DNA of 48,329 nucleotides from Clostridiales bacterium (GTDB lineage: Bacteria > Bacillota > Clostridia > Oscillospirales > Oscillospiraceae). The notes beneath the pieces are model-generated. The model made no database searches. It was not told where the DNA came from and saw only the letters and a program-made list of their open reading frames with translations. Shown piece after piece: positions 1-48,329 of the stretch (position 1 is the first letter of the stretch; every line of letters begins with the position of its first letter). Position numbers and translations under genes: made by a program. The stretch covers positions 1 through 48,329 of the forward strand of contig JAJPXY010000065.1 in the NCBI GenBank assembly GCA_021205205.1, read 5' to 3'.

Positions 1-67
1 ATACTGCTATTTTAGCACCTTTCACAAGCGTTGGCTACAAAATTGATTTCCGTGCTTTGAAAAAGGT

Positions 68-95
68 TGCACTTTAAAAAGGATGGTATATAATA
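68..95 (+). promoter_or_regulatory. typA promoter, sigma-A type
   Basis: A -35 box TTGCAC (68-73) and a perfect -10 box TATAAT (90-95) are separated by 16 bases. They lie about 45 bases ahead of the typA start codon. Bases 1-67 hold nothing else I can support. Confidence 0.7.
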
Positions 96-139
96 CTAAC
101 GGGAAAATCGAAGAACCAAGCAAAGTGAGGCAAGATTGA

Positions 140-1972
<1,833 letters not shown>

Positions 1973-2007
1973 CATGCAAATATAGAGAGAACGGAGAGAG
2001 GAATACG

Positions 2008-3180
2008 ATGAATTACGCGGAGGAATCCCTGAAACGACATTACCAGTGGAGAGGAAAGCTGGAGACGGTCCCCAAAATGCCCGTGGCCACCAGCGACGAC
2101 CTCTCCCTGGCCTACACCCCCGGCGTGGCCCAGCCCTGCCTGGAGATTCAAAAGGACCCGGCTAAAAGCTACGAGTTGACAGGCCGCCGGAACACAGTTG
2201 CGGTGGTAACGGACGGCACCGCCGTGCTGGGTCTGGGCGACATCGGCCCGGAGGCCGCCATGCCGGTGATGGAGGGCAAGTGCGTCCTCTTCAAAGCCTT
2301 CGGCGGGGTGGACGCCGTGCCGCTGTGTGTGGCGACCCACGATGTGGATGAGATCGTCAACACGGTGGCCCTGCTGGAGGGTAGCTTCGGCGGGGTGAAC
2401 CTGGAGGACATCGCTGCCCCCCGGTGCTTCGAAATCGAGCGGAAGCTCAAGGAGCGGTGCAGCATCCCCATCTTCCACGACGACCAGCACGGCACCGCCG
2501 TGGTCTGCCTGGCGGCGCTGACCAACGCGCTCAAGCTGGTTGGCAAGCGCATGGAGGACGTGCGGGTGGTCACCTGCGGCGCTGGCGCCGCAGGCATCGC
2601 CATCATCAAGCTGCTGCTGGCCCGGGGCCTGAAAGACGTTATCATGTGCGACCGGCGGGGCACCATCTACCAGGGCCGGGAAGGACTGAACGCCGCCAAA
2701 GCGGAAATTGCCGCCGTCACCAACCGGGAAAAGCGCAGCGGCAGCCTGGGCGAAATGCTCAAGGGCGCGGATGTGTTCATCGGCGTCTCCGCCCCTGGCA
2801 TGGTGACGGAGGAAATGGTGCGCTCCATGAACCCCGGCGCGATCCTGTTCCCCATGGCGAACCCCACCCCGGAGATCATGCCCGACCTGGCGAAGGCGGC
2901 GGGCGCCGCCGTGGTGGGCACCGGCCGCAGCGATTTCCCCAACCAGATCAACAACGTGCTGGCCTTCCCCGGCATCTTCCGGGGGGCCTTCGACGTGCGG
3001 GCCTCTGACATCAACGACGCCATGAAGATCGCCGCCGCCGAGGCCCTGGCCTCCCTGGCGCCCGAGGACAAGCTCAGCCCCGACTATATCCTGCCCTACG
3101 CCTTCGACGAGGCAGTGCGCCCCGCCGTGGCCGCAGCTGTGGCTCAGGCGGCCCGGGAGTCCGGTGTGGCCCGGCTGTAA
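2008..3180 (+). CDS. Malic enzyme, NAD(P)-dependent
   Basis: A 390-residue malic enzyme of the short bacterial type, which decarboxylates malate to pyruvate with reduction of NAD or NADP. The YTPGVAQPC motif carries the catalytic tyrosine (about residue 36). The GKCVLFKAFGG segment carries the catalytic lysine (about 91). The metal-binding DDQHGTA motif follows, then a Rossmann loop GAGAAG for the dinucleotide. No C-terminal phosphotransacetylase-like domain is present, so this is the short form. AGAGAGGAA precedes the ATG. Cofactor preference cannot be judged from sequence. It lies 35 bases after typA and is probably co-transcribed with it. Confidence 0.93.
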   Translation: MNYAEESLKRHYQWRGKLETVPKMPVATSDDLSLAYTPGVAQPCLEIQKDPAKSYELTGRRNTVAVVTDGTAVLGLGDIGPEAAMPVMEGKCVLFKAFGGVDAVPLCVATHDVDEIVNTVALLEGSFGGVNLEDIAAPRCFEIERKLKERCSIPIFHDDQHGTAVVCLAALTNALKLVGKRMEDVRVVTCGAGAAGIAIIKLLLARGLKDVIMCDRRGTIYQGREGLNAAKAEIAAVTNREKRSGSLGEMLKGADVFIGVSAPGMVTEEMVRSMNPGAILFPMANPTPEIMPDLAKAAGAAVVGTGRSDFPNQINNVLAFPGIFRGAFDVRASDINDAMKIAAAEALASLAPEDKLSPDYILPYAFDEAVRPAVAAAVAQAARESGVARL

Positions 3181-3277
3181 AGCGGCACACCGGCTGCTTA
3201 GGGGTAAATCAGCTGTAAAAAATCTGTAGTTTTCCATTTGACAAGCCATGAGAGAAGGGAGAAAGGCGGCTGGAAGA

Positions 3278-4375
3278 ATGAACGAGAGGAGCAATGACCG
3301 CATATCTTTTGTTTTCGCGTTAAAACAAGCCGGTGCTGTCGCATGGTCCCGCGCTTTCCCACGCTTGGGAAGGTTATGGTCTGGTATAGGTGTCGTACTG
3401 ACCGTATGTTCTTGTTTTTCTGCGTGGATTCCGTATTTCAGTTATTGCTGTTTTGTGCTCGCTCTTTTTTGTTTGGGTATCTCTGTTGTTCTCTTTGGTT
3501 ACCCGTTTCTAAGCAATTTCATCGCCTTCTTCTGTAAACAGGGGGTGATAGAGCTTTACAAAAAAGGCGACCGCGCTTTTTATCTGTCCATAGGCGGCTA
3601 TGCAGAAAATATGCAGAAAATTCTCGGCTCTGACAAACTGCTGCAAAAGTTAAACGCAAAAGGCGTAAGTAAGATAGCCTTTGCAATGGGGATGGACCGT
3701 ACCGCCCGGATGAAGTCTTCTTCTACGAGAGGTATTTTGTCTGGCGTGCTGGAGTTGTTGAAAGAAAAATACGGGATTTCTAACGATACAATACAGAAGA
3801 AAATCGACGCTAAACTGCCAGCTTCATCAAAAAAGGCTTTGTCGCTCGACTTATCTGAACAGTTGGATTCTCAGATGGACGTCCCGCTGGATGTACGTTT
3901 GCTGTTGGTTGCGCAGACGAGGAAAGGGATTTTGGCGTATGGCGACTGCCTGTCAATCGACTTATCCGACTTATCCAAGGAACTGGAGCATAAGACGGCT
4001 ATTCCGATGGATGTTCAACTGTTGCTGGTCGCAAATTCAAAACACGCAACAGAGATCGTCAACGAAGAAAATAGGGACGACTTGGTGTATATTGAAGATG
4101 GTCGAAAAACTGTTATTGATTTGTTTCGGTATGCAAGTGAGCAGGATATCGACTGTGTTGTGGTGGGCGCTATGGGTACCAATCAGGGGAAAGCCCCCTA
4201 TGCCGTGGTGTTGGACACCATTATCACCGCATATGAATGTTGCAACATTCCGAAGGGAAGAACCCGCCCCAAAATTGTTGTTTTAAGCATCCGAGAACGG
4301 TATATTAAAGACCAAGAATTGTCTCTGGCGTACATTGTCAACCGTGTGCGAAGCACACTGAAAAAGCTGGATTAG
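3278..4375 (+). CDS. Two-helix membrane protein with macro-like C-terminal domain, unknown function
   Basis: I do not recognise this 365-residue protein as a named family. The ATG at 3278 is preferred because purine-rich AGGCGG and GGAAGA sequence precedes it; an in-frame ATG at 3248 has no binding site. Residues 34-54 and 56-77 are two adjacent membrane helices, so most of the chain (from about 85) faces one side. The C-terminal part has a strand, glycine-rich loop and helix: DCVVVGAMGTNQGK (292-305) and then a hydrophobic helix. This resembles the loop of macro domains, which bind ADP-ribose compounds. Residues 189-213 and 226-252 are an internal repeat with the core DVRLLLVA / DVQLLLVA. 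The gene is visibly richer in A and T than its neighbours and stands alone, suggesting transfer. Two helices plus a macro domain is the layout of type II Thoeris ThsA effectors, but no TIR gene is adjacent. The functional idea is speculative. Confidence 0.75.
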   Translation: MNERSNDRISFVFALKQAGAVAWSRAFPRLGRLWSGIGVVLTVCSCFSAWIPYFSYCCFVLALFCLGISVVLFGYPFLSNFIAFFCKQGVIELYKKGDRAFYLSIGGYAENMQKILGSDKLLQKLNAKGVSKIAFAMGMDRTARMKSSSTRGILSGVLELLKEKYGISNDTIQKKIDAKLPASSKKALSLDLSEQLDSQMDVPLDVRLLLVAQTRKGILAYGDCLSIDLSDLSKELEHKTAIPMDVQLLLVANSKHATEIVNEENRDDLVYIEDGRKTVIDLFRYASEQDIDCVVVGAMGTNQGKAPYAVVLDTIITAYECCNIPKGRTRPKIVVLSIRERYIKDQELSLAYIVNRVRSTLKKLD

Positions 4376-4405
4376 AAGAAAAATCGTTCCTCTTTTTCCA
4401 GAAAA

Positions 4406-4440
4406 GGCCCGGTACAGGCGTTTAAAACCTGTACCGGGCC
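4406..4440. terminator. Bidirectional rho-independent terminator
   Basis: A perfect 13-bp stem (GGCCCGGTACAGG, 4406-4418, with 4428-4440) has a 9-base loop. It is preceded by AAAA and followed by TCTTTATTT. It sits between the convergent genes at 3278-4375 (plus) and 4575-5354 (minus), so it can serve both. Confidence 0.9.
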
Positions 4441-4537
4441 TCTTTATTTCGCTCATTTGCTGGAAATGAAGCGGAAGCAAAACATCAGTGGGCAGCTTCC
4501 AACGTCATTCCCACAGCGGACACGTCTAAAATCTAAT

Positions 4538-4572
4538 CATTGCACATTGCTCATTGCAAATTGCAAATTGGC
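4538..4572. repeat. Five tandem 7-bp repeats
   Basis: Five consecutive heptamers read CATTGCA, CATTGCT, CATTGCA, AATTGCA and AATTGGC. The array ends two bases before the stop codon of the phosphatase gene on the other strand. Together with the terminator at 4406-4440, it is all I see in the gap 4376-4574. Confidence 0.8.
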
Positions 4573-4574
4573 TT

Positions 4575-5354
4575 TCAGCCTCTGGCTGCCTCCAGCGCCT
4601 CGGCATGAATGAACCCATTGGAAATCACGCAGGGCGAGGACAGGACCATGGGCAGGGGAGACCCCTCCAGGTCGGTAGCGGCGCCGCCCGCCTCCAGCAG
4701 AACGGCGGTGCCTCCGGCGTAGTCCCAGGGCATTAGCTCCAGCTCTACGAAGCCGTCGGCCCGGCCGCAGGCCACCTTGCAGATCTCCAGCGCGGCGGAG
4801 CCGCCCCGGCGGATGTCCTCGCTGCGCTCGAAAACCCGGCGGATCATGTCACAAGTCTCCTGAGCACGCTCCTTGTAATGAGGGCAGGTGCCCACGATCA
4901 TCAGGCTGTGGAGCAGGTCGGGACGATTGCTGACGTGAATGGGGGCGCCGTTCAGAAAAGCGCCTTGGCCTCTGGCGGCGTGAAACAGCTCATCCGTGAA
5001 GGGGTTGTAGACCGCGCCAAAGGCCAGCGCCTCCCCGTCCCACAGGGCCAGGGAGATGGAGCTCTCCTGATAGTCGTGAATCAGGTTGGACGTCCCGTCG
5101 ATGTGGTCCAGAATCCAACAAGGACGGTTGAAATCCAGTCCCTCTGGGGGCTGTTCCTCGGACAGCATCTGTACCTCCGGCCAGCGCTGGTGCAGCTCGC
5201 GCCCCAGGAAGGACTGGACGTGGAAGTCCACCGCTGTCACATAGTCAGACAGCTCTTTTTCTGTCACCTGATGGACCGCTCGGCGGTCCATGACGATGGG
5301 CTTGCACCGGCGCAGCAGGTGGAGCAGTGCATCAATATCGACTGATACTCCCAT
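4575..5354 (-). CDS. Inositol monophosphatase family protein
   Basis: A 259-residue member of the magnesium-dependent, lithium-sensitive phosphatase superfamily (IMPase, FBPase and CysQ relatives). The SEEQPPEG segment supplies the first metal ligand. WILDHIDGTSNL is the family motif WxxDxxDGTxNF. PWDYAGGTAVLLEAGG is the C-terminal WDxAAGxxxxxEAGG motif. The length is normal. The substrate may be myo-inositol phosphate, another sugar phosphate or a nucleotide bisphosphate, and cannot be told from sequence. GGAGGAATCGTT precedes the ATG. An extended -10 promoter lies about 45 bases upstream. It appears to be a single-gene unit between two terminators. Confidence 0.9.
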   Translation of the reverse strand: MGVSVDIDALLHLLRRCKPIVMDRRAVHQVTEKELSDYVTAVDFHVQSFLGRELHQRWPEVQMLSEEQPPEGLDFNRPCWILDHIDGTSNLIHDYQESSISLALWDGEALAFGAVYNPFTDELFHAARGQGAFLNGAPIHVSNRPDLLHSLMIVGTCPHYKERAQETCDMIRRVFERSEDIRRGGSAALEICKVACGRADGFVELELMPWDYAGGTAVLLEAGGAATDLEGSPLPMVLSSPCVISNGFIHAEALEAARG

Positions 5355-5396
5355 AACGATTCCTCCGAATAAGTGATAACTACGTTAGACTTCTTT

Positions 5397-5405
5397 ATTA
5401 TACCA
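5397..5405 (-). promoter_or_regulatory. Extended -10 promoter of the inositol monophosphatase-family gene
   Basis: On the minus strand the sequence reads TGGTATAAT, a perfect extended -10 element. No good -35 hexamer lies at the expected distance. The element is about 45 bases ahead of the start codon. Confidence 0.5.
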
Positions 5406-5475
5406 CGGCATGACAAAAAAGGAAGAGGGAAATTCGAGTCCCTACTGTACAGGTCCATCCCCCTAATGCACAAAA

Positions 5476-5504
5476 ACCGGCTGGTCAGGAGCTGACCAGC
5501 CGGT
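5476..5504 (-). terminator. Terminator of ftsH
   Basis: A perfect 13-bp stem (ACCGGCTGGTCAG with its complement at 5492-5504) encloses a 3-base loop. On the minus strand it is followed by TTTTTG. It lies just past the ftsH stop codon. Confidence 0.9.
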
Positions 5505-5530
5505 GATTATTGTCTGGGTTCTGTGAGTGC

Positions 5531-7633
<2,103 letters not shown>

Positions 7634-7703
7634 GCGGAAACCTTCTTCCTATACGGGACAGGCAAAAGCTGCCGAAATCCGTTGTTGTCGCTGTTGTTCT
7701 AGT

Positions 7704-7732
7704 AATATATCACAATCGTCCCCCGATTACAA
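7704..7732 (-). promoter_or_regulatory. ftsH promoter
   Basis: On the minus strand, TTGTAA (7732-7727), 17 bases and TATATT (7709-7704) form a good sigma-A promoter about 70 bases ahead of the ftsH TTG start. The 268-base gap to rlmB carries this and the divergent element at 7827-7835. Confidence 0.7.
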
Positions 7733-7826
7733 GGAAAACCCGATAAACAATTTGTGAATAGTACGAAAGCGTTACGCCTGCGCCCGCAAATATTTTCAAA
7801 TTTGTCTTTTTTATGGCGGGGAACTG

Positions 7827-7835
7827 TGCTATACT
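7827..7835 (+). promoter_or_regulatory. Extended -10 promoter of rlmB
   Basis: TGCTATACT is an extended -10 element about 65 bases before the rlmB ATG. No clear -35 hexamer is at 16-18 bases: TTGTCT at 7802 is 22 bases away. Confidence 0.5.
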
Positions 7836-7901
7836 TATGTACGTGTATAGACAGGGACCGATGGTCCCAGGATCAAAAGAATCGTTGGAGAACGCTACTG
7901 T

Positions 7902-8699
7902 ATGAACGAACAGAAGAAACAGCGCCCGTCCCGGGAGGACGGAAATCGCCGCCGGGAGGCGGAAGCGGACGGCCTGATCGAGGGGCGCAACGCGGTGATT
8001 GAAGCCCTGCGCTCCGGGGCCGCAATCGACAAAATCTACATCGCCAGGGGGGAGACCGACGCCGCCCTGGGCCATATCGCGGCCAGGGCCAGGGACGCCG
8101 GGGCTGTGGTGGTGGAGGTGGACCGGCGGAAGCTGGACTATATGTCCCGCACCCACGCCCACCAGGGGGTCATCGCCGTCTCCGCCGTGCGGGAGTACGC
8201 CTCCGTGGAGGACATTCTGGCCGCCGCCGCCGCAAAGGGGGAGCCGCCGCTGATCGTGGTCTGCGACGAGCTGTCCGACCCCCACAACCTGGGGGCGGTC
8301 ATCCGCACCGCCGAGTGCGCCGGGGCACACGGGGTCATCATCCCCAAGCGCCGTAGCGCCGGTCTCACCGCCGTGGTGGCCAAGACCAGCGCCGGGGCCG
8401 TCTCTTATGTGCCGGTGGCCCGGGTCCCCAACCTGACCGCCACCCTGAAGGACCTGAAAAAACAGGGGATATGGGTCTTTGGGACCGCCGCCGGGGGAGA
8501 TACCGCACTCTACCAGGCCGACTTGAAGGGCCCCGCCGCCATCGTCATCGGCAGCGAGGGCAGCGGCATGAGCCGCCTGGTGGCGGAGAACTGCGATTTC
8601 ACCGTGCGTATCCCCATGAAGGGGCAGATCAATTCCCTGAACGCATCCGCCGCCGCTGCGATTTTGCTGTATGAGGCGGTCCGCCAGCGGCTGGGATAA
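7902..8699 (+). CDS. rlmB: 23S rRNA (guanosine-2'-O-)-methyltransferase RlmB-like (SpoU/TrmH family)
   Basis: A 265-residue SPOUT-fold methyltransferase that uses S-adenosylmethionine to methylate a ribose 2'-OH on RNA. An N-terminal substrate-binding domain (about 20-105, from DGLIEGRNAVIEAL) is followed by the catalytic domain. That domain has the three family motifs: DPHNLGAVIRTAECAGAHGV, VIGSEGSGMSR, and IPMKGQINSLNASAAAAI. Sequence supports the RlmB/TrmH group; 23S rRNA G2251 is the known target of RlmB but is inferred here. GGAG lies 11 bases before the ATG. The next gene starts 16 bases after the stop, so they are probably co-transcribed. Confidence 0.92.
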   Translation: MNEQKKQRPSREDGNRRREAEADGLIEGRNAVIEALRSGAAIDKIYIARGETDAALGHIAARARDAGAVVVEVDRRKLDYMSRTHAHQGVIAVSAVREYASVEDILAAAAAKGEPPLIVVCDELSDPHNLGAVIRTAECAGAHGVIIPKRRSAGLTAVVAKTSAGAVSYVPVARVPNLTATLKDLKKQGIWVFGTAAGGDTALYQADLKGPAAIVIGSEGSGMSRLVAENCDFTVRIPMKGQINSLNASAAAAILLYEAVRQRLG

Positions 8700-8715
8700 G
8701 CAGAGAGGAACAGCA

Positions 8716-11241
8716 ATGGAGACTAAACGCAAGTGGAACCCGGAGGATGAGCTGGAGGGGACCGACGAGCTGATGCACAGCGGCGCGGTCCCCGAGGAGA
8801 CGGTTTATTCCCTGGACGATATTTTGAGAGAATACGGCGGGGAGGACGACCTCCCTCCGGCGGCGGAGCCGGTGGAAACGCCGGAACCGCCCGCCCCGGA
8901 GGAGGACACCGCCGGACAGCAGGAAGATGCCCCGCCGGAGGATATTACCCCGGAGGACTTAGCCACCCAACATTCAGAACCGGAATCTGACGCTCTCTCC
9001 GATACGCCGGAGGCTGAAACGGCGCCGGAACCGGAGGCGGCTGCCCAGGAGGATGCAGAGCCATCCGCACCGCCGGAGGCACCGGCAGGGGAGACCGACC
9101 TGACCGACACCGCCGCCTTTATCGGGCAGCAGGTGGGCGAGGCCATCGGCCTGGACGAGGAGCCGGACGAGGAGGAGTCGGAACCGGAGGAGGACACCTC
9201 CGGCGGTCTGCTGCAATTCTTCCTGGACGCCCGGCGCAGGACCGCCCAAAAGCGTCCGCACAAAAAGGGCGCCGCGGCGGACATGGAGCAGGCAGCCGCC
9301 GCCATGACGGCCACGGTGGAGGAGACCCGCGCGGAGGCGGAATCCGCCAAAGAGGCGGTGGAAAACGCAAAAAACGGGGAGAATGTGGTGGAAATGCCCA
9401 CCCCCAAGGCCAAGTTCTTCCGGGACAGCCTGGGCCGCATCCAGGACAAAGCTCACGACTTTGCCGACAATATGTATGCCGACGCGGAAAAGGCGGGGGA
9501 CGACAGCGGCGGCGTACCCGGCACGGACGAGGAGGAGGCCCCGCCGGAAAAAAAGCGCTCCTGGCGGGAGCGCCGCCCCCGGAAGGAGCCGCCCAAAGCG
9601 CCGGACCTCTCCGCCGAGGAGCTGGCCAGCCGCTACCGGCTGGGGCTGCGCTTCATGCGGCAGCGGCTGTACTACACCTTCGCGCTGATCCTGGTGCTGC
9701 TCTACCTCTCCATCGCGGAAGGGTGCGGATTCCCGCTGCCCGCCGCGCTGCTGGACCACCGGGTCATGTCCGGTGTGCTGACCTGGGGGCTGGCCCTGGG
9801 CACGGCCATCGAGCTGGACGTCCTTTGGATGGGCCTGACGGCCCACTGGCGGGGCAAGCCCGGCTTACATACCATCACGGCGCTGGCCGTGCTGGCGACC
9901 CTGCTGGACGGCCTGGTCTCCGCCCTGGTGGGGCGGGAGGGGCCGCTGCCCTTCTCGGCCATGGCGCTGGTCAGCCTCTTTGGCGCGGCCTGGGGGGCCT
10001 ATGACCGTAAAAAGGCCCTCTACCTCTCCTGCCGGGTGGCCTCCAACTCGTCCCAGCCCTACCGGGTGACGCTGGACGAAAACCAGTGGGACGGCATCAG
10101 CGGTTTCAACCGGGAGGAAGGGACTGTTGAGGGCTTTGGCAGCCAGGTTCAGGGCATGGACGGCGCGCAGCGCATCTACCGCACCTGGACGCCGGTGCTC
10201 ATCGTGGCCGCCGTGGTCTGCGCGGTGGTTTCCTCCGTGGGCTGTGGCCGCCCGGCGCTGCTGCCCTGGTGCCTGTCCACCATCCTTGTGGCGGCGGCCC
10301 CTGTCAGCGGGCTGCTGGCCTTCGGTCAACCTTATCTCCGCCTGACACGGCGGCTGGACCGCTCCGGCGCGGTGCTGGCGGGGTGGGAAGGCGCGGCCTC
10401 CATGCGGGGCAAAGCCAATATCCTGGTCAAGGACGAGGACCTGTTCCCGGAGGGCAGCGTCATCATGAAGTCCATCAAGCACAGCGAGGGCGTCTCTCTG
10501 GAGAAGCTCACCGGCTGCACCGCCTCCATGCTGCGCAGCGCAGACAGCGGACTCTATCGCCTGTTCGACACCGAGCTGCGCCGCCAGGGCGGGTTTTACC
10601 GCCGGGTGGACAACCTGGAGTGCTACGAGGCGGGGGGCCTGACGGCGGACATCCGGGGCGAGCAGGTGCTGATCGGCACCTCCGGGTTCCTGACCGTCAT
10701 GAACATCAGGCTGGAGAACGGCATGAAGCTGCGCCGGACAGTCTACTGTGTCATCAACAAAAAGCTGGCGGGCTTTTTCAGCCTGGATTACGAGATGTCT
10801 CACTATTCCAAGGCCGCAGTCCGGGCGCTGGTCAAGGGCGGAGTGCGCCCGGTGCTGGTCACCCGGGACTTCAACATCATCCCCAGTATGCTGCAAACCC
10901 TCCACGACCTGCCGGTGAGCCAGATGGAGTTCCCGCCCATCGAACGGCGTTGGGAGCTGTCTGAACCGGGAAGGCCCCACAACCCGGTGCTGGGCGCGCT
11001 GCTGACCCGGGAGGGCATGGGGTCCTACTCCGATGCGGTGCTGGGCGGAAGGCGGCTGTGCGCCGTGGTTCGGCTGAACGCCTGGATCGCCGTCCTGGCC
11101 TCGCTGGTGGGTGTGGTCCTGTCCTTCTACCTGACCTGGTCGCTGGCCTTCGCATCGCTGACCCCGCTGACTATGCTTGGTTTCCTGCTGCTGTGGGCGG
11201 TGCCGAACCTGGTGATTTCCGGCGCGGCGGACCAGTTCTGA
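8716..11241 (+). CDS. Membrane protein resembling a degenerate P-type ATPase, acidic N-terminal half
   Basis: An 841-residue protein. The ATG at 8716 follows AGAGAGGAACA; an in-frame ATG at 8671 lies inside rlmB and is unlikely. Residues 1-300 are low-complexity Glu/Pro/Ala sequence with a YSLDDILREYGG motif at 31-42. Membrane helices occur at about 318-335, 350-375, 385-404, 412-428, 490-510, 515-537, 788-807 and 810-836. The segment 523-550 matches the CPx helix of heavy-metal ATPases, but the metal-binding CPC is APV (528-530). The phosphorylation loop after ANILV (567-571) reads KDEDLFPEG in place of DKTGT. Residues 640-720 match the nucleotide and hinge region (GLTADIRGEQVLIGTSGFL, then GFFSLDYEM), yet the hinge reads VLVTRD, not MLTGDN. 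I infer a catalytically dead P-type ATPase relative with a structural or sensing role. It follows rlmB by 16 bases and ends at a strong terminator. Confidence 0.85.
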   Translation: METKRKWNPEDELEGTDELMHSGAVPEETVYSLDDILREYGGEDDLPPAAEPVETPEPPAPEEDTAGQQEDAPPEDITPEDLATQHSEPESDALSDTPEAETAPEPEAAAQEDAEPSAPPEAPAGETDLTDTAAFIGQQVGEAIGLDEEPDEEESEPEEDTSGGLLQFFLDARRRTAQKRPHKKGAAADMEQAAAAMTATVEETRAEAESAKEAVENAKNGENVVEMPTPKAKFFRDSLGRIQDKAHDFADNMYADAEKAGDDSGGVPGTDEEEAPPEKKRSWRERRPRKEPPKAPDLSAEELASRYRLGLRFMRQRLYYTFALILVLLYLSIAEGCGFPLPAALLDHRVMSGVLTWGLALGTAIELDVLWMGLTAHWRGKPGLHTITALAVLATLLDGLVSALVGREGPLPFSAMALVSLFGAAWGAYDRKKALYLSCRVASNSSQPYRVTLDENQWDGISGFNREEGTVEGFGSQVQGMDGAQRIYRTWTPVLIVAAVVCAVVSSVGCGRPALLPWCLSTILVAAAPVSGLLAFGQPYLRLTRRLDRSGAVLAGWEGAASMRGKANILVKDEDLFPEGSVIMKSIKHSEGVSLEKLTGCTASMLRSADSGLYRLFDTELRRQGGFYRRVDNLECYEAGGLTADIRGEQVLIGTSGFLTVMNIRLENGMKLRRTVYCVINKKLAGFFSLDYEMSHYSKAAVRALVKGGVRPVLVTRDFNIIPSMLQTLHDLPVSQMEFPPIERRWELSEPGRPHNPVLGALLTREGMGSYSDAVLGGRRLCAVVRLNAWIAVLASLVGVVLSFYLTWSLAFASLTPLTMLGFLLLWAVPNLVISGAADQF

Positions 11242-11260
11242 CGTCCATATCGAACCGTTT

Positions 11261-11294
11261 GCGCGGGAGCGTCCTTTCGAGGACGCTCCCGCGC
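11261..11294 (+). terminator. UUCG-loop terminator of the rlmB operon
   Basis: A perfect 15-bp GC-rich stem (11261-11275 with 11280-11294) is capped by a TTCG tetraloop and followed by TGTTTT. Confidence 0.92.
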
Positions 11295-11376
11295 TGTTTT
11301 GCGACCACCCAAGCGGATTTGCACAAGGTGTGGATGAGCCAATTTCGCCGCGCCCGAATCTCTCGCGGCAGCGAAA

Positions 11377-11416
11377 ACCGCCTGAACACCGGCGGAAAGA
11401 CCAGTGTTCAGGCGGT
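11377..11416 (-). terminator. Terminator of putP
   Basis: A perfect 13-bp stem (ACCGCCTGAACAC, 11377-11389, with 11404-11416) has a 14-base loop. On the minus strand it is followed by TTTTCGC. It lies 26 bases past the putP stop codon. Confidence 0.85.
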
Positions 11417-11441
11417 TGTGGTTTCCCATCAGGGCAGGCGC

Positions 11442-12980
11442 TCAGCCCTTGTCCATTGCCTTGGCTTTTTCAAACTCGTCCTGGATCTCCTGGGAAGGCT
11501 CCGCCGTAGCCAGGGACACCACGAAGCACAGCAGCAGACCCACCAGGAAGCCCGGCAGCAGCTCGTAAATGCCGAACACGCCGCCCATGGGGCTGATGAG
11601 GTACTCCCAGATAAAGACCATCGCGCCGCCGCCGACCATACCGGCAATGGCGCCCCAGCGGTTGCAGCGCTTCCAGAACAGGGCGCACAGCATCACCGGG
11701 CCAAAGGCGCCGCCGAAACCGGCCCAGGCGAAGGAGACGATGCCGAACACGGAGCTGTTGGGGTCCCGGGCGAAGATCACGGCGATAATTGCAATGACCA
11801 GCAGAGTGCCCCGGGCCATCAGCATGGTCTGCTTTTCGTTCAGCTTCAGGCCAAACACGCCGTGGATGATGTTCTCCGAGATGGAGGAGGACGCCGCCAG
11901 CAGCTGGGAGTCGCAGGTGGACATGGTGCAGGCCAGGATACCCGCCAGCACCACACCGGCCAACAGGGCGGGCAGGATGCCAAAGCCGGAGAGGTACTGG
12001 GCGATGCCGATGACGGCCCGCTCGGAGTCAGCCAGCTCCTCCAAGATGCCCACATGGGTCAGGGCGCGGGCCACCACGCCCACGCAGATGGCGATGCCCA
12101 TGGCGATGAACACCCAGACGGTGCCCACCCGGCGGCTGAGCTTGATTTTCTCCGGGTCCTCGATGGCCATGAACCGGAGCAGGATGTGAGGCATACCAAA
12201 GTAGCCCAGGCCCCAGGCCATTGTGGAGATGATGGTCAGCAGACCGCCGTAAGAGGTGGAAGTGCCAGTGGCGAAGTCGTGGGTGTTGAGCAGGTCGATG
12301 TAACCGGGCAGGGAAGTAGCGTAGCTGGTGACTTCACCCACGCCGCCTCAGCAGGCCACGCCAAAGCACAGCACCGCGATCAGCGCCACCGTCATGACGA
12401 TGGACTGGACGAAGTCCGTCAGCGAGGCGGCCCGGAAACCGCCGGCGGCGGTGTAGGCGATGATGACGATGGCGGAAATAATCATGGCCAGCACATAGTC
12501 GATGCCGAACAGTGAAGAGAACAGCTTGCCGCAGGCGGAGAAGCCGGATGCGGTGTAGGGGATGAAGAACACCACGATGACCAGGGCGGAGATGCCCAGC
12601 AGGATGTGGCTGCTGTCCCGGAACCGGTTCTCGAAGAAGTCCGGGATGGTGACGGAGTTATTCAGGGCGGAGTAGTGGCGCAGCCGCTTGGCCACGATGA
12701 GCCAGTTGAAGTAGGTGCCGATGCCCAGGCCCAGAGCGGTCCAGAACACATCGCAGATACCGGCAGCATAGGCCACGCCGGGCAGACCCATCAGCAGCCA
12801 GGAGGACATATCCGACGCCTCGGCGCTCATGGCGGTGACCAGCGGTCCCATCTTGCGCCCGCCCAGGTAGTAGTCGCCCACGGTGCGGTTGCCGCCCGCG
12901 CAGCGGAAGCCCAGGTAGAGCAGGAACGCCAGGTAGCGGATGATGGCGATCACCATGCAGATAGTGGATGAAGATAACAT
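11442..12980 (-). pseudogene. putP: Sodium/proline symporter PutP, interrupted by an in-frame TGA
   Basis: Read through, this is a full-length (512-residue) member of the sodium:solute symporter family that imports proline with Na+. N-terminal landmarks are YYLGGRKMGPLVTAMSAEAS and DMSSWLLMGLPG. Later ones are MAWGLGYFGMPHILLRFMA and SFAWAGFGGAFGPVML, all typical of PutP. Codon 211 is TGA (12350-12348), within GVAC-stop-GGVGEV, while the frame is open on both sides. In E. coli PutP this position is an ordinary residue of the ISVGGFG segment, so selenocysteine is unlikely. A nonsense mutation or a base-call error fits better. A GTG at 12341 could restart translation but has no clear binding site. 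The gene has its own promoter and terminator, and a TetR gene lies upstream. Confidence 0.88.
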
Positions 12981-13016
12981 AGGTATTGATTCCTCTTTTC
13001 TCCCAAAATTAGTTCT

Positions 13017-13045
13017 ATTTTACGCTCTTGAGGAAGGGGAGTCAA
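13017..13045 (-). promoter_or_regulatory. putP promoter
   Basis: On the minus strand, TTGACT (13045-13040), 17 bases and TAAAAT (13022-13017) make a strong sigma-A promoter about 37 bases ahead of the putP ATG. The repeat pair at 13049-13072 abuts its -35 box. Confidence 0.8.
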
Positions 13046-13048
13046 TAC

Positions 13049-13072
13049 AGAACGAATTACGGAACGAACTAC
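13049..13072. repeat. Tandem 12-bp repeat next to the putP -35 box
   Basis: AGAACGAATTAC (13049-13060) is followed directly by GGAACGAACTAC (13061-13072), with 10 of 12 bases identical. The position, just upstream of a strong -35 element, suits an activator or repressor site. This is inference. Confidence 0.6.
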
Positions 13073-13097
13073 AGACTTTTTTAGAATCAATTTCTTA

Positions 13098-13121
13098 TTT
13101 TCATTGAAATTTCAACGAAAA
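13098..13121. promoter_or_regulatory. 24-bp near-perfect palindrome, candidate operator
   Basis: The core TTGAAATTTCAA (13104-13115) is a perfect 12-bp palindrome. It extends to 24 bp (TTTTC at one end, GAAAA at the other) with only one mismatched pair. It lies between the tetR stop codon and the putP promoter. The symmetry and size suit a dimeric TetR-type repressor, but the partner is unproven. Confidence 0.6.
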
Positions 13122-13182
13122 AAAGCTGTACGTTTTACCAAATATGGAATAGGGGAAAGGGAAAACTTTTTGCCGTGACGCC

Positions 13183-13779
13183 TCATCGGTACACCTCGCC
13201 CCGCAGCTGGTGCAGCAGCAGCGGCATCATCTCCCGGCCATAGGCCGCCAGGGAGTATTCCCCGCCCCGGATGCACCAGTCGTAGATCAGCGCCCGCTCA
13301 CACATGGCGTAAATGCGGCTGACCTCCGCCGGGGAGCGGGCGGCAGTGATTTGGCCCCGGGCCTGGCCCTCGGCGGCGATGCTCCGCAGCAGCTTGTAGT
13401 AGACCCTGCCCTGGTCCATCAGATGCCGCTCGCCGGAGGTGGTCAGCTGGGTGGCGTACATCCGGCTCATCAGCTCCACCGAGATGCTGCTCTCGATAAA
13501 GGCGAACAGCTCCCGGTTCAGGTAGAGCAGCTTTTCAAAGCTGTCCATCTGGGGGTCCATCTCCTCCATCAGCTCCTCGTACTTGTCGTCAAACAGGGAG
13601 GACAGGGAGGAGAGCAGCCCGTCTTTTCCGCTGAAATAGTGGTAAAAGGAGCCTTTGGATGTGCCGCTGGCGGCGATGATCTCGTCCACGGTGGTTTCGT
13701 CGTAGCCCTGCTCGTAAAAGAGCTTCCAAGCGGCGCTGACGATTTTGCGCCGGGTATTGCGGTTGCTTTTCTTAGCCAT
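13183..13779 (-). CDS. TetR/AcrR family transcriptional regulator
   Basis: A 198-residue regulator. Residues 8-54 form the TetR helix-turn-helix: NTRRKIVSAAWKLFYEQGYD, TTVDEIIAASGTSKGSFYHYF, then SGKDGLL. The remainder is a helical ligand-binding domain with no recognisable ligand signature. GGAGGCG precedes the ATG. A TGGTATACT extended -10 element lies about 40 bases upstream on the minus strand. The next gene downstream on the same strand is the disrupted putP, about 200 bases away, with a palindrome and a tandem repeat in between. Control of putP or of itself is therefore plausible but not shown. Confidence 0.93.
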   Translation of the reverse strand: MAKKSNRNTRRKIVSAAWKLFYEQGYDETTVDEIIAASGTSKGSFYHYFSGKDGLLSSLSSLFDDKYEELMEEMDPQMDSFEKLLYLNRELFAFIESSISVELMSRMYATQLTTSGERHLMDQGRVYYKLLRSIAAEGQARGQITAARSPAEVSRIYAMCERALIYDWCIRGGEYSLAAYGREMMPLLLHQLRGEVYR

Positions 13780-13934
13780 AAAGCGCGCCTCCTGTCCTCA
13801 GATTTGTTTCACCTACAGTATACCACATTTTTATGAAAATGGGGCCGGGGAATGGCCCTTTGGGGAAACTTTTCTGCCGACCGGTTCGCCCCAGAGAGGA
13901 GGGGTTTCACCGCAATTTTTAGCGGAAACGCCAG

Positions 13935-13962
13935 TTTACTTTATACGGTTTGGCTGTATAAT
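13935..13962 (+). promoter_or_regulatory. dapF-murE promoter
   Basis: TTTACT (13935-13940), a 16-base spacer and a perfect TATAAT (13957-13962) lie about 65 bases ahead of the dapF ATG. Confidence 0.65.
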
Positions 13963-14027
13963 AGATAGTGTTGCATACTCTGCGTGCGCACCTGCTGCGC
14001 GCCGCCCCAAATCAGGAGGGACAACAA

Positions 14028-14852
14028 ATGAAATTTACAAAAATGCACGGCTGCGGCAATGACTATATCTATGTGGACTGTACCAAAGCGCCGCTGGCTG
14101 ACCCCAACGGTACGGCTCTCCGGCTCAGCGACCGGCACTTCGGCATCGGCTCCGACGGGCTGATCCTGATTTGCCCCTCCAACAAGGGCGACTTCCGAAT
14201 GCGGATGTACAACGCCGACGGCAGCGAAGGGGCCATGTGCGGCAACGGCATCCGCTGCGTGGCGAAGTTCTGCTACGACAAGGGCCTGACCGACAAGACC
14301 CGCCTGGCGGTGGAGACCAATGCCGGGATGAAGTACCTGGACCTGACGGTGGAGAACGGCCAGGTCTCCAATGTCCGGGTGGACATGGGCGCGCCGGGCC
14401 TGGCGGCGGCGGAAATTCCCGTTGTCGGTCTGGGCGACACAGTAATCGGCCAGCCGGTGAACGTGGCCGGGCAGGATTGGGTCATGACCTGCGTTTCCAT
14501 GGGTAACCCTCACGCCGTGGTCTGGTGCAACGACGTGGACGGACTGGACATCGACAAGGTCGGCCCCCAGTTCGAGAACCACCCCATGTTCCCCGACCGG
14601 GTGAACACTGAGTTCGTCCGTGTCATTGACCGGCAGAACGTCCAGATGCGGGTCTGGGAGCGGGGCGCAGGGGAGACCTGGGCCTGCGGCACCGGGGCTT
14701 GCGCCACGGCGGTGGCCTGTGTTCAGAACGGCTTGACCGATAAGAACGTCACCGTCCACCTGCGGGGCGGCGATTTGGAAATCGAAGTCACCGACGGCAG
14801 CGTCTTTATGACCGGCCCTGCCGTCACCGTGTTCGAGGGCGAGTGCGACTGA
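14028..14852 (+). CDS. dapF: Diaminopimelate epimerase
   Basis: A 274-residue, cofactor-independent epimerase. It converts LL- to meso-diaminopimelate, for lysine synthesis and for the peptidoglycan stem peptide. The two catalytic cysteines are visible in EGAMCGNGIRC (C71) and in WACGTGACAT (C220). The N-terminal MHGCGNDY motif is also canonical. The ATG at 14028 follows a strong AGGAGGG and begins the conserved MKFTKMHG; an in-frame ATG 60 bases earlier is not used by the family. murE follows after 56 bases on the same strand. This fits a short peptidoglycan-precursor operon in which DapF makes the amino acid that MurE adds. Confidence 0.97.
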   Translation: MKFTKMHGCGNDYIYVDCTKAPLADPNGTALRLSDRHFGIGSDGLILICPSNKGDFRMRMYNADGSEGAMCGNGIRCVAKFCYDKGLTDKTRLAVETNAGMKYLDLTVENGQVSNVRVDMGAPGLAAAEIPVVGLGDTVIGQPVNVAGQDWVMTCVSMGNPHAVVWCNDVDGLDIDKVGPQFENHPMFPDRVNTEFVRVIDRQNVQMRVWERGAGETWACGTGACATAVACVQNGLTDKNVTVHLRGGDLEIEVTDGSVFMTGPAVTVFEGECD

Positions 14853-14908
14853 GGCGCTTCCCCTGTTTCAACGATTCACCATAAACAATATATAAGAGGT
14901 ATTTATCC

Positions 14909-16372
14909 ATGAAACTGATCGACCTGGTCTTTCGCATGAACTACACCCTGGTACAGGGTTCCCTGGACAGCGACATTTCCGAGCTGGTCTACGACTCCCG
15001 GAAGGCTGTCCCCGGCTGCATTTTCATCTGTATGCCCGGCGCGGTGACAGACGGCCACCAGTATATCCCCGACGTGCTGGCAAAGGGCGCGGCGGCGGTG
15101 GTGGTGGAGCACCCCGTGGAGGTGCCGGAGGAAGTCACCGTCATCGAGGTGGAAAACGCCCGGCTGGCCCTGGCGGAGTTGTCCGCCGCCTGGTTCGGCC
15201 ACCCGGCGGAGAAGCTGACCACCATCGGCGTCACCGGCACCAAGGGCAAGACCACCACCACCTATATGATCAAGGGCATCCTGGAGAAGTCCGGCCTGCC
15301 CACCGGCCTCATCGGCACCATCGAGGTCATCATCGGCGACAAACACATCCACGCCGTCAACACCACCCCGGAGAGCTACCTGGTGCAGCAGTACTTTGCG
15401 GAGATGGTGGACGCCGGTCTTAAATACGTGGTCATGGAGGTCTCCTCCCAGGCCCTCAAGCTGGACCGGGTCTCCGGCTTCACCTACGATTACGGCATCT
15501 TCACCAACCTGGAGCCGGACCATATCGGCCCCGGCGAGCACGAGAGCATGGAGGAGTATATCGCCTGTAAGGGGCTGCTGTTCCAGCGGTGCAAAATCGG
15601 TCTGGCCAACGCCGAGGCCGACTACTTGGAGCAGGTCATGGCGGACCATACCTGCCAGCTGGAGACCTTCGGCATGGGCGAGAACGCCGACCTGCGGGCG
15701 GTGAACGTCCAGCGCATCCACCAGCCCGGCTATCTGGGCGTCTCCTACGACCTGACGGGGCTGGAGAACTACGCCGTCCGGGTGGACATCCCCGGCGACT
15801 TCACCGTGTACAACTCCCTGGCGGCCATCGCTCTGTGCCGCCACCTGGGGGTCAGCCGGGAGAACGTACTGGCCGCGCTGGACACCATCCAGGTCAAGGG
15901 GCGGCTGGAGATTTATCCCACTCCCGGCCAGTACACCATGATGATCGACTACGCCCACAACGCCATGAGCCTGGAGGCTTTGCTGACCAACATCCGGGCC
16001 TATGGCCCCAAGCGCATCATCTGTCTGTTCGGCTGCGGCGGCAACCGGGCCAAGAGCCGCCGGTACGAGATGGGCGAGGCGTCCTCTAGGCTGGCTGACC
16101 TGACCGTGGTCACCAGCGACAATCCCCGTTTCGAGGAGCCGATGGACATCATCAACGACATCCTCACCGGCGTCGCCAAGGCGGACGGGGCCTATGTCAC
16201 CATCCCGGACCGGAAGGAGGCCATCGCCTACTGCATGAGCATCGGCCAGGCCGGGGACATCATCATTCTGGCGGGCAAGGGCCACGAGGACTACCAGGAG
16301 ATTCGCGGCGTGAAGTACCCCATGGATGAGCGGGTGCTCGTTGAGGAGATCATTCAGGAGGCAAAGCAATGA
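14909..16372 (+). CDS. murE: UDP-MurNAc-L-Ala-D-Glu : meso-diaminopimelate ligase
   Basis: A 487-residue Mur ligase. It adds the third amino acid to the cytoplasmic peptidoglycan precursor at the cost of ATP. The N-terminal domain binds the UDP nucleotide (YDSRKAVPGCIFI, about 28-40). The P-loop is GVTGTKGKTTTT (107-118). The conserved YAHN motif lies in the central domain. SDNPRFEEP in the C-terminal domain is the DNPR motif that marks enzymes adding meso-diaminopimelate; lysine-adding enzymes differ there. This agrees with dapF next door. A small membrane-peptide gene overlaps the stop codon by four bases (ATGA), implying coupled translation. Confidence 0.96.
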   Translation: MKLIDLVFRMNYTLVQGSLDSDISELVYDSRKAVPGCIFICMPGAVTDGHQYIPDVLAKGAAAVVVEHPVEVPEEVTVIEVENARLALAELSAAWFGHPAEKLTTIGVTGTKGKTTTTYMIKGILEKSGLPTGLIGTIEVIIGDKHIHAVNTTPESYLVQQYFAEMVDAGLKYVVMEVSSQALKLDRVSGFTYDYGIFTNLEPDHIGPGEHESMEEYIACKGLLFQRCKIGLANAEADYLEQVMADHTCQLETFGMGENADLRAVNVQRIHQPGYLGVSYDLTGLENYAVRVDIPGDFTVYNSLAAIALCRHLGVSRENVLAALDTIQVKGRLEIYPTPGQYTMMIDYAHNAMSLEALLTNIRAYGPKRIICLFGCGGNRAKSRRYEMGEASSRLADLTVVTSDNPRFEEPMDIINDILTGVAKADGAYVTIPDRKEAIAYCMSIGQAGDIIILAGKGHEDYQEIRGVKYPMDERVLVEEIIQEAKQ

Positions 16373-16533
16373 CGATTCCCGGACTGGTGGAGTTATATCT
16401 GCTGATTTCTGTGGTGATACTGGTTTTGGGCATTTTCCGAAAAATGCTCAAGCTGGTGATTTTCGCCGCCGTGCTGCTCCTGCTGTGGGGCGGCGCGTCC
16501 GGCGCGCTGACGGCGTTGCTTGCCGCCATGTAG
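16369..16533 (+). CDS. 54-residue membrane peptide coupled to murE
   Basis: The ATG overlaps the murE stop (ATGA). The peptide starts MTIPGLVELYLLIS and has one or two hydrophobic stretches (residues 8-24 and 31-52) separated by a basic FRKMLK turn at 25-30. It ends ALTALLAAM. I do not recognise it. The overlap, an uninterrupted reading frame and sensible membrane topology argue that it is real. A role near cell-wall synthesis is only a guess from position. Confidence 0.6.
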   Translation: MTIPGLVELYLLISVVILVLGIFRKMLKLVIFAAVLLLLWGGASGALTALLAAM

Positions 16534-16601
16534 CTTGTACATCCCCGTGTGCGGGGAGAGGGGAGACTCTGTCCCGACACACGACGCAAATTTTCAAACG
16601 A

Positions 16602-16637
16602 AATCCGCCGGGAACCCCTTGCGTTTCCCGGCGGATT
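16602..16637 (+). terminator. Hairpin after the murE operon, weak terminator
   Basis: A perfect 13-bp stem (AATCCGCCGGGAA, 16602-16614, with 16625-16637) has a 10-base loop. No T-run follows on the plus strand, so as a terminator it is incomplete. Its loop and right arm overlap the tRNA promoter. Confidence 0.5.
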
Positions 16638-16647
16638 GTGGCATAAT
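16619..16647 (+). promoter_or_regulatory. tRNA-Ser promoter
   Basis: TTGCGT (16619-16624), 17 bases and CATAAT (16642-16647) lie 17 bases ahead of the tRNA. The -35 box sits in the loop of the hairpin at 16602-16637. Confidence 0.65.
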
Positions 16648-16664
16648 AACCTACTGTGAGAACT

Positions 16665-16753
16665 GGAGTGGTATCGAAGTGGTCATAACGGGACTGACTC
16701 GAAATCGGTTGTACCTTTGGGTACCGTGGGTTCGAATCCCACCCACTCCGCCA
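16665..16753 (+). tRNA. tRNA-Ser(CGA)
   Basis: An 89-base class II tRNA. The acceptor stem is GGAGTGG/CCACTCC, and CCA is encoded. The anticodon loop CTCGAAA gives anticodon CGA (codon UCG). The long variable arm is GTACC-TTTG-GGTAC, and the T arm TGGGTTCGAATCCCA is canonical. Confidence 0.97.
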
Positions 16754-16759
16754 AAAAAA

Positions 16760-16785
16760 GGTCGCAGGCGTTTTTGCCTGCGACC
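16760..16785. terminator. Bidirectional terminator after tRNA-Ser
   Basis: A perfect 10-bp stem (GGTCGCAGGC with GCCTGCGACC) encloses GTTTTT. It is preceded by seven A and followed by five T. It can stop the tRNA transcript and, on the other strand, the genes ending at 16824. Confidence 0.93.
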
Positions 16786-16823
16786 TTTTTGCGTTTTGAT
16801 GTATAAAATGCGGCAGGAGGCGC

Positions 16824-17075
16824 TCACCGCCGGGCCAGCCAGTTCACCAGCATCAGCAGCACGCACGACCCGATGATGGAGACGATGAGACTGGCGATCC
16901 AGCCGGTGGCATAAAAGCCGATGAGGGCAAAGAGAAAGTTGCCCAGGGCGGAACCCGCCACGCCGACCACGATGTTGCGCAGCATGGAACCGGGCTGGTT
17001 CATGATCATCCCGGCGATCCAGCCGATGGCCGCGCCGCAAATCAGCATCCAAATCAGAGATAACAGAGATAACAT
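16824..17075 (-). CDS. GlsB/YeaQ/YmgE family small membrane protein
   Basis: An 83-residue, very hydrophobic protein of the transglycosylase-associated (YeaQ/YmgE) family. The conserved GAAIGWIAGMIM and glycine-rich NIVVGVAGSALGNFL segments are present, with three membrane helices (about 5-25, 33-53 and 57-80). The biochemical role of the family is unsettled; some members respond to stress. A second small membrane protein gene lies just upstream on the same strand, and the pair may be co-transcribed. Confidence 0.88.
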   Translation of the reverse strand: MLSLLSLIWMLICGAAIGWIAGMIMNQPGSMLRNIVVGVAGSALGNFLFALIGFYATGWIASLIVSIIGSCVLLMLVNWLARR

Positions 17076-17117
17076 AGGTACAAACCTCCTTGTAGGGTCA
17101 ATTCAGACAAAACCGTC

Positions 17118-17372
17118 TCACCAGGACTTCCCCATGTAGTTGAGGATGGCAAAGACGATGCCCACAATGCAGTACAACCGCACCACCAGCAGCAGCAGAC
17201 GGTACAGCATCCACACCAGGGGCAAAAAGCTGAGCAGCGTAGCGGCGGCGTTCAGCAGGAAACGAGCGGCGACCCAGACCACCAGGTAAAGGACGATGCT
17301 GATGGCCAGATTGACGCTGTCCTTGCAGCGGACGGTGTTGGAAAGGGGAAACCAGACGCGAAAAGCATTCAT
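17118..17372 (-). CDS. Small membrane protein, unknown
   Basis: An 84-residue protein I cannot assign. After a polar start (MNAFRVWFPLSNTVRCKDS) it is hydrophobic almost throughout, with two to three probable helices (about 20-42, 45-66 and 67-80). An AGGAGGG ribosome binding site precedes the ATG. It ends 42 bases upstream of the YeaQ-type gene. YggT-like proteins have a similar size, but no diagnostic motif is present. Confidence 0.7.
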   Translation of the reverse strand: MNAFRVWFPLSNTVRCKDSVNLAISIVLYLVVWVAARFLLNAAATLLSFLPLVWMLYRLLLLVVRLYCIVGIVFAILNYMGKSW

Positions 17373-17462
17373 TGCAAACCCTCCTTTGTGTCCATTATAC
17401 CGGAATCGTTGGGAAACGCAAGGAATTTCATCATTTTTTCATCTTCGCGGCCCCGAAATACC

Positions 17463-18224
17463 TCAGCCCACAGATTCAGCGTCCGCCAGGGGGACCACGT
17501 CGTCACAGAGGACGCGAATGTGATAGCCCTGGTGTTCCACGTCCATGTGCAGGTGTCCGCAGTACCAGTAACGAAAGGACGTGGCGGCATAGACCTGGTC
17601 CAGATAGACGCAGGTCGGATCCGGCGTATAGGCTTTGCCACAGACCGGAGTGATCAGCGATTGGGGCAGGGTGTGGGTCAGGATGTAATCCGCCCGGTTG
17701 CCGTGGCGGGCGAGGGTGGCTAGGCCGTGGGCCATCTCCTCCCCGCTGGGGATCTCCTCCGGCCACCAGTCCAGCCCCTCCTGCCGGTACTCCCTGTCGT
17801 GAGAGGCCGCGCCGCCCATGACCCAGAAGGTGCGCCCGTCGATGGTGAAATACTCGCCCCGTTTCAGGTGCAGGACGTTTTCCGCCAGCGGGTGGACGTT
17901 GACCAGCCCACCGTTCCACTTCTTGACCGGCTGGCCGTACCAGAAAGGATGGTTGTCGTGGTTCCCGTCCAGCCAGAGGACGGTGTAAGGGCGCTGAGCC
18001 AGCCACTCGCTCCAGTTGAGGTAGTTTTTCCGGTCATGCCGCGCGTATTTGTCTGGGAGAAACTCCGATTCCGGGGTGGTATCCGAGAAGGCGAAAGGCA
18101 GCCCGAAGTCCCCACAGATGATGACATAGTCGGAGCGGGTCAGGGTTTTCCCAGCCGGAAACCGACGGTTGGACAGCTTTGTGATGTCCATTCCGCCGTG
18201 GACGTCGCCAGTCAGATAAATCAT
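17463..18224 (-). CDS. Metallophosphoesterase family protein
   Basis: A 253-residue calcineurin-like phosphoesterase with the full set of metal-binding motifs: GDVHG (6-10), GDFG, the catalytic GNHDN, and GHLHMD near the C-terminus. Compared with YfcE-type enzymes it carries extra sequence between the motifs. Proteins of this length act on varied phosphoesters, so the substrate is unknown. GGAGGCG precedes the ATG. The upstream neighbour on the same strand is tsaD, 44 bases away. Confidence 0.9.
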   Translation of the reverse strand: MIYLTGDVHGGMDITKLSNRRFPAGKTLTRSDYVIICGDFGLPFAFSDTTPESEFLPDKYARHDRKNYLNWSEWLAQRPYTVLWLDGNHDNHPFWYGQPVKKWNGGLVNVHPLAENVLHLKRGEYFTIDGRTFWVMGGAASHDREYRQEGLDWWPEEIPSGEEMAHGLATLARHGNRADYILTHTLPQSLITPVCGKAYTPDPTCVYLDQVYAATSFRYWYCGHLHMDVEHQGYHIRVLCDDVVPLADAESVG

Positions 18225-18268
18225 GGGGAACGCCTCCTTTCTGTTTCATCAAACCGCGTGGGCGATGT

Positions 18269-19279
18269 TCACCCCACGCCCACGTTTTTGTTGGCGTAGC
18301 CGTTCAGTTCCATCCCGGCGGTGTGGCCCGCCAGGTACTCATAGTACCCCTGGCAGCCGATCATGGCCCCGTTGTCCCCGCAGAGGGACAGCTTGGGGAG
18401 GTAGAGAGTGTCGCCGCTCGCCCGGCAGGCCCGCTCCAGCTGGGCGCGGATGGTGGAGTTAGCGGCCACGCCTCCTGCGGCGGCGATTTTCCCGTAGCCC
18501 AGCGACTGTGCGGCGGCCATGGTCCGGGGGACCAGCTCGTCGGATACCGCCTGGGCGAAGCTGGCGGCGAAGGAGGGCAGGTCCAGTTCCTCCCCCTTCT
18601 GCTGGGCGTTGTGAATCAGGTTCAGGGCGGCGGTTTTCAGGCCGGAAAAGGACATATCCAGCGGCGCGCCGTCCACCTTGGACCGGGGCAAGTGGTACTT
18701 TTTGGGGTCGCCGCCTTGGCTCAGTCGGTCCATGGGGCCGCCGCCGGGGTAGCCGATGCCCAGCACCCGGGCCACCTTGTCGAAGCACTCGCCCGCCGCG
18801 TCGTCTCGTGTCGCGCCCAGCAGCTCCATGTGGGTGTAATCCCGCACGTCCACGATGAGAGTGTTGCCGCCGGAGACGCACAGGCACAGGAAGGGCGGCT
18901 CCAAATCCGGGTGGGTCAGGTAGTTGGCGGCGATATGGCCCCGGATGTGGTGGACGGGGATCAAGGGCACGTTCAGCCCGTAGGCCACGCTCTTGGCGAA
19001 GTTGACCCCCACCAACACCGCACCAATCAGCCCCGGCGCGTAGGTGCAGGCCACCGCGTCGATGTCCTGTCGGGTGACGCCCGCTTGAATCAGCGCCTGG
19101 TCCGCCAGACCATAGATGGCCCCCAAATGTTTCCGGGAGGCGATTTCCGGTACCACGCCGCCGTAGATGGTGTGCATATCCACCTGAGAGGCGATGGCGT
19201 CGGAGAGGACGGTGCGCCCGTCCCGCACCACCGCCACGGCGGTCTCGTCGCAGGAGGATTCCACGGCCAGAATGTTCAA
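18269..19279 (-). CDS. tsaD: tRNA N6-adenosine threonylcarbamoyltransferase
   Basis: A 336-residue Kae1/TsaD protein. It transfers the threonylcarbamoyl group to A37 of tRNAs that read ANN codons, together with TsaB and TsaE, which are outside this window. ESSCDETAVAVV opens the ASKHA fold. The metal-binding HHIRGH motif is at H110, H111 and H115, and GGVAANSTIR follows later. The start is a TTG whose last bases form the rimI stop codon (TTGA overlap), with GGGAGGGAGC just upstream. This implies coupled translation from rimI. Confidence 0.97.
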   Translation of the reverse strand: MNILAVESSCDETAVAVVRDGRTVLSDAIASQVDMHTIYGGVVPEIASRKHLGAIYGLADQALIQAGVTRQDIDAVACTYAPGLIGAVLVGVNFAKSVAYGLNVPLIPVHHIRGHIAANYLTHPDLEPPFLCLCVSGGNTLIVDVRDYTHMELLGATRDDAAGECFDKVARVLGIGYPGGGPMDRLSQGGDPKKYHLPRSKVDGAPLDMSFSGLKTAALNLIHNAQQKGEELDLPSFAASFAQAVSDELVPRTMAAAQSLGYGKIAAAGGVAANSTIRAQLERACRASGDTLYLPKLSLCGDNGAMIGCQGYYEYLAGHTAGMELNGYANKNVGVG

Positions 19280-19788
19280 GGCTGCTCCCTCCCCTCGTCC
19301 CCGAAGGTGCGGGTCATCAGGATGGCATCCTCCTTGGGGTCGTCGTAGTAGTCTTTCCGGCGGCCCACCTGGGCGAAGCCATGTTTCAGGTAGAGCCGCT
19401 TGGCGGCCTCGTTAGAGACCCGCAGCTCCAGCGTGAGAAATTCCAGCCCCTGGGCCTGAGCGAAACGGGTGAACACGTCCAGCAGCGCGGAGGCCACCCC
19501 CTGTTTCCGGTACTCCTGCCGGACGGCGATGTTGTTGATGTACCCCTCTCCGGCCACCACGGTCAGCCCGGCGTAGCCCAGCACCACGCCGTTTTCTCCC
19601 AGGGCGCAGATATAGGAAGCCAGCATATTGTCCAGTTCCTCCAGCAACATCTCCTGGGTCCAGGGGCGGGAGAAGTTCATCCTCTCAATTTCCGCCACCT
19701 GGTCCACCAGCTCCGCCGTCATGGGGACCAGCCGGTAGCGCACCGGCTCCCGCTTGGCGATCTCCGCGTTATAGGGTACAAAGTTCAT
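19276..19788 (-). CDS. rimI: Ribosomal protein S18 alanine N-acetyltransferase-like
   Basis: A 170-residue GNAT-fold acetyltransferase. The acetyl-CoA pyrophosphate loop is QEYRKQGVASALL, following the INNIAV strand, and LELRVSNEAAKRLYLKHGF is the typical C-terminal motif. In Firmicutes, rimI and tsaD are regular neighbours and here they overlap by four bases, which supports RimI over a general GNAT. The natural target of RimI is the N-terminus of ribosomal protein S18. About 20 extra residues precede the usual start. GGAGAGATTGTT precedes the ATG. Confidence 0.88.
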   Translation of the reverse strand: MNFVPYNAEIAKREPVRYRLVPMTAELVDQVAEIERMNFSRPWTQEMLLEELDNMLASYICALGENGVVLGYAGLTVVAGEGYINNIAVRQEYRKQGVASALLDVFTRFAQAQGLEFLTLELRVSNEAAKRLYLKHGFAQVGRRKDYYDDPKEDAILMTRTFGDEGREQP

Positions 19789-19814
19789 AACAATCTCTCC
19801 ATTTCAGAGCTTCC

Positions 19815-21449
19815 TTAGAATCCGCCCTTTTCCAGTTCTTCTATCATGGCGCGCCGCCGCCGGTAGGTCTCCTTCCACTCAGCGGCCAGGGTACGGGCGG
19901 CGGCTTCGCCGCCGGGGTACCCGGATAGCTTTTTCAGGTATCGCACCCACTCCTGGTAGACGCTGCGTCCTGCGCTGTCCTTTGCGCTCCGCCTCAGAAC
20001 GGCGATGTAACTGTCCCGCATCCGCTCCGGTGCGTAGGGCTTCAATACGTCCTCATAACAGTCCAGGTAATAAAGCTGCCCTTTGCGGAGGACTTCTTCC
20101 AACAGCTGGTCGTACCGCTCCTCTTCCCGAAGAAGGTCACACCGGGCGGTACCACGCCATCGGGAGAGCAGCCGCTCACAGCAGTCCGCCCACTCCTCAG
20201 CGCTGCAATACTGTTTCAGATGTTGGGCCAGTGCCAGGTCCGTTTTGCCGCGCACAAAAAGGCTGTCCTCCAGCTCCGCTTTGGCGGCGGAGCGGTCTCC
20301 CAACTGCTCATACAGCGCCACCAGCTTCTCACTGTATCCATCGACCAGACCTACATGATCACAGTCCAGCTCCTTGCTCTCCTGCAAAACCGAAATGGCG
20401 GTGGACAAATCGCCCTCCCGTATGGCACGGTCGATGACCGACCGCCGTATGTCGGATACCGACCAGTGCTCCCGCCGGTAGGCTTCCAGCGTGGCCTCGT
20501 CCCGGTGCAGTTCCTCCAAAATAGCCAGCCCGTTCATCACTTCATGGGCATAGGAGTAAGAAGTGGTCTTATCTTCCTGCTCCAGTTGCCGGAGGAGGGA
20601 TTGATGTCGCGCCCATTTTTCCTCCAGCATGGCGGACTGGTGGAAATGCGTTGACAAAAATCCTTCCAGCACATCCTTTATCATCCAGTTGACCCCAACG
20701 CGCAGCTTATCCATCAGGAACGTAAAAATCTCCTGCTCCATCTCCGGGGAGTTCCTGCACCAGTCCTCCCAGTAGCTCAGGCACGCCTCTCTTACCACCC
20801 CAAAGCTGCCGTCGGAATCGTCCATTTCCTGTTCGCTCAGCTTACACAGCGCCGCATAGGTCGCCTGAAACGCCAGAGAAGTCTGCCCCTGCGCCACCAG
20901 AATGGGAACCACGTCCTCCAACAGGTCTGCCAGGGCACAGCAACAGTCATAGGCGCCTTCGTAATCAAGAAATCCGTCCCGGTCTGTGTAGGTATCCAGC
21001 AGATGCTCGATTTGCTGCTGGATCTGTGTCAGCGTCAACTCTGTCTGGGGAGAAAGTGTGGCCAGGCGAAAGCGGATGTCCTCGTTCTCCTCCGCCAACT
21101 GTCGGAGGAACTGGCGCAGCTGCTCCTCCGAGAGGGCCTCCACCAGTTCGGCAGCGGTTGGCTCGGGTTCCGGTGCGTCCTCCAGGTCGGGTTCGCCCAG
21201 TGTGATTTGATACAACACAGCCGCCATATGCTTGCAGGCTTCCCCCTGCTCCGCATAGGGACAGGTACAGCTCATGTCCAGCAGCTGTCCGTCCTCCACC
21301 TGCAAGTTGACCTCGTAATCGTCTGACCCGCATACTACGCCGGAGTAGCCCTCCGGCGTCTTGTCCAGGTGCAGGACTGCACCGTCTTCATAGTACGCCC
21401 GGCCCCGCTGGAGGATGCGCCGTGTAAAGTTGGACTGCCAGTTTCTCAT
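19815..21449 (-). CDS. SWIM zinc finger domain protein
   Basis: A 544-residue protein with a SWIM zinc finger near its N-terminus: CTCPYAEQGEACKHMAAVLY, with ligands C61, C63, C72 and H74. The rest, from about 100, is helical and TPR-like with no catalytic motif I recognise. In other proteins SWIM domains bind DNA or protein and often accompany SNF2 helicases. No helicase gene is adjacent here. It sits between polA and rimI on the same strand with short gaps (about 30 bases each side) and may be transcribed with them. The function is not known. Confidence 0.85.
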   Translation of the reverse strand: MRNWQSNFTRRILQRGRAYYEDGAVLHLDKTPEGYSGVVCGSDDYEVNLQVEDGQLLDMSCTCPYAEQGEACKHMAAVLYQITLGEPDLEDAPEPEPTAAELVEALSEEQLRQFLRQLAEENEDIRFRLATLSPQTELTLTQIQQQIEHLLDTYTDRDGFLDYEGAYDCCCALADLLEDVVPILVAQGQTSLAFQATYAALCKLSEQEMDDSDGSFGVVREACLSYWEDWCRNSPEMEQEIFTFLMDKLRVGVNWMIKDVLEGFLSTHFHQSAMLEEKWARHQSLLRQLEQEDKTTSYSYAHEVMNGLAILEELHRDEATLEAYRREHWSVSDIRRSVIDRAIREGDLSTAISVLQESKELDCDHVGLVDGYSEKLVALYEQLGDRSAAKAELEDSLFVRGKTDLALAQHLKQYCSAEEWADCCERLLSRWRGTARCDLLREEERYDQLLEEVLRKGQLYYLDCYEDVLKPYAPERMRDSYIAVLRRSAKDSAGRSVYQEWVRYLKKLSGYPGGEAAARTLAAEWKETYRRRRAMIEELEKGGF

Positions 21450-21479
21450 CTGTATTTCCTCACGCTATGGGATCGTCTT

Positions 21480-24140
21480 CTAATGTGCGTCCATCCAGCT
21501 GCGGCCCACATGGGCCTCGGCCACCAGCGGCACCCGGAGGGACACCACCTGTTCCATTTCCTCCTCCACCAGCTGGGCCACCTGCTCCGCTTCGGCCTCG
21601 GGGCACTCCACGATCAGCTCGTCGTGGACCTGGAGTACCAGGCGGCCCGTCAGCCCCTCGGCCTTTAGCCGGTTTTGTACCCGGATCATGGCCAGCTTGA
21701 TGATGTCGGCGGCGGTGCCCTGAATGGGCATATTCATGGCCACCCGCTCCCCGAAGCTGCGTAGGTTGAAGTTGGTGGATTTCAGCTCCGGCAGCCAGCG
21801 GCGGCGGCCCAGTAGGGTAGAGGCGTAGCCGTCCGCCTTGGCCTGTTCCACCACCTGCTTCTGGTAGGCGTGGACGCCGGAATAGGTGGCGAAATATTTA
21901 TCCATATACGCTTTGGCCTCTGCCCGGCTGACGTGCAGGTCCTCCGCCAGGGAGAAGGCGGACATACCGTAGACGATGCCGAAGTTCACCGCCTTGGCGG
22001 AGGAACGCATTTGCTTGGACACCATCTCCACCGGCACGCCGAACACCTGGGCGGCGGTGGCGGTGTGGATGTCCACGCCGGAGCGGAACCCCTCGATCAT
22101 GGTCTCGTCCCCGGCGATGTGGGCCAGCAGCCGCAGCTCGATTTGGGAGTAGTCCGCGTCCACCAGCACATTTCCCGGCCCCGCGATGAACATTTTCCGC
22201 ATTTCCGCCCCCAGCTCGGTGCGGACGGGGATGTTCTGCAAATTCGGCTCGGCGGAGGACAGCCGTCCGGTGGCGGTGACGGTATTTTGGAAGCTGGTGT
22301 GGATGCGCCCGTCCTCGGCGATGACCTTGGTCAGCCCGTCCACGTAGGTGGATTTCAATTTCGCCAGCTGGCGATACTCCAAAATCTGGTCGATGATGGG
22401 GTGATACCCGCGCAGTTTTTCCAGCACCTCGGCGCTGGTGGAGTAGCCCCGGCGGGTCTTTTTGGAGGCGGGCAGCTCCAGCTTCTCGAAGAGGACCTCC
22501 CCCAGTTGCTTGGTGGAGTTGATGTTGAACTCCACCCCGGCGTAGCGGTAGACCTGCCGCTGGGATTCTTCGATGCCCTTTGCCAACATGACGCCGAACT
22601 CCTCCAGAGCCTGCCGATCCACCAGGAACCCGGCCTGCTCCATCTCCGCCAGCACCGGACACAGGGGCAGCTCGATGTCCGTCAGGACGCTCATCAGGCC
22701 GTATTCCTCCAGTTGCTTCCGCTCCGCCTCATAGAGAGCGCCGATGAGGGCGTTTTCCTCGTACCAGGCGGTCTGGGCCTTCAAATCGTCGGGAAGGGCC
22801 TGGTATTCCTCGGGCTCCTTGCCAGCCGCGCCCGCCTCCATGTCCCGCTTGAAGTAGGTCATAGCCAGGCGGGGCAGGTCGTAGCTGTTGGCGGTTGGCT
22901 CCAGCAGGTAGGCCCCCAGCGCCGTGTCAAACACAAAGCCCTCGGTGGGAAGGCCCTGGGCCAGCAGCTGACCGAACAGCTCCTTGACCCGGTGGGCGAC
23001 TTTTTTCACCTCACCGGAGAACAGCGCCCGGAGCAGAGCAGAATAATCCCCCTCATAGCGGCTCCTGCGAATGTCGCAGAGCCAGGAGCAGGCCGCGCTC
23101 TCGTCCCAGCTGACGGTGATCTCGTCCAAATCCGCTCTGGGCAGTACCACCACGTAGTCCGCCGTCTGCCATTTGGGAAGGACCTCGGCAAACTGCGCCT
23201 CAGTCAGCACGTTGACCGACTCCACCTGCGCTTCCGCCTTTTCTTCCTCCGCCTGGGCGGGGGCCTCCGGCGGCGTCAGCCCAAAGCGGCGGGTCAGCTT
23301 GGAAAATTCCAGCTCCATAAACAGGTTATAGAGCGTGTCGTTGTCATAAGGGCGGCGTTTGGCATCCTCCGGCGCGAAGTCGATGGGCGCGTCACAACGG
23401 ATGGTCGCCAGGTCATAGGACAGCTTCGCGTCCTCCCGGCCCTCGTCCAGGTGCCGCCGCTGGGCGGGTTTCAGGGGAATCTCATCAAACTTCGCGTAAA
23501 TATCCTCGATGCCGCCGTAGTTTTGAATCAGGCTTTTCGCCGTTTTTTCTCCAATGCCCTTGACGCCGGGGTAGTTGTCCGAGGAATCGCCCATCAGGGC
23601 CTTCAGGTCGATAAGCTGCTTGGGTGGGAATCCGTATTCCTCTGAAAAGACCTCCGGAGTGATGTCCCGCGTCTCGGTCCGGCCCATCCGGGTGGTGACC
23701 AGCTTGACCGTGGTGTGGTCGGTGACCAGCTGGAGGGCGTCCTTGTCGCCGGTGACGACTGCGCAGTCCCATCCCTGTCCCTCGCAGGTGCGGGAGATGG
23801 TGCCGATCAGGTCGTCGGCCTCCCAGCCGTCCAACTCGTAACAGGGGATGTTCATGGCCGCCAGCACCTCTTTCAGCACCGGCATTTGGGCCGCCAGCTC
23901 ATCGGGCATCCCGTGGCGGTTGGCCTTGTACTGGGCGTAAGCCTTGTGGCGGAAGGTGGGGGCCTTCCGGTCAAAGGTGACGCAGAGGGCGTCGGGGGCG
24001 TCCTCGTCGGTCAGCTTGCCCAGAATGGTCAAAAAGCCGTAAATGGCGTTGGTATATTGCCCGTCCCGGGTGGAGAGCAGCTTGATGCCGTAAAAGGCCC
24101 GGTTGGCCAGGGAGTTACCGTCTAAAACCATGAGCTTCAT
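21480..24140 (-). CDS. polA: DNA polymerase I
   Basis: An 886-residue family A polymerase for Okazaki-fragment processing and repair. Residues 1 to about 290 are an intact 5'-3' exonuclease (DGNSLANRAFYG, then GDKDAL and GDSSDNYPGVKGIG). The middle domain keeps the fold, but the DxE and YxxxD metal motifs of the 3'-5' exonuclease are missing, so proofreading should be absent, as in Bacillus PolI. The polymerase domain has motif A DYSQIELRLLAHIAGD, motif B RSSAKAVNFGIVYG and motif C VHDELIVE. Length and order are normal. The promoter overlaps the terminator of cls just upstream. Confidence 0.98.
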   Translation of the reverse strand: MKLMVLDGNSLANRAFYGIKLLSTRDGQYTNAIYGFLTILGKLTDEDAPDALCVTFDRKAPTFRHKAYAQYKANRHGMPDELAAQMPVLKEVLAAMNIPCYELDGWEADDLIGTISRTCEGQGWDCAVVTGDKDALQLVTDHTTVKLVTTRMGRTETRDITPEVFSEEYGFPPKQLIDLKALMGDSSDNYPGVKGIGEKTAKSLIQNYGGIEDIYAKFDEIPLKPAQRRHLDEGREDAKLSYDLATIRCDAPIDFAPEDAKRRPYDNDTLYNLFMELEFSKLTRRFGLTPPEAPAQAEEEKAEAQVESVNVLTEAQFAEVLPKWQTADYVVVLPRADLDEITVSWDESAACSWLCDIRRSRYEGDYSALLRALFSGEVKKVAHRVKELFGQLLAQGLPTEGFVFDTALGAYLLEPTANSYDLPRLAMTYFKRDMEAGAAGKEPEEYQALPDDLKAQTAWYEENALIGALYEAERKQLEEYGLMSVLTDIELPLCPVLAEMEQAGFLVDRQALEEFGVMLAKGIEESQRQVYRYAGVEFNINSTKQLGEVLFEKLELPASKKTRRGYSTSAEVLEKLRGYHPIIDQILEYRQLAKLKSTYVDGLTKVIAEDGRIHTSFQNTVTATGRLSSAEPNLQNIPVRTELGAEMRKMFIAGPGNVLVDADYSQIELRLLAHIAGDETMIEGFRSGVDIHTATAAQVFGVPVEMVSKQMRSSAKAVNFGIVYGMSAFSLAEDLHVSRAEAKAYMDKYFATYSGVHAYQKQVVEQAKADGYASTLLGRRRWLPELKSTNFNLRSFGERVAMNMPIQGTAADIIKLAMIRVQNRLKAEGLTGRLVLQVHDELIVECPEAEAEQVAQLVEEEMEQVVSLRVPLVAEAHVGRSWMDAH

Positions 24141-24176
24141 GAAGGTTTACCTCGTCAGTTAGGGTGGTTGAAAAAC

Positions 24177-24185
24177 AGTATAACA
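24177..24185 (-). promoter_or_regulatory. polA extended -10 promoter
   Basis: The minus strand reads TGTTATACT, an extended -10 element about 37 bases ahead of the polA ATG. It begins inside the left arm of the cls terminator hairpin. No good -35 box is present. Confidence 0.5.
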
Positions 24186-24218
24186 CAGATTTCCCGCTTC
24201 TGCACGGGAAATCTGTGT
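24183..24218 (-). terminator. Terminator of cls
   Basis: A perfect 14-bp stem (ACACAGATTTCCCG, 24183-24196, with 24205-24218) has an 8-base loop and lies directly after the cls stop codon. On the minus strand the sequence continues TATACTGTTTTTC. Confidence 0.75.
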
Positions 24219-24222
24219 ATTG

Positions 24223-25836
24223 TCACATCAGCGGCGCGATGACCCGCAGCAGGGACAGCCCGAACCGCTTGAGCCAGCTCATACGGGTGGCCTCCTCCAG
24301 CAGGACCGGCTGGCTCAGTGCCTGGGTGGCCAGAAAGTCGTCGCGGATTGCGGCCACGGCGCTGGACTTGTACATCCACACGCCGTCCTCATAGTGGAGG
24401 TAGAAGCTGCGGTAGTCCAGGTTCACCGTTCCCACCACGCCGAACTCGTCGTCCACGGCGAAGGTCTTGGAGTGGATGAAGCCGGGGGTGTACTCGTAAA
24501 TCTTGACCCCCGCCTCCAGCAGGGGGATATAGTGGGCCTGGGTCAGCATGAACACATAACGCTTGTCGGGGATGTGGGGAGTGATGATGCGCACGTCCAC
24601 CCCGGAGAGAGCGGCGGTGCAGAGGGCGTTGGTCATGGCGTCGTCGATGACCAGATAGGGCGTGGTGATATAGAGGTACCGCTTGGCCCGGCTGATGAGG
24701 TTCATATACACCGCCGCGCCCACGGATTCGTTGCCGGGGTTGGAGTTGTAGGGCTGGACAATGCCGTCCGTTTGAAAGCCCCCAAACACAGAGGGATCGG
24801 GCCGGTAGTTTTCCAGGTTTTCCTCGATGTTCTTGGTGTAGTCCCAGCAGGAGAGGAACATAGCCGTCAGGCTCCACACCGCCTGGCCCTGGAGCAAAAT
24901 GCCGGTGTCCTTCCAGTGGCCGAAGCGCTCCCACTGGTTGATATACTCGTCGGAGAGGTTGATGCCGCCGGTGAAGCCCACCGTTCCGTCCACGATGCAC
25001 AGCTTCCGGTGGTCCCGGTTGTTCAGCCGCAGAGACGCCACCGGGCGGAAGGGGTTGAACACGGCGCAGGCGATGCCCCGCGCCTCCAGCTCCCGGCTGT
25101 AGCGCTTGGGCAGGGTGAATAGACAGCCGATGTCGTCGTAGATCACCCGCACGTCCACCCCCTGAGCGGCCTTTTCCTCCAGAATGGAGAGGACGGTGTT
25201 CCACATCTCCCCCTCTTTGATGATGAAATATTGCAAAAAGATATAGTGTTTGGCCTTTTTCAGCTCCTCCACCATCCGCTCGTAGTAGACCTCGCCGATG
25301 GGCAGGTACTCTGTTTCGGTGTTCACATAGGGTGGGCAGCTGCTGGTGGCGTAGATATAGCGCATTTGGTTGGCCGCGTCCGGGTGCTGGGAAACAAATC
25401 CCTGGACTGCTTCCTCATCTCCGCTGAGGATGCTGTGGCGCAAAATCTCCAGCCGCTCCATCCGCTTCAGACTGCGGCTGGAGACCCAACTGCCGCCCAG
25501 CACCAGGTAGAGCAGTCCGCCGAAGATGGGGAAGGGAAGGATGATCAGCATCCAGGCGATTTTATAGTCTGGGTGGCCCCGCTTGTTCAAAATATACAGC
25601 ACTACCAGGATACTCAGTACAATGCAGAACCCGTAAAACAGCACGAAATATCGGCCGCAGACAATGATCATCACCAGCAGTACCGCGATTTGTACCAAAA
25701 TTAGAATAGCGGTCAGCAGCAGCCGGTGGGTCAGCAGCCGCGCAATGCGTTTGAAAATGCTCTCCTTGGGGGAACGCAGGCGGTCCCGCGCCGCGTCCAG
25801 CCGTTGTCTTGCCCGTTCTTTTGTGTCTGGTTTCAT
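24223..25836 (-). CDS. cls: Cardiolipin synthase
   Basis: A 537-residue phospholipase D superfamily enzyme that joins two phosphatidylglycerols into cardiolipin at the membrane. Two hydrophobic helices (about 35-57 and 62-82), typical of the bacterial enzyme, come first, followed by the cytoplasmic-side LVLGGSW region. Both catalytic HKD motifs are intact: NRDHRKLCIVDGTVGFTGG, and HSKTFAVDDEFGVVGTVNLD, with the usual spacing of about 180 residues. It lies 52 bases after dnaE on the same strand and could be its downstream partner in a transcript. A terminator follows. Confidence 0.95.
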   Translation of the reverse strand: MKPDTKERARQRLDAARDRLRSPKESIFKRIARLLTHRLLLTAILILVQIAVLLVMIIVCGRYFVLFYGFCIVLSILVVLYILNKRGHPDYKIAWMLIILPFPIFGGLLYLVLGGSWVSSRSLKRMERLEILRHSILSGDEEAVQGFVSQHPDAANQMRYIYATSSCPPYVNTETEYLPIGEVYYERMVEELKKAKHYIFLQYFIIKEGEMWNTVLSILEEKAAQGVDVRVIYDDIGCLFTLPKRYSRELEARGIACAVFNPFRPVASLRLNNRDHRKLCIVDGTVGFTGGINLSDEYINQWERFGHWKDTGILLQGQAVWSLTAMFLSCWDYTKNIEENLENYRPDPSVFGGFQTDGIVQPYNSNPGNESVGAAVYMNLISRAKRYLYITTPYLVIDDAMTNALCTAALSGVDVRIITPHIPDKRYVFMLTQAHYIPLLEAGVKIYEYTPGFIHSKTFAVDDEFGVVGTVNLDYRSFYLHYEDGVWMYKSSAVAAIRDDFLATQALSQPVLLEEATRMSWLKRFGLSLLRVIAPLM

Positions 25837-25888
25837 AATGGAACTCCTTACCGGAATCTCCGCGGGCCGCCTGGGTCGTAGGTATTGC

Positions 25889-28800
25889 TCATTTTAAAAC
25901 TACGTGTTCCTCTCCCACCAGCTTTTGCAGCGCCCGCACCAGGGAGCCGTTGGCCTGGCAGGCGATGCCGAAACGTTTTCTTGTGTCGGCGCAGCAGAGG
26001 ACCAGCTGGTCCGTGCCGGGAAACATGATGAGATACTGTTTGATTTTTTCCACGCTGGGGTGGTCGATGGAGGGCACCTGGACGAACAGCCGCCCCCGCC
26101 GGGGCTGCTGCCGCGGGGTGTTCGCCCGGCCCTGAGTGGGCGGCGCCGCCCCGTCCCGCAGGGACCAGACCCGGTCCACCAGCATCTGGGGGGCCTTTTC
26201 GTCCCGGACGGAGATGCGCCCTTCCACCACGACGGCCACGCCCTCCCGGATGAGCGGCCCGGACTCCTCCAGCACCCGGGCGAAGCACAGCAGCTCGATG
26301 GAGCTGGTGTCATCCTCCAGGGTGACGTAGGCCATGAGAGTATCGTTGCGGGTGGTCTTGCGCCGGACGGCGGTGATGACCCCCGCCAGCCGCAGGCGCT
26401 GGTCGTCGTGGTAGACCTGGTGGCCGTCCTCCAAGGCGAAGTCGTTCATCACGGCCCCGATGCGGGCCGCGCCGCTCTGCCTGGCGGCGTCCCGGTACTC
26501 GTCCATCGGGTGGCCGGAGAGGTAGAGGCCGGTGGTCTCCTTCTCCATGGCCATCAATTCGGAGGGGCTGAATTCCGGGATGTTGGGCAGCGGTACCTCC
26601 TGGGGGGCGGAGTTCTCCCCCAGACCATTGAACAAATCGAACTGTCCCTCCAGGTTGCGTTTCCTGGCGCTGGCCACGGCGTCCATCACCGGGTTCATTA
26701 CCTTGATGAGCTGGCTGCGGCGGACGCCCAGCCGGTCAAAGGCCCCGCAGCGAATCAGGTTCTCCAGCGCCCGGCGGTTCAGGTCGAAGTCGTACAGCCG
26801 CTGACAGAAGTCCTGGATGCCCCGGAAGGGACCTTGTTCCTGCCGATTCTCCACCAGCTTTTCGATGAAAGCCCGGCCCACGCCCTTTACCGCCGCCAGG
26901 CCGAAGCGGATGTTGTCGCCGGTGACGGTGAAATCCGCGCCGGACTCGTTGATGTCCGGGGGCAGCAGCTGGATGCCCATGTCCTTGCAGGCGCTGATAT
27001 ATTCGGCGATTTTGCTGCTGGAGTCCAGCGCGCTGGTCAGCAAGGCGGCCATATACTCGTGGGGGTAGTGGCACTTGAAGTAGGCCGTCTGGTAGGCCAC
27101 GATGGCGTAGCACACCGCATGGGCCTTGTTGAAAGCGTAGTTGGCGAAGTCGTAGATTTCCCCGTAGATGGCCTTGGCGGTGTCCTCCGGGATGCCGTTG
27201 GCCACGCAGCCCTTGATGTTCCGGGCCGGGTCGCCGTAGATGAAGGCGTGCTCCTCCTGCTGGATCTGCTTGGCCTTCTTCTTAGAGATGGCCCGGCGCA
27301 CCATGTCGGCTCCGCCCAGGGAGTACCCGGCCAGCTGCTGGAAAATCATCATCACCTGCTCCTGGTAGACGATGCAGCCGTAGGTGACGGACAAAATCGG
27401 CTCCAGCATGGGGTGCCGGTAGGTGATTTTGGAGGGGTCCAGCTTGCTGGCGATGAACCGGGGGATGGACTCCATGGGGCCAGGGCGGTACAGGGCCACG
27501 ATGGCGGTCAGGCCCTCGATGCTGGAGGCTTTCATCTGTACGCAGACGTTGGTCATACCCGCCGACTCCATCTGGAACACGCCGGCGGTGTGGCCCTCCT
27601 GGAGCATTTGGAAGGTCTCGGGGTCGTCCTCGGGGATGGTTTTCAGGGAGAACGCCGGGACCTTTTTGCGGATGAGCTTCTCCGCGTCGTCCAGGATGGT
27701 CAGGTTCCGCAGGCCCAGGAAGTCCATCTTCAACAGGCCCAGCTCCTCCAGGGTGGTCATGATATACTGGGTGACGATGCTCTCGTCGTTTTTCGCCAGG
27801 GGGACGTAGTCGTACACCGGGCGGCGGGTGATGACCACTCCGGCGGCGTGCTTGGAGGCGTGGCGGGGCATTCCCTCGATTTTCCGGCTGGTGTCGATCA
27901 ACTCCCGTACCCGCTCGTCGTTTTCATACTTGTCCCGCAGCTCCTTGGACAGCTTCATGGCGTCGTCCAGGGTGATGTGAAGGGTGGAGGGCACCAGCTT
28001 GGCCAGTTGGTCCACCTCGTTGTAGGGGAAGTTCAGCACCCGCCCCACGTCCCGCAGGACGCCCCGGGCGGCCATGGTGCCGAAGGTGACGATTTGGGCC
28101 ACGTGGTCGCTGCCGTAGGTCCGGTTGACGTAGTCGATGACCTCCCCCCGGCGGCGATAGCAGAAGTCCATGTCGATGTCCGGCATGGTGACCCGCTCCG
28201 GGTTCAGGAACCGCTCGAAGTACAGGCCGTACTTCATGGGGTCTACGTCGGTGATGTCCATGCAGTAGGAGACGATGGAACCGGCGGCGCTGCCCCGCCC
28301 CGGCCCCACTGGGATGCCCTGGCTTTTGGCGTAGCCCACGAAGTCCGCCACGATGAGGAAGTAGTCCACAAATCCCAACTGGGAGATCATCTGCATTTCG
28401 TAGTCCAGCCGCTCCCGGTAGCCGGGCGGGTCGTTGGGGTACCGGCGGGCGTAGCCCTCGCTGCACAGCTTGGCGAACAGGCTCTCCCCGTCGTATCCCT
28501 CCGGGTAGTGGAAGGCCGGCAGATGGTAGTGGCCGAACTCGAACTCCATGTTGCACTGCTCGGCGATTTTGGCAGTGTTCTCCAGTGCCTCCGGGTAGTC
28601 CGGGAAGATGGCGGCCATTTCCGCCTCGCTTTTGATATAAAACTGGTCGGTCTCGAACCGGAGGCGGTTGGGGTCGTCCACCGTCTTGCCCATCTGGATG
28701 CACATGAGAACGTCCTGGGCCTGGCTGTCCTCCTGGGTCAGGTAGTGGGCGTCGTTGGTGGCCACCAGGGGGATGCCGGTCTCCCGGTGGATGCGCGTAA

Positions 28801-29365
28801 TGCCCTCGTTGACAGCCACCTGCTTGGGGATGCCGTGGTCCTGGATCTCCAGGTAGTAGTTACCTTCCCCCATGATGTCCCGCATGAGCAGGGCGTGGGC
28901 TTTGGCGTCCTCGTAGCGGCCCTCGTCCAGCAGTCGGGGGATCTCCCCCGCCAGACAGGCGGACAGGGCGATCAGCCCCTCGTGGTGCTGCCGCAGCAGG
29001 TCCAGGTCGATGCGGGGTCGGTTATAAAAGCCCTCCAGGTTGGCCTGACTGACCAGATAGGACAGGTTCCGATAGCCCTCCTCGTTACGGCACAAAAGGA
29101 CCAAATGGCGGGCCTCGCTGTCCAGCTCCTTCACCCGGTCGAAGCGGGTGCGGGGGGCCACGTAGACCTCACAGCCGATGATGGGCTTGACGCCCTCGGC
29201 CTTGCACGCCTTGTAGAAGTCCACGCAGCCGTACATATTGCCGTGGTCGGTGATGGCGACGGCGGTCTGCCCCAGCTCCTTTACCCGCTTCACCAGGCCG
29301 GTGATGCGGCAGGCCCCGTCCAGCAGGGAAAATTCAGTATGCACATGGAGGTGAACAAAGGCCAT
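25889..29365 (-). CDS. dnaE: DNA polymerase III subunit alpha (DnaE type)
   Basis: A replicative polymerase subunit of the C family, 1158 residues from the ATG at 29365. That start is preceded by GGGAGGG and begins MAFVHLHVHTEF, the PHP domain; an in-frame ATG 27 codons earlier is not needed. PHP motifs HLHVHTEF and ITDHGNMYG are intact. The catalytic PDIDMDF motif lies in the palm, and GPGRGSAAGS is conserved. A tandem HhH region and an OB-fold (LRLAGVITAVRRKT) complete the DnaE1 arrangement. No 3'-5' exonuclease is present; Firmicutes normally use a separate PolC as well, which is not in this window. It is followed by cls after 52 bases. Confidence 0.97.
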   Translation of the reverse strand: MAFVHLHVHTEFSLLDGACRITGLVKRVKELGQTAVAITDHGNMYGCVDFYKACKAEGVKPIIGCEVYVAPRTRFDRVKELDSEARHLVLLCRNEEGYRNLSYLVSQANLEGFYNRPRIDLDLLRQHHEGLIALSACLAGEIPRLLDEGRYEDAKAHALLMRDIMGEGNYYLEIQDHGIPKQVAVNEGITRIHRETGIPLVATNDAHYLTQEDSQAQDVLMCIQMGKTVDDPNRLRFETDQFYIKSEAEMAAIFPDYPEALENTAKIAEQCNMEFEFGHYHLPAFHYPEGYDGESLFAKLCSEGYARRYPNDPPGYRERLDYEMQMISQLGFVDYFLIVADFVGYAKSQGIPVGPGRGSAAGSIVSYCMDITDVDPMKYGLYFERFLNPERVTMPDIDMDFCYRRRGEVIDYVNRTYGSDHVAQIVTFGTMAARGVLRDVGRVLNFPYNEVDQLAKLVPSTLHITLDDAMKLSKELRDKYENDERVRELIDTSRKIEGMPRHASKHAAGVVITRRPVYDYVPLAKNDESIVTQYIMTTLEELGLLKMDFLGLRNLTILDDAEKLIRKKVPAFSLKTIPEDDPETFQMLQEGHTAGVFQMESAGMTNVCVQMKASSIEGLTAIVALYRPGPMESIPRFIASKLDPSKITYRHPMLEPILSVTYGCIVYQEQVMMIFQQLAGYSLGGADMVRRAISKKKAKQIQQEEHAFIYGDPARNIKGCVANGIPEDTAKAIYGEIYDFANYAFNKAHAVCYAIVAYQTAYFKCHYPHEYMAALLTSALDSSSKIAEYISACKDMGIQLLPPDINESGADFTVTGDNIRFGLAAVKGVGRAFIEKLVENRQEQGPFRGIQDFCQRLYDFDLNRRALENLIRCGAFDRLGVRRSQLIKVMNPVMDAVASARKRNLEGQFDLFNGLGENSAPQEVPLPNIPEFSPSELMAMEKETTGLYLSGHPMDEYRDAARQSGAARIGAVMNDFALEDGHQVYHDDQRLRLAGVITAVRRKTTRNDTLMAYVTLEDDTSSIELLCFARVLEESGPLIREGVAVVVEGRISVRDEKAPQMLVDRVWSLRDGAAPPTQGRANTPRQQPRRGRLFVQVPSIDHPSVEKIKQYLIMFPGTDQLVLCCADTRKRFGIACQANGSLVRALQKLVGEEHVVLK

Positions 29366-29403
29366 GACGACGCCCTCCCGGGAAATGAAATTTACACAAC
29401 GAT

Positions 29404-29432
29404 AGTATACTACAGAGAGGGGGGTTTTACAA
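29404..29432 (-). promoter_or_regulatory. dnaE promoter
   Basis: On the minus strand, TTGTAA (29432-29427), 17 bases and TATACT (29409-29404) form a good sigma-A promoter about 39 bases ahead of the chosen dnaE ATG. This supports that start over the upstream one, which lies beyond the promoter. Confidence 0.75.
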
Positions 29433-29587
29433 GAATGGAACCACAAAACGAACCACCCAAAGGCGGCAGGATGGGGAAATCTTCGGGAACCATTCGTTTC
29501 GATTTCTAAGGAGTATACGCCTCAGCCCGCCCGGATGCAAGCATAATCGTCCAAAGAAGATTTGAACTTTCTGTGACAGAGGCAAAA

Positions 29588-29625
29588 ACAAGGTCAGGCC
29601 CCGAAAAAAAGAAGCCTGACCTTGT
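29588..29625 (-). terminator. Terminator of the seven-gene coaX-folate operon
   Basis: A 12-bp perfect stem (ACAAGGTCAGGC with GCCTGACCTTGT) has a 14-base loop. On the minus strand it is followed by TTTTTGCC. It lies 13 bases past the folA stop. Confidence 0.88.
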
Positions 29626-29638
29626 CAGAAAAGCAGAT

Positions 29639-30115
29639 TCAACGTTCATAGCGGCAAAACCGATAGGGGAGACCCGCCGACACCTGCCAGGCCGTGGCCT
29701 CCGTCAGCCGCCAATCCCCGCCCAGGGTCGGGAAGAACCGGTCCGCCGGGGGCGCGGCGTCTACCTCGGTCAGGTACAGCGCCCCGCAGTAGGGCAAAAG
29801 CGCCTCGTACACCGCCGCCCCGCCGATGACCCACGCCTCGTCCTTGGCGGGCAGCGCCGCTAACAGCGATTCCAGGCTGTGGAATGTCTCCGCGCCTTCC
29901 CGGTGGAAGGCTTTGTCATGGGTCAGCACCAGGTTCCTGCGGCCCCGGAGGGGCCGCCCTCCCGGCAGGGAGTCCAGCGTGCCCCGGCCCATCACCACGG
30001 TTTTTCCCATGGTCAGGGCCTTGAACCGCCGCAGATCCTCCGTGATGGAGAACAACAGGTCGCCCTGCCAACCGAGACCCCCGTCCCGGGCTACGGCGGC
30101 AATCAGGTTCAGCAT
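29639..30115 (-). CDS. folA: Dihydrofolate reductase
   Basis: A 158-residue DHFR. It reduces dihydrofolate to tetrahydrofolate with NADPH and is the classical trimethoprim target. The N-terminal LNLIAAVARDGGLGWQGDL holds the substrate loop. The KTVVMGRGTLDSL motif, with GRRNLVLT after it, binds NADPH. WVIGGAAVYEALLPY is the GG motif. It overlaps the end of the folB-folK gene by 7 bases and is the last gene of a run devoted largely to folate. Confidence 0.96.
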   Translation of the reverse strand: MLNLIAAVARDGGLGWQGDLLFSITEDLRRFKALTMGKTVVMGRGTLDSLPGGRPLRGRRNLVLTHDKAFHREGAETFHSLESLLAALPAKDEAWVIGGAAVYEALLPYCGALYLTEVDAAPPADRFFPTLGGDWRLTEATAWQVSAGLPYRFCRYER

Positions 30116-30936
30116 GGCTCCCGCTCCCGCAGCTCGTCCAGCAGCTCCGCCATGGTCCGGCGCAGGACCGGGTGCAGGACGTCGGGGGCAATCTCCGCCA
30201 TCGGCTCCAGCACGAAGGCTCGGTTGGTCATATCCGGGTGGGGGATGGTCAAATTTTGGCTGCGAATGATTTCGCAGTCGTAGAGCAAAATGTCCAGGTC
30301 CAGCGTCCGCGGCCCCCAGTGGACCTTCCGCTCCCGTCCGGCCAACTGCTCCAGCCGGTGCAGCTCGTCCAGCAGCTCCCAGGGGGTCAGCAGCGTGTCC
30401 AGTTCCACCGCGCCGTTGAGGAAGTCCTCCTGCTCCACCCCGCCGTAGGGGGCGGTGGTGATAAGGGTGGAGCAGCGGCCTATCCGCATTTGCGGGTTCT
30501 GCCGCAGTCCCTCCAACGCGCCCTGAATGTAGCTCTGTTTATCCACCAAGTTGGAGCCGAGGGCCACATAGGCCCTGTGCCATGCCCGGTGGATTTTGAC
30601 GGAAACCGTGTCAAAGGGCAGGCCAATGGGGGCCTGGGGCTTCTCGATCTCCAAATCCACGGCGGAGAGTAAGGGGAACTTGCATAATATATGCTGGGCG
30701 GTGTGTTCTGCCGCCGCCTCCAGCAGCTTCCAGGTGTGGTCCTGCAAAAAGCGGGTGATCTCCTGGCAGACCTCGCCGTAATTCGTCGTTTCATCCAGCG
30801 CATCGGTCAGCCCGGCCCGGTGGGTGTCGGTGTACAGCACCGCGTTGACTGTGAAGTGCTGCCCCAGCCGGGTCTCCTCTGAGAATACCCCGTGGTGGGC
30901 GAACACGTCCAGCCCGCGAATGTGAATCTCGTCCAT
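30109..30936 (-). CDS. folB-folK: Fused dihydroneopterin aldolase / HPPK
   Basis: A 275-residue fusion. Residues 1 to about 118 are dihydroneopterin aldolase (FolB): MDEIHIRGLDVFAHHGV and TNYGEVCQEI. Residues from about 122 are 6-hydroxymethyl-7,8-dihydropterin pyrophosphokinase (FolK): YVALGSNLVDKQSYI, and GPRTLDLDILLYD with the magnesium-binding aspartates. The two steps are consecutive, splitting dihydroneopterin and then activating the product for FolP. The next gene upstream is folP, 10 bases away. Fusion of these two is known in several Clostridia. Confidence 0.95.
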   Translation of the reverse strand: MDEIHIRGLDVFAHHGVFSEETRLGQHFTVNAVLYTDTHRAGLTDALDETTNYGEVCQEITRFLQDHTWKLLEAAAEHTAQHILCKFPLLSAVDLEIEKPQAPIGLPFDTVSVKIHRAWHRAYVALGSNLVDKQSYIQGALEGLRQNPQMRIGRCSTLITTAPYGGVEQEDFLNGAVELDTLLTPWELLDELHRLEQLAGRERKVHWGPRTLDLDILLYDCEIIRSQNLTIPHPDMTNRAFVLEPMAEIAPDVLHPVLRRTMAELLDELREREPC

Positions 30937-30946
30937 GCCGCACCTC

Positions 30947-31756
30947 TCAGTAGCCGTGCCGCAGGGCCTCGGTCATGCGGATGGCCCGGACGTTGGACTC
31001 CACGTCGTGGACCCGGACGAACATACAATCCTTCAACACCGCGAACACCGTAGTGACGAGGGTCCCCTCCAGCCGCTGGTCTGTCGGCAGGTCCAGCGTC
31101 AGCCCGATGACCGACTTGCGGCTGGCCCCCAGCAGGACGGGGTACCCAAGCCCTTTCAGTTCCTCCAGACGGTCGATGACCTCCAGATTGTGTTCATACC
31201 GCTTGCCGAAGCCCACGCCGGGGTCCAAAATAATGCGCTCGTCCCGGATTCCCGCCGCGCGCGCCAGGGAGAGCGTCTCCGTCATATCTTTCAGCAGGTC
31301 CACCATGAACATTCCGTAGTCGGCGGTTTCCCGGTTGTGCATCAGGCAGCAGGGGACGCCCGCTTGGGCGATGATACCCGCCATGTCCGGGTCATATTTC
31401 AGCCCCCAGATGTCGTTGACCAGGTCCGCACCGGCGGTCAGCCCCGCCTGGGCCACCTTGCTCTTGTAGGTGTCCAGTGAGACGGGCACGTCAAAACGGG
31501 CCTTTACCGCCTCAATGACGGGGACCACACGGTCGATTTCTTCCTGCTCGGAGAGCCGGGTGTAGCCGGGGCGGGTGGATTCCCCGCCGATGTCGATGAC
31601 ATCCGCACCCTGCCGCACCATCTCCTCCGCATGGGCCAGGGCCTGGTCCGGCGCGTTCCAGCGCCCCCCATCGGAGAAGGAGTCCGGCGTCACGTTCAAA
31701 ATGCCCATCACGTAGGTGTGGCCGCTGGTTTGAAAGTCCCGATTGCCAATTTTCAT
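30947..31756 (-). CDS. folP: Dihydropteroate synthase
   Basis: A 269-residue TIM-barrel enzyme that joins the pterin pyrophosphate to p-aminobenzoate; it is the sulfonamide target. MGILNVTPDSFSDGGRW, DIGGESTRPGYT and GASRKSVIG are the diagnostic motifs. LDPGVGFGK is also present. It supplies dihydropteroate to a later step (folC) that is not in this window. It stands 10 bases ahead of the folB-folK fusion and 27 after the HD gene. Confidence 0.97.
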   Translation of the reverse strand: MKIGNRDFQTSGHTYVMGILNVTPDSFSDGGRWNAPDQALAHAEEMVRQGADVIDIGGESTRPGYTRLSEQEEIDRVVPVIEAVKARFDVPVSLDTYKSKVAQAGLTAGADLVNDIWGLKYDPDMAGIIAQAGVPCCLMHNRETADYGMFMVDLLKDMTETLSLARAAGIRDERIILDPGVGFGKRYEHNLEVIDRLEELKGLGYPVLLGASRKSVIGLTLDLPTDQRLEGTLVTTVFAVLKDCMFVRVHDVESNVRAIRMTEALRHGY

Positions 31757-31783
31757 GCGCTTTTTCCCTCTTTCACAGGCGGT

Positions 31784-32266
31784 TTACCGCCGGATACCCT
31801 TGCTGCGCCGTTCCTCCGGCCAGTTGCACTGCTCCGCCGCCGGGCAGCAGAAGCACAGGCGGCTCTCCTTGTCCGCCCGGTACAGGACTCCCTGCAGCGT
31901 CGGCTCCGCGGCGACCTCTGGGCTGCGGTGGCCGGAAATGGCCTCCGTCACGGCCTCCCGCTCTGGGGCGGAAAAGCCGCAGTCCGTCAAAATCTGCTCC
32001 GCGCAGACCGCGCCCGCCTTGTCGTGGGGAGTTCCCCGCAGGTACTGCTCCCCCCGGCCGATGTCGTGGAGCAGCGCGGCGGCGTAGATCTGCTCCCGGT
32101 CCAGCCCCAGCCCTTCCTCCAGGCTGCGGAGGTAGGCCAGCCGGGCCACCGACAGCAGATGCTCCAGCCCGTGGCGGCAGAAGATGCGGTTTTCCTCCAG
32201 CCGGTCAATTTCCGCCAGCTTCTCCCGGAACAGGGGATGCCGCAAAATTTGGTTGACCCGGTCCAT
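31784..32266 (-). CDS. HD-domain hydrolase in the folate operon
   Basis: A 160-residue HD-superfamily protein. The metal-binding histidines and aspartates are in CRHGLEHLLSV, ALLHDIGRGEQY and HDKAGA, and SGHRSP follows. The ATG at 32266 is preferred: AAAGGGGGAGGC lies in front of it, while an ATG 45 bases earlier has no binding site. Its C-terminus has a Cys-rich stretch CFCCPAAEQCNW that could bind metal. It lies 27 bases upstream of folP. The operon lacks folE and a recognisable dihydroneopterin triphosphate phosphatase, so an HD enzyme acting on a pterin or GTP-derived phosphate is an attractive but unproven reading. Confidence 0.85.
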   Translation of the reverse strand: MDRVNQILRHPLFREKLAEIDRLEENRIFCRHGLEHLLSVARLAYLRSLEEGLGLDREQIYAAALLHDIGRGEQYLRGTPHDKAGAVCAEQILTDCGFSAPEREAVTEAISGHRSPEVAAEPTLQGVLYRADKESRLCFCCPAAEQCNWPEERRSKGIRR

Positions 32267-32300
32267 TTTGCCGCCTCCCCCTTTGTCGGTGTCATAATGA

Positions 32301-33242
32301 TTATTCCCCATCCAGCGCGGCGAAATAGGCGTCGATGCCGTCGGCGATCCCGGAGGCCAGCTTGTCCTGATAGTCCTCGGTGGCCATCAGTGCGTCCTCG
32401 GTGGGATTCGTCATATAACCCATCTCGACGATGGTCACCGGTACCTGACACCAGTTGATGCCGCTCATGGTGTCCGTCTCCCAGACGTATTCCTTATTCG
32501 CGCCGGTGGCGGCCACCATGCTGTCCAGCACACAGGCGGAAAGCAGCTTGCTCCGGTCGTAGAGGGCGGCGTTGTAAGGGTTAGAAGATGTCTGGCAGAT
32601 GGTCATGGCCCCGCTGACGCTGCTGTCGGTGGAGCCGTTGGCGTGGAGCCGCACAAAGGCGTCCGCCCCCGCCTGGTTGGCGATCTCCGCCCGTTCCGCG
32701 TTGCTCAGGTCCACATCGTTGGTGGTCCGGGTCATCAGCACCTGATACCCCCGGCTCTCCAGCTCCGTCTGGAGCTTCAGCCCCACGGCGAGATTTAATT
32801 CGTACTCGGCCCAGCCGCTGACACAGCCTGTGGTCCCGCTGCTGACCTTTGCCTTGGTCTTGCTGGCCCCGGGGCCGATGGGTTCCTGTTCGCTGTTGCC
32901 CTGGGCCTGATGGCCGGGGTCGATGACCACCAGCTTCTGCGCCGCGGAGGTGTCCGGTTCTTCCTCCTCTGCCGGGGACGCCGCTTCTTCTGTGACGGAC
33001 GCCTCCGGCGCGGGTTCGGCAGATTCCTCTGCCGGAACACTTGTCTCTGGCGCGCTCTCCGCCGCAGATTGGGCGGAGCTGTCAGGCTCTGGGCCGGGGT
33101 CGGTCTCCGCCGGTTCCGCAACCGAGCTTTCCGCTGAAACAGAGGCATCCGACACAGCGGATACGCTCACCCCGCCGCCGGACGCGGCGCAGCCGGTCAG
33201 CGCCAGCGCCAGCAGGAGCGACAGCAGACGTGCCCGTCTCAC
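32301..33242 (-). CDS. N-acetylmuramoyl-L-alanine amidase lipoprotein
   Basis: A 313-residue secreted lipoprotein. The signal peptide ends in the lipobox LTGC (15-18), so C18 should be lipidated. Residues 19 to about 105 are a Ser/Glu/Pro-rich linker. The rest is an Amidase_3 catalytic domain, a zinc enzyme that cuts the MurNAc-L-Ala bond: VVIDPGHQ, the YELNLAVGL glutamate, RLHANGS, and VEMGYMTNP with the second catalytic glutamate. The start is GTG and overlaps the coaX stop by four bases (GTGA). It lies on the extracytoplasmic face of the membrane and probably helps remodel the wall. Confidence 0.93.
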
Positions 33243-34030
33243 TGCTCCTGCTCCTTGTACCGGCGGTAAATGCTAATCAGCCCGTCTAAAATCAGTCCGC
33301 TGTCCACAACGTCGATGAAGTGGGTGTTGGCGGCGATGAGCCGGGCCAGGCCGCCGGTGGCGACCACCTTCACGGTGCCCTCCGGCTCACCCAGCTCCTG
33401 CTTGCTCCGGGAGATGAGGTATTCCATGGCCCCAATGTAGCCGCACAGCGCCCCGGCCTGAATTTGCTCCACCGTCTCCACGCCCAGCACATGGTCCGGC
33501 ACCGCCAGCTCTACCTGGGGCAGCTTGGCGGTCTTTTGGAACAGGGCGTTGATGGAAATTTGGATACCCGCCAGAATAGACCCGCCCTGGTAGACGCCGT
33601 TGTGGTCCATCACGTCCACCTTAGTGGCGGTGCCGAAGTCCAGCACGATCAGCGGCGCGCCGTACTTCTCCAGCGCCGCCACGCAGGCCACGCTGCGGTC
33701 CGCCCCGTGGTGGTTGGCGTAGTCGGAATTGTTTGCATAGACCAGACCGGGGGACACCTGCTCCCCCACCACGATGGGGATGCGGTGGAAGTATTTAATC
33801 ATGGCGTTGGAGAGGGTGTGCATCACCGACGGGACCACCGAGCAGATGACCACGTCCTCCACCTGGTCCGTGTCCAGCTTGGTGCGCTGGAAGTAACTCC
33901 AGACCTGCAAGCCGATTTCGTCGGAGGTGAAGCTCTCCCCGGTGGTCATACGGAAAGAGTGGGTCAGCCGCCCGCCCTCGTAAATACCAAAGACCATATT
34001 GGTGTTGCCCACGTCGATTGCCAGCAGCAT
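33239..34030 (-). CDS. coaX: Type III pantothenate kinase
   Basis: A 263-residue ASKHA-fold kinase that phosphorylates pantothenate, the first step of CoA synthesis. The N-terminal [13 protein letters not shown] phosphate loop, the [14 protein letters not shown] substrate segment and [13 protein letters not shown] are all intact. Type III enzymes are not inhibited by CoA, and they depend on a monovalent cation. It follows a phosphoesterase gene by 3 bases and overlaps the amidase start, so it is inside the operon. Confidence 0.97.
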
Positions 34031-34033
34031 GGT

Positions 34034-34510
34034 TTATTCCTCCTCCTGCACTGGTTTGATGGAAAAGCTGGCGCAGCCGTCCGCGATGGTCAGCACGCCG
34101 TAGGTCGGCTCGTAGCCCATGCCGCAACTGCCGGGATTGCACAGCCGGACACCGCCCTGCCGGGCGGTCAGCGCCTCGTGGGTGTGGCCGAACAGGGCCA
34201 TGGAGGCCTTTTCCTGTCGGGCATGGTAGGCTAGGCTGCCCAGACCGGATTTGACGCCGTAGTCGTGGCCGTGGCACAGCAGCAGGGAATAGCCCTCGAT
34301 GGTCAGCTTCTTCTCCCGGGGGGCAGTGGAGTGCCAGTCGCAGTTGCCCGGCACCGTGTCCATCGACAGGTCGTGGTAGGCCATTTGCAGCTCCTTCGCG
34401 TCGCGCAGGTAGTCCCCCAGGTGGAACACCCGGTCAGGGGCCTCCCGCTCGACCACCTCGATCATGTTGGAAACATTGCCGTGGGAGTCGGAAAAGACAA
34501 TAATTTTCAA
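34034..34510 (-). CDS. YfcE-type metallophosphoesterase
   Basis: A 158-residue phosphodiesterase of the YfcE/MJ0936 group. SDSHGN gives the first metal ligands, and HLGDY, GNCDW (the usual GNHD with Cys for His), CHGHDY and FGHTHE follow. The start is a TTG at 34510, seven bases after GGAAGTG, which puts the family's KIIVFSDSHGN at the N-terminus; longer in-frame extensions lack support. The substrate is unknown. It is the first gene of the minus-strand run leading to folA. Confidence 0.88.
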   Translation of the reverse strand: MKIIVFSDSHGNVSNMIEVVEREAPDRVFHLGDYLRDAKELQMAYHDLSMDTVPGNCDWHSTAPREKKLTIEGYSLLLCHGHDYGVKSGLGSLAYHARQEKASMALFGHTHEALTARQGGVRLCNPGSCGMGYEPTYGVLTIADGCASFSIKPVQEEE

Positions 34511-34564
34511 AGCAGTCACTTCCCGTCTTGGTTTGCATATACTCTGGATAAGGGGTGATTTTTC

Positions 34565-34837
34565 ATGTCTCAAAACTATGATGCCCTCCGCTCTGACGAG
34601 GCTACCGCCCTGCTGGGCGACAGGGAAAAGCTGAAAGCTCTGCTCCAGTCGCCGGAGACACGGCGGCTGATGGAGCTGCTCCGCAGCCAGAACGGGGACA
34701 AATTGAAGGGCGCAGCCGAGCAAGCCCGGCAGGGCGACGCCGCCAGCCTGACCGCCATGATGCAAAAGCTGATGGACACCGGTGAGGGCGCAGCCCTGGT
34801 CAGCCAGATCGAGGACCAGTTCCCCGGGAAAAAATAG
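34565..34837 (+). CDS. Small hydrophilic protein, unknown, first of three
   Basis: A 90-residue, charged, helix-rich protein with no membrane segment and no motif I can name. It begins MSQNYDALRSDEATALLGDR and contains LLQSPETRRLMELL, a stretch echoed by SILSSPEAMGQIMSLA in the next gene. This suggests a shared fold. AAGGGGTG precedes the ATG by about 8 bases. It is followed after 39 bases by the next gene of the cassette. The promoter region (34511-34564) is shared with the divergent yfcE-type gene. Confidence 0.8.
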   Translation: MSQNYDALRSDEATALLGDREKLKALLQSPETRRLMELLRSQNGDKLKGAAEQARQGDAASLTAMMQKLMDTGEGAALVSQIEDQFPGKK

Positions 34838-34876
34838 CGTACATCACTGGCGAACGAGAAAGGGGAGGGGATACCT

Positions 34877-35278
34877 GTGGACGATTTTGAGGAAAAACTG
34901 AACAGCATCCTCTCCTCGCCGGAGGCCATGGGGCAGATCATGTCCCTGGCAAGCTCCGTTGCGGGCAAGCCGGAAGGGGAGGGGAACTCTCCGATTGAGG
35001 AGACAGAAGCGCCTCAAGAAGGTGGTTCCTCCTCGGCTTAGGGGGAAAGCCCGCTGAACCTGCTGCAAAACCTGGACCCCGCCATGGTACAGCGGCTGAT
35101 GGCCCTCTACCGGGAGTACAACAAAGGTGGCGACGAAAAGACCGCGCTGCTCCAGGCCATGCGGCCCTTCCTCCGGGAGGAGCGGCAGCAGCGGCTGGAC
35201 AAAGCGGTGCGAATCGCCCGGTTTTCCCGGGTGATACGCTCGGCGCTGGAACAGTTCCGAGGCGAGCGCGATGTATAA
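34877..35278 (+). pseudogene. Small conserved-looking protein interrupted by an in-frame TAG
   Basis: A GTG start at 34877 follows AAAGGGGAGGGG. The frame then runs to the TGA at 35276-35278 with a single amber codon, TAG at 35039-35041 (codon 55 of 133). Before it, FEEKLNSILSSPEAMGQIMSLASSV looks like a compact helical unit. After it, LLQNLDPAMVQRLMALYREYN and LLQAMRPFLREERQ look like another, with strong amphipathic character. The amber falls in a Ser/Gly-rich linker between them. An ATG at 35084 could restart the second half. I judge it to be one gene with a nonsense mutation or base-call error. It overlaps the next gene by 8 bases. Confidence 0.75.
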
Positions 35279-35552
35279 CCCGTATATTCCCAATGATGAC
35301 TTCCAGCCGGTGGAGCCGGAGAGCGCGGGGCGGGAGAACGGCGGTCTGCTGAACCAGCTTTTTGCCCTGCTGGGCGGCGGAACGAAGAAAAATGCCGGAG
35401 GTTCCTCCGGCATCGCGGGCCTGTTGGGGCTGGATAAGCTGGATCACGGCGACATCCTGCTGGTACTCGTCCTGATCTATATCTTCCGGGAGTCGGAGGA
35501 CGACGAATGGCTGATCATTCTCGCGCTGGTGCTGCTGATGGGGCTGGGATAA
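35271..35552 (+). CDS. Small protein with C-terminal membrane helix, unknown, third of three
   Basis: A 93-residue protein. It starts MYNPYIPNDDFQPV, runs through a Gly/Asn/Ser-rich middle that includes LFALLGGGTKK, and ends in a hydrophobic stretch broken by acidic residues: DILLVLVLIYIFRESEDDEW, then LIILALVLLMGLG. The acidic break between two short hydrophobic runs suggests a hairpin that dips into the membrane. The gene overlaps the previous one by 8 bases, and the three form one transcription unit. The function is unknown. Sporulation proteins with similar acidic-hydrophobic tails come to mind, but I have no firm match. Confidence 0.8.
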   Translation: MYNPYIPNDDFQPVEPESAGRENGGLLNQLFALLGGGTKKNAGGSSGIAGLLGLDKLDHGDILLVLVLIYIFRESEDDEWLIILALVLLMGLG

Positions 35553-35567
35553 AGCCCCGCCGCCGCT

Positions 35568-36626
35568 CTATTTCTTCCGCCGGTTCAGGAACAGCCAGGC
35601 GGCCACGGACGCCGTTGCGCCCAGCGCCACCAGCAGGATCAACGCCCGGCCCAGGCCGGTGGTGGTGATGACCACGGAAGTCACACCCAGAATGGCGGAG
35701 AAAATGTAGAGGACGGCCACCGTCTGCTTTTTGGAAAAGCCCATGTCAATGAGGCGGTAGTGGACGTGTTTCCGGTCCGCCTTCATGGGGTTTTCCCCGT
35801 GGATGACCCGCAGCACCACGGCGTAGCACACGTCGAAGATGGGCAGGCCCAGCATAAAGAAGGGGATGACGAAGGAGATGACGGCGTAAAACTTGAACAG
35901 GCCCTGGATACTGGCGACAGCCAGAATATACCCGATAAAGGTGGAGCCGGTGTCACCCATGAAGATTTTTGCTGGGGGAATGTTATAGGGCAGAAAGCCG
36001 ATGCAGGCCCCCGCCAGCGCGCCGGTGATAATGGCTACGCTGGTGTTGGAATAGGTCAGGGCGATGAACACCAGGCTGATGGCGGAGATAGAGGACACAC
36101 CGGCGGCCAGCCCGTCCAGCCCGTCGATGAGGTTGACGGCATTGGTGATGAGGACGATCCACAGCAGCGTCACCGGGATGGACAGCCAGCCCAGGGAGAA
36201 GTGTCCGCCGTTGGCGTCCATGCTTAGGCGGCTGAAAAAGGTGATTTTGTTGCCGCCGGCCAGTGCAACCGCCGCGGCCAGAATCTGAACGCAGAACTTG
36301 TGGGAGGCTTTCAGGTCATAGATGTCGTCCAAAATACCCAAAAAAACGATGATGGTCGCCCCGATGAGCATGGAGACCATTTTCCGCCCAATGGGGACAA
36401 AGAGGAGGGCGCTGAAAAAGAACCCCAGGTAGATGGCGAGGCCGCCCATTCTGGGGGTAGGGCGGGTATGGAGGTGCCGTTCGCTGTCGGTCCCCTTAAC
36501 GCCGGGCATATCAATGGCGCCCAGACGGGTGGCCACGACCATCGAAACCGGCGTGGTGGCCAGGGAAACCAGCAGCGCGACCAACAGGGCAGACCATACC
36601 CCGCTCACTGCGAAAGTGGTGAGCAT
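35568..36626 (-). CDS. tagO: Undecaprenyl-phosphate sugar-1-phosphate transferase (TagO/WecA/MraY family)
   Basis: A 352-residue, multi-helix membrane enzyme. It transfers a UDP-sugar-1-phosphate to undecaprenyl phosphate, starting teichoic acid or another surface polymer. The motifs are GILDDIYDLKASHK (the aspartates bind metal), NAVNLIDGLDGLAAGVSS, GDTGSTFIGYILA, and HVHYRLIDMG near the C-terminus. NLIDGLDGLA is the form found in the GlcNAc-type enzymes TagO/WecA rather than in MraY. I chose the ATG at 36626, which follows AAGGAG; a GTG 12 bases earlier directly abuts it. It lies about 50 bases downstream of trpS on the same strand. Confidence 0.92.
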   Translation of the reverse strand: MLTTFAVSGVWSALLVALLVSLATTPVSMVVATRLGAIDMPGVKGTDSERHLHTRPTPRMGGLAIYLGFFFSALLFVPIGRKMVSMLIGATIIVFLGILDDIYDLKASHKFCVQILAAAVALAGGNKITFFSRLSMDANGGHFSLGWLSIPVTLLWIVLITNAVNLIDGLDGLAAGVSSISAISLVFIALTYSNTSVAIITGALAGACIGFLPYNIPPAKIFMGDTGSTFIGYILAVASIQGLFKFYAVISFVIPFFMLGLPIFDVCYAVVLRVIHGENPMKADRKHVHYRLIDMGFSKKQTVAVLYIFSAILGVTSVVITTTGLGRALILLVALGATASVAAWLFLNRRKK

Positions 36627-36688
36627 ATTCCGAAACACTCCTTAAATGGGAACGATGAGCTTGCGTGTGTGACTGTCAGCGGTTCCCT

Positions 36689-37687
36689 TTATTTCTGGAC
36701 AAATCCGACTTTTTTATACACCTTGCGCAACGTCCGGTTGGCGATGTAGGACGCCTTGTCAGCCCCGGCGCGGTAGACGGATTCCAGATAAGCCTTGTCG
36801 GCCAGCAGGCGGTTGGCCTCCTCCCGGATGGGGCGGCACAGCTCTACCACCGCGTCGCCCACGGCGGTTTTGAACGCGCCGTAACCCTGCCCGGCGAACT
36901 CCTGCTCCACGGCGTCGTAGTCCTTGCCGGTGGCGCAGGCGTAGATTTGGATCAGGTTGGAGATGCCGGGTTTGTTCTCCGGGTCGTAGCGGACACACAT
37001 CTCGCTGTCGGTGACCGCCCGCTTGAACTTCAGGGCGATGACCTCCGGCGGGTCCATCAGGTAGACGCAGCCGTTGGGGTCCTTGTCGGATTTGGACATC
37101 TTGCTCTCCGGGGAGGTCAGGCTCATCACCCTGGCCCCCACCTTGGCGATGTAGGGTTCGGGGACGGTGAACACGTCGCCGTAAATGCCGTTGAACCGCA
37201 GGGCGATGTCTCTTGTCAGCTCGCAGTGCTGCTTCTGGTCCTCGCCCACGGGGACGTAGTGGGCCTGGTAAAGCAGGATGTCCGACGCCATCAGGCAGGG
37301 ATAGGTGAACAGTCCGGCGTTGATGTTGTCCTCGTGGTGAACGCTTTTGGACTTGAACTGGGTCATCCGGGACAGCTCTCCGAACATGGTGTAGCAGTCC
37401 AAGATCCAGGCCAGCTGGGCGTGCTGGGGCACATGGCTCTGGATGAAGATGGTGTTTTTCTCCGGGTCCAGGCCGCAGGCGATGTATTGGGCCAGCTGTT
37501 CCACCGTCCGGCGGCGCAGGTCGGCGGGATTCTGGCGGACAGTCAGGGTGTGCATATCCGCCATGAAGTAATAGCAGTCGAACTCGTCCGCGCGCTCCGC
37601 CCAGTTCTTGATGGCTCCCATATAGGAGCCGAGGGTCAGCTCACCGCTGGGCTGGATGCCGGATAACATCCGCTTCTTTTCGTCCAT
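36689..37687 (-). CDS. trpS: Tryptophan--tRNA ligase
   Basis: A 332-residue class I aminoacyl-tRNA synthetase. The HIGH-like ATP site is PSGELTLGSYMG and the KMSKS loop is SKMSKSDKDPNG. GEDQKQHCELTRDIALRFN is the conserved tryptophan-pocket region. The start is taken as the ATG at 37687; a GTG 9 bases earlier is possible. No T-box leader is visible in the 5' region, and a promoter lies at 37780-37808. tagO follows. Confidence 0.96.
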   Translation of the reverse strand: MDEKKRMLSGIQPSGELTLGSYMGAIKNWAERADEFDCYYFMADMHTLTVRQNPADLRRRTVEQLAQYIACGLDPEKNTIFIQSHVPQHAQLAWILDCYTMFGELSRMTQFKSKSVHHEDNINAGLFTYPCLMASDILLYQAHYVPVGEDQKQHCELTRDIALRFNGIYGDVFTVPEPYIAKVGARVMSLTSPESKMSKSDKDPNGCVYLMDPPEVIALKFKRAVTDSEMCVRYDPENKPGISNLIQIYACATGKDYDAVEQEFAGQGYGAFKTAVGDAVVELCRPIREEANRLLADKAYLESVYRAGADKASYIANRTLRKVYKKVGFVQK

Positions 37688-37779
37688 ATTTTCCACTACT
37701 TTCTCAGATAGATTGCTGCGGGAAGATTCCTCAGGCAGCGCCGCTTGTTCGCAGGTAGGCGGTCTTTACAGTTGGCATA

Positions 37780-37808
37780 ATTTTAGCATAGTAAGAGCCA
37801 AAAGGCAA
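37780..37808 (-). promoter_or_regulatory. trpS promoter
   Basis: On the minus strand, TTGCCT (37808-37803), 17 bases and TAAAAT (37785-37780) with an upstream TGC make a good extended sigma-A promoter about 93 bases ahead of the trpS start. Confidence 0.7.
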
Positions 37809-38013
37809 GAAAAAACAAAGCGAATCAGGGCAACAGCATTTAAAATTCTGATGAGATGTGAATCGTCCTTTAAAATTCCATTCACGGTCGGCGAACAGGG
37901 GTTTGAAACAGTTCACAGCTATCGAGTAAGGGGCTAATTTCCAGGGCGGCGGACTTGAAAATTCGCCGCCCTGAAAAAGTTGTAACTTTTTCGGTGCTTT
38001 TGCCCTTTTTGGC

Positions 38014-38067
38014 TTGTGTGCAGTTTTGTGTGCAGTCAAACAGGCGTAAACAGGCATATACGGGCAT
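38014..38067. repeat. Tandem 12-bp (x2) and 10-bp (x3) direct repeats
   Basis: TTGTGTGCAG occurs at 38014-38023 and again at 38026-38035, with a period of 12. After two intervening bases come three decamers, one helical turn apart: AAACAGGCGT, AAACAGGCAT and ATACGGGCAT (38038-38067). The arrangement looks like arm-type or iteron-like binding sites. Confidence 0.75.
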
Positions 38068-38143
38068 TAACAAAATCAGTGGCTTGATTTTGATATGATT
38101 TTTTTGCAACTTTTTAACCTGTAAAAGCAGCCAAAAAGCAGAA

Positions 38144-38179
38144 TAAACCCGGCTTGAATCTAACTCCAAGCCGGGTTTA
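38144..38179 (-). terminator. Terminator of tRNA-Arg
   Basis: A perfect 13-bp stem (TAAACCCGGCTTG, 38144-38156, with 38167-38179) has a 10-base loop. On the minus strand it is followed by T-rich sequence (TTCTGCTTTTTGG). It sits just past the tRNA 3' end. Confidence 0.85.
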
Positions 38180-38183
38180 TCGC

Positions 38184-38259
38184 TGGTACACCCGAAGGGA
38201 CTCGAACCCCCACCATTCAGAACCGGAATCTGACGCTCTATCCATTGAACTACGGGTGC
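38184..38259 (-). tRNA. tRNA-Arg(CCG)
   Basis: A 76-base tRNA. The acceptor stem is GCACCCG/CGGGTGT with a G-U closing pair, and CCA is encoded. The anticodon loop TTCCGGT within TCAGA/TCTGA gives CCG (codon CGG). The T arm has GGGGTTCGAGTCCC. Confidence 0.96.
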
Positions 38260-38277
38260 ATATCTCCAACAGATGTT

Positions 38278-38306
38278 ATTATAACAGCCTTTCCCCCGGT
38301 TGTAAA
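38278..38306 (-). promoter_or_regulatory. tRNA-Arg promoter
   Basis: On the minus strand, TTTACA (38306-38301), 17 bases and TATAAT (38283-38278) lie about 19 bases ahead of the tRNA. Confidence 0.8.
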
Positions 38307-38357
38307 CCCTTTTTTTCTGAAAATTGGCCCGTTTTTTCGTAAAATTTTTCTGCGAGG

Positions 38358-38386
38358 TTGTGCAGTTTTCAGAAATGTGGTACAAT
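38358..38386 (+). promoter_or_regulatory. Promoter of the Smr-domain gene
   Basis: TTGTGC (38358-38363), a 17-base spacer and TACAAT (38381-38386) preceded by TGG form an extended promoter 42 bases ahead of the ATG. Confidence 0.75.
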
Positions 38387-38427
38387 AACTCCTTGTCACA
38401 GCAGGAACAGACGAGGAGGGGACCGAC

Positions 38428-38775
38428 ATGAAGCAGACCATCCGTGTTGTCAACCTGGAGGTGGGGATGCCCACCGTGGACCAGGCACTCCGCCGCCTCA
38501 GCGGCGAACTTTATACCAGCCGCCGCATGGGCTGTCAGGCGGTGAAGCTGATCCACGGCTACGGCAGTTCCGGCAAGGGAGGCAAAATTCGCGTTGCCAT
38601 CCGCCGGGAGCTGGGCGGATTGAAGCTGCGAGGGCAAATCAAAGATTACATCCCCGGCGAGGACTTTTCCATCTTCAACAGCGCCACCCTCCAGGCGTTT
38701 TCGCTGGCAGGGGAACTGCGAAACGACAAAGATTTGGATCGATATAACAACGGGGTCACGTTCGTGCTGCTGTGA
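38428..38775 (+). CDS. Small MutS-related (Smr) domain protein
   Basis: A 115-residue stand-alone Smr domain. The signature is VKLIHGYGSSGKGGKIRVAI, which holds the HGxGxG nucleic-acid-cutting loop, and an N-terminal strand MKQTIRVVNLEVGMPTVDQAL precedes it. Smr domains are endonucleases that act on branched DNA or on RNA in stalled-ribosome rescue. No MutS2-type ATPase part is attached. AGGAGGGG precedes the ATG. It probably starts a unit with the DUF4230 gene that follows after 46 bases. Confidence 0.88.
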   Translation: MKQTIRVVNLEVGMPTVDQALRRLSGELYTSRRMGCQAVKLIHGYGSSGKGGKIRVAIRRELGGLKLRGQIKDYIPGEDFSIFNSATLQAFSLAGELRNDKDLDRYNNGVTFVLL

Positions 38776-38821
38776 GGCCATTTAATCACAGGCCCCCTAA
38801 TCCTGAGAGAGAGGGAGAAAC

Positions 38822-39472
38822 GTGCGTACAAAACAGAGGACAGAGTCAGAGGGCAAAGCGCCGGGATTTTTCGGCCGGGTGTTTTCGAGCCTGCTGGCAA
38901 AAATACTGTTTACGGTTGTTGCAGCGGCTGCAATCATCATTGCCGTCTCATATTTTATGCCAGACGGGTTCATAAGGGAGCTATTCTCATCGAGTGAAAC
39001 TGTGGAAATCGGGTTCGAGGACATCGGCGAGCTTGCCACGCAGACCGCCTACTGCACAGAGGTCAACACCACAGACAGTGCGAAAAGCCTGTTCGGGATG
39101 AAGCTGCCCTTTACCCAGAGCACCTACATCTATAGCTACGGCGTGGAGATCAAGGCGGGCTATGATTTCAGCGCCATCACCTGGTCGGTGACGGACACCA
39201 CCATCGAGGTGACGCTCCCGGAAGCGGAGGTGCTGAGCTGTGAACTGGATTTGGATTCCTTCCAGGTTTATTATGAGAAGGAGAGCGCCTTCAATCGCAT
39301 CACGCTGGAGGAAACCAACGAGGCCCTGCAAGCGTTGACTGCCTCCGCGCAGGAGAGCGCTCTTGCGGACGGTCTGCTGGACAACGCCAGAACCAACGCG
39401 GAGACGATTTTGACCGCGTTTTTCAGCAGCGCGTTTGATTTGGAGGAATATGAGCTGGTTTTTGTGGACTGA
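38822..39472 (+). CDS. DUF4230 domain protein, membrane-anchored
   Basis: A 216-residue protein with a GTG start behind a GAGAGAGGGAGA site. A membrane helix at about residues 18-42 is followed by an extracellular DUF4230 domain: VEIGFEDIGELATQTAYCTEV, then SYGVEIKAGYDFS. The domain is common in Firmicutes and Bacteroidetes, and its function is unknown. The C-terminal segment is helical, with alternating acidic residues. It lies downstream of the Smr gene and ends at a terminator shared with the convergent aminotransferase. Confidence 0.85.
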   Translation: MRTKQRTESEGKAPGFFGRVFSSLLAKILFTVVAAAAIIIAVSYFMPDGFIRELFSSSETVEIGFEDIGELATQTAYCTEVNTTDSAKSLFGMKLPFTQSTYIYSYGVEIKAGYDFSAITWSVTDTTIEVTLPEAEVLSCELDLDSFQVYYEKESAFNRITLEETNEALQALTASAQESALADGLLDNARTNAETILTAFFSSAFDLEEYELVFVD

Positions 39473-39486
39473 CCCACAACAGGCAA

Positions 39487-39518
39487 AACGGGGACCGGGT
39501 ACATACCCGGCCCCCGTT
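39487..39518. terminator. Terminator between convergent genes
   Basis: A 15-bp stem with one A-C mismatch (AACGGGGACCGGGTA paired with 39504-39518) has a very short 2-base apical gap, so the real loop is a few bases larger. It lies between the DUF4230 stop and the aminotransferase stop. Confidence 0.7.
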
Positions 39519-39550
39519 GTGTTATGGTGGGAAAAGGTCCGTCTGCTGTC

Positions 39551-40771
39551 TTAATCCTGATGGTAAGTAGCCAGATAGTCGCCGATGCGACCCAGGGCGG
39601 CGGTGATTTCCTCCGGCTTGGGGAGCATGACCAGGCGGAAGTGGTCCGGCTCCGGCCAGTCGAAGCCGCTGCCGGGGACAAACAGCACCTGGGTGTTGTG
39701 CAGGATGTCCATGGCGAACTCTTTGTCGTTTGTGATTTTGAACTTCTTGGTGTCGATCTTGGGGAACAGGTAGAACGCGGCGTGGTTCTTCACATAGGTG
39801 ATGCCGGGGATCTTATCCAGCGCCTTGCAGGTGGCCTCCCGCTGCTCATAGAGCCGCCCACCGGGGACCATCATGGCCCGGGTGCTTTCCGGGTCGTTGA
39901 GGGCGGCGGGGATGACCAGCTGGGTCAGGGCGTTGCCGCAAAGCCGCATGGCGGCGATCTTCTGGATGGCCTCAGTGGCGGGGACGGTAAAGCTCTCCGG
40001 GCCGGTGATGACCATCCAGCCGCAGCGGAAGCCGCAGACGATGTGGGACTTGGACAGGCCGTTGAAGGTGATGATGGGCAGGTCAGGCGCCAGCTGAGCG
40101 GTGGAGTGGTGGACGACGCCGTCCATGGTCAGGCGGTCATAAATCTCATCGGAGAGGACAAACAGGTTGTTCTCACGGGCGATTTGGGCGAGAGCCAGGA
40201 TGACCTCGTCGGGATAGACCGCGCCGGTGGGGTTGTTGGGGTTGATGAGCAGCAGCGCCTTGGTCTTGGGGGTGATTTTGCTGCGGATGTCGTCCAGGTC
40301 GGGATACCAGTTGGACTTCTCGTCACAGGTGTAGAACACCGGCTTGGCCTCGGACAGATAGACCAGGTTGGTCCACAGGGAATAGCTGGGGGATGGGACC
40401 AAAATCTCGTCGCCCACGTCGAACAGGGAGGTGGCCACCATGTTTGCCACTTCGCTGACGCCGTTGCCCACAAAGATGCGGTCCATGGACACGCCGGTCA
40501 GGCCCTTCTCTTTGGTGTGGTAGTCGTAGATGGCCTGCCGCGCCTCCGGCATACCTTTCAGGTCGCAGTATCCCACGGCCTTGTCCACGTTCTCCAGCAG
40601 GGCGCTGCGCACACTGTCCGGCATCTTAAAGCCAAAGGTGGCGGGGTTGCCGGTGTTCAGCTTCATCACCGGGATACCTCTGGCGGCCATTGCGTTGGCC
40701 TCAACAAACAGCGGGCCGCGGATGTCGGAGTGGACCGGCGCCATTCTGGCAGCAACTTTAAATTCGCTCAT
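39551..40771 (-). CDS. Pyridoxal-phosphate aminotransferase, alanine transaminase-like
   Basis: A 406-residue fold-type I, class I aminotransferase. FVGNGVSEVANMVATSLFD, NPTGAVYPDEV, LSDEIYDRL and the PLP-lysine segment FNGLSKSHIVCGFRCGW are all intact. The arginine for the substrate carboxylate follows near the C-terminus in FRLVMLP. Among family members it is closest in motif detail to AlaA/AlaT, which interconvert alanine and pyruvate. The exact substrate should be taken as tentative. A very strong promoter lies at 40863-40891. Confidence 0.92.
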   Translation of the reverse strand: MSEFKVAARMAPVHSDIRGPLFVEANAMAARGIPVMKLNTGNPATFGFKMPDSVRSALLENVDKAVGYCDLKGMPEARQAIYDYHTKEKGLTGVSMDRIFVGNGVSEVANMVATSLFDVGDEILVPSPSYSLWTNLVYLSEAKPVFYTCDEKSNWYPDLDDIRSKITPKTKALLLINPNNPTGAVYPDEVILALAQIARENNLFVLSDEIYDRLTMDGVVHHSTAQLAPDLPIITFNGLSKSHIVCGFRCGWMVITGPESFTVPATEAIQKIAAMRLCGNALTQLVIPAALNDPESTRAMMVPGGRLYEQREATCKALDKIPGITYVKNHAAFYLFPKIDTKKFKITNDKEFAMDILHNTQVLFVPGSGFDWPEPDHFRLVMLPKPEEITAALGRIGDYLATYHQD

Positions 40772-40862
40772 ATAATCGCTCCTTCATAAAAATCGTGGTT
40801 CATTGGCAGGACTGCCGCCAGCAGACTGGCCACAGGATGCAAGAACCCTTGCATTGATTTAT

Positions 40863-40891
40863 ATTATAAAGTCTTTTAAAAGAAAAGTCAA
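40863..40891 (-). promoter_or_regulatory. Aminotransferase promoter
   Basis: On the minus strand, TTGACT (40891-40886), 17 bases and a perfect TATAAT (40868-40863) give one of the strongest promoters in the window, about 92 bases ahead of the ATG. Confidence 0.85.
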
Positions 40892-41048
40892 CCGGCTGAC
40901 GCGCTTTTTCACGAAAAAGCCTTTTCTGTCGCCTGTTGAATTAGATATTTTGACGAGTCGACCGGCCCGCGTGACCACCGGGGCGGTGAAGGTTTGCCGT
41001 CGGAGGACCAATGATCCGGCAAAGAGGCTGTTCAAAGGGAAAAAGCTG

Positions 41049-41057
41049 TGGTATAAT
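41049..41057 (+). promoter_or_regulatory. Extended -10 promoter of the aldose epimerase-like gene
   Basis: TGGTATAAT is a perfect extended -10 element, 71 bases before the ATG. No strong -35 box is present. Confidence 0.65.
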
Positions 41058-41128
41058 AACATTCAAGAACTGCGCCGCCGTCAGGCGGCCCATGCACGAG
41101 CGACAGCATTTTGAAAGGGGCTTTGATT

Positions 41129-42001
41129 ATGTCTAAACTCACCAACGGCGTCTACCAGAAATACGGCGTCACCTACGAAACCCTCACCCTGACTGACGGC
41201 GACTGCGCGCTGACCGTCACCCCGGAAAAGGGCGGCATGGCCACCTCCTTCACCAGAGGCGGTGAGGAATACCTCTGGCTGCGGGACAAAAACTTTGAGT
41301 CCACGGACCGCCCCCGCTGCGGTATCCCCATTCTGTTCCCCAACTGCGGCAAGCCGGACGGCGGCGTTCACACCTTCGGCGGCGCAGACTACCCCATGGA
41401 GATCCACGGCTTCGCGGACCTGGTGCCCTGGCATGTGAAAACGGCTGCGGACGACGCCATCGAGCTGACTCTGGCCCCCAACGGTCTGACCAAATTCGTC
41501 TATCCCTTCGACTTCCTGCTGGCCATGCGCTACACCCTGTGCGGCGCTGCCGCCGGGCTGACCCTGACGGTAGAGAACACCGGCGACAAGCCGCTGCCCT
41601 TCAGCGTGGGCTTCCACCCCTATTTCGCCGCCAGCAAGCTGGAGAACATCAGCTTTGACATCATCGCCGCCACCTGCTCCGAGGACGCCAAGGGGGAGCA
41701 GCCCGCCGCCCCGGCTGTGCTGACCCTGACCAAAAAGCCGGGCAGCGCCGACTCCATCCGCCTGCTGACCGGCGTGAAAAGCCCCATGCGCCTGACCGAC
41801 GCGGGCAGCGGACACACCGTCGAGGTGGCCTTTGACGAGGCGGTGTTCACCAACGGCGTGTTGTGGCAGCAGGACGCGGAGTCCTTCGTCTGCATGGAGC
41901 CGTGGAATGGCTGGGCCAACAGCGTCAACGAGGCAGGCAAACACATCGAGCTGGCCCCGGGCGCGAGCAAGGACTTCGCCTGGACCATCACCATCGGCTG
42001 A
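41129..42001 (+). CDS. Aldose 1-epimerase family protein (LacX-like)
   Basis: A 290-residue galactose mutarotase-like protein. The ATG at 41129 follows AAAGGGG by about 8 bases; an in-frame ATG at 41111 precedes it without a site. GGMATSFTRGGEEYLWLRD, GIPILFPNCGK and VGFHPYFA carry the conserved residues of the sugar-binding groove. It interconverts anomers of a sugar or sugar phosphate. Whether it serves the alpha-galactosidase nearby (43479-45683) is only a positional suggestion. It is followed by spoVAC 77 bases downstream on the same strand. Confidence 0.85.
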   Translation: MSKLTNGVYQKYGVTYETLTLTDGDCALTVTPEKGGMATSFTRGGEEYLWLRDKNFESTDRPRCGIPILFPNCGKPDGGVHTFGGADYPMEIHGFADLVPWHVKTAADDAIELTLAPNGLTKFVYPFDFLLAMRYTLCGAAAGLTLTVENTGDKPLPFSVGFHPYFAASKLENISFDIIAATCSEDAKGEQPAAPAVLTLTKKPGSADSIRLLTGVKSPMRLTDAGSGHTVEVAFDEAVFTNGVLWQQDAESFVCMEPWNGWANSVNEAGKHIELAPGASKDFAWTITIG

Positions 42002-42078
42002 TTTTGCTGACTTTTATGTATCGTTTGTTCCGTTTCGGGGAACCTAAGTTGACAAACCGAAGAAAGGAACAAACCAAG

Positions 42079-42516
42079 ATGGATATGACAAACCAGGAGT
42101 TTGGCGAACTGGTCAACCGCAAAAGCGCCCCTTCCCCACTGGGGAAAAACCTCTGCATGGCCTTTCTGGTGGGCGGGGGCATTTGCTGTGTGGGGCAGGC
42201 CCTCCAGCTGTTCTGGCAGGGCCTGGGCCTGAGCCAGAAGGATGCGGGGACCTGCGTCACCATCTCGCTGATTTTCCTCTCCGCCCTGTTCACGGGGCTG
42301 AACGTCTACGACAAATTGGCCAAGCACGCCGGGGCGGGGACCCTGGTGCCGGTGACGGGCTTCGCCAACTCCATCGTCAGCCCGGCCATGGAGTTCAAGA
42401 GCGAGGGGTTCATCACCGGCATGGCGGCCAAAATGTTCACCATCGCCGGGCCGGTGCTGGTGTTCGGCATCGGCTCCAGCGTTCTCTACGGGGTGTTGCT
42501 GGCGCTGTTCCGTTGA
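42079..42516 (+). CDS. spoVAC: Stage V sporulation protein AC
   Basis: A 145-residue membrane protein of the SpoVAC/SpoVAE group. In spore formers it forms part of the channel that moves dipicolinic acid into the forespore and out at germination. It has four hydrophobic segments (about 25-45, 55-75, 82-97 and 115-143) and the typical AFLVGGGICCVGQ and PVTGFANSIVSPAMEFKSEG segments. AGAAAGGAAC precedes the ATG. Usually spoVAC is followed by spoVAD and spoVAE; here only an intergenic repeat region and a HAD phosphatase gene follow. Confidence 0.93.
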   Translation: MDMTNQEFGELVNRKSAPSPLGKNLCMAFLVGGGICCVGQALQLFWQGLGLSQKDAGTCVTISLIFLSALFTGLNVYDKLAKHAGAGTLVPVTGFANSIVSPAMEFKSEGFITGMAAKMFTIAGPVLVFGIGSSVLYGVLLALFR

Positions 42517-42700
42517 GCTGTTAGAAATTAGCTGTTAGCCGTTAGCTGTTGGACAGGTATCGTCAACCCAAAGCGCAGAGCTTTAAAAGGAACGCTGCCA
42601 AGCCGATAGCTGGAATAGCTGTTAGTGAGACAAAAGTGCAATGCTTAAAAGGGCGCACTGCCAAGCTAATAGCGAAAAGCTAACAGCTAATAGCTTTTTA
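42517..42700. repeat. AGCTGTTAGC-type intergenic repeat block with two 40-bp units
   Basis: The whole interval after spoVAC is made of short GCTGTTAGC/GCTAATAGC words on both strands. Two 40-bp units are aligned within it (42571-42610 and 42634-42673) with 30 of 40 bases identical. Each unit can form a hairpin, AGCG/CGCT in the first and AGTGC/GCACT in the second, so the changed base pair is compensated. No gene is present. Confidence 0.7.
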
Positions 42701-42719
42701 TTCAGAAGCGAGGCGCTTT

Positions 42720-43361
42720 ATGTACTTATTCGACCTGGACGGCACGCTGATCGACTCCGCCGGGGTGTGGCGGCAGATCGACGTGGACTTTCTGGCCAGC
42801 CGGGGGATTCCCTGGACCGAGGAATACAATCAGGGGGTCATCCACACGATTTTTCCCCTGGCTGCCCAGTTTACAAAGGACTACTGCCACATCCCCGACT
42901 CGGTGGAGGACATCATGGCCCAGTGGCGGCGCATGGCCCTGTCGGAGTACCGGGACCGCATCCCCCTGAAACCCTTTGTCCGGACCTTTCTGGCACAGTG
43001 CGCCCAGGAGGGCCGCACCATGGCCATCTACACCTCCTGTGAGCCGGTGCTGTGCCAGGCGGCGCTGCACCACCACGGCATCGAGGGCTATTTCTCCCAA
43101 ATCGTTTACGCCACCGACCTTGGCATGGAAAAGCGCTCTCCCGCCGCCTTCGCCGCCGCACTGGAGCGGCTGGGGGTCAGGCCGGAGGACTGCCGGTTCT
43201 TTGACGACTCCCCCGTCTCCTGTGCCGGGGCGCGGGCCGCGGGGCTGACCGTCACCGGCGTCTATGACTATCTCTTTGCCGACCGGGAGGCGGAGATGCG
43301 GCAGCTGTGTCATTCTTACATCCGGGATTTTTCCGAGCTGCTGGTCCCGGCGGAGGGGTAA
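42720..43361 (+). CDS. HAD superfamily phosphatase
   Basis: A 213-residue HAD-family hydrolase. The first motif, FDLDGTLIDS (4-13), carries the nucleophile and acid aspartates. The second, YTSCEPVLC (about 103), has T/S in place, and the third, K with DDSPVSCAGARAAGL, is intact. A cap domain sits between the first two. Phosphoglycolate, sugar phosphate and nucleotide phosphatases all look alike at this level, so the substrate is unknown. It follows the repeat block. Confidence 0.9.
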   Translation: MYLFDLDGTLIDSAGVWRQIDVDFLASRGIPWTEEYNQGVIHTIFPLAAQFTKDYCHIPDSVEDIMAQWRRMALSEYRDRIPLKPFVRTFLAQCAQEGRTMAIYTSCEPVLCQAALHHHGIEGYFSQIVYATDLGMEKRSPAAFAAALERLGVRPEDCRFFDDSPVSCAGARAAGLTVTGVYDYLFADREAEMRQLCHSYIRDFSELLVPAEG

Positions 43362-43478
43362 CACACAAGGTCGGTTTTGCTCTCCATTTTTCCATATACT
43401 TTTTCGTCTGGTTCAGTATAATGGGTACAATTCTTGTAATCACAACAACCAACTGCAACGAAAAGTGAGGGCTTTTTT

Positions 43479-45683
43479 ATGTCGATCGTATTCAACAAAA
43501 CAAAGTGGACCTTTACGCTCCAGACGCGCAATTCCTCCTATCAGCTGCAAATTGGCAATCTGAATTACTTAATGCACCTCTATTACGGCCCATCCCTGGA
43601 GGACGCGGACCTGTCCTATCAAATCATGCAGTATGACCGGGGCTTCTCCGGCAACCCCTACGACTCCCGGTATCAGCGGACCTTCTCTCTGGATGCCCAG
43701 CCCCAGGAGTTCCCCACCCAACAGCAGGGGGACTTCCGGGTGCCCTCTATCCAGGTGGTCAACGCCGACGGCAGCCGCGCCTTCGACGGGCGGTTCCAGT
43801 CCTATCAAATCAGCGACGGGAAATACCGGCTGAAGGACCTGCCCACCTGTTTTGCCACGGAGAACGACCACGTCCAGACCCTGGAAATTCTGCTGGAGGA
43901 CGCGGTCAGCAAGGTACAGGTGACGCTGTTCTACGCCGTTTTTGAGGAGACGGACGTCATCACCCGGGCTGTCCGGGTCACCAACGGCGGCACAGGAACC
44001 ATCCACCTCCAGCGCATTATGTCCGCCTGCCTGGACTTCCTCAACGGGGCCGGGTATGACCTGGTCAGCTTCCCCGGCCGGTACGGCCAGGAGCGGCAGG
44101 TGGAGCGGCAGAAGCTGACCCATCATGTCCACACCATCCAGTCCGTCCGGGGGACCTCCTCTCACCAGCAGAACCCCTTCCTCATCCTCTGCGACCACGA
44201 CGCCACCGAGGACCACGGCGACTGCTACGGCATGGCCTTTCTGTACTCCGGCAACTTCCTGGCAGAGGTGGAGCTGGACCAGTACGACCAGCTTCGGGTG
44301 CTGATGGGCATCCACCCCAAGCAGTTCGACTTCGCTCTGGCCCCCGGGGAGAGCTTCGAGGGGCCGGAGGTGCTGATGGCTTTCTCCGCCCAGGGCCTGA
44401 CCGGTCTCTCCCACCTGTACCACGACTTTTTCCGCACCAACCTCTGTAAGAGCAAGTATATGCGAGAGACCCGGCCCATCCTCATCAACACCTGGGAGGC
44501 CGCCTTCATGGACTTCGACGACCGGAAGCTGGTGGAGATTGCTAAATCCGCCCAGCAGCTGGGGGTGGACCTGCTGGTGATGGACGACGGTTGGTTCGGC
44601 AAGCGGGACGACGACAACTCCGGCCTGGGGGACTGGGTGGTGAACACCAACAAAATCAAATGCGGCCTGGACACCCTGGTCCGGCAGATAAATGACCTGG
44701 GGATGCAGTTTGGCATCTGGTTCGAGCCGGAGATGGTCTCCGAGGACTCCGACCTCTACCGCGCCCACCCGGACTGGGTGATGGAGATCCCCGGCCGCCA
44801 CGCTGTCCGCAGCCGGAACCAGCTGGTGCTGGACCTGACCCGCCGGGATGTGCAGGATTACCTCATCCGCTCGGTCAACCAGGTGCTGGACAGCGCCAAC
44901 ATCGTCTACATGAAGTGGGACATCAACCGCTCCATCACCGACATCTGGTCCAACGCCCTGCCCCCGGAGCGGCAAGGGGAGGTCTATCACCGCTATGTGC
45001 TGGGCCTGTACCGGGTGATGGACCGCATCATCAACACTCACCCGGACATCCTCTTTGAGGGCTGCTCCGGCGGCGGCGGGCGCTATGACCCGGCCATGCT
45101 GACCTTCTACCCCCAGTATTGGGCGTCTGACAACACCAAGCCGCTGGACCGGCTCAAGCTCCACTATGGCACCTCCTTCCTCTATCCCATCAGCTCCATG
45201 GGCGCGCATGTCTCCGAGTCCAGCCCCCATGTGCCGCTGAAAACCAAGGCGGTGGTCTCCATGTGCGGCACCTTTGGCTATGAGCTGGACGCCACCCGCC
45301 TCAACGCCGATGAGATCGCTGTCTGCCGGGAGCAGACCGAGCTGTTCCGCACCTATTACCCCATTATCTTCTTCGGGGACTACTACCGGCTGACCGACCC
45401 CTTCCAGACGGGGAACTTCACTGCCTGGATGTCCGTCACCAAGGACCGCTCCGCCGCCCTGGTCAGCGTGGTGGTCACCAACCTGACGGTCAACGGTCCC
45501 CAGGAGTATCTGCACCTGAAAGGGCTGGACGCCAAACGCCGCTACCGAGTGGGGGACAAGAATCTGGTCCTCTCCGGCGCAGCGCTGATGCACGCCGGGC
45601 TGCCCATCCCCCGGGAGGTGCCGGAGTTCTCCTCCATGCAGTTCTATCTGGAAGCCGTGGAGAACGTTCCCACCGAGCATTAA
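43479..45683 (+). CDS. Alpha-galactosidase, glycoside hydrolase family 36
   Basis: A 734-residue GH36 enzyme that removes terminal alpha-1,6-galactose from raffinose, stachyose or melibiose. The N-terminal beta-sandwich is followed by a TIM barrel with LVMDDGWFGKRDDDN and GIWFEPEMV. The nucleophile aspartate is D481 in MKWDINR. The acid/base aspartate is D551 in WASDNTKPLD, 70 residues later, as in characterised family members. There is no signal peptide, so it is cytoplasmic and depends on a sugar transporter. No transporter or regulator gene is adjacent. It ends at a terminator. Confidence 0.95.
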   Translation: MSIVFNKTKWTFTLQTRNSSYQLQIGNLNYLMHLYYGPSLEDADLSYQIMQYDRGFSGNPYDSRYQRTFSLDAQPQEFPTQQQGDFRVPSIQVVNADGSRAFDGRFQSYQISDGKYRLKDLPTCFATENDHVQTLEILLEDAVSKVQVTLFYAVFEETDVITRAVRVTNGGTGTIHLQRIMSACLDFLNGAGYDLVSFPGRYGQERQVERQKLTHHVHTIQSVRGTSSHQQNPFLILCDHDATEDHGDCYGMAFLYSGNFLAEVELDQYDQLRVLMGIHPKQFDFALAPGESFEGPEVLMAFSAQGLTGLSHLYHDFFRTNLCKSKYMRETRPILINTWEAAFMDFDDRKLVEIAKSAQQLGVDLLVMDDGWFGKRDDDNSGLGDWVVNTNKIKCGLDTLVRQINDLGMQFGIWFEPEMVSEDSDLYRAHPDWVMEIPGRHAVRSRNQLVLDLTRRDVQDYLIRSVNQVLDSANIVYMKWDINRSITDIWSNALPPERQGEVYHRYVLGLYRVMDRIINTHPDILFEGCSGGGGRYDPAMLTFYPQYWASDNTKPLDRLKLHYGTSFLYPISSMGAHVSESSPHVPLKTKAVVSMCGTFGYELDATRLNADEIAVCREQTELFRTYYPIIFFGDYYRLTDPFQTGNFTAWMSVTKDRSAALVSVVVTNLTVNGPQEYLHLKGLDAKRRYRVGDKNLVLSGAALMHAGLPIPREVPEFSSMQFYLEAVENVPTEH

Positions 45684-45693
45684 AACAGCAAAC

Positions 45694-45740
45694 AAGCCCC
45701 CTCTCGCTCTCGGCGCGCTGCCAGGGAGGAGAGGGGGCTT
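45694..45740. terminator. Bidirectional terminator after the alpha-galactosidase gene
   Basis: A perfect 12-bp stem (AAGCCCCCTCTC, 45694-45705, with 45729-45740) has a 23-base loop. It is followed by TATTC on the plus strand and TGTTTGCTGTTTT on the minus strand. It lies between the convergent alpha-galactosidase and nif3 genes. Confidence 0.8.
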
Positions 45741-45779
45741 TATTCATCGAATACCATTCGGGGTTTCCGCAGGGGAGGG

Positions 45780-46577
45780 TCAGACGGTGTAGGACAGGAC
45801 CTCCCGGTGACGGCTGGACGGCAGCACTTCCACGTCGGGGAACGCCTTCCGCAGCCACTCCGTCACCCGCTGCATCACCGGGTTCTCGGTGGGGTAGTGC
45901 CCGGCGTCGATGAGGTTGACCCCGTAGTCCTTCGCGGCCAGGAAGTGGTCATATTTCAGGTCGGCGGTGACGAAGGTATCGCATCCGGCCTGCACCGCCA
46001 GGTCCAGCATACTGCCGCAGGAGCCGCCGCCCACGGCCACCCGCTCTACGGGCCGCCCCGCGTCATAGTAGCGCAGCCCGTTGGGGTGGAGTGCCTGTTT
46101 CAGCTGTGCGAGATAGTCCCCCAGCGGCAACCGGGCGGAGAGCCGCCCCACCCGGCCGATGCCGTAGGGCCGTCCCTGGCTGTCCACGCCCATCTGCTCC
46201 AGCTGGCCCACGTCCGTCAGGCCGCAAAGCTCCGCCAGCACGTCGTTGACCCCGCCGGGACAGGCGTCCAGACAAGTGTGGCAGCAAATTGCCGCGATGT
46301 GGTGTTCCACCAGCAGCAACAGCCGCTTGCCGGTGTAATCGCCATCTTCCACTCGTTTCACCGGGTCGAAAATCACCGGATGATGGGAAACCATCAGCTG
46401 GCAGCCCAGCTCAGCCGCCTCCCCGATGGTCTCAGGGGTAATGTCCAGACAGGTCAAAATGCGCTCTACCGGGGCCTCCCGGCGACCCACCAACAGGCCG
46501 GAGTTGTCCCACGGCTCCTGCATCCGAAAGGGCGCGCGCGCGTCCAGCAGGTCGTAAACCGCCTGTACTGTCGTCAT
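45780..46577 (-). CDS. Nif3-like dinuclear metal center protein
   Basis: A 265-residue member of the Nif3/YqfO (DUF34) family. It has the two-metal site motifs: WDNSGLLVG, SHHPVIFDPV, EHHIAAICCHTCLDACPGG, and TADLKYDH with GHYPTE near the C-terminus. Members have been annotated as GTP cyclohydrolase I type 2, but the activity is uncertain and is not assumed here. The ATG at 46577 follows GAGGAG; earlier in-frame starts at 46607 and 46592 are possible. It lies 14 bases after the response regulator gene, so it is likely co-transcribed. Confidence 0.9.
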   Translation of the reverse strand: MTTVQAVYDLLDARAPFRMQEPWDNSGLLVGRREAPVERILTCLDITPETIGEAAELGCQLMVSHHPVIFDPVKRVEDGDYTGKRLLLLVEHHIAAICCHTCLDACPGGVNDVLAELCGLTDVGQLEQMGVDSQGRPYGIGRVGRLSARLPLGDYLAQLKQALHPNGLRYYDAGRPVERVAVGGGSCGSMLDLAVQAGCDTFVTADLKYDHFLAAKDYGVNLIDAGHYPTENPVMQRVTEWLRKAFPDVEVLPSSRHREVLSYTV

Positions 46578-46591
46578 ACCGGTCACGCTCC

Positions 46592-47287
46592 TCATCCCAC
46601 GTTCCACTTGTATCCAAATCCCCAGACCGTGGTGATGTAGCTGGGGTTGGTGGGGTCGTCCTCCACTTTCAGGCGCAGGCGGCGAACGTTTACGTCCACG
46701 ATTTTCACCTCGCCGTAGTACTCCCGGCCCCAGATGCGGTCCAAAATTTCCTCCCGGCTGATGGCCTGGCCGGGGTTGGTCATGAACAGGTGCATCACGG
46801 AGTACTCCACCTGGGTCAGCTTAATGCGCTTCCCGTTCTTGAACAGGACGCGGTTGTGGCAGTTCAGCAGGAAGGGGGGCTGGGAAATCTCATCGCTGTT
46901 GGTGGCCGGTGCGCTCTCCCCGCCCAGGCGGCGATAGAGGGCGTCCACCCGGGCGGTCAGCTCCGCAGGGGAGAAGGGCTTGGTCACATAGTCGTCCGCG
47001 CCGGTCATCAGGCCGGTGACCTTGTCCATCTCCTGGGTGCGGGCGGTGAGCATGATGATGCCCACCTTGCTGTCCCCGGCGCGGATCTGCCGACAGACCT
47101 CAAAGCCGTCGATGCCGGGCAGCATCACGTCCAGCAGCGCCAGACGGATGTCCGGGTTCTTTTTCAGCTTTTCCAGGGCCTCCTCGCCGCTGGAGGCCTC
47201 CACCGTTTCGTATCCGGCGCGGTTCAGGTTCAGCACCACAAAGGAGCGGATGCTGTCCTCGTCTTCTAACACAAGCACTTTTCTCAT
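46592..47287 (-). CDS. OmpR/PhoB family response regulator
   Basis: A 231-residue two-component response regulator. The receiver domain has the acidic pocket LEDED (7-11), the phosphoacceptor D53 in LLDVMLPG, T81 and K103 (YVTKPFS). The C-terminal winged helix is of the OmpR type: KRIKLTQVEYSVMHLFM, VDVNVRRLRLKVED, and TVWGFGYKW at the end. No histidine kinase gene is adjacent. The next gene downstream is nif3-like, and upstream is an unrelated secreted-type protein, so the partner kinase must lie elsewhere. Confidence 0.95.
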   Translation of the reverse strand: MRKVLVLEDEDSIRSFVVLNLNRAGYETVEASSGEEALEKLKKNPDIRLALLDVMLPGIDGFEVCRQIRAGDSKVGIIMLTARTQEMDKVTGLMTGADDYVTKPFSPAELTARVDALYRRLGGESAPATNSDEISQPPFLLNCHNRVLFKNGKRIKLTQVEYSVMHLFMTNPGQAISREEILDRIWGREYYGEVKIVDVNVRRLRLKVEDDPTNPSYITTVWGFGYKWNVG

Positions 47288-47302
47288 GAAATTACCTCAT
47301 GT

Positions 47303-47333
47303 AAGCTGTTAGCTGTTAGCCATTCGCTGTTAG
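47303..47333. repeat. Second AGCTGTTAGC-type repeat patch
   Basis: Between the response regulator ATG and the partial gene, the sequence reads AGCTGTTAGCTGTTAGC (47304-47320) and then CGCTGTTAG, the same words as the block at 42517-42700. The remainder of the gap 47288-47489 is A-rich and shows no gene. Confidence 0.7.
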
Positions 47334-47489
47334 TCACGCACTGCAAACCAAAAAACAGACAGTTCAAAAGAAAGCAAAGCACAAAACAAGCCGTTCATAC
47401 AACAATGTCAGTAAAAAGTTAGCAGCTGCCGCGCTAAGAACCAAAAGTTAAGAGCTAAAATAATGGATGGTCGTACCGCCGATGATGAC

Positions 47490-48329
47490 TCAGTCCGTGG
47501 ACCAGTCGGCGGTGATCAGGTGGAAACGGTCCAGCAGGTCTCCGGCGGACTCCGCCTGGTCATACGCGGAGCCGAACAGCTCCAGAGAATAGATGGCGTC
47601 GCTGCTGCGGAGCATGATCATCCGGTCCCCGGAGGTGGCGCTGCGCTCCCGATAGGTACCGGTGTTTTTGTAGATGCCCAGGAAGGGCGTGTCCGCGTCG
47701 TCTCCGCCGTCGTTGTAGTAAAAGAGGACGCCCCGCTCGTTGCTGCCGCTCTGGGTGGTGTCCTGACGGGCCAGCTCCAGACAGTCCAGCCACTCCTCCG
47801 GCAGCTCCAGATACCAGCCGTCTGTGCTGTTATAATAGGTGATGCAAATCACCGTATAGGAGCCGTCAGCGGCGTATTGCCGCCAGTCCACCGCATAGAA
47901 CAGGTCGGAGGAGTCGCTGTCGTAGTTGGTGAGGAGGTAGGGGATGGGGATCTCCAGCACGCCGTCTTCGTTGATGTCCTGGTTGGAGGTCAGACTGTAG
48001 CGGATGGTGTCTGTGCTGGAGAGGTCGTCCTCATCCAAGGTGATGTTGCAAAGTGCGCCGTCCCGCAGCAACAGGATGTCTGTCAGTTGATAGGAGGCGC
48101 TGGAATTGACGTCCTGCACCGCCCCGGTGACATAGAGGACCGGCGTGCCGTCCGCCAGCAGTCCGGCGCTGGTCTTATCAATGGAGGACAGGCGGGTGGA
48201 CAGATTAGCGGTGCTGACAGGCTCCAACACGCCGTCCACGTTGTCATAATAGACGGCGGTACTCAAATCGCTGTCGGAGTTGCGAACAGCCATCAGCACC
48301 AGCTCCTGCTCTCCGTCGCCGTCCAGGTC
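47490..48329 (-). CDS. Partial FG-GAP/EF-hand-like secreted protein, 3' part
   Basis: The frame stays open to the right edge of the window, so this is the C-terminal part (280 residues visible) of a longer protein. It begins with DLDGDGEQELVLM, which contains a calcium-loop-like DxDxDG, and DINEDGVLEIP follows later. Both resemble the VCBS/FG-GAP repeats of beta-propeller surface proteins. The rest, with many YxxD and W residues, looks extracellular and beta-rich. No catalytic motif is visible. A signal peptide or lipobox would lie beyond the window. Function unknown. Confidence 0.8.
   Translation of the reverse strand, partial: DLDGDGEQELVLMAVRNSDSDLSTAVYYDNVDGVLEPVSTANLSTRLSSIDKTSAGLLADGTPVLYVTGAVQDVNSSASYQLTDILLLRDGALCNITLDEDDLSSTDTIRYSLTSNQDINEDGVLEIPIPYLLTNYDSDSSDLFYAVDWRQYAADGSYTVICITYYNSTDGWYLELPEEWLDCLELARQDTTQSGSNERGVLFYYNDGGDDADTPFLGIYKNTGTYRERSATSGDRMIMLRSSDAIYSLELFGSAYDQAESAGDLLDRFHLITADWSTD

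Follow-up and report, generated by a model that had tools for sequence, protein, structure and literature searches.

A CopA-derived pseudo-ATPase encoded behind rlmB and retained across its bacterial order

The gene that follows rlmB in the window (the whole analyzed stretch of DNA, 48,329 nt) encodes a descendant of the CopA-type (P1B) heavy-metal ATPases, as judged from family-profile and predicted-structure comparisons. The protein has lost the sequence elements of the pump cycle and almost certainly performs no P-type ATPase pumping. It is encoded by a single-copy, nearly universal gene of the host order, and the family is under purifying selection. On balance, this pseudo-transporter probably serves as a membrane-anchored scaffold or receptor.

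Gene and genomic context

The coordinates of the gene, its flanking elements and the segments of its product are given in Table 1. The preliminary description of this DNA had read the frame as long and intact and had placed it in an operon behind rlmB; the frame is open as described, and the position behind rlmB is shared by most of the other loci (see below). The rlmB stop codon (8697-8699) lies 16 nt upstream of the start codon, and rlmB and the pseudo-ATPase gene probably form a two-gene unit in the window, given the terminator-like hairpin 3' of the latter. The region holds five terminator-like hairpins, against 3.3 (sd 1.9) in shuffled sequences, hence a single site of this kind is no proof. 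On the opposite strand, a sodium:solute symporter gene (11442-12980) is split by one in-frame TGA, with Pfam SSF matches in both pieces; a recent interruption of the gene or an error in the sequencing would account for its appearance.

Table 1. Pseudo-ATPase gene, flanking elements and segments of the product (window coordinates)
Feature	Position	Strand	Remarks
rlmB (SpoU-family 23S rRNA 2'-O-methyltransferase), upstream gene	7902..8699	+	Pfam SpoU_methylase 2.1e-45, SpoU_sub_bind 1.9e-17
AGAGAGGA, likely ribosome-binding site, purine-rich	8702..8709	+	6 nt 5' of ATG 8716; site inferred from sequence
P1B-derived pseudo-ATPase CDS, 841 aa + stop	8716..11241	+	open frame, ATG 8716
Residues 1-300, acidic tail	8716..9615	+	composition; mostly low-confidence in predicted model
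Residues 31-40, YSLDDILREY, conserved short linear motif	8806..8835	+	predicted helix 33-40, block pLDDT 76
Residues 233-258, predicted helix ahead of membrane part	9412..9489	+	model helix 10-35 (model numbering), pLDDT about 50-70
Residues 311-444, helices matching MA, MB, M1, M2	9646..10047	+	model helices 88-221 (model numbering); profile vs LpCopA
Residues 449-468, beta hairpin at actuator-domain place, without TGES	10060..10119	+	model strands 226-245 (model numbering)
Residues 528-530, APV at CPC metal-motif place in M4	10297..10305	+	
Residues 572-580, KDEDLFPEG at DKTGTLTxG place	10429..10455	+	
Residues 580-693, N-domain fold without SEHP, with G641 and G654	10453..10794	+	2voy_J superposition
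Residues 716-720, TRDFN at TGDN hinge place	10861..10875	+	
Residues 768-839, helices matching M5, M6; without Tyr-Asn pair	11017..11232	+	model helices 545-616 (model numbering)
Terminator-like hairpin, 15 pairs	11261..11294	+	20 nt past pseudo-ATPase stop codon

Ancestry and fold

The heavy-metal P-type ancestry proposed in the preliminary description is weakly visible in the single sequence and clear with the family profile and the predicted structure. Searched alone, the protein has a sole and insignificant Pfam match (TIC20, E 0.051) and a weak NCBIfam match to copper ATPases (E 0.0046); a PDB sequence search with the single protein gave no P-type match, and the Pfam, PHROGs and PADLOC searches gave no informative assignment. 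The family profile matches LpCopA (PDB 3rfu) with an E value of 3.6e-34, profile positions 9-148 being aligned to LpCopA 75-217. The best fold matches of the predicted structure are P1B ATPases (CopA). Superposition of the whole model on CopA is loose, with an rmsd of 9.3 A and a Foldseek TM of about 0.5, in part because the domains are placed differently. The N-domain model fits that of AfCopA (2voy_J) at 2.0 A over 109 residues. Thus P1B homology was found together with the fold of CopA, with eight helices and the P and N domains.

Loss of the pump elements

We compared the family with 20 true P-type ATPases from the same class. The 158 analyzed loci come from two overlapping sets and contain some genes twice, which leaves 134 distinct cores. 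The 20 reference proteins, which carry DKTGT, are remotely related and align with no more than segments of the family profile. DKTG is found in the core at none of the 158 loci, so that the loss is conserved across orthologs and no close homolog with an intact site was found. Neither Lys at position 573 nor Thr-Gly at 574-575 occurs in any of the 134 cores, each being present in 20/20 true P-types. The catalytic-position Asp572, likewise present in all 20, is kept in 10 of the 134 cores. The members that retain Asp572 without K-T-G-T belong to deep branches (L053, L057, L058, L060, L063, L069, L078-L081), and they possibly represent, to judge from their sequences, an intermediate state on the way to losing the phosphorylation site.

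The other elements of the pump cycle are also missing. The paired Cys528 and Cys530 of the CPC motif in M4, and both Glu606 and His611 of the SEHP adenine-site motif, are absent from all cores (0/134 each, vs 20/20), the motif-III lysine (Lys744) is found in two cores (vs 20/20), and the Tyr-Asn pair of TM5 is absent from all 134. The model contains no actuator domain, its place being taken by a hairpin, and LpCopA 218-335 is unmatched by the family profile. TGES does not occur at the actuator place in the family; a single TGEA (in L050) sits in the N-domain. The stretch between the hinge Asp and residue 781 spans 63 residues in 104 members, compared to 95 in the 15 true P-types in which it could be measured. 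The GDGxND segment is therefore missing, since this stretch is shortened by about 32 residues, and a lone GDGVN (in L164) lies ahead of the hinge.

These results bear on the three substitutions named in the preliminary description. The replacements of DKTGT by KDEDLFPEG and of CPC by APV were found as described. The hinge TGDN does read TRDFN, but it is partly kept: Asp718 is present in 132/134 cores, position 717 is changed from Gly to Arg in 107/134, and the Asn is shifted by one (Asn720 in 121/134). The claim of a joint loss of three elements thus needs amendment in both directions, as the hinge is not fully lost and the actuator domain, GDGxND, SEHP, the motif-III Lys and the TM5 Tyr-Asn pair are gone as well. 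The hinge Asp718, together with the few members with Asp572, could be taken to mean that the protein still pumps by a divergent mechanism; this is very improbable for a protein without the actuator domain, the GDGxND segment, CPC and SEHP, and we rejected a working pump in view of the missing actuator, phosphorylation, GDGxND and metal-site elements. While the P-type chemistry is lost at the level of sequence, we infer that the role under selection is probably non-enzymatic, as had been proposed, from the missing DKTG, the purifying selection and the order-wide spread.

Distribution and selection

Among genomes of the host order that are at least 95% complete, 143/148 possess a full or near-full match (E 1e-45 or better), covering 89 of 92 genera; one genome (G418) has a divergent copy adjoining rlmB. 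In the class sample, all 12 genomes of the host order are positive, and the 231 genomes outside it gave, among the best five candidates per genome, P-type matches that were no more than partial and reached at most 115 bits. In the phylum sample, with the best three candidates per genome considered, 7/398 genomes have a match, all of them from the host order. The distribution rests on the survey of at least 95% complete genomes instead of an additional count of 72/79 relatives, which includes mere true P-type matches (e.g. in G002). The loci from named records are mostly labeled Oscillospiraceae and include Flavonifractor, Pseudoflavonifractor, Intestinimonas, Evtepia and Papillibacter.

In ten close pairs, the core has dN/dS values of 0.062-0.247 and the tail values of 0.166-0.335. 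The four genomes of the order in which the pseudo-ATPase is absent also lack RlmB, which fits either a passenger linked to rlmB or a shared assembly gap. Because the genes are adjacent and the assemblies incomplete for several such genomes, the joint absence may reflect one gap or one deletion, and we did not use it as proof. A neutral passenger in the rlmB operon, or a decaying pseudogene, is hardly credible given the core dN/dS values (0.06-0.25), a frame that is open in all but a few genomes of the survey, retention across the order and the persistence of the gene apart from rlmB in one genome (G048). A pseudogene was rejected on the grounds of order-wide retention under purifying selection. 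One genus is divided (G337, G346 and G433 against G432, G434 and G435), three of its genomes having both the gene and RlmB and three having neither, through joint loss or an assembly gap.

Gene order

The rlmB gene is located upstream on the same strand at 143/158 loci (72/79 and 71/79 in the two locus sets), or for 121 of the 134 distinct cores. In 13 of the 15 loci without it, the DNA preceding the frame is no longer than about 210 nt. Of the remaining two, L043 (genome G048) is a true exception, with rlmB on another contig and the pseudo-ATPase gene still retained. At the other, L163, rlmB is in one frame with the pseudo-ATPase gene; a fusion of the two proteins was considered and rejected, the sequence being N-rich and poor and the frame slipping inside rlmB. 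The median distance from the rlmB stop to the start codon, as chosen by a ribosome-site heuristic, is 35 nt in 138 loci, of which 92 have at most 60 nt. The mirror-tree value, r 0.88 in 105 loci, mostly reflects shared vertical descent. Fixed gene order alone is no proof of joint function, and the gene in G048 is located away from rlmB.

A rebuilt pocket in the cytosolic head

At the former phosphorylation site, Asp573 is kept in 122/134 cores and Phe577-Pro578 also in 122/134, and the nucleotide-domain glycines are nearly invariant (Gly641 in 133/134, Gly654 in 134/134). Asp573 and Arg745 occur together in 109 cores, Asp alone in 13 and neither in 12, while Arg alone was not observed. A newly formed ionic contact between the two residues would be expected to give this pattern, but so could shared ancestry.

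It is tentatively conceivable, if somewhat unlikely, that the head now works as another kind of enzyme or senses a ligand. In this case D573-x-D575, located after the first HAD-like strand, would form a new active or binding site with D718, N720 and R745, which could accept e.g. a nucleotide or some phosphorylated compound. The pocket is indeed conserved in a new form and not randomised, and the glycines and the N-domain fold (2.0 A over 109 residues) are intact. However, both the alignment and the strand end in the model place Asp573 one position off the register of the catalytic Asp, the motif-IV GDGxND segment is deleted, and the adenine-site Glu and His are gone from all 134 cores.

The membrane part, complete in the predicted model with its eight helices and with Trp827 kept in 125/134 cores, might instead be used without ATP as a passive channel or a secondary carrier. 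We consider this improbable, as all 134 cores lack both the paired metal Cys and Tyr-Asn, the strongest conservation of the family is mainly in the cytosolic head, and we noticed no charged or polar residue of a pore among the conserved positions.

The acidic N-terminal tail

Residues 1-300 contain 27% D/E, 10.7% P and 14.7% A, in agreement with the Glu/Pro/Ala-rich composition first described for this region. The AlphaFold model of the tail has a pTM of 0.21, with residues 43-97 and 99-118 below pLDDT 50. The YSLDDILREY-type motif is found in 67 of 148 tails by a strict pattern and in 110 by a loose one, compared to means of 0.0 and 0.28 in shuffled tails. It was not found in 315,145 residues of other frames from the locus flanks. 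The possibility that the motif is common to other proteins of these genomes was rejected, the 16 best matches all being in the pseudo-ATPase gene. The first match elsewhere (E 0.0137), taken as a chance match, is in a 113-residue frame of G056, which we take to be a MazG-like pyrophosphohydrolase. A second tail motif, [IVL]PG[TSADN][DE], occurs in only 42/148 tails and was not counted as family-wide.

The motif is absent or unrecognised in 38/148 tails, and the members of family f10 (L056 and those of other genomes) are almost tail-less, with frames of 553-555 aa in which the core alone is kept. Therefore, the tail is not essential to the job of the core everywhere. At the other extreme, the L011 tail carries three copies of the motif (FSLEEILSSY, YSLEEIMQEY and YSLEEILHEF), an arrangement that suggests multivalent docking.

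Comparison with known systems

Compared to the CopA-type P1B ATPases (LpCopA 3rfu/4bbj, ATP7B, HMA4), the pseudo-ATPase lacks the actuator domain, DKTGT, GDGxND, SEHP, CPC and the TM5 Tyr-Asn pair, and has a long acidic tail in place of the metal-binding domains. Human TMEM94 (ERMA) has a P-type-like A, P and N layout without TGES, and its status as a working pump is questioned; it is eukaryotic, has ten helices, keeps an A-like domain and the proposed phosphorylation Asp, and is closest to SPCA (PMC12134183). The pseudo-ATPase shares with TMEM94 the P-type-like layout, the doubtful pump function and the absence of TGES. It differs in having eight helices, a model that lacks an A-like domain, and P1B proteins as best fold matches, whereas TMEM94 is SPCA-like. 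Another TMEM94 paper reportedly argues the opposite, namely that it is a Mg2+ ATPase. The iRhoms are polytopic animal pseudoenzymes in which a membrane enzyme fold was kept after the loss of catalysis and is used for protein binding. They show the same reuse of a dead membrane enzyme fold, although this fold is unrelated to that of the pseudo-ATPase and the iRhoms are animal proteins.

Our search of the open-access literature found no bacterial family of such dead P-type ATPases described, and the relevant passages of one review (PMC10654040) contain no description of one.

Proposed role

In the proposed scenario, a CopA-type ATPase would have been captured behind rlmB in an ancestor of the host order and would have lost the actuator domain and the residues for phosphorylation, hydrolysis and metal binding. 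It would then have gained the long disordered acidic tail and been retained by selection as a single-copy gene. In the scaffold or receptor that we favor, the eight helices would anchor the P/N-domain head at the membrane, and the tail would extend into the cytosol, where its short helical motif may dock a partner protein. The rebuilt pocket (D573-x-D575, R717-D718-x-N720, R745) might lock the head rigid or bind a ligand that changes its shape. Its probable coexpression with RlmB points to a membrane-proximal task connected with translation or the maturation of ribosomes. A more specific version, which is speculative and rather unlikely as a whole, is a ligand-gated membrane tether for ribosome work, in which the pocket (D-x-D-[LI]-F-P and R-D-F-N) would sense a small molecule and the tail motif would bring RlmB, or some other protein of ribosome maturation, to the membrane; the pseudo-ATPases would then form an order-defining bacterial family of pseudo-P-type ATPases.

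P-type ATPases are known as pumps, and the loss of the phosphorylated Asp is normally taken as inactivation. The family described here offers a clear case of the reuse of a pump fold in a bacterial order rich in gut commensals, with the docking motif, the rebuilt pocket and the operon partner as concrete handles on its function.
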